A stretch of 64,000 nt of DNA from Mytilinidion resinicola (Eukaryota > Ascomycota > Dothideomycetes > Mytilinidiales > Mytilinidiaceae). Every line of letters starts with the position of its first letter. Within the stretch, counting starts at the first letter, position 1. Of the stretch, positions 1 to 64,000 are shown in pieces. Where the stretch lies: positions 1,393,609 to 1,457,608 of the forward strand of contig NW_022985440.1 in assembly GCF_010093595.1 (NCBI RefSeq), given 5' to 3'. The position numbers were made by a program, and so were the translations under genes. The notes beneath the pieces were generated by a model. That model saw nothing but the letters and a program-made list of their open reading frames with translations. It had not been told where the DNA came from and made no database searches.

Positions 1-477
1 TGAGTCCGATTCGTCATCTTGACCAGCTTCAGAATCAGCGTCTGAAAGATATCAGCTTTAGACAGAGCCAGTAATAAGGGTACGCGAAGCTGATGACGAT
101 ATTGTCGTTTCTTGGGGTTCGGAATCATCTATATCCTCCTCGCTTGCATTACTAGCCCCACTTAGCGAAGATACTTTGTCACCACCGGTAGTCCTTGGTA
201 TAGAAGTTGCTACACCCGATGGTGGACCTTGTTCATAATCATTTCTTGGCAGAGAAGCTTCCTGATTGCTTACACAGTCCGACAGCGACTGAGAACCATT
301 CGAGTCTCTTCCCAAATGTGTACCGATTGGACACACGGGCTCTACGAGTCCCTCTGGCGGAGAAGTCGCGTTGTTGGAAAGAATGGCCGGCGATCCACCA
401 GGCTGAAGAACATTCCTCGGGCCGTGAGAAATAGTATTCAGCTCAGTTGCCTCTGTTGCCGACCCGTCCTCCGGCAT
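1..477 (-). CDS. Partial acidic Ser/Thr-rich hypothetical protein
   Basis: I do not recognise this protein. An ATG at 477 (minus strand) opens a 139-codon frame that is low-complexity and rich in Ser, Thr, Glu and Asp. Read straight through, it stops at 58. A 42-nt intron (donor GTACCC at 83, acceptor TTTCAG at 42) would instead join it in frame to another acidic Asp/Glu/Ser stretch that runs off the left edge, so the gene is probably incomplete here. The start is uncertain: a possible acceptor (ACATTAG) lies just upstream of the ATG, so this could be an internal exon. There is no domain, signal peptide or membrane segment. The composition suggests a disordered tail or linker. Existence of the gene is only moderately supported. 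Confidence 0.35.
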
Positions 478-480
478 GTT

Positions 481-1020
481 CTAATGTAAGCAATATCAAA
501 ATGAACAGCAAACAGAATATGCAATAGAATTTATCATGCAGACATGAGAGTGCGCAAGGATCGGGGTGAGAAAAAGGAGGCCACACTTCAAGGCATCGCG
601 GACAGACATCATCGCGCTTATCGCGACGACACGTCGACAAAGCTGAAATCGGCCTTTCCAAAAATAACAAAATAGCAGACACTGCCACACAGGAATGAGG
701 TTCAAGGTAGGTCTAAATTTCATGCAGAGCCGCGATGACACTCTCCTACAGGAGGTGTCTACTGGACGATGAAAGCTTGCGAACCGCCCGGACCATGCTA
801 CCGCAGCACTGCACAGCGAGATCTTCTCACTGACTATTACAACTTGACCAAGTATTCCGCCATCTGCAGTTCCTTCTGCAAGCTTCATTAGCACGCAATA
901 GACGCAGTAGAATACGACGAGGTTGTATGTGCAGATTCCAGCGGAAACGGTTGGAGCACTCATCGGCTCAGCCCCCAAGCAGCGTAGGCCGTTTGTAGTC
1001 AAGCGCAATGCCGATCCTCA
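481..1020. other. Intergenic, no supported gene
   Basis: An open minus-strand frame (ATG at 963, ending at 496) is Cys-rich and unlike any family I know. It has no convincing splice structure, so I do not call it. Nothing else is seen before the tandem repeat that follows. Confidence 0.4.
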
Positions 1021-1153
1021 AGAACCTTTGCACGCTAGTCTGGGTGCTTCAACCTCGTTTCTCCACAATTGTCAAACTTAAGACCCTTTGCACGCTAGTC
1101 TGGGCGCTTCAACCTCATTTCTCCACAATTGTCAAACTTAAGAACCTTTGCAC
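1021..1153. repeat. 60-bp tandem duplication, 2.2 copies
   Basis: Bases 1021-1080 and 1081-1140 are the same 60-mer with three substitutions (positions 4, 25 and 37 of the unit). The first 13 bases of a third copy follow at 1141-1153. The unit begins AGAACCTTTGCACGCTAGTC. It ends 20 bp before the start codon of the Clr5-domain gene, so it lies in that gene's promoter or 5' leader. Confidence 0.95.
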
Positions 1154-1173
1154 CTAATTGTACTACATTACAT

Positions 1174-2436
1174 ATGCCATCTCATCTAGCAACCATTGAC
1201 TGTCGAGCGATGCAGGACACCCCTGTCAGCTCCCAAACCCCCAAGGAGTCGTCTCCACCCCGGAGCCCAGTCGCCATGAGGAGACGCCGGCCTCACACTC
1301 AAATAGCGTGGGCAAAGATACAACCGAGCCTCAAGTATTACTACATCGACTTGGACATGACTCTTCAAGACGCCATGCAAAAGATAGACAAAGAGCATAA
1401 CTTTTGTGCCACGTAAGTTATGCTTTCCTATGAAGCCGGGTGATGTCTAAGTATCCACAGTGAGCAGATGTACAAGAAGCGACTTAAAGCTTGGGGGCTT
1501 TCGAAACAGGTCAAAGCCGACGAGAAGGAGAAAGCCCTGGCAAAGATTCTCCACAATGAACCACTCATAAATGAATCTAACCCGATTCGTCATGACAAGC
1601 TCGTTCGATACGCAAAGTCTCGCGTTAAATCTGGGGCATTGGATAGCCATCACCTAAGCAGGATGATGAAGCGAGATGGACGTGATCATTACGAGCGGCA
1701 AACATTGCAACCTGGTGCTATCAGGCACCCTATTGTAACTGGTTTCTTCCACGCGGCAACCGAAGCTTCATCCGTACCACGCTCTCCAGCACTTCCAGAC
1801 CGATTTGCCGAATTGGACGTGTTCCTTCGGGCGATGCAAGCATTGATAGGGAGGGAGCGAGAGGAGTGGCTAACAGGGCGGCAAATTTCTCCAGATGCGA
1901 TATTTAGTGCACTAATAAAGGGCATGGCGTACTGGCGCAAGAACGCGTTTGCAGCAGCTCGGTGGTCATTCGGCCAGGCAGCTAAGAAGATGACGGAAGA
2001 CCTCCACGGTACCGTTGTTTCGGTATCACGGATAACGTACTGTATCAGCTCCATTCTATGGGGTTCTGAACGCGAGCTGGTACTTCAAAAATTTGCAGAG
2101 TTTATGGCCAATGCCGCCCTCGAAGTCCTGGGGCAAAGATGTCCGTTGACAATAGTATTACAACAACTGCAGCGAGAGCAAAGCATTGATACGCAGTTGA
2201 CGATATGGTCGTGCGCCCTAGATGATTATCAGATCTCAGAGCAAAACGTAGACCATTGGTGGAATATGGCGCAGCGTCGCTGGCGGTGGTGTCGGCGCAG
2301 TGGAAAGATGGATCTCGCAGCACGTTACTGCGGTGACGCTATGAGTGAAGCGCGTCGGATCAATAAACTGACGAGTAAGATGGAGTTGGAAGCACAAGAC
2401 GACCTTGAATCAATTTTGCTAGAAGCAAACATATAG
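1174..2436 (+). CDS. Clr5-domain protein
   Basis: Two exons, 1174-1412 and 1461-2436, joined across a 48-nt intron (GTAAGT...CCACAG), give 404 aa. Residues about 45-95 match the fungal Clr5 domain: an Ile-Gln-Pro segment, an acidic Asp-Met-Thr-Leu helix, then a basic Tyr-Lys-Lys-Arg-Leu-Lys followed by Trp-Gly-Leu. The intron falls inside this domain and splicing restores its conserved order, which supports the model. The rest of the protein is helical and unassigned. Clr5-domain proteins are an expanded fungal family; the S. pombe founder acts in heterochromatin silencing, but most filamentous-fungal members are uncharacterised, so a DNA-binding or regulatory role is inference. The ATG at 1174 is chosen as the first in frame. 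The protein shows no stop or frameshift. Confidence 0.8.
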
Positions 2437-2881
2437 CCACATGGACAAAGTCGGTCGGTACGTCTCAAATTGCCAGGACGTAGGAAGAATTCCGTAGCAG
2501 TACTTGGCCAAGAGGGTTTGCGACTTAAGCAGCGAAGCCGCATCTGATATTTTAGAGCTTCCTTATTGAGTTCAGCTCGAGTCTTCGGAAAGGCGATACC
2601 TGGCTAGCTATTACTCGTTTTCAACTCTGGCATGAAAGACGGCATTTTCCTTGCGCAGATATGAAGCAGTTCACACCACGTTCATTTCATCTAGTAATAA
2701 CTCCAGCAGAGAATCTTCGTTTTGAACCTTTGGAACTTTCCTTTTTTATAGTATGTTTTCACTTTAATATAGGCACACAAGGCTGGGTCCAAGCACACTA
2801 GTTTAATAACACGTCATACGCAAGCTGTAAAAGTTTGAGAGAAATATCGCAAATGATTACCGACGCCTACAAGAACATATC
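2437..2881. other. Convergent 3' flanks
   Basis: Gap between the tail-to-tail Clr5-domain and UNC93-like genes. It is AT-rich around 2690-2850, as expected for 3' UTRs and polyadenylation signals. No ORF or RNA gene is seen. Confidence 0.5.
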
Positions 2882-4550
2882 TCAAACTTTGTCCTGCTCC
2901 GGGGAGTCGTAAATGACTTTATGGCCGATGACGTCCTCGACAGTCTCGTCGGTGAATTTGAGGTCTTCCTCGAGCGGTACAGTGTCCTTAATCTTTAGCA
3001 ATATGACCGGGAGCGCAGTGACCAAGCTGCCGGCAAGCAGAATCCAGCATGAAGCGAACAGGCTCATATATGGCCTAGGGCTATCGAAGCCATCCAAATA
3101 CCAGATAACAGCTGCACCTGCAGACTGAATGCCCTTGTAGAAGCCTGCGAAATTGGCGAGCTTGCGACTGTTATTGGTGATAGCGCCCATAAACCTTACT
3201 AAGTAAGTAAACTCCGAATTGCCTTGCAGACTTAAAATTGCTTACCAGTACACGCACGTTTGCCATGCTGCGTCATAGAAGCCATAACAGATATACAAGA
3301 ACATCGGTCCGACATAGCCATCCGATGTCCAATCGTATACAAAGTGATCCATCAAGGCAGTATCCTCACGAGTGTACTTCCTCTGGAAAACATAACCTCC
3401 GCCCCAGACTGTAAAGGTAAGGACAAACATAACAACCCAAGCCACCTTTGCCCTCGTAGTCCTCCTAGTATTAGGAAAATCTAGTCCCATGCCGAAGATA
3501 AGAGCCCCAAACATCTGAGCAAGCCAAAAAAGTGTGTTGTTAAGTGCGCGAGTACGCGTGTTAAACTGCGTAAGATTGACGTCGTTGAACTGGTACGTGT
3601 AGAACCAGTTAGACGTGAAGAACATAGGAAAAAGGAGTATGATATAGGGATCACTCCAAATTGTCTCCCAAAGGCCAATAGTCTCTGTCTTCCACGTCGG
3701 GTGCTTCATTAGAATAACTCTAGACCCATCATAGCGCACGACGTGCTTAGCATCAACCAATGTCCAAGATAAGCAGGCTCCAAGAAACGTAATGCCTAAG
3801 AAGCCGACATAGATACTACTGCGAAGAGTAGCGTTGGCTGACATGTTAATGTTTAGGGCAAGTTCAACCTAGCGTCGGAATTAGTTTGCGGTATATAGCT
3901 ATATTTTGAATGACTTCAGCTTACCAGGCTTCCGATGACACAGCCCAAATTAAAGATTATCCAGAACCAGGAGATAAACCGGCCTTTGAGTTTCTCTGGT
4001 GGATACGACATCATAATCGCGCCTTGCGCAGACCAGAGAATGCCTGCACAGCATCCAAGCAACAAACCGGCGAAGACGTTGTAGCCGATCTCATGACTGA
4101 AGTTATAGTGTAGTAATGAACTAACGTAGACACAGTATCCAAGGCTACCGAATGAGACGGCGTTTTTGATACCTATGGTGTTGGTGACCGGGCCGGCGAA
4201 GAAACCGGCAACAGCAAAAGTAGCATAAATCGCAGAGTTTGAGGCGGAACTAGCATATGGGCTAAGTTGCTCTGAAGCACCAAAACCATTGAAAGCATTG
4301 TACATGCCTTCACGTAGTCAGTTAGCTGCAGAATGCTATTGTATTGCACAATCTTACCTGGACACAAGAAGCACACGAACGACACCAAGATCAACTGCGA
4401 CTTAGGTGAGGCATACCATGGAAGGGTAATGGGTCCGAGTTTCAAGCGTTTGTATTTCCATCCTGTGGGTATTGCGTCCTCCCTGTTTTTGACAGAATGA
4501 GCTGGCGATTGTATATTCGTGGTTATTAAACCTTTGCTAGCTTCCGCCAT
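2882..4550 (-). CDS. UNC93-like (DUF895) membrane transporter
   Basis: Four exons on the minus strand (4550-4358, 4307-3925, 3868-3246, 3194-2882) with introns of 50, 56 and 51 nt give 503 aa. All junctions are GT-AG and in phase. The first splice creates the family hallmark Cys-Pro-Gly-Met-Tyr-Asn-Ala-Phe-Asn-Gly near residue 63. The last one rebuilds Trp-Gln-Thr-Cys-Val-Tyr-Trp-Phe-Met-Gly-Ala. About ten to twelve hydrophobic helices run through the protein, with short basic loops (Pro-Pro-Glu-Lys-Leu-Lys-Gly-Arg). The fold is that of the UNC93/DUF895 branch of the major facilitator superfamily. Most fungal members have no known substrate, so function beyond a plasma- or endomembrane protein is not claimed. 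Length is normal for the family and no defect is seen. Confidence 0.88.
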
Positions 4551-5704
4551 AGGAGTATTGTGGTCGTGCCAGTACGTGTGAATGGAGTAACGGTGCAGTT
4601 GGTACTACTATAGCTCCCTATTGATGACGTGCAAATTTGTCAACACCGCTCTATCAACGATAATTTCGGTCGATATCGCTCGATAAACAAGAATGATGCT
4701 TCAAGGACACCGTTGAAACAACAACGAGCGGAAGATGCGAAAGCGAAATGAAGGCTGAGCTGATCAGCGGTTCGTACTATCTATAATTGCTGCCAAGTAT
4801 TCTCCCCTGCTCCGCCTCCCCTCTTCCGGAGGCGTCCGGCCTGGCGTATGCGAGAGTGCGGCGGATATGCGCGTTTCCTACCTTGCCGACAGTAATTTTC
4901 GACGTAGACACTACGGTCTAGCAGAATGCCTATTCGAATTTCATATCGTACAACTCCTTAGACTCTTGCGGGTCTTGCGGTTACAGTATCTAGGGTTTTG
5001 ATGAAAAATTGATGAGATATTATCGACTCTACGTTAAAGGATCTGTCAACATTCTCGAGGGTGGACTGCAACACCTCCTTGGGGCCAACGCATTATCAGC
5101 GCGTTGGAGAGGACTGAGTGGTCAACTGAGCAGCAGGTGAGATTTTAATTCTGTGGATCCGACGTTGGCGACATGATTGGCGACGGGGGCGGGTGAGTTC
5201 ATCGCCTCAGTTTTAGCTGCAGAGCGTGCGCACGACTACGGCTCGTCCTTGATTGGCTTGCACTGTGCCATGCATTGCCTTGCACCACCATCACACCCTT
5301 GGGAGATCATCTTTTTCCGATGCGAAAGCCTCGTCGAATCGTTGATAACGAATCCGGGAGAAGAATACTAGTGAGCACTCGCGGACGCAATCGAAGAGTG
5401 TGATAAAGGTGGATGAAAGTGTCGGAACAGCGCGACGCCTGTGTTGAAGTGTGACAGGCGATTGGAGGATGTGTTGACGTGCTGTATGTATGCTACAAGA
5501 CCATTTATTCGATTATTGATGTGAGGTGGCAGACTGGCGTACCTTTAGCCTTGTTTGCTAAATACTGCAGTGCCATTCCTTCCTTGCGCATCTTGTATCT
5601 GACCGCTTTATAAATAGCATCCTGCCCTGCGAAGCATTTTTTCATCTTCGCTCTCCTTTTCTACAGCTTTTCTATCCTGTAGCCGAACGGCGTCTTCTGA
5701 CGCG
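4551..5704. other. Divergent intergenic region
   Basis: 1.15 kb between two membrane-protein genes read in opposite directions. Short open frames (for example 5177-5371) lack family features and any homologous look. The region presumably holds both promoters. No RNA gene or repeat is seen. Confidence 0.5.
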
Positions 5705-7922
5705 ATGAAGCAACCCGACAGAGATGTCAGCGCCTCAGAGACAGAGATACTCTGTTCCAAATCAAACCGCAAGCGGACCGACAAGTGGACTCGAGGCTGG
5801 AGACCTGGCGTCCTCATCGTCGCATCTGCTAGCGCAGTGGTCACTTGCATAAATCTGATCTTATTGACCTGGACGAAAGTGAAGAAGCAGTCGGACAGCA
5901 CCATTTCGTCTAGCCAAGCCGTATTGTTCCAAGATAACTGTGCGACAGTCAACAAATGGAATACCGTGATTCATTTCTTTATAAACGCTTTCGGGACAAT
6001 ACTCTTGAGCGGCAGTAATTATTGCATGGTGAGATCTGTTGACCCTACCATCCGCGCGTTTTCTGGTTGTTAATCGGGCCAAGCAAATATTGTCAGCGCC
6101 AACGAGAACTGAGGTCGACAAGGCTCACGCGAGAGCAAAATGGCTCGACATTGGTGTGATGAGCCTTCGAAACCTCCCCCTCATCCCATTTTCAAGAGCG
6201 TTACTCTGGGTTCTTCTGTGCCTCTCCTCCATGTGCCTGCACATGAGGTAAATATTTGAGCTTTCCTTGGCCAAAACTGAACTGACTGTGCGTTCAGCTA
6301 CAACTCCGTCGTGTATTCCTCGACCCCGACAAATGAATACATTCGAGTACTGAGTCCTCAGAATTTTTCCAGTCTGGACCTTTCCAGTGTCGCACCAGAT
6401 CACGGGCTTGAAACGTGCAGCGGCTTTGACGTCCTATTAGTCTCGCAGCTCCAGGAAAAAGCGAACGCCGATCAATTGAAAAGGATGAAGAGCATAGATT
6501 GCTACAATATCTACAATTCTTCGATCGTTTCTCACTATGGCAACGTACTAGTAATACTCAACATGACTGGCGAGAAATTTTTCACATCCGGCTCGGTCTT
6601 TCCCGATGCCCCAAACGAATTCGAAAGCACCACTGAGGATCCAGACGAATCCAAAGACACCACCGATAAATGTAGCGGTCTTGAGGAGTGGGCAGCGAAT
6701 TCGTCCAGTCCTATTGACCACTCCACATCGACTATAAAGAATGAGTTGTTTCAGGACGGCGAGTGGATATACTCTTTGGGAAGTCCTGCACAACATTATC
6801 CGGTACTCTTCTGCTTGTCAGAATACCGTGATGACAATGAGGAAATATGTACGGTGCACGTTAGCGTCCCATTGCTACTAATAACGCTTGGTCTCACTTC
6901 CTTAAAAACGCTGTTTATGCTTGGCCTCCTTTTTCTTATTAAGGCACCCCCACTCCTAAGCACTGGCGACGCTGTGGCCTCTTTCCTCGACAGATCTGAC
7001 GAATGGTCGAAGAAGAGTAGCTTGTTGAGCAAGTCGATAGTCAAGAAGACGGAGAGTGTCAACCGTGGATGGCAGATACCACCTCAGAGATACAAATCAA
7101 AGCGTCTGCAATGGCAAAAGGTGACAAGTACACTTCGGCGAGCGTCTTTCCTCCTCTGGTAAGTTCTGAGTGTGCTAGAGTCTTCGTCCTCTGACAACAT
7201 ATAGGGTCGAAGGCGGCTTGATCGTGGCGATGACATATTCCGGGAAGACTACTTACATATCCGGCACCAACACCATCTCGAACAACAGCATCATTGCTAA
7301 TGTAGTTCGCTCCAACGCTCTTCAAATCTACGGTTCCGCGCTATTTTTCCTTTTCAACGGAATAATTACCAGCGTGGTCCTAGCTGATGAATGGAGCCGG
7401 TATGGAGTTCGCCGACGGGGTCTTCGCGTCTCAAGTAACCCTCAAGGCTCACAGCGCAGCACTTACTTCCTGTCCCTTCCATATCGATGGTCAGTGCCCC
7501 TTTTGGTTGTCTCTGGGCTCCTCCATTGGCTCCTCTCGCAATGCCTCTACTTCATCAGCGTGGAGGTTTGGGGTTACCAGTCCTCAGGCACCGATCTTAC
7601 CCGTGTAAGATTACCCAGCAAAGACTTTATCACAACAGGCATTTCAAAACGTCCTGTCTACGGCATAGTGGCGCTTTTTAGTTTCATGATTATTGCGATC
7701 AGCTTCGTTTTCACGAGATTTACGATTAGGTCGGAGATGCCGATTGCAGGAAGTTGTAGTGCTGCGATTGCCGCAGCCTGTCACCCCGGATTGTCGGAGC
7801 CTGATGACGCAAGCTCAAGGCCGCTATTATGGGGGGCTGTGGAGAAAGAAGGAGGGCTAGTCCATTGCTCGTTTTCCTGTCGTGCAGTGGGGAAGCCTGA
7901 CGATGGTCAGCTATGTGCGTAA
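5705..7922 (+). CDS. DUF6536-type multi-pass membrane protein
   Basis: Four exons (5705-6028, 6084-6247, 6298-7158, 7205-7922) with introns of 55, 50 and 46 nt give 688 aa. The splices assemble the DUF6536 signature: a Trp-Thr/Arg-Gly-Trp start with a first membrane helix, a Cys-Ala-Thr-Val segment, Ser-Asn-Tyr-Cys-Met-Gln, a His-Ala-Arg-Ala-Lys-Trp-Leu-Asp-Ile-Gly motif and Ser-Tyr-Asn-Ser-Val. A long extracytoplasmic-type domain with several Cys follows, then four or five more helices, and the conserved Gly-Ser-Cys-Ser-Ala-Ala-Ile-Ala-Ala-Ala-Cys-His-Pro near residue 620. This family is common in Pezizomycotina and has no established biochemical role; I infer a plasma-membrane or endomembrane location from the helices only. 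Ends match the family and there are no internal stops. Confidence 0.85.
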
Positions 7923-8289
7923 TCTCTTTTGTAACTTCTTAATAACGGAAACATAGCTTGTTATAAAGTTATATAGACTCGAAATCTTTAAAGCCTCTTT
8001 AATAACTGTTAGTTATGCCTTCCATAAATCTACAACGGACCGTGCTATCCGATACCTGGAGTTTACATCCAAAACCCTATAAGTTAATTTCCTTAATTTT
8101 ACCTTTATATTAGAATACTAATCTAAGTATAGAGTAAGCTAAACTTCTAGAACACTAGGTATCTCTTCGACCACTGACTATTAACGGCCACGTGCGCGAG
8201 AGGAACTTCATCTCCGCATATGCCTCTTTCTAGCTAGTTACCTACACCAACAAGCCAAGCCTCTATATACACCTGCCGAGTTTTGTCTT
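7923..8289. other. AT-rich intergenic stretch
   Basis: Bases about 7925-8160 are clearly richer in A+T than the flanking genes, with many TTAATA/TTATA words. No ORF is seen. It could be a RIP-eroded remnant or simply a 3' flank next to the decayed F-box gene. Confidence 0.4.
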
Positions 8290-9780
8290 GTGCACGCGAG
8301 GCCCCTCACCATTATAGCCGTGCCATCAACCCACGCCTCTGGAGATTCGCACTTGCTCCGCCTGCCCAACGAACTTCTTTCCGAGATCGCCAGTCTTGCC
8401 GTGGACGATGAAAGTCAAGACTGGTACAAGACCCCATGGTCTCTTGCTCTGGTGAGCAGACGGATTAGCGACTTAGCGTATCGTTTCCTCTACCGCGCCA
8501 TCTCTCTGCAACCTCATACTCTCGGAAGCCGGGTTCCTCTTTCCGAGTCCGCGAAGCTGCTCTCGCGATCACTCTCTGCCAATTCCACGCTCGCCCAGCT
8601 GTGTTTGCATATCAGAGTTCATATTAGTGCCTTTCCATTTTCTGAAGAGGATGATGATCACGTCTTGCAGATCACATATATACTGCGACGAGAAGCTGAG
8701 GCGAAGGAGACGCTACGCTAAGAGTATGATGCTGCCTCCACATTCTTAATCAAGCTCTCAAAGGTGCAATCCTTCGATCTTCGAGGAGAACTCTGGGGTA
8801 CTCCACACTTGTGGCTGAGTATGTAAGGTCCTCTAACATACACTAGGTTCCTCTGGTGTCATTGTTCCTGGAACTGTGTTGAAACACGGCTCAAGTCGCG
8901 TTTGAACACTCACTTAGGTCACCAGAGGACCTAGTATCTGTCTTCAACCTCCCTTCTTTATGAGAACCCGCTAGTGAAATTCCTCGACCTCGACTTTCCG
9001 GCCGTTCGGCGCTTGCAGCTTACAGGAGTCACTGATTACAGAATAGTCGGGGAGTACACAGTACTGACTAGATATCCAATCAAGAGAAAGGAACGTACAG
9101 CTATCTATACCAGCCTCTCACTGCGAAATTTCGGCTGCCGCCTTGAAAGTCTTACGTTCTTGCTCGCTTGGCCACAAGCCCTTGAGCAATTGGACTGCCA
9201 TTGTTCTCGCAATAAGTTCGCTCCCAACAATTTCGATCTCAATGACTTTTCAATAGCTCTTGAGCCCCATCGCCCGACGCTACAAAGCTTGGAGATCATA
9301 ATTGAGAACCCTGGTGGCCACCTCAACCTCACTACATACCCCATGCTACACCACCTCCATCTCTCGGCGCGCCTACCATACCGCACACAGCAAGATCTCG
9401 GCGACCAAGCGTCATCTCTGGCAGCGCCTGCGCTGAGCAACTTCATCTGGGACTTCAGTCACAAACTCAAATCCTCTCGTCCGAACTTGTTAAGCTTTAG
9501 AAAAGCTAATGCGGACGCCCTTTGAGAGTTCATGGATACAATACTCGCATGCGGATCTCCGCTTAAGCGAGTTCATGTTGAGTTCCGTCCAATTCCACAG
9601 TTCGTCTCCTCCGATCTCCAAAACGCTTTACGCACGGTGAAGTATCCTTGGGACTGGTTGGACGAATTGGCACGCGATTTCGAGCCGCTTGGGGTGATTC
9701 TCACATACCCACAGCCGCCTTGTGTTACAAGGGAGGCATTTGCGGGCTTGGTACATTTGCAAAAGATTTATGAGATTTAA
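8290..9780 (+). pseudogene. Decayed F-box/LRR-type gene
   Basis: One plus-strand reading frame carries an F-box near its start (Leu-Arg-Leu-Pro-Asn-Glu-Leu-Leu-Ser-Glu-Ile, then Leu-Val-Ser-Arg-Arg) and continues with the leucine-rich C-terminal pattern of fungal F-box proteins, but it is broken several times. No in-frame ATG precedes the F-box. There is an in-frame TAA at 8719, after which protein-like sequence continues in the same frame to a TAA near 8823. A block of about 94 bp with inverted ends (8842-8935) interrupts the region. The frame resumes about 8935-9522, meets TGA at 9523, and runs on in frame to 9780. F-box proteins of this type are predicted substrate adaptors of SCF ubiquitin ligases. 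An unrecognised intron could remove some of these stops, but not the TGA at 9523 without deleting conserved-looking sequence. Confidence 0.7.
8842..8935. repeat. Hairpin element with 16-17 bp inverted ends
   Basis: The left arm ACTAGGTTCCTCTGGTG (8842-8858) and right arm CACCAGAGGACCTAGT (8920-8935) are complementary apart from one extra T. The interior contains a further imperfect palindrome (GTGTTGAAACAC...GTTTGAACAC). The 94-bp block lies inside the decayed F-box gene, so it may be a small non-autonomous element or solo hairpin. I see no clear target-site duplication. Confidence 0.6.
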
Positions 9781-9973
9781 GGTTGAGAAGCCATCGCGAT
9801 TCGAACACCGTTTGAAGAGCTTCATAGAGCTTTTGGCAATCCAAAAAGGGTTCGGATCTATTCTTTTGACCTGCTCGAACCCTCAGGCTACCTCAGACGG
9901 TAGTAGAGAGGTGTACACAGACAGGCTTTGTCACTACTTTCGAAGCACCACAAGCGGCGTTGGAAAGGGTTAA

Positions 9974-10402
9974 GGAAATTTTAGTCTGAGTACTGTATCT
10001 GCAATATAGCAGCCCAGCCATAGCGATATGCGGAGCATGGGAAAGGTGGCACAATAGCTCTCATGTGTGCACCTGTTTGCCACTGCTTGAGTTGTCTCAA
10101 TGTATTTTCAGGAAGATAAAAGCTCTTCGCCTTGGGCTATGTGGAAACTTGTTGAAGCACTTCTTGTAGTGACAGACAGGTGTACACATGGGCAGAGTAC
10201 TTGATGATTGTGCCACTTTTTTCATGCCCAGAGTGAGCGACAAGCTATAAGACTGTGCACACTCGTCTGCCGCTGCTAGGGTTGCCCCCATAGTCTCTCC
10301 AATATATAGGCGCAATGTCGAGTTTCTTGTAACAGGAACCTAAGGCCCTATTCTCTTGTCACTGTTTCTCTCGGCTTGCTAGCTTGACCCTCCCTTACTG
10401 AC
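9974..10402. other. Intergenic holding an inverted-repeat element
   Basis: Between the F-box relic and the SDR gene. It contains the inverted repeat reported separately at 10046-10219; no coding sequence is supported. Confidence 0.5.
10046..10219. repeat. Diverged inverted repeat, ~170 bp
   Basis: The left arm (about 10046-10086) and the reverse complement of the right arm (about 10167-10219) share the blocks GTGGCACAAT, CATGTGTGCACCTGT (right arm CATGTGTACACCTGT) and a closing TGCCACT/TGTCACT. They differ by substitutions and a ~10-base insertion in the right arm. A central spacer of about 80 bp separates them. This is the structure of a small MITE-like or foldback element. No open reading frame lies inside. 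Confidence 0.65.
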
Positions 10403-11810
10403 TCAGTTCCCAAATTCCACAAGTTGTTTCCCCAGCACTTTCACGCTCTCCTCCAACTCCGTCCACCCTTCCACTCCCATCCTCTTCAGCAGCTCTAACG
10501 CCCGCTGATTCGGCACCGTACAACGATCCGGCTCCTGTCCCTCGATATCCTCCGGAAACGAGCGGTCTGGAAACTGCTTCCTCGCAATCGAGAGGACCTG
10601 GTTCCAAGTGAATGGTTCCGCGAACGCGAAGAGGCGCTCGTCGGTAACGTCGTCGTAGATCAAAGCGGCGATGTGGATGAGGGCGTCGTCGACGGGGTCG
10701 ATATACCATTCTGTGTAGGATTAAGAGTCGAATAATTAAGATGAGAAGTTAGGAGGGTACGCACGAGGCTGCATTACTTTCGCGTAAACTTTCAGCGTTT
10801 CAGGGTCGAAGAGCAGGACCCGGACCCATGTTGCTATACTCGGGAAGCCTTGCTTGTCTGGACGGAGCACTTCGCCGATGTTGCAGTTTGGCAGCTGTGT
10901 CACAATGTCAGCGTATCAGTACTATACAGTGCCAGGCCGTGGGTCTGAGCACACGGATCTACCATTGCCCGAGTGCGACTTTGCAAGCTAGATACGGCTG
11001 TCAGGAGCAGCCCCGTTATCAGGCAGTCGGTCCGTCAAGAAGCAGATCAGACTCTGCTGCCTGAAACTTGACATTACGCTTAGAGATTCCAAACCGTATT
11101 GGGTAACCCCAAGCAGTGGTAAACGCGTGTGAACAATTATGTGGCCTATCGCTGTAGCCTCATCACACTCTCGATGAAACGAAAACATGTTTGAAGGAAC
11201 TTACAACAGAGTTGAACGCATAATGCGGTTTATTCTCCCGCAACCACGCCCAAACATCCTTTTCTGCTTGTGCTTTACTCCCGCCATAGATATACAACCC
11301 ATGCATCTCTGGCGGCTCATCCGACGGGAACTGCCACGCCTTTGCGATCGCCTCCTCGTTGAAGGATGTTGCATCAATCGAAAACTCAACACCCGGCCTC
11401 GCCATCGTAGCCGCAATCGAGGAAGACGTGTAAACCACTCTCTTCACACCAGGCTCCTTAGTAGCAGATTTAAGCGCATTCAACGTCCCAGCTGAGGCAA
11501 CAGGAATGGTTTCCTCGGGGGTCTTGCCAGAGAGGGGGGAGGCGGTGTGGATGAAGCCGTCGACGCCTTTCACCGCTTCGTCGTAGCAGCCCTCCACGGT
11601 AATGTCGGGAACAGCAATTAGAGAGATTTTGGCACCCTTGTGGCGTTGGCTGAAGAACTCAGTCAGCCAGGAGCTTTTTTGGACATCCCGCACTGCGCCG
11701 CGTACGTGGTAGCCGTGGGCGAGGAGTTGGTCGGCGATGTGACTGCCTATCATGCCGTTGACGCCTGTTACGAGGATGAGGGAGCCTGGCGGGAGGGCGA
11801 GGGAAGGCAT
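10403..11810 (-). CDS. Extended SDR: NAD(P)-dependent aldehyde/keto reductase
   Basis: Three exons on the minus strand (11810-11205, 10894-10765, 10710-10403) give 347 aa. Residues about 13-20 hold the Rossmann motif Thr-Gly-Val-Asn-Gly-Met-Ile-Gly. The catalytic Tyr-x-x-x-Lys appears as Tyr-Gly-Gly-Ser-Lys near residue 180, with an upstream Thr-Ser-Ser-Ser. The C-terminal part reads Trp-Tyr-Ile-Asp-Pro-Val-Asp-Asp-Ala. This order is that of dihydroflavonol-4-reductase/Gre2-like extended short-chain dehydrogenases, which reduce aldehydes or ketones with NADPH in the cytosol; the actual substrate cannot be read. The intron between exons 1 and 2 is 310 nt, far longer than others here, yet splicing gives a seamless Phe-Asn-Ser-Val-Leu-Pro-Asn join. 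The second intron is 54 nt. Overall length is typical. Confidence 0.85.
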
Positions 11811-12993
11811 GTTGGCGATGTGTGAGGGCGGATTTCGTATAGATGGGTTGTGAAAGAGAGTGAGACGACACAATTGAAGAAAAACCGCGGCGTCCTTCTG
11901 CAAAAGTAGATAAATACACAAGAAGTTGGTATTCAATTGATGGTTATGTGGACTGGGTATGAGACTCGAGCGAGTTGATGTAGTTGGGAAAAATCTGATT
12001 GGAACCTGGGAATCGGCGCGCTATTATATTCCCAAGCGACAAGGGAATACATCATGCAGCATTGCAGGATTCGCACTAGGCTGAAAGGGGCTAGACTTGG
12101 ATAACGTAGTACAAAACGGGCATACATTTGCAAGAATATATGTCCAGGGTCATCGACCGTGTCATGGTTGGAGACGGCCTGATACGGAACCGGCAGTGCG
12201 GATTGAAGCAAGATTAGACTGCCCTTTCTCCAATTGAAAGTGATAGTTCAGAATACGCCTAGATTGACGAAAGCTCGACGGGTCGTTTCAGAGAGAAATC
12301 GGATGATACTTGCTATGCGAGATGGGCGGCGGGAATGCAGATACCTGTGTGGGGCTGCATCTTGTCAGAAGAAATACTCCTAGCCTCATCGTTCAAGATA
12401 GAGACAAAAATGGGGAAGGCAATGGTGCTGACAGGCAATGAGAAGATTTTGTGCAGCTATGAAATGTTGTTCTACTAACACAACGAGTACTGATCTGCTA
12501 CCCTTTTCTTTAATCGTTGATATACTCCCGGATATTGCTAAGGTAAAGCCACTGGGGGCGGAATCTGAGTTGTCGAGGGTACTAGTTCGTTGGGGTGAAA
12601 TCGCTCATAATGAGATGCTAGATCTGTGTGGCTCGAGAAAAGCTGATTCGGATACATTTCGAGTCTCTGTAACTGAGTTCTGGAAGGTCTCCGGTTGAAT
12701 GATACGAAAAGTCGCGACGTGTTAAACGCCATCCCGGTGCATCAAAACATGCCAAGCAGTAATATCCTGCTGTGGTTTGATTGTTGTCCTTTCGATCAAC
12801 GCATGGGATTGTCACTGCACTCATGAAACAAAGGTATTGAGGAGAGTCCGTGAAATCAAGATCATAATCAGAGATGCTGTCTTGATCGATTAGGGGACGG
12901 CAGGAACTCCTAATGATGATAGGGTTGTGAGCACCTTTGAGCGTTGTACGATAGGAATGCGGCCACTGAGGTATTCTTCATTCCAAAAATACT
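11811..12993. other. Gene-poor interval with possible F-box 3' relics
   Basis: No intact gene. On the minus strand 12618-12824 an open stretch with Tyr-Tyr-Cys-Leu-Ala-Cys resembles the C-terminal zinc-binding part of the fungal F-box family found decayed just upstream (12994-13450) and may be its remnant. The rest (11811-12600) shows nothing recognisable. Confidence 0.35.
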
Positions 12994-13450
12994 TCAGGGG
13001 AGTGATAAAAGGCGGGGTAGCGTTGAAGTTTCTTCATCGGTGAGAATGTCTTGGGACCTAAGGCCGTACTCTACCATAGGAAGGTATTCGACTTCTGTTT
13101 CGAGGCAGTGGAACCACAGCTGCTCACAAGTAAGTAGGTACAGCATGATTTCAAATCTTCTACCACAAGAACCGCAATTGTTCGAGTACAATTGAAGCAT
13201 AATCTCTCGTACGGTCACATGCTTTGCCACGCCAGTACTCAGATACGCTCGAAGAGTCTGAAGGGCATAATTGAAGACTGTTTTGTACTGCGGCATCTCA
13301 TCAATGGCTCTTTGGGTCTGTTGGTGAACTCTTCGAAAATTGGTCAACGTCTGAAGATTGAGATGTCCAAGAATTTCCTAGCAGAGCTCGATTGGTATCT
13401 GAGCAGCTATGCGATTTGCGGTAGATTCTTTGTACTGATGTTTCCTATTG
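12994..13450 (-). pseudogene. Decayed F-box protein fragment
   Basis: Read on the minus strand, the frame gives Ile-Pro-Ile-Glu-Leu-Cys, then a TAG stop (13378-13380), then Glu-Ile-Leu-Gly-His-Leu-Asn-Leu. The fragment continues with Thr-Asn-Phe-Arg-Arg-Val, an Arg-Ala-Ile-Asp-Glu-Met-Pro-Gln-Tyr segment and a zinc-like Cys-Gly-Ser-Cys-Gly...Tyr-Leu-Leu-Thr-Cys...Cys-Leu block, and ends Leu-Leu-Ser-Leu-Pro before a TGA at 12994. These are the landmarks of a large fungal F-box family in which Gln normally follows Leu-Cys, so CAG to TAG is the likely lesion. No start codon is found. The C-terminus is missing or scrambled downstream. Confidence 0.65.
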
Positions 13451-13967
13451 TGTAGAGGGCACTACTTTGCAAGATCTTCGATGTTGATCCCAAGATCAAT
13501 AAAGCTCCGAGCGGTAGAGCTATCCCCAGGGCTGCGGGAAGAGCTATACGATCGACTAATGGGAATGCAGTCGTTCTGAAGCACTGGTGGTCACCAATGA
13601 ACTCTAACAATGGAAGCTTGGGAATGGTGGGATATGCTGAATCTTTACGCAACTGTGTGTAGGTCGGCTAGTAGTGTAAGTACGTGAAGAATATAGAAAG
13701 GCCCTATGATTGAAAGACACAATCGAGGATTGGGACAGTTGAAGGTACGTAGAGGAAGAGGTCGGGGGAAATCTGAATGCAGCAGAAGTCGATAGTCTCC
13801 TATTCCCCCCTATTCGGCAACGGAACAACTCGAAAACCGAGCTCTCTCGAATCCAACCCAGTATTAAACCCAGTCCAACGCTCCGTCATGCGTTGCACAT
13901 GCTCCTTTCTTTCTAAAACCTCCTCTATACACTCCTTTTCCTACCCAATCGCTCCCTCCGCCCCAAA
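13451..13967. other. Upstream region of the two-TM membrane protein gene
   Basis: No ORF is supported. The 3' part (about 13790-13960) is rich in C and T on the plus strand, as is common just upstream of fungal housekeeping start codons. Confidence 0.4.
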
Positions 13968-15053
13968 ATGGCTCGACAACGCCAACAACGCGCCCAAAAA
14001 CCCCCTCCGACCAAAGCCTACAAAACGAAACTCGCTCCAATCCCCGAACCTTTCGTCCCCGCGCCGCCAGAGCTAGAAGATTTTCTTGCCACTCTCCCCA
14101 AGAAATCCGTCTACATCACACACATAGACCGGCATCCGGCATACTTCAAACGCAACATATTCACAGTTCCGGTACTACTCAACCTCGTAATCGCGGGATT
14201 GCTGCTCTGGCGCGCATGGGCGATAATACCAGTATATTGGGGCGTCATACTCTCGATGCTTGGCAACCCGAACGAATACACCATCTACGTAGCAGAATCA
14301 ACGAAGTGGAAGCTCGTGACGCAGATTGCTTGGCGAGCTGCGAGTTTCCTTCTAGATTGGGTGCTTGTGGTAGTTGTGGCGCCGTGGCCATACACCTTCT
14401 TTTATGAAGGGGAGGAGACGCCGGTGAGCTGGCGGTGGAAGGTTGGGTTTCGGGATGCGGAGGTATATGTGCGGGTCAGTAGGGGCTGGGGGCGGGCGGA
14501 TCTACTGGGTGCGGCGAAGGATGGAGGGAGTGGGAAGAGAGGAGGTGAGAGTCCGTTCTTCAAGGTGCGGATCCTGCCAGCGATAGAGAGGAACCGGGTA
14601 CAGGGCAAGACGGGGTATTTGCTCATGGACAAGGATTGGGATCTTGAGTTTGCGGCTATGGTGGATGCGACAAAGTTACTCGATCTAGGGGAGTTGAAGG
14701 AAGAGTTTCTGGAGAAGAGCGTGTTTGTGTGGTGTGGAGAAGAGGAGGGAGAGGGTCAATGGGTTGTCTGGAATTGCTACAAGTTAGACGAGGGTTCGGA
14801 GACAGAGGGCAGGAAGCGAATCGTGCAATTCAAGGACACGCTCATGGCGCTTGGGAAGGAGAACCTCTTCTTCCGCTGGATCGAGCTCATCCAGTATGAG
14901 AGCAGCCAGCCTGGTGGTTTCACTCCTGAACGGCAGGTTCGGGCCGCCGAGAAAGCAAAACAGATGTTCGAGGAGCAAGGTGTGGATTGGGACGAGTTTA
15001 TCACAGCCTCCGGTGGACTAGACAACCTGCCCGGAATGGAACTACAAAAGTGA
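13968..15053 (+). CDS. Conserved fungal two-TM membrane protein
   Basis: Intronless, 361 aa. The ATG sits in a good context (CAAAATGGCT). The first 65 residues are basic and Pro-rich. Two hydrophobic helices lie around residues 66-88 and 122-146, the second leading to Trp-Pro-Tyr-Thr-Phe-Phe-Tyr. The remaining ~210 residues are hydrophilic and probably face one side of the membrane. They include Trp-Arg-Trp-Lys-Val-Gly-Phe-Arg-Asp, a Gly-Tyr-Leu-Leu-Met-Asp-Lys-Asp-Trp-Asp-Leu-Glu segment and a charged C-terminal helix. Proteins of this architecture are widespread in Pezizomycotina as uncharacterised membrane proteins; I cannot assign a function. An ER or mitochondrial location is possible but not shown. 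Confidence 0.8.
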   Translation: MARQRQQRAQKPPPTKAYKTKLAPIPEPFVPAPPELEDFLATLPKKSVYITHIDRHPAYFKRNIFTVPVLLNLVIAGLLLWRAWAIIPVYWGVILSMLGNPNEYTIYVAESTKWKLVTQIAWRAASFLLDWVLVVVVAPWPYTFFYEGEETPVSWRWKVGFRDAEVYVRVSRGWGRADLLGAAKDGGSGKRGGESPFFKVRILPAIERNRVQGKTGYLLMDKDWDLEFAAMVDATKLLDLGELKEEFLEKSVFVWCGEEEGEGQWVVWNCYKLDEGSETEGRKRIVQFKDTLMALGKENLFFRWIELIQYESSQPGGFTPERQVRAAEKAKQMFEEQGVDWDEFITASGGLDNLPGMELQK

Positions 15054-15318
15054 TTGAAAAGTATCTATCATTTCGGTTATTCTCGAGTCACCATGCGGTC
15101 GTGATTCAGGTCTTTCAAGATGACTGCGAAACCAGCCTATTTCCAAAGCCCTACACATCATATCCTACACATCAAATCATACAAGTCCTGCCTTCATTTT
15201 CGTCCAGATGTCCGTGTGCAAGTGTAAGTTGCCCATCATATGCTCGTGAAGGAGGAATCCAGTGGTATACCAAAACGCCAGTCCAATGCTTCCAAGACCG
15301 CAACTCACACCTTTCCCC

Positions 15319-16152
15319 TCAAGCCTTCAACTTATCAAACCGCCCCTCGCAATCTTGCCGACACTCCGTTGGATACCTCGGGTCATAATACTCGTACCCG
15401 AAGTTATCATTCTCGCTCGCATTGCCGTCCTCCTCCATCTCCACATCGCCCATCTTCTCACGGCTCTCTCTAGCAACCATGGCGTTCATGTCGTCCCCAT
15501 CGATGTTATAGACTAGCTTCCTCGCTACATCTTCGTTGCGCTCGACCTCGGCCTCGGGGCGCTTCTTGAGTGCGTTCTTGTCATGCGTGTCATTTCTCGC
15601 CTCAGATTGCTTTGCCGGAAGCTGGATCTTCGTGAACCCCGCCATCGGCGCATCCTTATCCGCAATCTTCACATTCTCCATCTTCTCCTTTTCGGCCTCG
15701 GCCTGCTTCGCTGGATCCTGGATCTTGAACCCCGTGAATCCCACTCCCACCGTCGGTGCATCCCTATCCGCAATCTTTACATCCTCCATCTCGCTCTTCT
15801 CAGCCTCAGCCTGCTTCGCCAGATCCTGGATCTTCGTGAAGCCGCTCCCAGTGCTTGTAACGATAATGGGCTTCACCTTTGCCAGAAGTCGAGCCTGTTG
15901 CTTCTTTGCCTTGCGCTCAGCGATTTCTGCTTTCTCAGCCGCTCGGGGGTCTCTATTTTTCTTCAAGTCGGCGCGGCGCACGTTGTGGGAGTGGTCGTAG
16001 GAGCTGAGATGGTTTTCGTAGTCATTCTGGTACGTGTAGCCTTTGTTGCAGAGGTCACAGTGGAAAGTGGGGTTTGTGGGGGGTCGGTAGCCAGGCTAGG
16101 TGAAGTTAGTATGAGATATCTCGAATGAGCAAGGCGACGTTACTGCAGGCAT
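15319..16152 (-). CDS. ZNF804/GPATCH8-type C2H2 zinc finger protein
   Basis: Two exons on the minus strand: a 9-nt first coding exon (16152-16144, Met-Pro-Ala) and 16095-15319, separated by a 48-nt intron with an ACTAAC branch site, give 261 aa. Residues about 15-40 form a C2H2 finger: Phe-His-Cys-Asp-Leu-Cys-Asn-Lys-Gly-Tyr-Thr-Tyr, then Asn-His-Leu-Ser-Ser-Tyr-Asp-His-Ser-His. This closely resembles the single finger of animal ZNF804 and GPATCH8. Next come a basic Lys/Ala-rich helix and three tandem repeats of about 34 residues built on Gly-Phe-Thr-Lys-Ile-Gln...Ala-Lys-Gln-Ala-Glu-Ala-Glu-Lys (about 15600-15860). The C-terminus is acidic. The family is nuclear and linked to RNA processing in animals; the fungal role is unknown. 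Confidence 0.8.
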
Positions 16153-16476
16153 GTTGGCGGTTTTGAGAGAGAAGCCGATATGTCGAGTTGATGGGTGTAT
16201 GATCAGGTGAGATGACTAGAAGGCGTGTAGACGGTTGAGCCTTGAGAGAGGAACAGTGATTAGCATCGATCAAGTACCTCGAACCATCAAGAGCACGGCG
16301 ACGGCGAGGCTTTGAATTGGGCGGTTGGTGATAGGTGCTTGGTGTTGAGGATCGACGACAAAATGCAGGGCGGCGGGCCTCGGCCAAACTTCCACCGAGA
16401 CGTCACAGATCTTGAACCTTGGTCTCAACCCCAAGCCGCTATCACCAACTTTCGCGGACCCCCGACAGCACGGAAA
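16153..16476. promoter_or_regulatory. Divergent promoter, zinc finger gene / MCP1
   Basis: A 324-bp interval between two outward-facing start codons, so it must hold both promoters and 5' leaders. No TATA box stands out. Confidence 0.45.
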
Positions 16477-17467
16477 ATGGAGGACCAGGAGAGCCTCTTG
16501 GGCCTGACAGAAGTCGAGCCATCCCCCGTAGAGGAGACGCCTGTAGAATACTCAAAGGATGGATATTTCCCTTCGTCAAGCTCACCCTCGCCGCCACCAG
16601 GATACTCCCGCACCTCAACCCTGGGATTAGGGAATCATGGGCCTGCATATTACCGTAAGAACTTCCTCTATATACTTCTGAAATCCCTTCTTCGTTTTCT
16701 ACAGTCTTGTTACCCACTAACACGTCTCAGTAACCCGCATCCAACGCTACTCCTCCTACACCTTCACAGCCTTCGCCTCCCTCCACATCGTCAACACCTC
16801 CTTAATCCCCCTTGTGACACGCTCGGTACCCACCAGCGAACCCTACCTCCTCCTCACCCGGCCAGCCTATCAATCCGCCCTCATGGAACCCTTCCTCGTC
16901 GTCCTCCCCCTCTTCACCCACGTTGCTTCAGGAATCGCGCTGCGCCTCTACCGAAGACGAATCGCGCTTCGACGATACGGCGCCGAGTCCCAATCCGACC
17001 GGAAGCACATCCCATGGCCTCCCATCAGCGGAACCTCGAAGCTCGGATACGCCCTCGTGCCGCTACTTGGCTTCCACATGCTCGCGGCGCGCGGCCTACC
17101 GATGTACCTGCACGGGGACAGCGCGCTGGTGAACCTGTCGTACATAAGCCATGGCTTCGCGCTACATCCTGTGGTCTCGAGCGCTGGGTTCACGGCGCTG
17201 CTTGCGGTCGGCACGTGGCACGTGGTGTGGGGTTGGGCGCGGTGGTTGGGGCTCGCGCCACGGCATGGACAGAGCAGTGGGGCGGAGCAGGAGCTGGTGA
17301 AGAAGAGGCGATGGTATCAGGTCAATGGGCTTGCGGCTGCGGTGGCGGGATTGTGGATGGCGGGGGGATTGGGGGTTGTGGGGAGGGCGGGGAAGGTCGC
17401 GGGCTGGGTAGGTAGGGAGTATGACGAATTATATAGAGCGTTGCCGATTCTGGGGAGGTGGGCGTAG
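16477..17467 (+). CDS. MCP1: Mcp1-like mitochondrial outer-membrane adaptor
   Basis: Exons 16477-16654 and 16731-17467 (76-nt intron, branch CACTAAC) give 304 aa. A Ser/Pro-rich N-terminus of about 60 residues is followed by the MCP1_TM (formerly DUF1691) region: Thr-Arg-Ile-Gln-Arg-Tyr-Ser-Ser-Tyr-Thr-Phe, a His-Ile-Val-Asn-Thr helix, and further helices holding Phe-Thr-His-Val-Ala-Ser-Gly and Tyr-Ile-Ser-His-Gly-Phe-Ala-Leu-His-Pro. Several histidines lie within helices. In S. cerevisiae Mcp1 is a multi-pass outer-membrane protein that recruits Vps13 to mitochondria and suppresses ERMES (Mdm10) loss, so a role in lipid transfer contacts is inferred by family. Residues before about 60 are poorly conserved, and the ATG at 16477 is the one that gives a short leader of family type. 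Confidence 0.85.
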
Positions 17468-18618
17468 GAGGGCGTAGGAGGGCGAGGAACGGGACGGTCG
17501 TGGAGAGAAGAGGTGCTGGATGTAGCCAGCAAGTACCTTTGTAATTCTACTTTTCCGACTTGGCTTATTTGATACCAATTGGGCTTTGCTACTACTGGAA
17601 GCTAGAATAGAAAGGTTTGCCATTTATACTTCTCCTTGTTTGCAACGGATAGTAGGGTAAGAGCTTTGTTTATTGTACGGAGCGTATGATGTTGCAATGC
17701 GACTGGCGTCTCTTACTATTTTATATTCTATCATGTCCAACCTTCTCTGATTATCTAATGCTAAAAAGAATACAAAAATAGTAGCAAGCACGTACACGCA
17801 ATAGTAAGTAAGACCTTCTGTTCTATTTGCATCCAGACCGGAAATTAAAAGAGTAATAAATAAAAAGAATATCTGAGGAGCAAAACACCACCCTCTTTCG
17901 AGGGTGTAGCCACCTCGGAGAGGTTTCTCTTCCGCCCGCCCGCAGTATTTCAGTCCGTCATCTTAACCGGCCACTCTCAGCCTCACGCACCAACTGCATA
18001 CGTCCTCTTTACCAGGCTTCCAAGCCTCTCTACGAACCAGGCCGCCCGAAGTCAACTCGACTTTTTAACACCCGAAAGGTCGAATCGAGAATCGAACTCA
18101 AGACCCAGGGGTGAGGTTGTCGACGGTAGTGAAACGCTACCTCGGGAGGTATAATGCCTGCGATCCGGCCGCGGGCTTACACACGATGTGGCCGACCAAC
18201 TGAGCTGCTGGGCAATTAGTAGATGGAGGGGTCTGCAATTTACGCGGAATATATAGATCGGTTGAGGAGTCACGCTCACAGGTAAATAAACATGACGTAG
18301 GGAACTCACCTCACCCAGCGGCCACCTCTTGCCTGGTCAATCTCATTATTATTTTCATTTCACCACTGGATTCGGGGTTCCTACAGTCATTACCGTCATC
18401 TCTTTTCACAATTTGAGGGTTTCTTCAGGGGAAAGTCATTCTCATTTGAGGATAGCTAGGGCCAGCAATCACGCCAGAATCTCTAGCAGTGATCGGATGC
18501 GTCTCCGCCGGCATCACAGCTCAGCGCACCATCATAGGACGCCTATTCAAGGGCGAGGCAAGCGAAATATCTCGTCGCGGTGCACTTCACTTTTACTAGG
18601 AGGGGAATAGGATCTCAC
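17468..18618. other. Intergenic with a tRNA-like relic
   Basis: 1.15 kb with no supported protein gene. 17560-17880 is AT-rich. A tRNA-like sequence lies on the minus strand at about 18060-18216 and is listed separately. Confidence 0.45.
18060..18216 (-). other. tRNA-like sequence with Pol III A and B boxes (SINE or tRNA relic?)
   Basis: On the minus strand, CAGCTCAGTTGG (18207-18196) matches the tRNA A-box/D-arm in all but one position. AGTTCGATTCT (18098-18088) resembles the B box, and a T-stem can form around it. The two are about 100 nt apart, too far for an intron-free tRNA. The acceptor arms do not pair and no T-run follows. So it is a tRNA pseudogene, a tRNA with an unusual insert, or the head of a SINE-like element; a working tRNA is unlikely. 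Confidence 0.35.
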
Positions 18619-19716
18619 TTACCAAGTGCCATCGCCACCACAGAAGCACTCCACGCCGCAGAAGGCGCACGGCCACGCATTGCGCAGCACGGCAGCTGAG
18701 ATCTTTGTTGGCAGGGCGGGCTCTTTCTGGTCTTTCAACCCAGCGCCCCCATTGTCGGCCGTGGAGCTATCGAGAAGCTCATGGATCGAGGTGATGAGGT
18801 CGATGTGTTGCTGGATGGAAGCTGGGTCGGAATCCCAATCTTTCTCTGGCGGCGTCGATGTGTTGCGAGGAGTCGGGCGGTCGAATACCACAGGAACCCA
18901 CGAACTATCTGGATCCGGAGACGCGAAGTTAGCAGTATAAGGCGAAGGATAGCGGCCAAACAGGCTCGGGTCACGATAGAGAGGAGCCGCCACTGATGGA
19001 CCCAGGTCAGGCCGAACGTCAATCGGCGCTCGAGGATATTTCACCCGGTTGTGAACTACAAAATCTGGCGCCTCGGCATTCAGCTTGGTGCTGATTCCTA
19101 GGTCAGCCTTGTGACCTGGGCCAGTCGCGCTCACGCTCGACGCGGGAGTCATCTTGACACTAGCGCTTCCCTCGCTCGAGGTTGGCGCTTCGCTGGCCAA
19201 CCTGCTCTTCTCCTTCTCTGCAGAGCCAGGGCTTCCTGCGGGATCTTGGAGCTCTTTAGGTTTCTCGAGCCCAGCGACTACAGATGCAAACGACTCTAGA
19301 ATGTCGAGCGCGCTGCATATGACGCTCATCATCATCTCAAGTGGCGGCTTTGGGGACCTACCGCTCAGGTATTGCTCTGTCAAGTCTGCGAAGGATTGGA
19401 CTGCATCAGCCATGTGCTGCCGAGCTTCTTCATGCTCTGGAGTCCTAGGAGCGGCAGTGGCTGCCGCGTAGCGGGATGACAGGCCGTAGCCATGAGCAAT
19501 GAAGATTGAGCTGAGGTGCGGTAGGGAAAGGAGATAGGGATCTCCGGAGTCTCCTTCGTTGGGCAGGTCTTTACGAGAGCAGGACTCGCAAGGAAGCCTA
19601 GAGATCGTGTGATGGGCGATCCGTGGATTGCCCTTCTTGATCTGTTCGCCCGCCGTGGTGTCATCGGGGGTCAGCCGGTGATGACCGCAGCTGAAGAAGG
19701 TTAGTTCTGATGGCAT
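18619..19716 (-). CDS. Hypothetical Cys-containing protein
   Basis: I do not recognise this protein. The ATG at 19716 opens 365 codons. The N-terminus has a possible zinc site (Phe-Ser-Cys-Gly-His-His then, about 30 residues on, Leu-Pro-Cys-Glu-Ser-Cys). A helical middle region, a disordered Ser/Pro/Glu stretch and a C-terminal Cys cluster (Cys-Ala-Phe-Cys-Gly-Val-Glu-Cys-Phe-Cys) follow. The arrangement is compatible with a fungal regulatory protein but no named domain is evident. The terminal codons read Thr-Trp-stop, and the TAA lies inside a perfect donor (TTG|GTAAGT), so the true gene may continue through an intron into a short last exon that I could not place. The long single reading frame supports a real gene. 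Confidence 0.6.
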   Translation of the reverse strand: MPSELTFFSCGHHRLTPDDTTAGEQIKKGNPRIAHHTISRLPCESCSRKDLPNEGDSGDPYLLSLPHLSSIFIAHGYGLSSRYAAATAAPRTPEHEEARQHMADAVQSFADLTEQYLSGRSPKPPLEMMMSVICSALDILESFASVVAGLEKPKELQDPAGSPGSAEKEKSRLASEAPTSSEGSASVKMTPASSVSATGPGHKADLGISTKLNAEAPDFVVHNRVKYPRAPIDVRPDLGPSVAAPLYRDPSLFGRYPSPYTANFASPDPDSSWVPVVFDRPTPRNTSTPPEKDWDSDPASIQQHIDLITSIHELLDSSTADNGGAGLKDQKEPALPTKISAAVLRNAWPCAFCGVECFCGGDGTW

Positions 19717-20564
19717 GGCCTGGAGCAACGGTGAGGACTTGGTACCTGCTATGTTGTTGGTACTGGGGGGTGGGGGCTTTGTGTAAGTGCTGAAGGGGAT
19801 GAAGGTAGAGAAATGTGGTTATGGAAAAGGGAAGTGGAACTGGGGTGGACTTCCACATTCTCGAGATATGAAGAGCATATATATGAGATCATTCACTCTT
19901 CACAACGTGACATATTAGTACATTGTGAATTCTCATATCAAATACGAAGAGTAGTACGAAGACATTGTGGAGGTCCCTGTACTCACGTGTGGGGTTAGAA
20001 CGCGGATTGAATGAACAAACGCATTATAAAGACACCATGCTATGTGTGCACTGGGCACTATTACCTACTGTCGCTCTTGGTCACTATCCGGATTTGCCTG
20101 ATCACGCAGCCGGTGCGAAGTACTGAAGAGGTCTTGAAAGCCAGCTCAAATTTTGCTGTACCACGCTTTGTATGCTATCCTGATTTCTGAGGACCTATCG
20201 AACTACCCAAGTAGTGGTAGGGAGTATACAGACTGGATTTTGACTGAAGGTGTGTAGCGAAGTAAGATAGAGAAGATCCAAAGAGAGTGCAGGATCTAAT
20301 ACCACCATGCTAATAAGACTAACATTGCATGCTATCAGAGCCATCGCCTTCACCGGACCAGGATACTGTTGAACCTGTTTGGTCCACCCATTCGATAAGA
20401 GCGCCAATAGAAAACATTATGGTGGTATCCAATGGGGCTTGTGGGATTAAGTGTGTTGAATTTTGATTAAGCAGAAACGTGTGCAGCGAGATTTTGCCTG
20501 ACATGTCAACATGATCTTCAAGAAAAATTCCCGATTTGATACCAGTTCCAGAGTCAAAAAGAGT
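19717..20564. other. Intergenic, no supported gene
   Basis: Nothing coding is seen. Two loosely similar stretches (about 20235-20265 and 20455-20495, both with ATTTTGA...GTGTG.AGCGA) suggest old degenerate repeats, but the similarity is weak. Confidence 0.4.
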
Positions 20565-21280
20565 CTAGTATATAGTGCCAACCGTATCGCAGAGCGCCTT
20601 AATATCAGTAGCCTTGATATTCTTCATCAAGTCTGCGATGTCGATGACTTCTGGGTGATGAGTTCCGTGGCGTACAAATGTCCGACCCGATATTCGTCGA
20701 CGCAGAATCGTGTCCAGATGACCCCAGAAACGCCTTGAAATAACATGGTGGGTCTTTGAAGATCCGGCCCATTCATCCTCTGTCCTGGATTTATAACGTA
20801 GTCTTTCAGGATATGAAGAGAATCCCAAGCCATAATAATCCCGGATCTCGAGGCAGGGGACCTCGAAGAAGGTCGTCTTTCGCCCGCGAGGTAATGGAAG
20901 ATAGTCCATTCCCTGTATGGTGGGAACAGCAAACCTAAATAGATGGTGTTGTTCTGCGGCCGTTGGGCATGAAGACAATACAGTACCAGGACAAAAGTCT
21001 GTGTACACCGAGGTGTTACCGTCCGAAGTCTTCCGATGTATTAAGAGCCTGAACGTCGTGTAAGCGAGTCATTATGAAGGGTGTGTAAACTAGACAGGCT
21101 ACCTCAGACGATATCATCTGCTAGTACTCACAAAAGACACTGACGCGAGACTTACTTTGGAGTATTGAACGTGTAGGCAACTACCTGATCAACGGCAACG
21201 GAGTGGAAGGAAACCGATGTCCCGATAGTGTAAGCTTCTAGTGCGTCCAAAGTTATCTTGTATATGCACCAGCTTTCCAT
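20565..21280 (-). CDS. Hypothetical protein, two-exon model
   Basis: Unknown family. On the minus strand an exon ending at 21156 with a perfect donor (AA|GTAAGT) joins, over a 107-nt intron ending GTTCAG, to 21048-20565. The phases agree and the junction reads Asn-Thr-Pro-Lys-Leu-Leu-Ile-His. Starting at the ATG at 21280 the product has 202 aa; the open frame extends further upstream, so the true start may be earlier. The sequence is well mixed and protein-like (Gly-Met-Asp-Tyr-Leu-Pro-Leu-Pro-Arg-Gly-Arg; Arg-Arg-Phe-Trp-Gly-His-Leu-Asp), with no signal peptide or helix of membrane type. It stands head-to-head with the broken membrane-protein gene at 21425, so both may belong to one accessory locus. 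It could also be decaying. Confidence 0.5.
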
Positions 21281-21424
21281 TGCGGGCCAGAAAATACTTA
21301 GATTTGCGTAGATGCTTGTCGACAAGCTCTTCACCCTTCCGGCTTCTACCAATCAAACAGTGTGGTAGCAACTGATAAAGAGCCGGCGCTCTACATGTTT
21401 TGAGGAATACCAAATTTCTACACG

Positions 21425-22588
21425 ATGCTGCCGCTGAGAGGTCTCGCAAAATGGGCACCTTTCAAGATCGACGCGTTAGGCTTAGTGACACTGCTAGGCG
21501 TTCGTGAAGTCGACCAGGCTATCGGAAAGCTCACATACCATCGATATCTGGAGTTCTTGCCGCTTCTAGGGGCACATGTTGTGGCTGGTAACGCCTACCT
21601 AAAGCCGATACGCGGGTTCGAGCTGTACAACCTAACAGACGAAATCAAAGCGACAGACGCTAGCGGCTGGTTTGCAAGGTGGATTCTTGGGCACTCACGC
21701 AGAGAGGTGCAGAAAGCTAGAACGGTAATCCGCATAACAGATGAGGAGTCAAAGAAAGAGAAGCCAGGATGGGTTAATCGATCCAGTGTCATGGGAGCCT
21801 TCGTGCTTTGCGTACTGGTAGTGCTTCCGGCACTTATAGGTGATTGGTGGGGTCTGTCAAACGGTATTTTCATTGCGACCTCAATCGTAGTTCGGTGGTT
21901 TCTTCTTCAACAAGTACGATCCGTGCTTGACCAGATAGTGAAAAATCACGAAGGACTTCAGGCGAATAGAAGAATCCAGGAGATCGACGACATGAAGGAG
22001 AGAAATGGGCAGAAAGTAAAGGTTCTCATGGTTCTCCCAACGGGCTCTGCTGTTACGATCTGCGCCACTCGCGGCATCATACTAGCGTTGCTGACATCGC
22101 CGTCTGTGTTTCGCAAGAAACCAGAGGAGAACGACGTCCAGTTCGAGCAGCGGGAGGAGCACTAGCAGCGCTAGCAACTTGCCGTCCGATGCATTGGTTG
22201 GGCTGCCTTTGTCGGCAATGCGTTGACGCTTGGATCGCCCAGTCTCTTTTACCAGATGATCTGTATCGTCATACAGGCTGTCGCCACGATGCTCTATACT
22301 TGGGGTCATTGTGAAGAGCGGTTCGAAATCGGTAGCCGGCTGAAGCTGGAGATAGACAAGGAACCCCCAAGTATCATTGAAGATAACCGGCATACGGCTT
22401 ATGCGCGACTCAATCTTTCAGAGACCGAAGAGAATTGCATGGTGACATGGGCCCTGGCATCACAGAGAGGGAATGGAGGCTGGTGGCTTAAGTACTTTAA
22501 GAGGAAACACTTTCTATTTCCCGATGCCCAAGACGATGGCTCGAAGTCTGCGGAAGGAGGCGCTGGAATAGGCCCGCATGGATCATGA
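21425..22588 (+). pseudogene. Membrane protein gene with two in-frame stops
   Basis: One frame runs from the ATG at 21425 to 22588 except for TAG codons at 22163 and 22172, only nine bases apart in a Gln/Glu-rich linker (Glu-Glu-His, stop, Gln-Arg, stop, Gln-Leu). Membrane helices lie both before (about residues 120-160 and 200-225) and after (Ile-Gly-Trp-Ala-Ala-Phe...Ile-Gln-Ala-Val-Ala-Thr-Met) the stops, so the two halves belong together. The product would be a ~387-residue multi-pass protein of a fungal family I cannot name. Both stops are one C-to-T change from CAG, giving a poly-Gln-like linker. A 39-nt intron (donor GTCCAG, acceptor CGCTAG) would also remove them in frame, but the donor is poor. 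Hence pseudogene or misjudged intron. Confidence 0.55.
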
Positions 22589-22831
22589 CTGGCTTCTATG
22601 GACAAGCAAGACGGAAAGACACATCAATGATGGAAAACGACAGGCGCGAGCTCGAGGTTCATGAAGCGTTTTGACTAGATTAATGTAAATATGGGGCCAT
22701 AGTTTGTGTGTCTGTCGTCAAAGGTATAGAATGCAAAAAAAGTCCAATCACTCGCCTGGGGTATCAGCCACGAGCCTGCTTCTTTGAACCTGAAATTTCT
22801 ATCGAGAGCTTGTGATATTTTACTCACAACC

Positions 22832-23634
22832 TCAACCCAGCCCTCTGCCACGACCTCTCAAACCTCGCCCGATACCACTCCCCGCTCTCCCAGCTGAACT
22901 TGCTCCTCTAGGTAACCCTCTACCGCCTTGTCCACCCACACCCACATACCCACTTGGTCCCGTCGACGAGCTCCCTCTCGTACCTCTTGTACCCCTTCCT
23001 CTACCCCGCCCTGGAGTTCTTGAAGAGGCTGCCTCCCTCCTCCGCTCCTCCTCGGCTACCCTGCGCGCTGCAGCTTCCTTCCTCGCTTGTTCCTCAGCTT
23101 CGCGTCGTGCAGCGGCCTGTTGCTTCTGAATCTCTTCGTTCTCAATATCGGCTAGATCTTGAGTGGCACCCTGCCAGTTCGGGGAGAGGATGAGTCGTTG
23201 ATTGTGTTCGGTTTGGGAGAGGATGCGGGTCCAAGTTTGTAGTAGGGTCGAGGCGTTTTGAACAGTGCGAGAGACGGTCTGTTGATCAAGTTAGTGCAAA
23301 GGATATCGAATATGATTCCTTCATCCTCATATTGCACGGATCTTGCTTCACGTACATCCATATTGCTTTTCGCCTTTTCTAAGCTCTCAACAACACCCTC
23401 TATGACTTTGTTGACACTGCGCACACTCTCTAGCTCTTTCCGCAGGGCCGCTTCTCGGGCCTCTTCTGTGGTGTATCGGGACTCTGCTGGACGCGTTTTT
23501 GGGGCCGCAGGAGCTTCTTCGGACGCGATCATCGCTTTGGCATCTTTTGATTTCCCTTTGCGCGTGGCGGGGGTGTCGAATAACGCGTCGTCGGAGTCTG
23601 AGAGGGTCAAGTCGTCGAGACTGGGGTGGTCCAT
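22832..23634 (-). CDS. DUO1: DASH complex subunit Duo1
   Basis: Two minus-strand exons (23634-23356 and 23278-22832; 77-nt intron, donor GTACGT) give 241 aa. Residues about 60-125 are the Duo1 domain: Leu-Glu-Ser-Val-Arg-Ser-Val-Asn-Lys-Val-Ile-Glu-Gly-Val-Val-Glu-Ser-Leu-Glu-Lys, then across the splice Thr-Val-Ser-Arg-Thr-Val...Trp-Thr-Arg-Ile-Leu-Ser-Gln-Thr-Glu-His-Asn-Gln. The intron interrupts this block and its removal restores the family sequence. A charged coiled-coil and a Gly/Arg-rich RGG-like tail follow. Duo1 is part of the fungus-specific DASH/Dam1 ring that couples kinetochores to spindle microtubules. The tail is longer and more RGG-like than the minimal domain needs. Length and layout are otherwise normal. 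Confidence 0.93.
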
Positions 23635-24122
23635 GGTGGGGAATGTTCTCGGAGTGCGTGCTATTGACAGACTGAGACAGTCGCGACCAGAAAGGCGTCA
23701 ATTCGGCGTGTTTCGTTGTTTGCTTGATGAAGGAGCTGTTCCCCGCTTGTGTTGACGTGGGGGTTGTGATTCTTCGAGTGAATTGGATCGTGCGTGATGC
23801 TGTTGACCCCGTTGCCAAGCCCCAACCTCGTTCCTTCCCAGCCTCTCCCGACGAGAAGCAGCCCTATTCCATCTCCCCCCTCCGACGCCCACGACCACCA
23901 TCTCTGCCTCTCCCTAAATTCTACATTTCGTTTGGAGTGCTGTCAGTGCGAATTAACCGTGCATTGCTGTCCATTTCACTCTCTGTTAATCTTGCCATCG
24001 ACAACAAGCTACCTTTGCACCTACATCGTCATATTTATCGAACCACACCACGCTTCCGCTCTCACGCTCCTTCTCTGCGCCCTCGTTTAGACGAGAAGGA
24101 ACCTCGCTTCTCACTTCTCACG
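23635..24122. promoter_or_regulatory. Divergent promoter, DUO1 / conserved unknown gene
   Basis: 488 bp between outward-facing starts. The part next to 24123 is C/T-rich on the plus strand. Open frames crossing it are read-through of low-complexity sequence, not genes. Confidence 0.45.
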
Positions 24123-25613
24123 ATGGCCACCACCCCTCCTCGACGATCCCGCGTCCACACGCCGCCAACACCTCTCCACGGCGCGCGCTACGACGCCTAT
24201 GAGCCCTATTCTCCCCGCCGTTCTACCCGCGTTGCTGCTCAACGCAAGCCATTCCTAAGCAGCAACTCTACGCCGCCGAAAACGCATCGTTCCGTGCGCG
24301 CATCGACGCCGACCGGCAGCCGGAAGCAAACAGCGGGCACGTCCAGCCAGACCTTTTCTCCGCCGTCTTCACCCTCCTCGCCAAGTGTCCATTCTGCGCC
24401 AAAGAGTCCGCGCTCTGTACCCCGCCGACGCGTCAACAACGGCCTTCGTAAACACCAAGGTCTCCATTTTTCTGATTCAGACGACATGCCTGCAGGAGAC
24501 GCATCGACAACAAGCCATCTCTCCGTCCTAGACTCACGCGGCATGCTACCTACTCCCGTGAAAACACCGCGCAAGCGCAACCTTCAGAACTCCGCCATCG
24601 CTTCTACGGCTCGTGTTTTGTTTCCCAGCCGCCCAGCCACCATCGAGGACGCCATGCCGACGCCGCGAAAGAGCCGGAAGGGCAAAAAGAACGCGTTCAC
24701 GTTGCAGTCATTTGCGGAGGGCGACGATGAGGACGAGGAGAAGATCGAGATCTATACCGACACGAAGGAGCGGATTCCCAGCCTGGATCCGGACGAAGAC
24801 AACCCATTCATCACGCGCAGCAAGAACGGGAAGACCAAGGCAAGCGCTAGCATTGCAGCACCGGAGCCGAAGAGGCGGAAGATTAGTCCTAGTGAAGAAG
24901 AGCGTGTGAGGAAGATGGAAGAGAAGGCGCGAAATAACGAGGGCATGATCTACGTATTGTAAGTTGACCCACAGCTACCACCTACTTGAAAATATCTAAC
25001 GCCCAACAGCCGCGGCCGCAAACTGTTCCGCAAATTCGATGACGCCTCCGCCTCCTCCGGGAGCGACGATGACACTAATCTCGCCCCTACTACCGCTGTC
25101 CGCCGTCAAGTCGGTGCAGCCGCTAGCCGTCCCTTCACCCGCTCAACCATCCAACCGCGCCTGCTCTTCCCGAATGAAGAGCAACGCCGTGAGCGCGAAG
25201 CCGCTCAACTCGCAGAGGAAGAGGCGACAACCGACATTGAAGTTCCGGTTCCCATCCCGAGCTCCACCCGCAAAGGCAAAGGCCGTGTCAACAACGAAGC
25301 CAGTACGCCCGTGAAATCCCAATTCTCTCCCGCAACGCCGCCCTCCACCGGACGCGCGCGGCGGACTCGCCAAACGGATGCTGTAGTTGACGAGCCGGAG
25401 GAGCACATGGAGCTTGACGTCCAGAGCGAGGAAGAGATACGGACGCCGGTGCTGCCACAGCAGAAGGCCAAGGGCAAGAAGACGAGTCCGTTCGATTCCT
25501 GGCAGCGTGTCAAACCCACTGCGAGGGCTGTGAGTGGACGAGGTGCGAAGAGAGAAGGTGATGTCTTGGAGGGAACTGGAAAGAGAGTCCGAAATGGAGC
25601 TAGCGGTATCTGA
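24123..25613 (+). CDS. Conserved disordered, probably nuclear, fungal protein
   Basis: Exons 24123-24958 and 25010-25613 (51-nt intron with TATCTAAC branch) give 479 aa. The protein is mostly disordered and very rich in Ser, Pro, Arg and Lys, with many Ser/Thr-Pro sites (potential CDK sites). Islands look conserved: Met-Leu-Pro-Thr-Pro-Val-Lys-Thr-Pro-Arg-Lys-Arg (~residue 142), Glu-Ile-Tyr-Thr-Asp-Thr-Lys-Glu-Arg-Ile-Pro, and Asn-Glu-Gly-Met-Ile-Tyr-Val-Phe-Arg-Gly-Arg-Lys-Leu. The last is rebuilt exactly by the splice. Arg-Leu-Leu-Phe-Pro-Asn follows. I recall these islands in uncharacterised Pezizomycotina proteins but know no function. Basic patches (Lys-Arg-Arg-Lys) suggest nuclear import. 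The gene sits in a block of chromosome-biology genes, which is only suggestive. Confidence 0.8.
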
Positions 25614-26100
25614 GATGTCTTGGAGCTGGTAGGAGCTAGTAGGATGATGATTAATGGGTAAAGATGCTGGGACGAGTGGATTGGGACCGCGGGATGCGAG
25701 GAACGGGATGCATTCATGATTGTAACGACCTTTTCTGCCGTTAGGGCTGCATGGTGTTGGATACGGTTCTTGCTTTTGGTTAAAGGCTGAGACTACGGTA
25801 TCAGTAGTTGGAAGCTCAAGCCTGGTTTTACAGGCAAGCACTGTCCTTTCGGTCCTCCGGCATATTGGAAAAGGTTTTCATAGCACAGACGGCGGATAAT
25901 TCTTCGAAGCGGCAAGCCCAAAATTACATAGTTGTAGTGAATAGATCTTATATCTCCACGTGTGCCGCCGATGCAGATGTGACGCCTGAACGCTTTCTGC
26001 CCGCCCAATCCAATTCCCAAGGTAATCCAAAATTCAACTACCCAAACGCCTCATACATAATCCAACCAACAAACAACTCCCTGGTCCTATACACCCAGAT
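25614..26100. other. Convergent 3' flanks
   Basis: Tail-to-tail gap between the conserved unknown gene and RNase H2 subunit B. No gene is seen. Confidence 0.5.
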
Positions 26101-27450
26101 TCACTTCTTCACCGCCGGCTTCGCGGTAAAGAAGCTACTCAACTTCTTCATCCCGCTCGTATCCGCCTTCCGCAGCTGCTTCAACCCCCGACTCTCGGAC
26201 TTTTTCCTTTTCTCGTCCTCCTCCTTCTTCCGCCGCTTCTCCGCCCGGATCTCGGCCTGCTCGTCTGCGTCCTCGTCGAAGGCGCGCTTGCGGCTGATGT
26301 TGTCGGATACGGACCTCAGCGCGGCGGATTTCTGCCGTAGGGAAGAGAGGTGCGCGAGGTGGGTGGTTAAAGGGGTGAAGTCGATTGTTGGAGCTACGAG
26401 AGAGGCGTTGATAGCCGTGTGAAGCGTAGGCGGGACTAGGGAGAGGAGGAGGGAGAGGGCGGTGCGGAGACGGAGGAGGTGGGGGATGCCTTCTGGTGCC
26501 GATATTGCTGGCGGTTGGAGGGAGGTGGTGGATGTCGCTTCTGTAGTCTCTGATTTGACTGTGGTTTGCGAGTCTCCAGTAGGTGTTGTGGCGGTGGTGG
26601 TTTGGGACTGCAAGTCTACGGCCTCGCTGCTCTCGAACACACTGATCCCGCTGTCTTCGCGCGGGATGTCTAAGATAGGCACGTCGAGAGCGCTCCGGAC
26701 GAACTTCTCTTCCATGGATGCGGGTAGGCCGTTGGCGGCCATTCGTTCTGCTTTTTGGAGGAGGATGGAGACGAGTCTGGGGTACGAGAGGCGGTACATT
26801 TTCTCGTCGCCGGCGTCGACGATGTCGGCCACGGATTCCATGCGCTTTGCTATGCGTTCCTTGAGCTTGGGGGTGCGTAGGAGTTGTCTGAGGTGCGGAG
26901 AAGTTGCTGCGAGGGTGTCGAGGTGGTCGTCTAGGGAGAGGAAAAGCTGTTTCTGATGTTCTTTTGGGGTCGACTTGGGCGCAAGAGCGGGGAGGAGAAG
27001 GAAGAGTATATCGAGTGGTGTGGCTATGAAGAGATCTGCGGACTTGGTGATGTAGCCTTTATCCACTGACGCGGTGTCCTCTTTCGCAGCCTCCGTGTCC
27101 GCCTCTTTACCACAAGTTCCCCCATTTTCAATTACGTTGCTCTTGCTATCTATATCTGTCTTTTGTATCCGTGGTGGGGCAAGTAGCCAACTCCTTGGAG
27201 AGCTTCTCGGCGCCGCGATTTTGGTAAATTCATAGAATCCTTTTTCTGGACAGAAGTAGTAACGAGTTGGTGTCGCGGTCGCTGGGTGAGACAATGTGAC
27301 AATTCGCGAATCTGGGGACGTGTCTTTCGGGAGGATAAATAGCCTAGGAGGATCTGCGGCGCTGGGAGGAAGTGCAGCGGGTGCAATGGTTTCGGGGGGA
27401 ATGGTTTCTTTAGATACTTTTGCGGCTGGTTTTGAGCGTGTCCGAGCCAT
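26101..27450 (-). CDS. RNH202: Ribonuclease H2 subunit B
   Basis: A single exon of 449 aa starting at the ATG at 27450. The N-terminal triple-barrel region carries the RNase H2B landmarks: Phe-Ile-Leu-Pro-Lys, Ser-Arg-Ile-Val-Thr-Leu, then Gly-Phe-Tyr-Glu-Phe-Thr-Lys-Ile, Pro-Arg-Ser-Trp-Leu-Leu, and Ala-Asp-Leu-Phe-Ile-Ala-Thr-Pro-Leu-Asp. The last leads into the helical Ydr279-type domain (about residues 135-240). A long Ser/Thr-rich insert precedes the basic C-terminus. The extreme end, Met-Lys-Lys-Leu-Ser-Ser-Phe-Phe, looks like a PCNA-interacting (PIP) motif. RNase H2 removes ribonucleotides and RNA:DNA hybrids in the nucleus; subunit B is structural and links the complex to PCNA. It shares a divergent promoter with MCM10, another replication gene. 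Confidence 0.9.
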   Translation of the reverse strand: MARTRSKPAAKVSKETIPPETIAPAALPPSAADPPRLFILPKDTSPDSRIVTLSHPATATPTRYYFCPEKGFYEFTKIAAPRSSPRSWLLAPPRIQKTDIDSKSNVIENGGTCGKEADTEAAKEDTASVDKGYITKSADLFIATPLDILFLLLPALAPKSTPKEHQKQLFLSLDDHLDTLAATSPHLRQLLRTPKLKERIAKRMESVADIVDAGDEKMYRLSYPRLVSILLQKAERMAANGLPASMEEKFVRSALDVPILDIPREDSGISVFESSEAVDLQSQTTTATTPTGDSQTTVKSETTEATSTTSLQPPAISAPEGIPHLLRLRTALSLLLSLVPPTLHTAINASLVAPTIDFTPLTTHLAHLSSLRQKSAALRSVSDNISRKRAFDEDADEQAEIRAEKRRKKEEDEKRKKSESRGLKQLRKADTSGMKKLSSFFTAKPAVKK

Positions 27451-27862
27451 TTTGAAGGGCCAATGAAGTGATAATTTGTATTCAGCGTAGCTTCACAGTT
27501 ATCAGTACTGTTATGGTCGGATTTGGGGGATAATTGTGTTGTTTGAAGGCTGATTGTGGGATATCAAAATGCAAGCAAGGTCGACGCGTCCGGGCGTGGA
27601 GGAAATCGCGTTCCCCGGCTTCGTTTCACATTTAGAAGGGACAAGGGTGACGACAACCCTGCAACGACAACATTCCACAGCGCAGTCAGACTTCAGCTGA
27701 GCGACCAGACGCGCCAATTCATTCATAGACGCTATTCACTGACAGTCTGGGGAGCAAACCGCTTACAATCTTCCCAATTCGGCGGGACATGGGACCAGCA
27801 GCCGTTGCGCCATCGACATCACTGGCGCGGGATCAACACCACACCTGTAGCACTACACGGCG
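27451..27862. promoter_or_regulatory. Divergent promoter, RNH202 / MCM10
   Basis: 412 bp separate two replication genes read outward. It includes two ACGCG-type words on either strand (GACGCGTCCGG near 27583 and CAGACGCGCC near 27710), the core of MluI cell-cycle boxes used by MBF in yeasts. Whether they act here is untested. Confidence 0.45.
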
Positions 27863-30371
27863 ATGATAATACGGGAATCCGCTATGTCGAAAGGTACCTT
27901 TACAATGCCTCCGTGTTGTCGCAGGCGTTTTGCTAATAACTTGTCTAGTCCCATCTGGAGAACCAAATTGGCCCCCCAAATCACCCTACGACGCCCTACT
28001 CAGCTCTCCCAGTGGCCGAAAGAAGCTGGAACAGCGCCGTGATCGCGATTCTCCCTCCCCATCGCCACTACGAAGGCCCTCTTCCACGAGACGACCAATG
28101 TCGAGGGGGCGAGTTTCATCAGATGACGAGGACGACGATGAGGAGACACTGGAGCTCAAACTCAAGGCAATCGAAGCACGATTGAAGCTCAAAAAACTAA
28201 AACAAGCACGAGCTAGGCGGGCGGAGAGTGAAGAGGGTGACAATGGCTCAAGGACGGGGTCGCGGGCAAATACGTCAACTTCAGCACCCATCAAGGTATC
28301 TGGGTTACGGGTACCTCGCGATATTCCACGTCCACAATCCGCTGTCCAGGTTCCAGGATCTCCTGTGCGGAACAGCAGAGCTCCAGACGTTCAAAAATCA
28401 CCCGCGCGCGTGTTATTGGGGATCGACAAAGGATTGAGAGCTCACGATGTGTCCTTGAAGAGAGCATCAAGTTTCAACCACCGGACCGATGCTGCTCGTG
28501 ATGCTACTGGATCATTATCGCGGGCGAATTCCCAACGAGGTCGGACTGAAGTTAGCACTCCTGCTCCACGGGGAAAGAGTTTCAGCGAGCGGATAGCGGA
28601 AAGCAGGTTGAATGACAAGGAGCGTCAGGACAAGCTCTCGAGAATTGAGAGCTCGCGAAGTCGTGGCTTCGGGGTCAGCGCGGATGATTTATATTCGTCT
28701 CAAGATCTACCAGGATCACGAACAATGTCGTCACTATCTTCTAGCAGCACCAGGACCGAAAGCCGTGCGATGGCCCCACCTGTCAATAATACTCAATATC
28801 TCCAAAAGAGCCGCTCCTTAGCCGCTATAGAGAAGTCCGCGACACCAAGAAGTGGATCAACACTCTCCTCCCGATCAGAAGGGTCTCACGCCACCACCAC
28901 CACATTCTCCTCTAAATCCTCAGCTAGCAACACTCGCAACCCTAAGCCTCCTCCATCCACCGCAAACCCCTCTTCCGAACTTTCTAACGTCAATGAATCC
29001 ATCGAACCTTCAATCTTCGAGACTTTCTCTGGCTTCCACCTCTCAAAACGTCTTATCCCGCACAACACTTTAACCCGTACCCTGGACGGCAAGTCCCTCT
29101 ATAATCTCCCGAAACTTCTCAAAGAAGTCAAAGGCCCAGAATATGACACTCCAGATGTTGAATCCGACTATGTGGTGCTAGGCATCATCGCCTCGAAGTC
29201 ATCTCCTTTAACGCCCAAGAACGCTCGCAAGATCAACGCTAGTGACAACGACCCAGACGATGCTGCAAATGGGCCAAGCAAGTTCATGGTACTGCACTTG
29301 ACGGATCTGAAGTGGGAGATCGATTTGTTTCTTTTCGATACAGGCTTCTCCCAGTTCTGGAAGTTGAGCGTGGGGACCATCATTGCAGTGCTGAATCCGG
29401 AGATCATGCCGCCACGAAACCGTGCCACCGGACAGTTTTCACTCAAACTATCAAGCAGCGAAGACACTGTGCTGGAAATTGGCATGGCGCGGGACTTGGG
29501 ATTCTGCAAGGCGATCAAAAAAGACGGCAAGGAGTGTCGGCAGTGGATCGATGGACGAAAGACAGAGTACTGTGATTTCCATGTCGAGCTGGCAATTGAT
29601 AAGAGCAAAAGGGGTAGAATGGAGGTCAACACTATGACAGGTTTTGGAAAAGGAACGAGAGGGGGTGGTGGTAGCAGGGGCGGGCGTGGCGGGTCCGGTG
29701 GGAGGGGGGGGGGACAAGGCGGTAAAGACGATGGATTAGTGAGACAGGGGAGGTTTCATGATCGAAATCTCCACGAGACAGTCTATATTGCTCCTGGGTC
29801 GAGGAGTGCCGCGCAGTTACTAGACGAGGAAGATACGATCACCGGAGTGGGCAGGGCGGAGGCGCATCGGAAACGGCTCGCAGACCAGGAGAGGGAGAGG
29901 GAGTTAGCAAAGAGGCTAGGTGAGGCGGGGAATGGTATGGGCGCTGCTTATATGAAAGCGAGAGGTGTTGATAAGCAAGAACAGGAAGAGAAACGAGCGG
30001 AGGCCGAGAAGCAGAAGGGCGAGAGTCTCGGCGAAGAAACGTTGAGTCTGCTGGGTCGAAAAGCTGGAGACGTCACACTAAGTCCTGTGAAGCGTAAACG
30101 AAGCACGGGGTTCAGCAGCACCAACAAGACAAGTGAGCCGATGGGATGGGGCGGAGCTTTCCAACGAGGCTTACCTGTTCCGAAAAAGAAAGAGCGAGAG
30201 GAGAGGGAAGTCAGTCCAGCCAAAAAGAAAGCGAGGTTCATGCTCGAGAAGAAGGGTATCAGGGAGCCAGGACGGGATAGTCTTGGTGGAATGGACATTG
30301 GGCTGATAGCTGCTATGGACGAGGACGATGACGATGATGACGGCTTGGAGATTATTCCCAGCATGCGGTAA
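27863..30371 (+). CDS. MCM10: DNA replication factor Mcm10
   Basis: A tiny first coding exon (27863-27893) and one long exon (27949-30371), split by a 55-nt intron with a GCTAATAAC branch, give 817 aa; an in-frame ATG at 27884 is the alternative start. The N-terminus carries Trp-Pro-Pro-Lys-Ser-Pro-Tyr-Asp-Ala-Leu-Leu-Ser-Ser-Pro-Ser-Gly-Arg, a fungal Mcm10 signature, followed by a coiled coil and a long disordered Ser/Arg region. The conserved core (about residues 385-560) has the OB fold (Met-Val-Leu-His-Leu-Thr-Asp-Leu-Lys-Trp) and the CCCH zinc finger Phe-Cys-Lys...Glu-Cys-Arg...Tyr-Cys-Asp-Phe-His. A Gly-rich RGG stretch and a charged C-terminus follow. Mcm10 activates the CMG helicase at origins and stabilises Pol alpha. 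No defect is visible. Confidence 0.94.
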
Positions 30372-30970
30372 GCTTTGGGCGGCTTTGGCCTGGGTATGGT
30401 GTTTGGTACTGCATTGGTATAGGATATCCTCATGGGTTTATATGGAGCGACATTAGGCGAATCAGATCGCTTGACTGATATTGCCGGAGTTAAACCGGTT
30501 GTCAACTTTCACGGCTCAATTTTGACGTCGGTGATGGTGCTTGTCTATAGGCAACCTGCGTAGACCCTATCAAGAGAAATTAGCTTTCGTTGAAGAGCCT
30601 TTCGATGCTCACCTTTTCTTAGCTCCTCATCATCAGAACATCGACTGTCAGTGAACTTGTTCTTTCAAAGTCCTGATTTCTTCAAGCGGGTTTCCACGAG
30701 AACGGATCTTCGTCTAGGTGATCGCATTCTTCCTCTTCAATTTCCTGTCGCTTCTATACTAGTCTACCAGCTCTTGTTTCTACTTTCGAAGTTACTATGA
30801 CGTTCATTTCCTGCGATCTAACTATCACACGACGTTTTTCGAATACACATGCTTCTCAATCTAATTGATATAGCACGAGGAAGACTCACGAGAGCCGATT
30901 TTACAAAAATTCTGCACTCCACTAATTCTCACCTACACTATCGTCATATCACGACATTTTCTCCGCTAAA
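30372..30970. other. MCM10 3' flank and TTL-like gene promoter
   Basis: 599 bp between two plus-strand genes. No ORF is supported. The last 100 bp before 30971 are CT/CAC-rich, as is common upstream of fungal start codons. Confidence 0.45.
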
Positions 30971-32419
30971 ATGGCATCCAAGCCTGAGCAGCCCTCCTTC
31001 TACGCTATAATTGCCTACGAAGACCCCTACGTCCAACCGCTCATCCTCTCTGCACTCAATAAACGCTTTCCCGATCAGTACAACCTCATTCCCTCCCTCT
31101 TGGATCTCCCTTCTACCACGCCGTCACCAGATAAAGCCCCGCAAAAGGATTCAGAACCCAACCTCCTGCAAATTCTCCCATACGAATCTCTCTTTTTGGA
31201 CCACGCTCTCGCCCATCCAACCACATCCCTCATAAACGCCTACATTATCCGTAAAGCGCTGATCCGTAAGCACTACCTCGCCACCACCGTCGCGAACTGG
31301 ATCGTCAAGAACCCCGACGGTGTACTGAAAACGAACGTCGTGCCCGGCGAGAGCTTCGAGGTCGATTACGTCGAGTTCCTAGACGAAGCAGTACTGGAAT
31401 GCTGGGGCCTAAGGGAGAGCTGGGACCGGAACACCGCCAAAGAAACCTCCCGCGAGGAGCGAGTCTCAGGCAGCGACCCCCAAGAGCGCGAATGGTGGAT
31501 CCTCAAACCCGGCCTCAGCGACCGCGGGCAGGGCATCCGCCTCTTCAGCTCCGAAGAAGAACTCACAGCGATCTTCGAGGAATGGGATCCCGACAGCGAC
31601 AGCGACAGCGACGACGACAACGAGATCTCTCCCTCCCCCTCCCCCTCCGAGAACGAGAGCACCAGCCTCCCGCAACCCCCCAAGGAAGCGACGTCCTCAG
31701 ACGACCGCATCATAACATCCCACCTCCGCCACTTCACCGCGCAGCCCTACATCCACCCGCCCCTCCTACTGCCCCCTCCCGGCGCACCCGCCGACGCGCC
31801 CCGCAAATTCCACATCCGCACCTACGTCCTTGCCTACGGCGCTCTGCGCGTGTTCGTCTACAAACCCATGCTCGCCCTCTTCGCCGCGGCGCCGTACGTC
31901 CCGCCCTGGGTGTCCCCCGCCGCGGGTGCCGACGTCAACAGTGCCGCGGGCCTGCGCGCGCATCTGACGAACACGTGTCTGCAAGAGACCGGGGAGCGGG
32001 AGGGGAGTGTGGGGTTGTTTTGGGAGTTGCCCGACGCCGTCGGCAACGCAGAAGCAGTAGACGGTAAGGGGTGGAAAGAGGAAGTGTTCCAGCAGATCTG
32101 TGCTGTGACGGGCGAGGTGTTTGAGGCGGCGGCGAGGGGTATGGGCGTGCATTTCCAGCCGCTGCCGAATGCGTTTGAGGTGTTTGGGTTGGATTTTTTG
32201 GTTAAAGATGGGGGGGAGGCGGCGTGCACGACGTATTTGCTGGAGGTGAATGCCTTTCCGGATTTTAAGCAGACGGGGGTTGAGTTGAGGGATTTGATTG
32301 GGGGGCTGTGGGAGGGGGTTGTGGATGTGGCTGTTGGGGGTTTCTTTGGGTTGGATGGAGAAGCGGGGAGGGATGAGAGGATGGTAGAGGTGTTAGATAT
32401 TGATCTTGGGAGGCGGTAG
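30971..32419 (+). CDS. Tubulin-tyrosine-ligase-like ATP-grasp protein
   Basis: Intronless, 482 aa, ATG in the context TAAAATGGCA. ATP-grasp/TTL motifs appear in order: Trp-Trp-Ile-Leu-Lys-Pro-Gly-Leu-Ser-Asp-Arg-Gly-Gln-Gly-Ile (~residue 175), an acidic Asp/Ser-rich insert (~205-240), Lys-Phe-His-Ile-Arg-Thr-Tyr-Val (~278), Ala-His-Leu-Thr-Asn-Thr (~330) and Tyr-Leu-Leu-Glu-Val-Asn-Ala-Phe-Pro-Asp (~425). These supply the nucleotide- and metal-binding residues of the family. The closest yeast parallel is the TTL part of Pby1, a P-body-associated protein; no SurE-like domain is present here. Substrate is unknown, and tubulin tyrosination is not implied because TTL-fold proteins are varied. GC content is high in the middle of the gene. 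Confidence 0.85.
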   Translation: MASKPEQPSFYAIIAYEDPYVQPLILSALNKRFPDQYNLIPSLLDLPSTTPSPDKAPQKDSEPNLLQILPYESLFLDHALAHPTTSLINAYIIRKALIRKHYLATTVANWIVKNPDGVLKTNVVPGESFEVDYVEFLDEAVLECWGLRESWDRNTAKETSREERVSGSDPQEREWWILKPGLSDRGQGIRLFSSEEELTAIFEEWDPDSDSDSDDDNEISPSPSPSENESTSLPQPPKEATSSDDRIITSHLRHFTAQPYIHPPLLLPPPGAPADAPRKFHIRTYVLAYGALRVFVYKPMLALFAAAPYVPPWVSPAAGADVNSAAGLRAHLTNTCLQETGEREGSVGLFWELPDAVGNAEAVDGKGWKEEVFQQICAVTGEVFEAAARGMGVHFQPLPNAFEVFGLDFLVKDGGEAACTTYLLEVNAFPDFKQTGVELRDLIGGLWEGVVDVAVGGFFGLDGEAGRDERMVEVLDIDLGRR

Positions 32420-32611
32420 TGTGGGTTATTGAGAGGCACATGGTTTGTGGAAAGATGTGGCCTGCTTTTGATATGGCATGCATTGTATTTATTCGAGACC
32501 CGTGTTCGGGGTAGATTTTCGCTAATAGAATTATCTACTCGTTCGCCATACTCCGTCCGTCTGGAGTGCACCACTCCATTTCCAAACCTTTGAGGTCTCT
32601 ATTCCACGCTT

Positions 32612-34263
32612 TCAAACAACCATATCACCTAGCACCTTGAACACCGCACTCCCACTTCCCGGTTTGCTGACAACGACCGCCTCAGCCAGCTTCTCGTCGC
32701 TGATTTCTGGCCACTTCTTCCGGTAGTACTCCTTTTCCCACACACTCCTCACGGCATCAACCTTGTCCTTTGGCACGAGATGGACACTGCAACCACCCCA
32801 TCCAGCACCAGTGAGTCGGCTCCCATACGCGCCGGCTCCCCGAGCAAGGGTGCACAGCTCGTCCAGTTCCGGACAACTACAATCATATACATCGCGGCAT
32901 GAATCTTGCGTAGCATTCATCAAGTCACCCAAGGAGGTGAGCAGAGCGTCGCCGGCGCCGTCTGTGGGTGGCGAGGAGAGCAGCTGGCGGAATTTGATGA
33001 CTCTCTCGGCTTCTGTGAAAACGTGGAGGGCGCGTTGGCGGAGCATGAAGCGTTCTGCGCGGACGGTAAACTTGGACATGTACTTTGCGTTGAGCTCATC
33101 CTCAGAGATGCCTAGCAGGCCGCAGATGTCGGCGCGGGTATAGCCTTCTTCTTGTATGAGGTAGTCTTGAGTTAGCTGAGCCAGCTTCTCGAGCTGGACC
33201 TTGAAATCAGTCACGGAAGTTTTGCTGTTGTCTGAGATGCCTTCTTTCTCCTCGAAGTAGGTGTCGTGGAAGCCGCGGAGAGAGGTACCGAGGGGTGATG
33301 AGTCGGTTGGTAGTGGCGTTTTGAGATTGAAGACCTTTGCCAGGTAGACAGCTGCTAATGTGCACTCAACGACTCGGAGATTGTAGCATACAGGCGCTGT
33401 GACGTGTTTGTCGGCTGCGACGAAGGATTGAGCGATGACGAAGGTGAGCTCAGGAGAAGTGGATGGGAAGGAGATTGGTGTGGCGGTCAGACTGGGTTTG
33501 AAGGAGACGTAAAGAGCACTTCCGCGTAGGGAGAACACAGAAGCAGATTGATCCATGCCTCCTGAGTTCACACCAACCGCCCGTTCTGAGACAATAGCCA
33601 GCTCACACAACTCCGTCTTGTCCACCTTCTCCTCTCCGTTCGCCTTCATGACTGTTAGCGCGCTCGTGCACACGAAAGCTGCGCTGCTAGATAGCCCGCC
33701 GCCACTTGGTACCGTGCCATCTGATAATATGTCCATGCCGACGGATGTGAATCGTGCATCCTTCTTCTTCTGTTGTAATAGCTTTGTCGCTCCTCGTAGC
33801 CCGGACTTGAAGTAGTTTGTCCATTCGTGCGCAGACGCGTCAATTGGCACCTCGCCTTCCGCTGGGATCTCAAATTCTCGACTTGGGAATTTCTCCGAGA
33901 GGACGTTTGCTATGCGGACGGTGGCTTTGCCGGTGGTAGGGCGGACGGCAACGGCCATGAGGAAGTCGGCGGTGACAGCCATAGGGAGGACCTCGTATAA
34001 GGAGTAGTCGATATGCTGGTCGCTGTCGTTAGCCTTTTGTGATTACAGAAACATGTCTGAGAGACATAATTGACACTCCAAGAAAATTGAATGCTCACTT
34101 CGCCAATCAGGTTCACCCTGCCCGGACTTCTGGATACAAAGTCGGCCTGGTGTCCATACTTCTCCTTGAACGATGCTAGCAGCTTCTCCCAGCGCGTCTT
34201 TTCCACGGGGATAGCATCATCGGGGTAGATGTCGTGTAAGGAAGTTGCTGTAGGCACTTCCAT
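32612..34263 (-). CDS. GAL1: Galactokinase
   Basis: Two minus-strand exons (34263-34099 and 34015-32612; 83-nt intron, GCTAAC branch) give 522 aa, the usual fungal length. The intron splits the GHMP galactokinase signature, and splicing restores Gly-Arg-Val-Asn-Leu-Ile-Gly-Glu-His-Ile-Asp-Tyr-Ser (~residue 50). The ATP-binding loop reads Pro-Ser-Gly-Gly-Gly-Leu-Ser-Ser-Ser-Ala (~168). The C-terminal motif is Leu-Thr-Gly-Ala-Gly-Trp-Gly-Gly-Cys (~450). The enzyme phosphorylates galactose at C1 with ATP, the entry step of the Leloir pathway in the cytosol. The neighbours are not GAL genes, so there is no cluster here. No Gal4-type site was recognised upstream. Confidence 0.95.
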
Positions 34264-34977
34264 CGTTCGCGGATGCTTGCGAGAGCTGTCGCGGGGTATC
34301 AAAGCTCGATATTTGGCTCAATTGAAAGCTTTACAGTGTGTTTGGTGTGAGAATACAGAAGGTGAGGAAAAGAAGAATCACAGCGAGGGAAGTACCAGGT
34401 GTTTGTATGCTGTGACAGGTGATGGGAGTTTATTTTAAATGTCAAGTGACGGCGTTACTGCGGCACGAGACGGAAGCAGTGCAGTTTTGGGAATCCCCGC
34501 GTTGTGGCGTCCTACCTGTTAAAGTGTGGCGCATAAGATACCTTCTCCTGGGGACCTGGCCAGGGCCTACCCTAATTTGGTGGCTTCTCGTCCTCTCGCA
34601 GCATCTTTCATCAGCCCTCCGTTCAAAAGTCTTTGCTCTCCATCTGATCTTTTTTTCAACATTAGAATAGTGTCTTTACAGTTTACATCTTCTCTCGAAA
34701 GTGCCTATATGGATATTCTCATTCATCGTGAAGACGCATAGCGTTGTCGCTATCGGTCAAGATTTCCAACAGAGTCTCAGCCTTGCATGGACACTCTCTA
34801 CGTGGCCATGCAGGATAGGCTGAGGCCTAGGAGGCTACAAACTTATGAGAGGAAACCGCTCTATCGTAATCCTAACCATCTTTCTATCGTTCCGCCGTAC
34901 TAGTGATAGATTCTGGGTTCAAGAGCTGCTTCCATCTATGCTAGAACTATTCAATACCTCGCCTATGTTAGATCTAT
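34264..34977. promoter_or_regulatory. Divergent promoter, galactokinase / kinase gene
   Basis: 714 bp between outward-facing genes. It has CreA-type hexamers (SYGGRG) at 34291, 34495 and 34548, but that number is expected by chance. No other feature is seen. Confidence 0.35.
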
Positions 34978-36996
34978 ATGGAAACCTCCACACCTGCGTC
35001 GCGTCGAGCAGTTGAACTTTTAGATCAGTACTTCATCCCTCGAGCTGAAGACTCAACATGGCAAAGCCGAGCCTCTTATTCCGACGCTGATATCCAAGAG
35101 ATATCCTCTCTCCTCAATCATACGAACCCGAAATGGCGCCAGCTCCCCCGGGCCTATATCGTTCTTCGCGCCATCGGGAAGCTCCACGAGCTCGACCGGA
35201 TGATAGCAGATGGCTTCAGTGACCATTCGTTTCCCGTTGCCTCGCCTCGCACGCTTCCATCCCAACTTTCCCCGAAAACACGGACGGATATAATCAGCGC
35301 GCAAGGGATGATATTGACCAAGTCAATGGACCTCGAGAAGGGAGAGAACGGTCAACACTTGCACTTTGGGAAAGGGGAGTTCATTCCCTTCGAGCCCAAG
35401 GAAGTCCTTGGCTCCGGTCGATTTGGAGAAGTTGATAGAGTGATTAGCCTCATCACTTACAAAGAATACGCCAGAAAAAGCATCAGCCGCCGTCTAGCTT
35501 TTGACAGCGCGCGGAGACGCGAGGCGGTTGAGGCCTTCATCAAAGAAATCCACATTTTGAAAACCCTCAGGCATCAGCACACAGTTCAACTCATCGGCAC
35601 CTATACCGATTCGACATCCTTTTGCTTCATCATGTCCCCTGTAGCTGATATGAACCTCTCGGCGTACCTCTCAGATACTGTGCTATCGTCTTTGGCAAAA
35701 AAAGCTACACTACGAACTTTCTTTGGATGTCTTTCCTGCGCGGTTCGGTACTTGCATGATAATCGGATCCGTCACAAAGACATCAAGCCGCAAAATATTC
35801 TTGTGAAAGGAAAAAAGCTGTTACTCGCTGACTTTGGTATCTCCCAAGATTACAATGGAACGCAGAGTACAACGTCAGGTCCCGCACCATTTTCACCGCG
35901 TTATTGTGCTCCTGAAGTTTCACTCCAGCAATCACGCAATTACTCTTCGGATGTATGGTCTCTTGGTTGCGTATTCCTTGAAATCACAGCAGCGCTCAAG
36001 TCTTGGACCGTTGACCGCCTTCATACATACTTCGAACTTGAAGGAACTCAAGAACGGTTTATTCGTCAAAATGATCTGGGCTTGCAAACCCTACTCGTCA
36101 TACTCAGTAATGAAGGCTCTGCCATAGATAACTCACCTCTGAATTGGACAAAAGAAATGTTGAAGATCGATCGACACGACCGCCCAACGGCTGCTACCAT
36201 CGCGGAGGCTACCATGGAGCAGACCGACAGCGGGTCCCGGTTTTGCGGCATGTGTTGCTTGATACAAGAAGATGACGATCTTGATAGTCTTATAGGGTTC
36301 GTCGACGACAAACACGGAGAAACACCAATGCAGCCCGCCCCTTTTCCGCCTGCAGATGATGATGTGGACACAGACGATAGCGCGGAGACATGGGATTACG
36401 GAGAGACAGACTCAAATTATACGGGAGATAGTTATGAAGTAATCGAGTCAGAGTCGCAGCAGTAAGGGCATCTAGGAGTAGTAATCGGAATTAAGCTGAT
36501 TAAAGTGCATAGATCAGTGGGTATGAAGAGATGTAGACATCGGGTCTGCTACACGTGCTTGTGCTACCTATTTGAGCACGCGGTCTTCAGCCCCGAATTC
36601 ATGCCACCCTCCTGCTGCTTGAAATCGGCATTTACGTTTGACATGGTAGACTGCTTGTTTAGCAGAGACTTCAAATTACGTTGGCAAATAGCCTGCAAGA
36701 TTACTTATATAAAGGATAAAGAGGGTTTCATGCATGGAGAACCATACATTCATAAGTCTATGCTCCAGCTTCTTTGCTGGTGCAGATTGTCAGATGCCCA
36801 GTGGTATATTTTCATTAGCAGTATGGAAGAGGGGCATGTGTTCAAGATCTGTAGCACTTGTAAGGGGTTGAGATGTTCATTATGCGCTTGGTCGTGGCCA
36901 TCTCCGGTAATCAGCGAGTGGGAAGAGGATAGCAATCTGTCGTCAGAATTATCACCTATGTCGCCTAGCCCCCGCGGGGCTCTTGAAGATTGGTAG
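34978..36996 (+). CDS. Ser/Thr protein kinase fused to an RBR-like zinc region
   Basis: Exon 34978-36461 encodes a helical N-terminus and a kinase domain: glycine loop Gly-Ser-Gly-Arg-Phe-Gly-Glu-Val (~residue 144), VAIK-type Lys in Tyr-Ala-Arg-Lys, catalytic His-Lys-Asp-Ile-Lys-Pro-Gln-Asn (~265, HKD for HRD), Asp-Phe-Gly (~283) and Cys-Ala-Pro-Glu. Unspliced it stops at TAA 36463, but that stop overlaps a GTAAGG donor. A 51-nt intron (36462-36512, acceptor GCATAG) joins it in frame to 36513-36996, total 655 aa. The second part has Cys-Arg-His-Arg-Val-Cys-Tyr-Thr-Cys-Leu, Pro-Pro-Ser-Cys-Cys and a final Cys-Ser-Thr-Cys...Arg-Cys-Ser-Leu-Cys, resembling RING1/IBR of fungal RBR E3 ligases. A Cys-Gly-Met-Cys at ~residue 421 could supply the first zinc pair. 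If the splice is not used, two separate products result. Confidence 0.6.
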
Positions 36997-39900
36997 AGAA
37001 CGAAGTAGTGCCATGCATCACATAAAAGGATCTTTGGCTTCGGCTCCACATCACACCGGACACATGTGTATACAGAGGAATTCGACGAAAACACGAGTTC
37101 TACCTCTAGTGATGGTTCTTTGAGGGCAGGTGAAAGATCGCCCTATGCCTCACCTTTGGAGGAGTGAGGCTTACGTAGAGCCTAAGGAAGATGATAGGGA
37201 TCGCGATAAGAAGAAACCTTACCCGAAGCCTGCGCTTAGGAGGAACGAAACCGACGTCTATTAGCATCCTTGTGTGCCAGGCCCCTAGACCAGGATTCAA
37301 TATCGATAACCTTGTTTACTGGACATAAAACCTTCGCTAGTCCAGATGCTTGTTACGTGCGTGAAGTGAAATCGTGCGTTTCGAAGATACTCGCTCTATG
37401 AAGCTATGCTCTCTCATGACTTGCTTTCGACCGCAAGATTCAGCCTACGATATACAACAACGAACGCTGCGACACGTATGCTGACTAACTTCTGGTTTGC
37501 AGCCTTCCGCTTATGGGCCCGCGTCTAGAGCAAAAGGTGTAAAAGAATGAATGTGAGAATATCCAGCGAAAGAGTCTCAGATGTAGCAATTGCTACGGGT
37601 AGACTGCATAGAATAGTCTAGAATACGCATATCATAGTCTGTAATACCTTTGGATGAACTATGCATCAGTCATCAGCAGCGCACAGCACGAAAATATGGG
37701 TTCGAAACCAACAGCTATAATCAAAAGAAGAGAATGTTTGTTCGCTTCGACAACATCCACAGTACGAGACTAGGAGGATGAGGATATGTTGATGAAGATC
37801 TGTGGCAGTGACATCGTGATCGTCCAATGTTGGCCAGAATAGGCAATGAGCAGAGCTTGAGCAGAGCTTTCGCATCGTCAGCCAAGCATACTTGGACCGC
37901 GTCCACAAGTAGGTCAATTCGATATATTAATCTTGAAGTCTGCCTCTGAGGTTCTGGTCCTGCAACCTTCCTCGAGATACCTGCAAAAAGGGTGTCTCCA
38001 TCAGAACTACTGCGGCCCTTGTGGGCGTTTGACGTCATATATCGGTTCCTCGTATGATGCGTTTATCAACCTCCATGTTTCTCCAAGCTTATATAGAAGC
38101 CCTCCTCGCTCGTAACTGCGGAGGTACGCTCAATGGTTCGTATGGTGATTTGACATTCGTCGTTATGTCCAGGTAATGGTTTTCTCTACTTTTCACTTTC
38201 CATGCTAACGAGGGCATACGCCCGCCTCTCTTTTATCGATCCAATGGTCTCTCCTATTTCTCCTAGTGCTCTGAAATCTACTCTCGATGTTTAACTTTCC
38301 AATTTTTATCTCATTTCTCTCACAAATCGGTATCAAAAACCGTTCCCTTGAAAAAGTCAGCCATCCGCGGAAAAGCTTCGGACACTTTGGTGCAATACGT
38401 AATCCTCGTGAAGAGCTTCCATTCCTCGAATCCACTAAGAGAGCACGTTCTATGAGCCGTTGAATAGCCTTCCGACGGTACATCGTGGTGCTCTGAATTG
38501 TTGACGGTCTCAAACGGCGCCCCCGAAGCGGGTTAACCTTCGGACTGAGGTTCGGGCGACGCATCGGCATACCGAGCCAGATATATGGTTACATCCCACA
38601 CTTCTGATACTGCTCCACTCAAGCCAATCTGGTATGTTGTGTAATAGGCGAGGCTGCTCCAAATCTGCTCTCGATTCTGCCTCGATTCGAGGTCCATTCT
38701 AGCTACCGCGTCAACGTCAACCGCACCGCCACACGAAAATCACCTCTCGCCACCTCTCACCATCCAATCGCTGCTAACCTAGCTGAATCTAGCTACTGAA
38801 TACGGATACGAGTAACTCAATCACGAAAAAAAAACACTTTTCGAACCCAACCTCGGAAAACCAATTTTTCACAGCCAGCTCCACCACCTGCACAACACGC
38901 CGCTTCCAAACCATCGCCCCCACACCCACATCTCCCGCCTCCCTCGCCGCTCGCACCACCTCCGCATCCCGGAGCACTGCCCGGTCTCAGCCCGCCACCC
39001 AGCCAAAGCGGTATGCAGCAGAATGCACCCGGCGTCGCTGGATTGGACAACCCGGACATGGCACGCCCCCTCGCGGAACTCGTCTCATGCACACCAGCAG
39101 CCGTGGCGCGGAAACCGTCCCACGCCCCGACCAAACCCGAATCGCTCCTGCATGCTGAGCATGCTGAGGGTCGGTCGCCTAGGGGTGGGTCGCGTAAGCA
39201 CTGCACCAGGGCACACCCAGGCGGGCGACCACGCACCGGAAGCGAGGCCAGAGCCGCCGGGTGAGCTGAGCTGGCATGAGCGGTCAAGGACGAGTTTGAT
39301 GCGGAGGGGTTTTGCTGGTCCTCCCCACGATGCTGACGTGGATGCGTTGGCTGTTTTGTCCTCCCTCCCTCCGTATCCCACGGGGTGGGTGCGGGGTCTG
39401 GGTCTCAGCTCGGACTTGTGAGCAAGCACGGGGATTGTCGACAAGCGCGTCAGCCAGCACGGGAAGACACGCAGTTGCCGATGGACAGGGGTGCGATTGC
39501 GATGGCAGTGTGGAGTCGTTAAGGGGGGCTTGTGGGTTCTGCGGTTCATCGCTGTGGGGTCTTTCCTGCGTGCTTCGTCCTCCCCAGCCTTAGCACGCGC
39601 GAGAAGCGGTGGGTTGAGCGAGATGGTGGAGTGCCTGGAGCGCGGATTGGAGGGGCGGCATGGGGTGCTGCTGGATTGGGTGGCGGCAGGCAAGAAGAGA
39701 GCATCCGGGCCTCTTTTCCGGATGGTGTGCTGGCGAGACATGGAGAGCCTTGACGAGACATCTGCCACGTTGTCTGCAGATGAGGGTGACAGAGTCGAAG
39801 GGTTCTTGGTAGTCGGCGAAAAGGTTGGAGACCTTGAGGCTCAATTGAACGCCGGTAGCGAGCCTCTCGTCATCAGTCAGAGTTCCAAGAGCTGTGGAGC

Positions 39901-42701
39901 AGCCGTGAGGTCGGTGAGTAGCATAGCGAGCTTTGGGCAGGGGCCTCAGGAGCTCGTCCTCAGATCACGTGACTTATAAACCAACTACGCCTCACTCATG
40001 AATCCAAAGCATGATAGAATGCTAAGAATTCTTCTTTGATACGAATAGCATAACTATTTCTCTCATGACACGCTATTCATCGAGTGAGCCCTCCTTCACG
40101 CAATCTCCCATCACGTGACATTGGTGAAAGACTTCAACAACACCCCAATCACCACGCGCGGCGGATGCGCACCTCACCCGCGCATCCGACCCAGCCTCGG
40201 AATCTGTCCGGCTCTAAAAGCAAACATCATGCAGGGTATCCGCATCTCTGGCGTCTTTCCGCCGGCTGTCGCTGTCCTCCAGCGTCGTCCCACGTCATAC
40301 CCTCTCTCTCCCATCCATCGCGCCGCCACAGTCCTTCCTGAACAAGACCTATCCCCGAAGCCCTTCTATTCCATCCATGGTAACGTTGCCTAACTCGCAT
40401 CCACCGCGGTGCCTCCAAGTCAAAGTCCCAGTCGGGCACTCCTGTCTGTCGATCGTGGGTAGAGGCGACTTTGATGGGGCCGCCGGAATCTGCACCTCCC
40501 ACGGTCTAGAAAGCCGATAGACCCTTTGTGGCAGTGCATTGCGTGGGAAAGGCAGAGGGGTCTTCCCCGCTCCCAAGGTACAGGGTGCAGATCGTTGCAC
40601 CGCGACTGTCCCATGGGTTCTGGTTGGAAGCGCCTCGCTCCGTCGGCCGGAGAAGCCCAATAATTAAACTGTGACTCTGGACGGAGCAACGCGGCAAAGG
40701 GAAAGGAAGTTCAACTTTCCGCGTCATCCGTGGCCTTGCCTTCAATCCTTTCCTCCTTCGAGAAATCGGTGAGAGCATACAGCCATGCGCAGTGGCGAAA
40801 ACCCACACGTACCTCTCTGTCTGGGCCGAGACATGGACATCGTGGTCGCGTCGCCAGGGGCAGCACCCAATCCCACCGACCCGGGCGAACCCCTCCATCC
40901 CGCAACCTCAATTCCAGCTAGCGGTGAGGAGAGGTACTGTGGACTGTGGCGACCGCATATCGACTCCAACCAATCTTGTCGTTGATACACCCAAATGCGC
41001 ATCCCGTCACGAGACCAGCCTCGCAGAGATCTGCGCTGCGCTGGCAGCACCGAGTCAAGTCGAGGCGCCCCGCCACTCCACTCATTCCTTCGCGACCCCT
41101 TCGCGAGCCCCGGGTCTTAGGAAACGCGTAACGTTAGCTGTGGCGAAAACACCTGTGGCGTAGTCCACATCCATAGCATCCAGCACGCGCGCAACGCAGA
41201 TCGCGCAGATCTCCTCCTCCTCCACCCCCCAAGATCAGCCGCCGCGAGCCGAGCGGTACTGTTATCTTTAGAAAACTGACGTCGTCGGTCCAGGCCTTGC
41301 GACGCCGGTGCGAGTTGTAGTCTCCTGACTCCTTTGTCCTGCCTGCACAATCCTTTGCTCCCATCACGAATATGTCCGTAGGGCCCAAGCGACCGGCGGT
41401 GTGGACTCGGCGCAATTTTCCGCCCCAGCAGCGTGGTGTGATACGCGGAGCGGCCGTTGGGGGCTTGCTTGCGCGAAAGTGAGAGCGGAGGGGACGGGCG
41501 GGACGAGGTCGCCAACGGTGGGAGAAGCGCGCGCTCCCTAGCCACTCGTTGCGCCGTGCTAGGTACCGAGGATGGAGATGGTGTGGCACGTTCATGGCGC
41601 TAGATGTGCTGTTCTCGAAGCGAGCGACGGTCGCGGAGACGTTGCTGTTCACGGGAACACAGGGCTGAACGGTGTAGAAGGACGCGTAAGGCGTCAGGGC
41701 ACACTCCAAGTCAAAGGCCCAAGACGGTCAAATCATTGAGCCAAGCAAATTGGCATATGAAACGGTCCTGACATGCTGCAGGAGGTTGCAGTTGCTGCCG
41801 GGGGTAGCAACGGTGCTTTGATTGGTTCTACTGCGATATTGGCGCACAAGTACAGTGACGGCAAGTCTTGAAGCCAAGAAAGCCTTCTGAGAACACAGTA
41901 GGAGTCGGAGAATCGAGGGGCCCGGGAAAAGGGGGCTCTCGGTAACTAAGGTGTGAGATAGAGGAGCCGGTTGAGGAAAGAGAGCTATCGGTCGGCTGTT
42001 CTTGTAGCAAAACCGAAACCCCTTTCTTTCGCCGTAAAGCCTCTGACAACAAACGAAAGGCCTGTCGTCCAGCGGACTTGATACATGCAATGTGTAGTAT
42101 TTCAATTGGCGCGTCGCCGCCCTCCCTTCCAAGAAACCCCGTAAAAGTCCGCCCCGTGATGACCGAGGCTTGAAGAAAGAAGCAGGGACTTTCCCATACT
42201 CCAACATTGTAGGTGGACCAAATAAAAAAAATTACACAGTAGGCTTAAAGTACTCGTGCGTAATGCGAACGAAATGGTTGCAGGGTTGAATTAAGTAGGA
42301 AGCAGTAAAGTAAAATGAAAGCATAAATATTAGCCAAGTAGACAAAAACCTATGGTAAAGTCTGTGAAACCATAATGACTGTGTGTGTGCCTGCCCTAAT
42401 CTGACTGAGGACATACAGACCTCAGCCCAGTCTCTCCTCTTTTGGTTGTTCAAATTTCAGGCGTGTACGTGGTAATATTTAAACAGAATGTGAATGGGTA
42501 TCGTAAAACAGAATAAAGAAGCTGGCCCATAGCTTGAGCTTTGTGGTATCTTTCAACTTGAAAATAGCAAAAAAACGCCGCGGTGTCTTGAACCGTTCCC
42601 TAAAGCGCGTGGTCCAGTGCTTTGTGTGTACGAATAGTACATTGTCGTTATTGTCGTTACAAGGCGGATTTCGGAGCCTCAACGGCTTGGAGGTTCCGAC
42701 C
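36997..42701. other. 5.7-kb gene-poor region, GC-rich from ~38.8 kb
   Basis: No protein gene is supported. 37000-38800 has average composition and short open frames only. In 36997-37130 an acidic Ser/Thr-rich frame follows the kinase-RBR gene and might be a last exon reached by a weak donor (GTAGAG). From about 38820 to 41700 the sequence is GC-rich with many overlapping open frames on all strands, none with a recognisable fold. The plus-strand stretch 38870-39060 is Pro-rich if read in one frame and could be a 5' exon of an unseen gene. Long UTRs or non-coding transcripts of the CP2 gene are also possible. Confidence 0.4.
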
Positions 42702-45517
42702 CTAGTAGAGAAGTCTGAGCTCATAGCCTGCAGAGTTGACGTTCTCAATCGCGCCCACGTCGCCATCCACTTGGATATCAGTGGGTCCGGCATCCCATTC
42801 TCGTTTTGTCGGTGATTGTGGTGTGATTTCTGTAAATTCGGCAGTCATATCTTGGCCTTCTGGGAGTTCGCGCACGGCTTCGTCATCGAAGAGTATCTGG
42901 AGCCCTTTCTGGGTGATTCGCACGGTCCGGATGACCTTGGTAGGCTCGATGTCGATCTTAGCGGCGATCCCTGACACGAGGTCCTTGAGCGTCCGCTGCA
43001 TGAGGTATACAGCCCTGAAATAGTTGTCCTCGGGCGCTTTTCCAGCTATTCTTGGCTGTACATACAAACATCCCTCTGTGCGACGTTAGTAGCGAGCACT
43101 CGGCATTCTGAAATTAGGTCAACTTACGAGGCTTGAGGAGCCGCTCTGGTGGCGGCTGATAAGAGTAATCGACGCCCAAGGCTTCAATCCATCCCGAAAG
43201 AGTATGATCGTCGCCCTGCGCCTTTTGTACTTTCACAGGAATATCAGGTGCGCTAATGGTTTGTGGGCCAGCAATGGCTTGAAGGTCTCCTGTTGCGGTC
43301 TGGGGCATGCTTCGCCACTCGTTCGATGATATCCTGGACGGTGGGTTGAAAGGCGTCGGTTGTTGGAAAGCGGAGCTTCTTCGCTCTCCAGAGCCGATAG
43401 ATAGCGAGCTGGGTGTCGGAGATACTATTGATGAGGTGTTGGCTGTGTTCGTGCTTTGCCTCTCCCACATGGTAGTGTCGACAGTGGTGTCAATCTTTGT
43501 GAGATCCTGAGGTTCCCCCACGAGTGCAACCGGATGTACGTCGGGATCGTCCAGTTCCTCCCCTCTGAGGTACATGACGCTTGCGGGTCTCGTTGAGCTG
43601 AACATGTCCTGAAGTGTAGCCAATTTCGAGTGCAGGTCCTCCTCGGCGGGGGCTCGGTTGCCCGTTGAGCTTGCGGACGACATCGACCACGTCCTCTTGT
43701 GTTTGGGAACCTTGCCTGGCCTTTGAGGCCCGCTTGCCTTCGAGATCGAGCCACTGCGCTTCCTTTTACCAAAGTCTCTCATGCCGGTTTCTGCCTGCGC
43801 AATCTGCTGCTTGAGCTTATCAATAGTCTTCTTGACATGCGCAACATCGTTGGAGAGCTTTCGCTCAGCCCCATGATCGCGGAAAAGCTTGACTTTGCAA
43901 TAGCACAACTCCGGCTGTGATGCCTCGGGAGGAGATCCCGGCAGACTGTTCAGAAGCTCGGTTTTGGCGCAGAGCCGCACTGGTATGCCCTTGACACCCT
44001 TGGAGTGGCTGAAATCCGTCGAAAGAAAGTTGAATCGCATGGCAATGGAGCATTCGGGCGAGGAGTTCGGGAGGGGCGTCCAAGTGACTGCGAATCCATC
44101 GAATGAAGCTGACTCCAATTCAAATCTTGGACGACTATGTGCATCAACTCCACTAATTTGGCTGGGATCGACGAACTCTACGGCTTGGAGACGGCCCTGT
44201 CGTTGATGGGCTTCGGTAGTTCCTCTACCTTCCTTCCAAAGTTGCCAGCAAGCCGCTGGGCGCTGTCGCTGCTGCTCATCTTCGAAGGAGATACGGATAA
44301 ACGTTCTATACTTGATCGGTGTGGCCGACGCATGCACTGGCGCCGTGTCCACTACTGACACCGAGTACGCCTGACCTTTGTTAAGGTAGGTCACCGGAAT
44401 TTCATCCGAACTCTTGATCATGGCAGTAGGTGCATTGAGAGTAACGTGATAGCGGAAACTGCGTGCTGTTAGCAAAAACAAATCTGGAGAAATGATCCAG
44501 AGAGCTGGCAACATTCACTCACTTCTCTTGTGGTTGCTGGGTCACAGCCGGGCGAATATTCTCGCTGAAAGTCGAGGTCGGAAAGGACATGACGGGTGAT
44601 TCATGCATCTCTACGTCTGGTGCCACGTTATCCATAGATGGATCGTCGTGAGATTGGCCCATCGAATCAAAGGCCGAGTGATGGTGCGAGAACTGATGAG
44701 GTGCGTATGCGCCGTGTTGCGGTTGCTGGAGCGCGAAAGGGTTGGGGTTTTGGAATTGATGTGAGCTGAGAATGTGAGGGTGAAATCCATGCATGGTTTG
44801 CGTAGCTGGAGCGTGGAGGGTGCTGCTAGGCTCTGAATTTGGAAGTGACAGAGGCGTGCCCAGGCCGAAACTGAAGCCCGGGGTGTGGAGGTCACCAGCC
44901 TGGCTATGATACAGCGTGTTAGTGCCGCCAGGAGTGGGCGTGTAGTAGCCAGGAGGCTGGTTTGCGAAGGACGCAAATGCGAAGCTGTTGGGGTCGAGCA
45001 GCGACGGAGTGAAGCGCCATGGCTCGTTGGACGCTCGGGGTGTGGGGTCCTGGTCCTTGATGTCTTCATGATCGGGAAAATTGCTACATAGACGCGGAAT
45101 ATCAGTATTTGTATACAGCATTTGTAGACAGTTATTTGGGGCGTCAGGAATTCTGTGGTGGTGGGGTTGCGTTCAAAGCGAGGCTCAGGGAGGTGTAAGA
45201 CGATGCTCGCGCCAAGACAGCGCAAAGGAGGAGCACATCTTATGAGACTACATACCGAGAATGCATCGCTACATCGAGCGCGTCGGTGAGAGTCGGCCCT
45301 GTCCCAGTGCTGGGGGCGGACGGGCGAGTTGTCTGCGCGACATGGGGAAATGCGGCCCTGAAGGTCGCCAGAAGCTCGTCGTTAGGCTTCTGCGAATTGG
45401 TCCTGCGCGCTCTGTCAGTCTACGGCACGGATCGATATAGCGGGCATAGCAGGCGCGCGGTCAAGTAGACAGTGGCGCGCAGTGCTGCTCGCAGAGGACG
45501 TACCGGTTACGAAACAT
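42702..45517 (-). CDS. Grainyhead/CP2-family transcription factor
   Basis: Five minus-strand exons (45517-45504, 45402-45256, 45083-44523, 44458-43128, 43075-42702) give 808 aa; introns are 101, 172, 64 and 52 nt and all phases agree. The first coding exon has only 14 nt (Met-Phe-Arg-Asn-Arg across the splice). Residues ~241-430 form the CP2 DNA-binding domain: Phe-Arg-Tyr-His-Val-Thr-Leu-Asn-Ala-Pro-Thr-Ala, Thr-Tyr-Leu-Asn-Lys-Gly-Gln-Ala-Tyr, and Cys-Trp-Gln-Leu-Trp-Lys-Glu-Gly-Arg-Gly-Thr. A coiled coil and a Ser/Pro-rich linker follow. The last exon holds the C-terminal dimerisation region (Tyr-Leu-Met-Gln-Arg-Thr-Leu-Lys-Asp-Leu; Phe-Asp-Asp-Glu-Ala-Val-Arg-Glu-Leu). The Neurospora Grainyhead factor (csp-2) controls cell-wall remodelling at conidial separation. 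Unusually large non-coding DNA flanks the gene. Confidence 0.92.
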
Positions 45518-48444
45518 CGCTGGTGGGTGCAAGTCGCTCTTCTGCGCAGCCGTGGGCATCGAGAGAAGTGAGGTCGGTGGGAGGCTCCAGACGGGTGGAG
45601 GTGTGAAACATGGAATTGGGGAGCTGGGTATGGCGCATGGAGAGGTCAAGCCACAGGAGCAGCGGGCGCATACATAAGAGAGTCAGTCTGCTATCGGGCA
45701 GCGCTTGTCGGGGTGGGCTGGCAGCGCTTGGACACGCGGGCGCTGTGAGTTCGTTGCTGCAGGTCGAAGAGAGCTTGCGAAGGCTAGGGAGACACTCCGG
45801 AGCGTGAGGTCTGCCGTGTGGCCGCCAGCACCCCATCGACAGCTCCAGTAGGTAATGTAGGCTGTCAGGGTTGGCGGCAGCACAGCCACAACCCTACGTC
45901 TCCCTACGTCTCGCTCCAGAAGCGTGCAGGCCGTCAGGGCCGGCGACATCACTCGGCCTGAAGGGGCGCGATGGGCAGCCGTGTCGCATCACTTACGACT
46001 GTGGCAGATGCAGCCCCCCAGCATCCCGGGGCGAGTCGCGCCGCTTGCTGCCGCTTTGGCTGCTGCAGCGGCGGGTGCAGATGCCTAGGTCGCCGCGCGC
46101 CGGGGAGCACCATGCACCAGCTTTTGCAGACACGCGGACTCCCAGCCGCGGTTTCTCGCGACGGGCGGCCTGGTGCGAGGGCCTGTGGCTGCGCCAGTGC
46201 TGCCGACGCCACCGGTAATAAGGTCCTTTGAAACGCGCTGGACGGCGGGGCTTGCGCGCTCCACGGACTTCCCCATCGCAATCCCGCTCATCTGCCACAC
46301 TCCCATCTCATTTCGCCATTGTCATCTCCCATGAGGCCCAGGCGGCCCATGCTGCCCATGCTGCCCCGTTCTGCCGCCTCGCACGGCCAGCCAGTGGCCC
46401 GCCTCGCCCTTCAGTCCCAGCCGGCCCCTGCCTGCGAGCGACGGATGGACGACGAGGATGCTGCCCGCGATCCGCCCGCCAAACGGCTCCGGCGGCCAAT
46501 CCTGTGGCTGGAGCGCGAGCTAATTGCGTCGCTTGCGCGCCGTCCTGGCCCGTTGCGGAGGCTCTCTTTATTTCTAGAAAACCCGCCACCGTCTGAGCCG
46601 AAATGAAGGACGGCCGCTTGCCCGAACCGTACGCGCCCGTTGTCGCGCCGAGGGACGGCCATGGGCCTCAAGCAGAGGGAAGAGCCGCCTCGTCATGCTG
46701 CCTCGTGCAGCGCTTCTTCTTTGACGTCGGCCTCGGCCATTGGGAGATGTGGAGCGCCCGGCGATGCCTGCCAAGTCAGAGGCGTGTGGCCGGAACAACG
46801 GTCATGGCACTTCCCACGCAGCCCGTCGCTGTCCCGGCTGCTCGTTGTGCGTGGAGCTGGAGCTGTCATCTTTGGGCCCTTCGAGGTGCGCCGATCGCCT
46901 GCGCCGCTGCGACGTCCGCCGCGATGCGTGCTCCCTCTGCTGGGCCCTCGCGAATCGGCTGCTGGCCTGCGTTGCACATCATCACGCCAGCAGCTGAGGC
47001 CGACGTCGTCGCTGTGGCACAGGCCGGGTGAGCCACAAAGGATGTTCACCCCGCGAATGAGCATGGCCCCAATGCGGTCTAGACGTGGCGGTGCGTACGT
47101 GGACTTGTCGATCTGTGGCTCGCCATGGCGTGTGGCACAGACGCCGGTCGAGAGCCAGCTGTGGCGCCGCGTAGACCTGCAGGGCGCGGTGCCGCCGTTG
47201 CACTGGCGTTTGGTGTCGTCGAGAGTCAAGACTCGAGCGCGAAGACATCATGCCATGTTGCGTGACGGCGCTGCTTAGGCGCGTCGGAGAGACTCACCTC
47301 CAAGTAGGGAGCATCTCCTGTACGACCGAGTGCTTTGCCTCTGCCAGCAGCAAGGGGGAGTTGGGCTCATCTGCCACCACTCGCTGCGGGTCGACTCCGA
47401 GTAGGAACGTCGTAAGGTTTACGCATATGTTTTTCCACCATGTGTCCTAGTGTCCTCTGCTGGCCCCTGTTGCCGGCCGAGGGAGTGCACTGTCAGTTGT
47501 CACGGCAAGTCCGCATCGGGGACCAGCACAAAAAACGGCCCGGAGTCCCTTTTCTGAGTGTACCTAGTTTATAACGCCCTATCCTTGCCATATGGTCAGT
47601 GTCGACCAAAAGCGAGCATATGAGAAATCCATGACTGGTTTGAAATGTGTGCCCGTTTACCCTGCTAGCGATCCATCGAGTGCGTTAAACTGTCTGCCTC
47701 GCCTGCTGGCCTTGTTTCAGATGAGATGTGTATAATGAGCGTTTAATTGCGAGCCCACATTTCGAATTTCAGAACGTCGTCGGTTGAACCGGCAAGCTGA
47801 GGCGTCGTCGGCGTGCACCCGAGAGCTGTGAGCGATCATGCACCTGGTGATCAGCCTGCAATTCACAAATGCTGGTGGGACATGACATGATCTTTTCTTG
47901 ACATTGCGCCCCTAGCGAGGGGTCCACAAATACGTCCAGAGTTATCCCAAAGCGTGAACCGGAGTGCGGAGTCTGCTCCGACGACCACAACATTGGTTTA
48001 TTTTTCACCGCTAAAGCCAAATGTCTGATCTCTGCATACGACATGTGGGGGGAAGGAAGCTCGACGGGGATACTGTAACGTGGGGCTGGTCAGAATTCAA
48101 TCGCAAACATCAGCTGTGAAGAAAACCCGCCGTCTGCTGCCCCGAGCGGTCTCGCACTGGCGCACGCAGATGTTGATATCAAGTGTGTTCCTGTTTGGGT
48201 TTAGTCTACAGCATAATACCGCGTCTGAAATACGGGATAAGTCAAGCGAACCAGTCTGCTTCCAGTGACATGCTCCACCGGCATGATATACCTAGGTATG
48301 CAGGGTCTTCCGATACGCCTCCCCGATTACAGTTCCTGTCGCAGTCCCAGTATAGCCTATACACCGTGATGAGACTATGGATTCGATCTTGTCCGCGTAT
48401 CCTCAATCCTTAAGGTCCGATCAATTTCCAAAACTCCCTGCTCC
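45518..48444. promoter_or_regulatory. 2.9-kb GC-rich upstream region of the CP2 gene
   Basis: No gene is supported, although GC-rich open frames overlap on all strands around 45700-47300. It lies directly upstream of the CP2 start and downstream of the coiled-coil gene (which ends at 48445), so it probably holds a long promoter and 5' leader of the transcription factor gene, a frequent arrangement for fungal developmental regulators. 47560-48400 is of average composition and featureless. Confidence 0.4.
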
Positions 48445-50382
48445 CTAGCAGCCAAGACATCCGTCCTGGGGTTGATTGCCATGAAGGTTTTTCTGCGTGG
48501 GAAGATGGGACGAGCTACTATTCCTCGAACCAGTGTTCGAGTGTTGCTTGTATCTGCTCTTAGTCGTGACACTGCTTTCGGTGCCAGAGCTCTGACCGGA
48601 ACCGCCTCCTGCAGCTCTTGCAGCTGCCAAGGCGAAACTGTTTCTGGCATTGGCCGTATGCTCGATTGATCTCGGGGTCCCAGACCTAGCCCCCACACTT
48701 GTAGAACTACCCGGCCCGACTGAGAAACGCCTGCTGCTTTTGATCGAGGAACCGTGTCGAAGAGCTGTCGCAGAGCTGTTGACCGAGCTCGCGGAGTCTC
48801 TCCGCGTCAGTGAGTCTTCATAAACCGACGTCAGAATGCTAGACGGCGAGTCTTCTCGTCGCACTCGCGCTAAGGGATGCTCTTGGAGAGGAGTTGGTAT
48901 CATGGACGGTTTTCGAGTCTCAGGACTGGTGATAGTGTCGACAGCTAGAGGCGCCTGGGAGCTCAACTTCTGAGCTTGAGAGTACGATGAGGCCTGCACA
49001 TTGCTTCCGGGGTTCGCAAACTCGGCTGCGACTTGATCCATTGCAGATATGGTCATATCATCTCCAGGGTCAAAGGAGAAATGTCGGCGAGGGTGGCGAT
49101 CGGAGCTTAGCTGAGGCTGCGATTGAGAGTGTCTCGGTCGACGCTCAAGGCCCCAATCTCCACTGTCAGTATCTTGTCTCGGTTTTGAGGACGCTTCGGA
49201 GAACTGTTGTTTTAACATCGTATCGTCTTTACCTTCGAAAATATCCACAAGCCGCGGGAGCATCGTCTCTATGCATATGCCGCGCCGACGAGCAAGTTGA
49301 ATGACGAGGTCTCGTAACGCAACGAAGTCTTCCCCTTCAGCCCTTGCATCTAGTATCGTATTTGTTGTTGCCCCTTCTTCATCTGGTAAGGCATCTCCGG
49401 CAGAACTGAAAGTGGAGTAGGTGTCCGAGGGATCATCGGATTGACTAGTTTTAAGCGCACCTCCGCCTTGAGATGGCAACATGCTCTCACCGTGTGACGG
49501 AGCTACTTCGTTACTCTTGGTCCAATATGATAGCGAGTGCTTGTGTCGTTTATCCGGGGGAGTGCCAACAGGTAGGTCATCGTGAACGTTCATATGGGAC
49601 AGCGTCCTGGATAATGCTTTCATCTGGTTTGATGGGGACTTTGAGCGCAGAACCACTAGATAATATTCTGTCAGTATGCCGCAGAAAGAACTCGGAATGC
49701 TATGATTGTTACCTCGTTGACCCTCCCTCAAGAAGTCTTGATTAACCTGGTCTCTCCACAAGAACTCGTACGCTGTTTCGAGCTGCTCCTCAGACTGTGT
49801 CTTATGGACCTTGCGCTTTCGATGGATCACGCTGCCTTGTCGCGCCCTCATTAGCTCAGTCATTCCTTGTTTGCCTCTTGCGATTATCAACTCTAGCCGT
49901 CTGATCTCGCTTCGGAAGTTATGCTCTTCGGTAGCCCATCGCTCTTCTGCCTCCTTGAAGCCATCAAGTGTCTCCTTCAGAAGCTCGTCCAATTTCTCCT
50001 TCTCTTCGCGGAGGTTTCTGTAGTTCTCGATAAGGTGCAGGAGGCCGCTGTTGTGAGCCACTGGGAGGGGCTTGTTGGGATTCCTGAGGAGCATCGTGGA
50101 TATTGACTGTACCACCATGTAGGGATCAACTTTTGGCTCGACGTCTGCAGGCTGTCCAAGGTTGTCCCAAAAGTTGTCCGAAAACAACTCGTCGGACTTT
50201 TGCGGGGCGGAGATGGCGAGGTAGTTGGACAGGTATCTTGTCAGCTTCGGCCTAGGTCTTAGCCGTGAAGTCGAGCGCTCGGAGCCATTGTCGCTGTGGC
50301 GGTCGTCCCCGTCATCTGCTACGGGTGTCTTTGAGCGAGTTGGGTGCGCAATCTTCTTCCGCCATGTGTTGATGTCAGTCAT
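48445..50382 (-). CDS. Coiled-coil, Ser-rich hypothetical protein
   Basis: Two exons, 50382-49713 and 49655-48445, on the minus strand give 626 aa; the 57-nt intron (GTAACA...ATCTAG) is in frame and stop-free, so retention would add 19 residues. I do not recognise a named domain. A conserved-looking N-terminal block (Ser-Asp-Asn-Phe-Trp-Asp-Asn-Leu; Met-Val-Val-Gln-Ser-Ile-Ser-Thr-Met-Leu-Leu) is followed by a strong coiled coil (residues ~130-185). A second helical block (Phe-Val-Ala-Leu-Arg-Asp-Leu-Val-Ile-Gln-Leu-Ala-Arg-Arg) lies near residue 345. The C-terminal 250 residues are disordered and very Ser/Arg-rich. A cytoskeletal or polarity scaffold is plausible from this layout but is only a guess. 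Confidence 0.75.
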   Translation of the reverse strand: MTDINTWRKKIAHPTRSKTPVADDGDDRHSDNGSERSTSRLRPRPKLTRYLSNYLAISAPQKSDELFSDNFWDNLGQPADVEPKVDPYMVVQSISTMLLRNPNKPLPVAHNSGLLHLIENYRNLREEKEKLDELLKETLDGFKEAEERWATEEHNFRSEIRRLELIIARGKQGMTELMRARQGSVIHRKRKVHKTQSEEQLETAYEFLWRDQVNQDFLREGQRGNNHSIPSSFCGILTEYYLVVLRSKSPSNQMKALSRTLSHMNVHDDLPVGTPPDKRHKHSLSYWTKSNEVAPSHGESMLPSQGGGALKTSQSDDPSDTYSTFSSAGDALPDEEGATTNTILDARAEGEDFVALRDLVIQLARRRGICIETMLPRLVDIFEGKDDTMLKQQFSEASSKPRQDTDSGDWGLERRPRHSQSQPQLSSDRHPRRHFSFDPGDDMTISAMDQVAAEFANPGSNVQASSYSQAQKLSSQAPLAVDTITSPETRKPSMIPTPLQEHPLARVRREDSPSSILTSVYEDSLTRRDSASSVNSSATALRHGSSIKSSRRFSVGPGSSTSVGARSGTPRSIEHTANARNSFALAAARAAGGGSGQSSGTESSVTTKSRYKQHSNTGSRNSSSSHLPTQKNLHGNQPQDGCLGC

Positions 50383-52484
50383 GGCTGCGACACCTCACCA
50401 GGCCGTGTTGACAGAATCTCAGTGCGGGTGAAGGAGGAGAGAAAGACTGTATGTGAGACTCTAGGCGTCGCTGAAGAGCGAAAGAAAGAGAGGATGTGCC
50501 TAAGGCAGATGAAGGTGGTGTTGAGTGGAAGGAAGGAAGAGGTGGTGGACCGATGCTTACAAGAAAGGCAAGAGCCGCCACGAGCACCTGCAAGCGTGTC
50601 AACGAAGCGACCTACATTCACATTTTCTCAACGGCGATGAGGATCATCACCACGATAGCTACATATCGAATGCCTAAGCAGCAGTTCCTCATAGTTTATG
50701 ATCCTACAACGCAGCGGCAAAGAAGACTTGCAAGTGATACCGAGAACCTGAAACTGCGGAGTCATCGCTAGCAAAAGGTCACCGTTGCTGTGAACGCATC
50801 AGCAAGATGCAGTGACTGTTATAGGGCATACGCCTTTTGAGAGTTTATCACGCACTTTTCATAGCGCAATAGCATCTTCAGCAACGAGACGTCCTGCTTG
50901 GCGGTTCTGGATGTTTCGATAGCCTCCCATGGTCCCATGGTACCCCTTTACTTGGCAGCGCGCACAGTATATCTTGCGCATGCCTCCCTCTTCCTTTCTT
51001 CTCCTCTTCATGGGCGTCGTAAGTCATCACCACCATCACCACTACCGCTTGCCAGCACTGCAAACATCTCCAGCGCTCCTCACCTCTGGTCAAAGGATGC
51101 CGATCGGTTGTGCTGGTGGCACGTTCCGCGTCTACCCTGGGAAATAGCGTGACAGCCGCGCCTCTCTGCCTTCTGGCAGCTGAGACGGCGACATTCAAGG
51201 TTCGATTCCTTGCTTGGACCACGCACATCAGACTCGCCCTCTGGTGCCTCATGTGCAATGGATCATTGCGTGGTCTGGTGCCCGGTTGCGCGTCTGCTTC
51301 GGCACAAAGCAACCAACCCCATTTTTTCATTATACCGCTCAGCTTGTTTGGGAGTATGAAGAAGAAATTTCTGTCCTGTGCGGGAGTCTTAGGAGATCAC
51401 AGCATGGGATGGGGATGGATGAGATGGAATAGAGGTGGATACGGAAGGGACAGCTGGGCTGGGTAGTGATGAGACATCTCTCGTAGCGGGAAAGAAAACG
51501 TTCAGCATGTACTCCAAATCAACACTGCTCCTTATCTTGAAAATGAACTGCCACACATTGAAGTATGTGAATAACCGATTAAAGCAACCTTCCTATATGC
51601 ATACTCCCTCTGAGAAGAGGTGTTATACTAAGTCAAACAGCACCAACGAAGCAAACTAAAATTAAACAGTGGCCATCGCTGAGGAAAGTTTCACGACTAT
51701 CATTGATTCTCTTCACTTTCAGGTAGCTGGGCGGGGCTAAGGGGGGCTGATGTGTCCGCGGGTAAATGAAGTAGAGTCCATCCGTGCTACTCAGTCATTA
51801 GAACCATCAAAACTAGATATGACGTACGCTTGAATACAGGTACGAACCGACAATTCTAATTCCTTTTTTCCTTTCAGCCTTGAGGCTAGCAATCAGAAGC
51901 AATACCCTGAGAGTCCTGAGACTCTAGCGACATCGAATTTGTAACACGGTCAACACATCGGCTTTACCATGTCCGCATCTACCCGATTAAAGAGCTCTCA
52001 AGCACTATAGTGTTTCTCAGAATGAAAGTTGCAAGCGTTAAGATAGCAACCCAGGCATGAACTTTCAAGCTATAATGGTTCCCTACGAAAGGAGGTCACG
52101 TATGGGGCTCTTGATCGAAGGACAGAAGACTCGGAGTTGGATCAAGATTTTGCAGCAAGGCCACCTACATCCAAACGTGGTTTAGCCGCCGACCGCAACC
52201 ACACCTCATCAAGATTCTCTCAATTCAAGTGCGCGAAATGCTATATAGCCAATCCGGGAGAAGACAAAGATAAGAGTAATAAATGGTGTACAATCGTCTG
52301 CCGATGTGATCTTTGATTGGCTAGGTTTTGGGAAAATTGCTCCCAAAATGGATGGTTTCAGCATTGTTCGACCACCGTTTCAATCGGCGAGGTCTTCCAA
52401 ATTTTCTGCTTTTCTCAATCAACACACATAAAGACGTTCAGACTTGACTACGTCTAGTCAAGAAGGTTCTCTATACAAACATTT
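50383..52484. other. Intergenic, no supported gene
   Basis: 2.1 kb. Frames such as 50878-51330 (minus) have biased composition and no family features. 51500-52450 is AT-richer and featureless. Confidence 0.4.
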
Positions 52485-52950
52485 ATGAGCTTCGCCAAGG
52501 CGCTTCGCGAGCGCTTAGAGGCTAAGATGCAACCAAGTCCGAAGAGCTTCACATCTGCAACACGACCGAGAGCGCGTGCCTCAACGGATCTCATGCGCTA
52601 CACGCACTGGCGCCAATCGACGCCACAATCAGCAGCCTGACACGCCTCTTGGCACAGATATCCATCTCCGGTTCCTGATCTCCCTCCACAGCCCCAAAAG
52701 ACAAGCTCACCCAAGAACCCGGCGCCCAGGTCAGGCACTCCATAGGCCAGCCTGGGGCCAACGTCATCAGATCCTCAGCCACCCGCCCTCATGCGCCGCT
52801 GGAACGTCAACTATCCGGTTTCACGGGCCGCCTCGATACCGCATCGGTCTCAATTCTCCATCAATGTCTGTCTCGAGTCCCAGGGGGCTGGCAATGCTAT
52901 GGCTTGGCGGGCGGGGGATCATACAAAAGATCATGCTTTCCACTTGGCGA
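52485..52950 (+). pseudogene. Possible decayed small gene
   Basis: From the ATG at 52485 one frame runs 51 codons (Met-Ser-Phe-Ala-Lys-Ala-Leu-Arg-Glu-Arg...) to TGA 52638. It continues protein-like and Pro-rich to TAG 52743, and again beyond (Leu-Met-Arg-Arg-Trp-Asn-Val-Asn-Tyr-Pro). All three segments share the frame, and both stops are one C-to-T step from CGA and CAG. No family is recognised, so this may be chance. The end is arbitrary, where the upstream region of the next gene begins. Confidence 0.25.
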
Positions 52951-53098
52951 TGAACCCATCAACTACACACCTCGCTTTCAAGCTGTACTCTGTTTTCTTA
53001 CCATCACATTCCTTTGTCGCCGGCCGACCGTTTACATTCTCTCAAAAAAGTCAATTCAAGCCATCTCGTTTCGTTATTACACGCCTTCAACCGCAAAT

Positions 53099-53304
53099 AT
53101 GAAGTTCACCACCATTATCGCTGCTGTGCTCTCTTTGGCTACCTTCGCTGTTGCGGCTCCTGTTCCTGCAACTGATGGTGAGATTAATAGCGATCTACCT
53201 GGAAGAACCTCAAGCTAATTCGTGTAGATGTCGCCGCTCGCCAGAACCATGGCATGTGTGTCACTTCCGACGGCACCACAGTCACACAGATCGAAGGCTG
53301 CTAG
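53099..53304 (+). CDS. Small secreted cysteine peptide
   Basis: Exons 53099-53177 and 53228-53304, with a 50-nt intron (GTGAGA...GTGTAG), give only 51 aa. The N-terminus is a clear signal peptide: Met-Lys-Phe-Thr-Thr, a hydrophobic core Ile-Ile-Ala-Ala-Val-Leu-Ser-Leu, and an Ala-x-Ala cleavage site before Pro-Val-Pro near residue 20. Val-Ala-Ala-Arg-Gln follows, a possible protease-processing point of the Arg-Gln kind seen in fungal propeptides. The final ~17 residues contain just two cysteines, Cys-Val-Thr-Ser-Asp...Glu-Gly-Cys, the second being the last residue, so one disulfide could close a small loop. It is too short for most gene finders. The family is not recognised; an extracellular signal, effector-like peptide or wall-associated peptide are all possible. 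Confidence 0.65.
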
Positions 53305-53732
53305 ACGTGCGACACACGGAATCGAAAGGAGGAGGGATCCCAGACCGGCAGAGGGCTTTCCCGAAGACAAGCAAGCGCAGACGGGCGACCAATCCAAACA
53401 TTGCCTAAGTGTAATGTCAAATGGGAGACTTGGGGGTTCTTAGGTCGTTGTAACTTCACTCGACATTGGGGGTTCACACAGAAAATAGACCTTTTAACGG
53501 CTATAAGTAATGACGGATGCATTGGAAGATCAAAGTGGAAAATCTGGATGAAATTGCATAGGGGTGATGTCGAATATTAACAGTTAGAAATAAGATGCCA
53601 GTGAAAGGGTATATTACCGCATCCCCCAAGATGCCATGCCGTGTATGCTAAAAACGTGATAGTGTCGCTCCCGCTGTAATCCACGGCACTCTAATCCATG
53701 TCTTCGTAGTGAAGAATCAGTCTCTCGCTCCA
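53305..53732. other. Convergent 3' flanks
   Basis: Tail-to-tail gap between the secreted-peptide gene and OTU1; the AT-rich part around 53500-53600 fits 3' UTRs. Nothing else is seen. Confidence 0.45.
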
Positions 53733-54773
53733 TCAATCACCCTCGCCGAAGTCACTGTGCCCAGTCGCAGTAGCATGCTTGACCGCCTCTTTTTCACCCT
53801 TCCCTCTCCATCCGCACAGGTTGCATTTGATTGAGAACTTCTGGGTATTTGTATAGTATCCTCCTTTTTGGAGCTTCCGGCAGAGCTCCACTGCAGCTTC
53901 CAAGATCTCATCTGCATCAGCGTCGAAGACCTTCTGGTCTAGTTCGGCGCCCAAGTCTGCATGCGTATGCGGAGGATCCGATGGACTGATTGCTATCGTA
54001 TCGTAGTGGACCCCGGAGTACACCACAATACACCTCCTCGGTTGCCCCTCGTTGAATCGATAAACATGCAAATTCTCAACGTCGATACTGCAGATCTCCA
54101 CCCCGAGCTGCTCCGAAAGGATGGTAAGTTCGATTGATCCACCCCACGAAGACTCCATCTGTATCCACTTGCAGTACTCGTCGGGTGTTTGCTCGAGTGT
54201 GACAGCGTTGTACTTTTCCGGGTCACTCTGGATAGCCTGCGCAACTACTGACCGCAGCTCCGTCATAGCATCCAGTTCATCGCTCAGCACTGCGCTTGAG
54301 ATGGCCCGGAACAGACAGCTGTTGTCATCCGGCATGACGCGGAGCACGACAGTGGCGCCGTGGGAGGACAGTGGTATTTCCGGTGGATCTTCGAGTGCCG
54401 CATTCTTCCGCCGCTTCAAGGATAACGGCCCCATCTGGTTCTTCGGTTTCGATTTTGTAGGTATGGGGGGAGGAGTGAGGGTGTTCGATGTGCTTTGGGA
54501 GGACGGCTCTGATGTGGAAGCCTGCGCCAACCCTTCGCTTTCTCGTGCCAACACTATTAGTTGCTCGCCGTTGAGTTCGAGATCAGTCTCTTTAAGGAGA
54601 GTCGGAAGACCATAGAGTGAGGGATCGAGAGACTGTGGCGGGAACCCCCATTTAAGGTCAAACTCTGGGAGACTGGAAGCTTCTGATATGCTGGTGAGCA
54701 GATCGGAGACAGTGGCGTCATCTGAGAGTGTGATTGTAGAGACGCCCGAAGGCGCTCGTATCCTTAAGCGCAT
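53733..54773 (-). CDS. OTU1: OTU1/YOD1-type deubiquitinase
   Basis: Single exon, 346 aa. Residues 1-80 are the ubiquitin-like UBX-type domain (Met-Arg-Leu-Arg-Ile-Arg-Ala-Pro-Ser-Gly) that binds p97/Cdc48. The OTU catalytic domain begins ~residue 145 with Pro-Asp-Asp-Asn-Ser-Cys-Leu-Phe-Arg-Ala, giving the nucleophile Cys near residue 152. It ends with Tyr-Ser-Gly-Val-His-Tyr-Asp, the catalytic His near 254. The C-terminal C2H2 finger reads Cys-Asn-Leu-Cys-Gly-Trp...His-Ala-Thr-Ala-Thr-Gly-His. All three parts and the active-site residues are intact. The enzyme trims ubiquitin chains from Cdc48 clients, for example in ER-associated degradation. It is divergent with RSC1/2. Confidence 0.95.
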   Translation of the reverse strand: MRLRIRAPSGVSTITLSDDATVSDLLTSISEASSLPEFDLKWGFPPQSLDPSLYGLPTLLKETDLELNGEQLIVLARESEGLAQASTSEPSSQSTSNTLTPPPIPTKSKPKNQMGPLSLKRRKNAALEDPPEIPLSSHGATVVLRVMPDDNSCLFRAISSAVLSDELDAMTELRSVVAQAIQSDPEKYNAVTLEQTPDEYCKWIQMESSWGGSIELTILSEQLGVEICSIDVENLHVYRFNEGQPRRCIVVYSGVHYDTIAISPSDPPHTHADLGAELDQKVFDADADEILEAAVELCRKLQKGGYYTNTQKFSIKCNLCGWRGKGEKEAVKHATATGHSDFGEGD

Positions 54774-55485
54774 GGTTGATCGTGCCAGAGGTAGGCCGAG
54801 TCGATTCTAGAGGTGAGGCTCTCCAGCAAACCGGTCGTGGTAATCCTCGGTTCCTTCTGAGGCTGCTTCGCTGGCTGTGGTCGTGCAGCACAAACACGCG
54901 GGTTGAAATGGACGAAAGCGTTGTCGGGCAGTGAGATTGTGGGGTCCACGTATGGTGAGCTGTTGTCCAGGTTGTACGAGTTTTATAAGCTGAAACGAAG
55001 TGAGGAGGCGAAGGAGGAGTTCCGGGCGACAAGACGGTGAATGTACATGACCCTGCCGAATGATAGACCCTCCCATAGGGCTGTCAGCACGTGCACTTCC
55101 GCGTCGGCTTGGCGGTAACAAAAAGTGTGGAGCCATGGTACCCACCGCTAGGACAACGGCGCGGAGAACGTGATTCTCCAAAACTTCTTCAAAATTACGA
55201 TTAGACCAGGCGAATCCCGTCTCGGCGTCAAATCCGTGATACAGGTTGTGGATGTGGAGTTATATGCAAAAAGGTAACGGAACCTCGAAAACACCTGAGC
55301 TCCTTTGCCTGCCAAGAGTTGCCGGAAGTGGATACAGCACTAGTCCCATAGAGGGCTAGCGGAAGATCAATGCTTGGCGCGTTCCCAGCTTCGTTTCCCG
55401 GGTCGTCGCAAGCCAACGCCCAACGCCGCAGTCGCTTTGCTACTCGCGGGGTATAAGTACTAATTCGGGGGCATTCAGAGCAGAC
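54774..55485. promoter_or_regulatory. Divergent promoter, OTU1 / RSC1
   Basis: 712 bp between outward-facing genes. A TATA-like TATAAG occurs at 55452, about 34 bp upstream of the RSC1 start codon. No RNA gene is seen. Confidence 0.45.
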
Positions 55486-58357
55486 ATGGCAGCCAAGCGC
55501 GCCGAGAGCGACACACCGATTCCGTCGACGGAGACCAACCAGGTCGATGGCGGATCCTCGATCGTTACCGAAGACGAGTGGAAGGGGATGTCGACCGTGA
55601 TGAACGCCATATATGGGCATCGCATGGAAGAGTACGTTCGGATAATATATCCTAGTTTGGTGGGGAAGAGAGGGGCTGTTGGGCGCATGAGCTAACATAC
55701 ATACGCAGTGGCTACGACCCTTCCAAAATCTTCCAGCGCAAAGTGAACAAACGAGCGGTGCCGGACTATTACGATGTGATCAAAGAACCGATGGCGCTTA
55801 GCATCATCAAGCAGAAGATTGGCGCGAAGGAATACAAGAGCTTTCAAGATTTTGTGAGGGACTGCGCTCTCGTTCCCTACAACGCCCAGGTCTACAATCT
55901 GGCCAACTCCCAGGCCTATCAAGATGCTCTAGAAGTTAAGGGTGTGCTGGAATCGGAACTCAAGAAGCTTGTTGACGAGAAGGTCATCACCGAGGAGGTT
56001 GGGACGCTCCCATACATCGGCGAGATTCCCGACCCGGACCAGGCCGTGGCAGAAGAAGACGAGGAAGAGGATGAGGAGGACGATGAGGAGGACGACGAAG
56101 ACGGTGAAGGCGAGGGCGAGGGAGAAGACTCTGAAGACGATGGAAAGCGGAAGAGAAAGCGGGGTGTGCGGTCAACTGCAGCAATCGCGAAGCGGGAAGG
56201 AGGCGCAAAGGCTAAGGAAGACCCGGCGGCGAAGGCAAACGATCCTGAGTCGAGGAAGAAACGAGGCCGCCCCCCGCGCGTTGATACCCCTATGGAAGCC
56301 CGCATCAAGGCGATCATGAAGGGTATTAGGAAGCCCAGGAACTCACTAAACAAGCTCATGGTCAGCCATTTCGAGCGCGTTCCCGACAAGGCTGCTATGC
56401 CAGAGTATCACCAGGAGATCAAGACCCCGATGGCCATGGACCTCTTGAAGCGCAAGCTCAAGCGGAAGAAGTACAACTCTGTGGACCAGTTCATGCAAGA
56501 CGTGGAATTGATGTTCGAAAATGCGAAACAATACAACGAGGACGATAGCCAAGTCTACAAAGATGCTGTTCACCTACAGAAGGAGGCCCGTGTTATTGCT
56601 CAGCAAGAAAAGGAGAAACCAGATAATGAGTACGTCATGGAGGAGGGTCGTCTGCCTATGCCCAACGGCATCCTACACAATGGCGAGCTATGGAAAGTTG
56701 GTAAGCAGATCATCATGCGACCCATAGTGGTGATATATTCTGACGTTTCTAGGTGACTGGATTCACATCCAAAACGCTAACGATCTTACCAAACCGATCG
56801 TCGCCCAAATCTATCGAACCTGGCAAGATGCTGAAGGCGGCAAGTGGGTCAACGCGTGTTGGTACTATCGCCCCGAGCAGACAATCCATCGATTTGATCG
56901 CCATTTCCTCGAGAACGAAGTAGTGAAGACGGGCCAGTATCGCGACCATCCGATCGATGAAGTGGTAGACCGATGCTTCGTTATGTTTTTCACCAGATAC
57001 AACAAAGGCCGACCTCGTGACTTCCCGGCCGACAAGGAGATCTATGTCTGCGAAGCTCGCTACAACGAGGAGAAGCACAAACTAAACAAGATCAAGACCT
57101 GGGCTAGCTGTCTACCCGACGAGGTCCGCGACAAAGACTATGTTATGGACTTGTTCGACGCTCCCCGCAAGCTCAAGAAGGTGCCCAGCCCGATCGCGTA
57201 CTTGCTCAAAGACGATCAGAAGGAGACCGATGATCTCCCAAAACCCGAGTGGGGCGCAGAGAACGCACCGCCGAAGATTGGAGCCGTTCATAGGCGGCCC
57301 CGTGATCCAAAGGTGAGTCTTTCACTTGCTTCTCACCCCGTTTGCACCCCGTTTGCAACGCTAACGGCTCAAATAGGAGTCCCCACCACCAGAGCCGACT
57401 CCGACGCCTCCTCCGCAACCTCCGCCACCTCCGCCACGACAAATATCAAGCATTCCGCCTCCAGCTACCAACGGCTACAGCAACGAATCGCGGATGGACT
57501 ACGCCATGGGGCAGCCTTCGGGACAAACCCCCATCCCTGCGCCAACCCCCCAACCCCAACACATTCAGCCCAGCTACACGCCGCAGCAAACGCAGCAGTA
57601 TAATCAGCACTCCGCCTCACCTGTGCCTCCAATGCAGCATATGCCGGCCTCCCAACCATCGAGCTTTGCGGCAATCACCCCACACCTACCTTTCGCAACC
57701 CCTCAGCCGACCCATCACATGGCGCAGTACGCGACGCCTCAGACACAGAGCCTATATCAACAGAACCCAGTCAGAGCGCCGCCACTCGGCTATAAGACCC
57801 CGCAGCCCGTCGAGGTCTACCACCTGAATGACCACGCTAATGCGAACATCCCCCTGGAAATCCGTCAACAATTCCACTGCGATGAACAAGGCCACGTTCT
57901 GTTCTTCACAGCGCCTCCGATTGACCCTCAGACTCCGCCAAAGGAGGGCGCAGCCCTGGGCCACTCCGCTAGGTATCTCGCCGCGAAGAAGAAACGAGAG
58001 GCTTTGCTGGCTGCTAGGCGCAAGGCGGAGGAGGCTGAGCGCCCTGAAAAGGACCGTTTGGCAAAGCGCAAGAGAGAAGAAGATGATCAGAAGTTCCAGA
58101 AAGCGGTTGGAGATTTGCGCGTCAAGGCAATGAAATTCCTTGAGAATCAGCTAGCAGAGGCTACGGCGAAGGAATACCAGGTCCTCTTCAATGGCGATGT
58201 TGAGAGTGGAGTTGAGGCGACCGTGGACAGGCTGGCCGAGATGCAGCAGACCCAGGCGGAGCGGAACAAGGCGATGGCAGAGCGGAAGGCCAAGGATGAA
58301 GCTTCTGCCAACGTCCCAATTCGTGGCCTGAACGTCACTCTGGACGAGAGCACTTGA
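55486..58357 (+). CDS. RSC1: RSC chromatin-remodelling subunit Rsc1/Rsc2
   Basis: Four exons (55486-55631, 55709-56700, 56753-57312, 57377-58357) with introns of 77, 52 and 64 nt, all in phase, give 892 aa. Bromodomain 1 lies at ~residues 30-125 (Pro-Asp-Tyr-Tyr-Asp-Val-Ile-Lys-Glu-Pro-Met; Asn-Ala-Gln-Val-Tyr-Asn). An acidic Asp/Glu run (~165-190) and an AT-hook-like Arg-Gly-Arg-Pro-Pro-Arg follow. Bromodomain 2 is at ~260-340 (Met-Pro-Glu-Tyr-His-Gln-Glu-Ile-Lys-Thr-Pro-Met; Asn-Ala-Lys-Gln-Tyr-Asn). The BAH domain begins exactly at exon 3 (Gly-Asp-Trp-Ile-His-Ile; Trp-Tyr-Tyr-Arg-Pro-Glu-Gln-Thr). A Pro/Gln-rich region and a coiled-coil tail close the protein. This order is that of yeast Rsc1/Rsc2, which bind acetylated nucleosomes for RSC. 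Confidence 0.95.
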
Positions 58358-59045
58358 GGGTGGTGAAGCAAGGGCTGTAGAGCGTGGACTGTACTTTTAG
58401 GTTTGCATGTTTCGGAGCAGGCGGGTCTTGGAGTTGACTTCTGGCTGGTACGGAGTCTCAAAGGGTTTCACTGCTTGTATTGAGGTTCTCGCCCGAGTTG
58501 GCTTCTCATAGAGACTAATTGGTAGCCATGAGATAGCTCCAATAATTGTTCTGATCAGATTCTATATGTTGGCTCAACTAAAATGAATCTGGGTTACGTT
58601 GTGACACTTCATAGTGTGTCTCGTCATAGTATCTGCACACCTTTCTGCTACCGCTTATGGTGGCTCATGTTTTTTTCAGAGTTCGGAATCAGATGGAAGC
58701 TCTACTTTTTGAATATCTGGTAAACTCGTTAGGACACCTCACGCGGTGGCAGAGGAGTGTAAATGGATTAGAACTGTGATCCGTTACCCTAGATTCCTGA
58801 AAATACTATGAGGCTCTATAAGTGTTGCTAGAGAATTGTGCGGATATCTATGACCACGTACTGTACAGGAATGTGAGCCATTCAATCAGTAGTTAGCAAT
58901 ATGCTGGCACCGTTTGATGTCTCGATAACCGTGACCCCTGCGATTATCGACCAATCACAGACCACACATTTTTTCAGGCCGAAAGCCATGACCTATCTTC
59001 GCAGCTATCCCCAAGCATCAATCCATCCTTTTGATCACCAGCAAC
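58358..59045. other. Intergenic, no supported gene
   Basis: 688 bp between RSC1 and RSA3, both on the plus strand. No ORF, RNA gene or repeat is seen. Confidence 0.45.
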
Positions 59046-59794
59046 ATGCCAGCCGCTTCAGCTAACAGCGGCAAACCCTCACGTGTGAGGCGGAGGAAGA
59101 AACGGACAGAAGGTAAATCTCATCCTGAATAGAAGACTTTTTCACTTCCTCAACCCTTTTCATATCGACTCCAAGTACCAAGCTCAAGCTGAACAGTTTC
59201 CTCGTCTGAATCCTCCTCGTCGTCAGATTCGGAGAGTAGTAGTGAGTCAGAGAAAGATGTGAAGGCTGCCAAGGTATGTCTTTGCACCTTAAAAGATGGC
59301 GGGAGTGGGTTTTCCGGTTCTAACGTGGCGGAAGGCTCAGCCGACGAAGGACGTTAAGAAGAAGAACCCGCGAAAAATACAGAAGAGGGAGTCGCCCGAA
59401 TCTTCAAAGGACTCTGAAGACTCAGAGGAAGTCGATGATGCTGTATTTGCCCCTTCTTTTACGGCTGTTCTGTACAAACAAGATTCTGTTACATCCCATT
59501 TCTACCCGTAAATTCTTCAATCCACCAGCATCCCAGACATACCATTTCTTTCCCAATTCTGTATCATCCTAACACCTCCCGCAGCCGCCACCACAGCCCC
59601 AAGAACCAAGCGAAGATTTCAAATCCTTCTACCTCCGCAGAGTGACCACCGAGCTCGCGGATGACCTCGACAAAGTGCGTCAGGCCAGCGATTTCCAAGA
59701 CCGGAGCTTGCCTATGCTTGTGCATGCCCTGCAGCAGGGTGAGAGTATCTTCTCGAAGGAGGAGAAGGCGAGGATTCTGGCTGGGAAGAAGTAG
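59046..59794 (+). CDS. RSA3: Ribosome assembly protein 3 (Rsa3)
   Basis: Four short exons (59046-59112, 59197-59273, 59335-59442, 59585-59794) give 153 aa. The N-terminus is basic, followed by Ser/Glu-rich acidic stretches typical of nucleolar proteins. The last exon carries the Rsa3 domain: Phe-Tyr-Leu-Arg-Arg-Val-Thr-Thr-Glu-Leu-Ala-Asp-Asp-Leu-Asp, Arg-Ser-Leu-Pro-Met-Leu-Val-His-Ala-Leu-Gln-Gln-Gly and Ser-Ile-Phe. Rsa3 acts in early 60S ribosomal subunit assembly in the nucleolus. The third donor is weak (GTATTT at 59443) and was chosen because it keeps phase 0 with the last exon. GTTACA further down (59487) would also keep phase, so the end of exon 3 is uncertain; the domain itself is not affected. 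Confidence 0.85.
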
Positions 59795-59890
59795 GCAGTG
59801 TGGTTTTGGGTTTATTGGAGATTTGGTATCATTAGGGCTTCTGTCGGAGTTAATAGGCTGATTTTGCATCTGAAGCAGGGCCTTGAGGAG

Positions 59891-60330
59891 TTGACATTAA
59901 GATCTTGCGCTGAGCAGTACGTCTAGAGGTCCGTCAAAAAGTTTAGCCCCGCTCAAAATCATTCTATGAAGCGTCTAGTTTCGAGTGTGGTGCAATAGGA
60001 TGTCAAAAACGATATAGGCACCTTGTAGTCTGATTTAGCTCGTTCAACGCTTGACATTAAAAGTATTTTTGAGTGATATCTGCTGAGGTCCATCAGGGGC
60101 GCATCAAGTACTCAAAAACTTCATACGCAGACGGCTAATCTAGAGCTTAGTGCAAGAGAGTGGTAACCAAAGATACAAAGTACCCAAGGTCCGATTCAGC
60201 TCGTTAAAGCCGTTGCATCTAAAGCTCGATCTCAGTAGTACCTGCAGAGGTCCGTCAAGCTACCAATCACGTATTCAAAGACATGATTCGAGGCGTGTGA
60301 TTTGAGATCTCGTAGAAAATTGGGTTGAAA
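59891..60330. repeat. Three diverged copies of a ~160-bp tandem repeat
   Basis: Copies begin TTGACATTAA at 59891, TTGACATTAA at 60051 and TTGCATCTAA at 60213, a spacing of 160 and 162 bp. Each copy then has GAGGTCC(G/A)TCA about 35-40 bp in. Copies 1 and 2 also share a CTAGTTTCGAG/CTAATCTAGAG region and a GATTTAGCTCGTT/GATTCAGCTCGTT block just before the next copy starts. Identity is moderate, so the array is old. It lies between RSA3 and the truncated end of the minus-strand SKI3 piece, about 150 bp from the inferred inversion breakpoint. The remaining flank (59795-59890, 60331-60483) shows no gene. Confidence 0.7.
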
Positions 60331-60483
60331 ATAGTATCGCTTCTGGTCCACAATGTTAGAGCTACGAAACGCCGTGTGCTGAGCCAAAACGTGCAACTAT
60401 TATGCATGAATATCGTAACGTCGTCACGGTCGTTCAGAACGATAAAATCACCTCAGGGGAGCCTCAACTGGTTCTCAGAGCCC

Positions 60484-61435
60484 TCAACCATCCTTCCATT
60501 CAAACTCGATTCGCCATGCCAACAAGAACGGATGCTTGATGATGACCATGTCATGCGCTAGTTTCATGACCTGCTCCCTTTTGTCCTTCTTCTCCTGCAT
60601 GGGCAACACGACAAGCAGGTCATAAGCACGTTGGAGTAGCTTCTCTTCATACCCCCTCCTCGTCTCATCATCATTCGTCCAGTCGATGATGTTCTGGTAT
60701 AACGCCTCTAACTCGCTCTTCTGGTAGACCTCCCGCCTCGTCTCTGAGGTCACCTCTGCGATCCTCGCCCCGAGCCGTGTCTTGCGCTCGCCAATCAGCC
60801 GGTTTATTAGCTCCGATTCCGACGTCTCCGTGATCTCAGCCAGGCGCGTGTATGTGAGGGACGGGTGCGGCAGGCGGCCTTCGAGGAACGAATAGACGGG
60901 GCTGGTGGGAAGCTGCGTCGCAAGCGCTTTGGCGTATTGGGCCTTGGTGCCGTGCTTACAGGCGAAGTCGACGAGCTTGTCGATGCTACTCTGGGCACGG
61001 TGTGCGTCTTCTCTGCAACCTGTTAGATCTTTTCTCGGCTACAGTCTACACTGTGGGCCATGCACGTACGCAGCGGCGTAGATCTCAGCCAGGCGAAGCC
61101 CCACGGGTATGTATTCGTCCACTCCAGCGGGACCCTGGCTCTCTAACACGCCCTCCAATCCCCTCCATGCTTGAAGGTCGTCGGGTTTGATCTGTGTCGC
61201 GGTCTCGTAGGCTTTTGCGGCTTCTTGCGTTTTGCCAGACTTGTCGAGAGCACGGCCTAGGAACAGCTTCCTGAGTTGCTGTTAGATCTAGATGGTCAGG
61301 TGGAACTAGTCGAGCTTACGCGAAGTAGTTCTGCGCGTCCAGATTGAGGACCTTGTTGGCTTGGGATATAGCCTCGGGGTAGTTTCCGGCGTCCAGGGCA
61401 GCCTTCGCGGCTTTGAGGCCGGCTTTGGTGGCCAT
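60484..61435 (-). CDS. SKI3: Ski3 N-terminal TPR part (detached by inversion)
   Basis: Three minus-strand exons (61435-61320, 61270-61070, 61012-60484; introns 49 and 57 nt) give 281 aa. The sequence is the N-terminal TPR array of Ski3 (human TTC37): Leu-Lys-Ala-Ala-Lys-Ala-Ala-Leu-Asp, Asn-Tyr-Phe-Ala-Lys-Leu-Phe-Leu-Gly-Arg-Ala-Leu-Asp-Lys, and Ala-Trp-Arg-Gly-Leu. The later part has Gly-Arg-Leu-Pro-His-Pro-Ser and Glu-Glu-Lys-Leu-Leu-Gln-Arg-Ala-Tyr-Asp. It ends Glu-Phe-Glu-Trp-Lys-Asp-Gly-stop, where normal Ski3 (about 1,400 aa) simply continues. The continuation lies on the other strand from 61781. Ski3 scaffolds the cytoplasmic Ski complex feeding RNA to the exosome. Frame and splice sites are intact, so the fragment could still be made. 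Confidence 0.88.
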
Positions 61436-61780
61436 GGTGGGGGTTTTCTGGCAATTAGAATGAATCACCGTTTGGGACGTACGGGAGTGAGAGGGTAGGG
61501 CATCTTTACTAGTGAACGAGATAGCTAGAAGCTATAGGCATTAACGACTCATGCGTAGCAAGTGTTAATAGTGAGACGATGGAATGTGAAAGCTCGAAAT
61601 GATTGATGTCAAGGGCGTCGATCTGCCGCTAGCACGAACGAGGTCAAGCGACTTTTCAGCCCTACGTCAAACACCACAACACCCTTCCCTTCGACGCCGC
61701 TTGTGGAATTCTTCTGGCAACACAATCACCTACTCTTTCTCCCTGTCCATGGAAGTACCAGGTAATCATACGCCTTCAGA
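61436..61780. promoter_or_regulatory. Interval between divergent SKI3 halves
   Basis: 345 bp separating the two outward-facing SKI3 pieces. It should contain the original SKI3 promoter (still attached to the N-terminal piece) and, near its right end, whatever now drives the C-terminal piece. No core promoter motif stands out. Confidence 0.5.
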
Positions 61781-64000
61781 ATGACAGATCAAATAGGCCT
61801 CGGCCTAGACGGTGCACAAGATCTTCAAGACTTTGATATTGGCGTCGTCCGCGAATTCATCACTTTCTTCCCTGACAATGGACTTTCCAAGGTCCTGAAG
61901 GGCTATCTGAGTAGCGGCGCCTCTCAATTTCCTCTGAGAGCTACTAGTGCTACTGCAGAAGGAGGTGTCAGCCTCGAGAACGACGAGGAAAACGAGGAGG
62001 ATGTTCCCCTCACTTCGGAAGATTGTTTGGTGCTCATGACGGTTAGTCTGACGCTTTTTCAGAGCGGAACTTCGACTGATGAATTCTAAGGATGGCGTGG
62101 ACGAAGCCAAAGACTCAGTTCTGGCTCACCGTTTGATGAGCGAGTACTATCTGTTCTTGGAAGAGTATGAAAGCGCCGTCGAGACTACCCGTAGGGGACT
62201 GAAACTTGTTGCAATCGAAACCAAGAAGTCGGGCCTCAAATTCCAGAAGATTCTAGATGCGTTCAATAGCACCCTCGCGACAGCATTAATTCACCACCAG
62301 GCCCCAAAAAACCATCCAGAGGCGAGAGATATATTCGAAGAGATCCTTCGTCGAAAGCCACAGTTCACTCCTGCTCTTATAGGACTTGGTCTGATCTTAG
62401 AAGAGGAAGAAGAGTATGCCGAAGCAGTTACGTTTCTTGATAAGGCCTTTGAGAATGACCCGGGCAATGTACGTATCGGTGCGGAAGCGGCTTGGTGTCG
62501 AGCTCTCAACGGAGACTATACTACTGGTCTGAGTGAACTCGAAGAGTTCCTTGAGTATCCCCAGATGGATTTGAAGCTGCCTCGCGCTAGAGAACTCCGA
62601 GCGCAGACATTGTATCGAATCGGAATCTGCCTTTGGGAACTAGACTCTTCTGCCTCTGCTCGCAAGGATCGACAAGGATCATACGCGAGATTTCTTGCCT
62701 CCATAAAGGCCAATCCCAATTTTGCACCTCCATATACCAGTCTCGGAATCTTCTACGAGGACTACAAAAAGGACCGAAAGAGGGCTCGGCAATGTTTCCA
62801 AAAGGCCTTCGAACTCTCCTCTTATGAATTAATCGCAGCCGAACGACTTGCCCGGTCGTTTGCAGATCAAGGAGAGTGGGACATTGTCGAGGTTATTGCG
62901 CAACGGGTGGTCGGCTCTGGAAAAGTTAGGCCGGCGCCTGGTTCTAAGAAGAAGGGCGTGAGTTGGCCGTTTTCTGCTTTGGGTGTTGTTCAGATGAACA
63001 AACAAGAGTACCAGAAAAGCATCATCTCGTTCTTGTCAGCCCTCCGAATCAGTCCAGATGATTACCACTCTTATGTTGGACTAGGAGAGAGCTATCACAA
63101 CTCCGGTCGCTATAACTCAGCTTCGCGAACGTTCAACTATGCGGAAAATCCCACAGATGGAGTTGAGATGAAGAAGTCCGGCGAGAGTTGGTTTACCAAG
63201 TACATGCTAGCGAACGTTCATCGTGAACTGGGAGAGTTTGACGACGCCATTCGAGGGTACGATTTAGTGCTGAAAGAACGACCTAAAGAATTTGGAGTTT
63301 GTATTGCGCTACTTCAGACTTTGGTAGAAAGCGCTTGGAGGAATATTGAGACTGGCTTCTTTGGGGCAGCCGCCGATAGCGCCCTACGAGCAATCGGCGT
63401 CGCTATATCTGTGTCCGAATACAAGCCACAAGCCTTCAACTTATGGAAAGCCGTTGGAGATGCTTCAGCTATATTTTCCTGGGTTCAAGAGCGGCTAAGC
63501 GATATACCTTTGCGGAAGATAGAGAGCCTGCTGAAGGTTGATATCGACAGCAGCATTTATGACCTATTCCATGAGACTGATGGCATTGGATCCGGCCAGC
63601 TTGGTCTCTTGTCTGCAGACGACCAAACAAGCCCTGTTCTCGCTCGATCCCTGCATGCATCAATTCTTTCTCAGAAGCGAGCTATACATAGCTGTGCAAA
63701 CGACATACATGCACAAGCAGTGGCCTGGTATAACCTGGGATGGACGGAACATCGCGCTCATGTTTGCCTCGAACAAAACCAGGATTCTTCTCAAGGAAAG
63801 GCAGGCACCACAATGCTCAGAGCAGCCATGAAATGTTTCAAGCGCGCTATTGAACTTGAGGCAGGAAATTCCGAATTTTGGAACGCTCTTGGTGTCATCA
63901 CGACGCCATTGAATCCCAAAGTAGCTCAGCACTCCTTCGTCCGCAGCCTCCATCTAAACGAGCGCAGCGTGCGCGCATGGACGAACCTAGGGACCCTTTA
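61781..64000 (+). CDS. SKI3: Ski3 central TPR part, lacking the N-terminus; incomplete at right edge
   Basis: The ATG at 61781 starts exon 1 (61781-62041), joined over a 49-nt intron (GTTAGT...TTCTAAG) to an exon from 62091 that stays open to the window end. About ten non-family residues are followed by Leu-Gln-Asp-Phe-Asp-Ile-Gly-Val-Val-Arg-Glu-Phe-Ile, Leu-Ser-Lys-Val-Leu-Lys-Gly-Tyr and, across the splice, His-Arg-Leu-Met-Ser-Glu-Tyr-Tyr. TPR motifs continue (Pro-Ala-Leu-Ile-Gly-Leu-Gly-Leu-Ile-Leu-Glu-Glu; Ala-Arg-Gln-Cys-Phe-Gln-Lys-Ala-Phe-Glu-Leu; Glu-Phe-Trp-Asn-Ala-Leu-Gly-Val). It begins precisely where the minus-strand SKI3 piece ends. About 723 codons are visible without stop or frameshift, so the reading frame is under constraint or was broken recently. 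Confidence 0.9.

Follow-up and report, generated by a model that had tools for sequence, protein, structure and literature searches.

Ski3 is encoded in two pieces, by divergently oriented genes in Mytilinidion resinicola and by separate genes in related Dothideomycetes

Gene structure of the SKI3 locus

In Mytilinidion resinicola SKI3, the gene for Ski3, the large scaffold of an RNA-destroying machine, is present as two back-to-back genes, here called SKI3-N and SKI3-C. They were read in a stretch of 64,000 nucleotides (the window; positions 1393609-1457608 of its contig) from a genome of 47.1 Mb in 44 contigs, and the locus is situated inside a contig of 2.37 Mb. SKI3-N lies on the minus strand and comprises exon 1 at 61320..61435, with the ATG at 61435, exon 2 at 61070..61270 and exon 3 at 60484..61012, separated by introns of 49 and 57 nt. 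Exon 3 encodes the end of the N half, includes the domain TPR_22 (PF18833) and closes with Glu-Trp-Lys-Asp-Gly-stop (EWKDG-stop). The product has 281 aa, which confirms a preliminary description of this DNA, in which minus-strand positions 61435-60484 were assigned to the first ~280 residues of Ski3 with the same five residues at the end. SKI3-C lies on the plus strand and comprises exon 1 at 61781..62041 and exon 2 at 62091..64000, separated by an intron of 49 nt; exon 2 runs past the edge of the window to a stop at window-equivalent position 65258, and the product has 1142 aa. Exon 1 of SKI3-C begins with a new start peptide (about MTDQIGLGL), continues with Asp-Gly-Ala-Gln-Asp, and holds the stub of the N arm. 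The starts and splice sites of both genes are predicted, as read from the DNA sequence.

The two ATGs stand head to head, 345 bp apart, and the intergenic stretch between them (61436..61780) is the proposed old SKI3 promoter, which may now act in both directions. The inner breakpoint region (60484..60492) is the place where the N-coding sequence stops and where, by alignment with relatives, unsplit Ski3 continues. Together the two products amount to 1423 residues, and the unsplit Ski3 proteins of relatives mostly have 1390-1440.

The GC content at third codon positions is 0.72 in SKI3-N versus 0.51 in SKI3-C. Three diverged tandem copies of a unit of ~160 bp (mean column identity 73%) occupy positions 59850-60335, just left of the SKI3-N stop; the unit yielded no other match in the genome and was not reported by TRF. 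The neighbours of SKI3 are ribosome-related, namely Rsa3 on the left (59573-59791) and, after SKI3-C, a ribosomal L16p/L10e gene on the right.

Identity of the two products and comparison with single-chain Ski3

Conservation of the Ski complex extends from yeast to humans. The part of SKI3-C within the window (637 aa) matches yeast Ski3 in PDB with an E-value of 6.6e-72 (4buj chain B) and has the TPR solenoid of the C arm. The last exon of SKI3-N matches yeast Ski3 with an E-value of 2.5e-10, and the SKI3-N protein carries TPR_22 with 102.7 bits, the sole PF18833 match in the genome. The exon reading, the yeast Ski3 matches and TPR_22 thus bear out the earlier claim that SKI3 is split into two divergent genes, and the locus does not encode a single Ski3 polypeptide of ~1400 residues. 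A second complete SKI3 elsewhere, envisaged in the preliminary description, was also looked for: with 637 aa of C, 176 aa of N and TPR_22 as queries, the 47.1-Mb genome yielded neither a second or full-length SKI3 nor a long remnant of either missing half, although short remnants could be missed because the queries were confined to these parts. A Ski2_N (PF17911) gene is present at positions 115890-116324 of the contig that carries SKI3, and an HBS1_N gene is present in the genome.

The two products resemble Ski3/TTC37 (SKIC3), the single-chain scaffold of Ski2-Ski3-Ski8, in their full-length sequence, the TPR_22 of the N arm, the TPR solenoid of the C arm and a total of ~1420 aa. They differ from it in that two genes each supply one polypeptide in place of a single chain, and the cut falls within the N arm, ~45 residues short of the acidic linker. 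SKI3-C keeps the last ~45 residues of the N arm, the acidic linker and the entire C-arm solenoid. Ski3 is given as one chain in the published descriptions consulted. In the human structures of PMC8860381, Ski2 and Ski8 are bound by the C arm of Ski3, and the N arm (TPR 1-8), which is flexible, was left unmodelled. A cut inside the N arm leaves the C arm, the part responsible for assembly, whole, which may be why the split was tolerated.

Distribution in related genomes

Separate N and C proteins on contigs of equal size were found in 42 other genomes by sequence searches with each half, these pairs having been chosen for N and C contigs of matching size. Both pieces have thus been kept as proteins, as the preliminary description had supposed. 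Left out of the 42 pairs were Coniothyrium glycines, a second Stemphylium pair, five further equal-contig pairs, N entries lacking a C partner among the matches listed, and species with N and C cluster entries on different contigs (e.g., Paraphaeosphaeria minitans, Boeremia exigua, Alternaria rosae and A. burnsii). In two further N/C pairs the contig has just 10.2 and 10.5 kb, and consecutive locus tags for N and C were observed in Plenodomus lingam, P. biglobosus, Alternaria dauci, A. rosae and A. incomplexa. The opposite orientation of the two genes was read in M. resinicola alone, linkage in the relatives being judged from contig sizes and locus tags. One scan of viral contigs and one of genome contigs, each with a single C protein, yielded no DNA of a fungal relative. 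Regarding the sizes of the products, N has 281-288 aa in 39 of the 42 relatives (301, 290 and 261 in the other three), and C has 1138-1148 aa in all 42. Among the matches listed, Lophium mytilinum is the nearest named relative, with 94% for N and for C alike, its C half being the entry with a contig of equal length.

The C search scored the 7999 best candidates, and the best 120 of its 1511 matches were used, together with the best 120 of 174 matches from the N search. Split Ski3 covers Mytilinidiales, Gloniales and Pleosporales; the unsplit form was observed in Botryosphaeriales, Venturiales, Patellariales and others. The orders of the named species were looked up in some cases and are otherwise those to which we take the species to belong. 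TPR_22 was found in 20 of the best 120 of 1511 C matches, all 20 being unsplit forms, whole or as fragments; 12 of the carriers are named, namely Macrophomina, Neofusicoccum, Aplosporella, Diplodia, Saccharata, two Phyllosticta, Patellaria, Coniosporium, Pseudovirgaria, Aureobasidium and Elasticomyces. The best 120 of 359 longer proteins found with the N region, among which the highest identity was 66%, include none whose name we would presume to belong to Pleosporales, Mytilinidiales or Gloniales. Ski3 is unsplit in Venturia and Aulographum, whose orders NCBI also places in Pleosporomycetidae. Hysteriales are absent by name among the matches listed (best 120 of 1511, of 174 and of 359); according to PMC7325674, this order and Pleosporales are sister groups and Mytilinidiales are basal to the pair.

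A fused gene model in Neofusicoccum (Ldb17 + Ski3) suggests that Ldb17/SPIN90 lies directly upstream of SKI3 in that genus; in M. resinicola Ldb17 is located on the same contig as SKI3, ~1 Mb off (444553-444966).

Position of the cut and phylogeny

The 43 N/C pairs (the 42 relatives and the window) were aligned with 34 hand-picked unsplit Ski3 proteins. In every one of the 43 N proteins the family sequence is kept up to one shared Trp (W282 of Macrophomina, ~291 of yeast in 5mc6), after which a short tail closes the protein, and the C proteins pick up the family sequence no more than about five residues from the cut, as judged by eye; the C starts of Paraphoma, Lentithecium and Massarina were misplaced by the aligner, and that of Massarina has diverged. 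The alignment agrees with the earlier statement that the plus-strand gene from 61781 takes up the family sequence at Asp-Gly-Ala-Gln-Asp. The overlap between N and C is at most about three residues (in the window KDG on N and DGA on C). Among the best 120 N proteins, 113 end no more than 15 residues from the Trp, three are fragments continuing into C, and four are without the motif. The final Asp-Gly of N is present in the window and in Lophium, with Asn-Gly in Lepidopterella, and is not found in the other N tails listed. A new N tail such as RSGLEVEAY, mainly in Pleosporales, is without an aligned counterpart in unsplit Ski3; a VExY/H/F terminus was observed in 65 of the best 120 N proteins. 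A new C start, MASHAD..., is common to most Pleosporales in the alignment.

The split set forms one clade, with a local support of 0.987 in the N tree and 1.0 in the C tree (FastTree, split versus unsplit bipartition). These comparisons indicate that the fission is old, has been kept and is common to a large clade; the possibility of a local event, which the preliminary description had left, was not borne out, the same cut being present in 42 other genomes that belong to one clade. Published dates place the ancestor of the Dothideomycetes at more than 280 million years and the radiation of the Pleosporales at 133-97 million years (PMC3516569), so that the fission would be older than this radiation if the event was single.

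Constraint on each half

Identity within the split group relative to the unsplit group was 1.31 for the last 52 residues of N and 1.36 for the first 45 residues of C, with 1.02-1.52 in other regions; relative to unsplit Ski3, both edges are thus conserved like the interior (difference from the rest, p 0.08 and 0.21). The first 45 residues of C are the N-arm stub, with two likely helices as judged by eye from the sequence. If N were lost or freed, this stub would lose its neighbour, and yet it stays constrained, which suggests that the halves probably rejoin. Branch lengths of N and C in the split clade correlate with a rho of 0.79-0.82, compared with 0.80 for two parts of C; in unsplit species the corresponding values are 0.83 and 0.85. 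Such correlation is largely driven by shared time.

Several results would instead fit a course in which the same fission was followed by a separation, N now working apart from the Ski complex. The N/C pairwise rate ratio is 1.08 in split versus 0.94 in unsplit species, and to outgroups 1.03 versus 0.92, indicating that N evolves somewhat faster relative to C; the gain in conservation was also smaller for columns of N than for the others (p 0.04). Residues 150-200, inside TPR_22, are conserved in unsplit Ski3 and have diverged in the split clade, in which the remaining positions are more alike on average (mean difference -0.05 versus +0.15), this stretch having been picked after a first look at the conservation data. 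Clade-diagnostic changes are mildly enriched near the cut, with 6 of 34 within 40 residues (p 0.010; 3.8% of centres are equally rich) and p-values of 0.013, 0.029 and 0.062 at 30, 50 and 60 residues. The faster evolution of N, the smaller gain of its columns and the lower conservation of residues 150-200 would be consistent with an N arm that has changed its job. Against this separation stand the conservation of the C stub and the N end, the branch lengths of N, which track those of C, and the continued linkage of the two genes, and we consider it rather unlikely. On most of the conservation results, though with some of them opposed, N and C together probably replace Ski3 as a two-piece subunit.

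Origin of the split

We regard it as likely that an ancestral inversion carrying the promoter split SKI3, and that the halves, kept as separate genes, most likely reassemble as a two-piece Ski3. The event would date to an ancestor shared by Mytilinidiales, Gloniales and Pleosporales, in which a small inversion would have turned round the SKI3 promoter and the exons that encode the first ~282 residues, bringing the old promoter to lie between the halves, which would then stand head to head. From this position the promoter would drive N on one strand and bidirectionally supply a start to the orphaned C on the other, and the N protein, which represents most of the Ski3 N-terminal arm, would dock on the stub of C. 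In this genome the halves are adjacent, lie on opposite strands and abut in the ancestral protein, as a fission made by inversion would leave them; a promoter flipped along with the first exons would account for the head-to-head arrangement, for halves that abut and for the absence of remnants alike. Inversions are the main type of rearrangement in Dothideomycetes according to PMC3516569. The outer breakpoint would lie between 61436 and about 61810, which corresponds to a flipped block of about 0.95-1.33 kb in today's coordinates.

The geometry of the locus thus fits the inversion put forward in the preliminary description, but its breakpoints cannot be read from the GAYGGT words that had been taken to mark both edges. 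This word occurs 65 times in the window (both strands), is unconserved in relatives, most of whose listed N tails lack the final Asp-Gly, and was rejected as a breakpoint mark because it looks like chance; the plus-strand word, GACGGT, is at 61808-61813 and not at 61812-61817 as earlier noted. A repeat listing that covered 25 of 27 inverted pairs and 20 of 25 direct families gave nothing longer at the block edges than pairs of 10-17 nt, one 12-nt pair having its arms at 61814-61825 and 59899-59910; from their length, these pairs were taken as chance. Since the fission is common to a large clade, the original breakpoint bases have probably long been overwritten.

Linked divergent genes would likewise be expected if SKI3 had been duplicated in inverted tandem, followed by loss of the 3' part from one copy and of the 5' part from the other. 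Monkey-king genes arose by duplication. Such duplication and loss is a known type of route to split genes (monkey-king genes, PMC2557144), and the halves in the window could share up to three residues. The halves nevertheless meet to within a few residues in each of the 43 pairs, and two copies that each lost a part would scarcely be expected to end at one and the same residue; there is no long overlap, and no remnants were found with the exons searched. We therefore judge this origin unlikely. Joining of the two transcripts into a full-length Ski3 mRNA by trans-splicing would also suit abutting halves, and a weak GT donor after GATG in N and a CTAG acceptor before ACGGT in C can be seen by eye; the new C start shared by most Pleosporales aligned, together with the recurrent VExY/H/F tail of N, suggests separate translation of the two and makes trans-splicing very improbable. 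An assembly or annotation artefact, conceivable for a finding that came from a single assembly, has a negligible probability, misassembly being excluded by the 42 other pairs with the same cut and by the position of the one locus inside a 2.37-Mb contig.

Significance of the SKI3 fission

With gene fission by rearrangement or by duplication and degeneration (monkey-king genes and the fungal survey PMC2557144) the SKI3 locus shares the outcome of two present genes from one ancestral gene. It differs from known fissions in that the proposed flip would carry the promoter and leave both halves promoted, and in being kept in at least three orders. The locus also resembles divergent (bidirectional) gene pairs, with 345 bp between ATGs on opposite strands, and is unlike them in that SKI3-N and SKI3-C are halves of one former gene. 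No paper on a Ski3 split was found in a literature search, most subscription journals being outside its reach.

An obstacle to gene fission is that one product requires a new promoter, as stated in PMC2557144; an old promoter placed between the halves would remove it. The SKI3 locus would thereby provide a concrete answer to how a fission can avoid leaving one half unpromoted. Tentatively, and with less confidence than in the inversion itself, a wider reading is possible, in which the promoter-carrying inversion made an obligate two-gene, two-chain Ski3 that was fixed before the Pleosporales radiation, the free N arm being separately regulated and able to tune the coupling of Ski to exosome or ribosome, by a route that may be general in inversion-rich fungi. 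A clade in which the N arm is a protein of its own offers a natural experiment on the role of this arm and on the need for its tethering. If the proposed origin is true, flipping a promoter together with the first exons may let genes split without losing expression in inversion-rich fungi.
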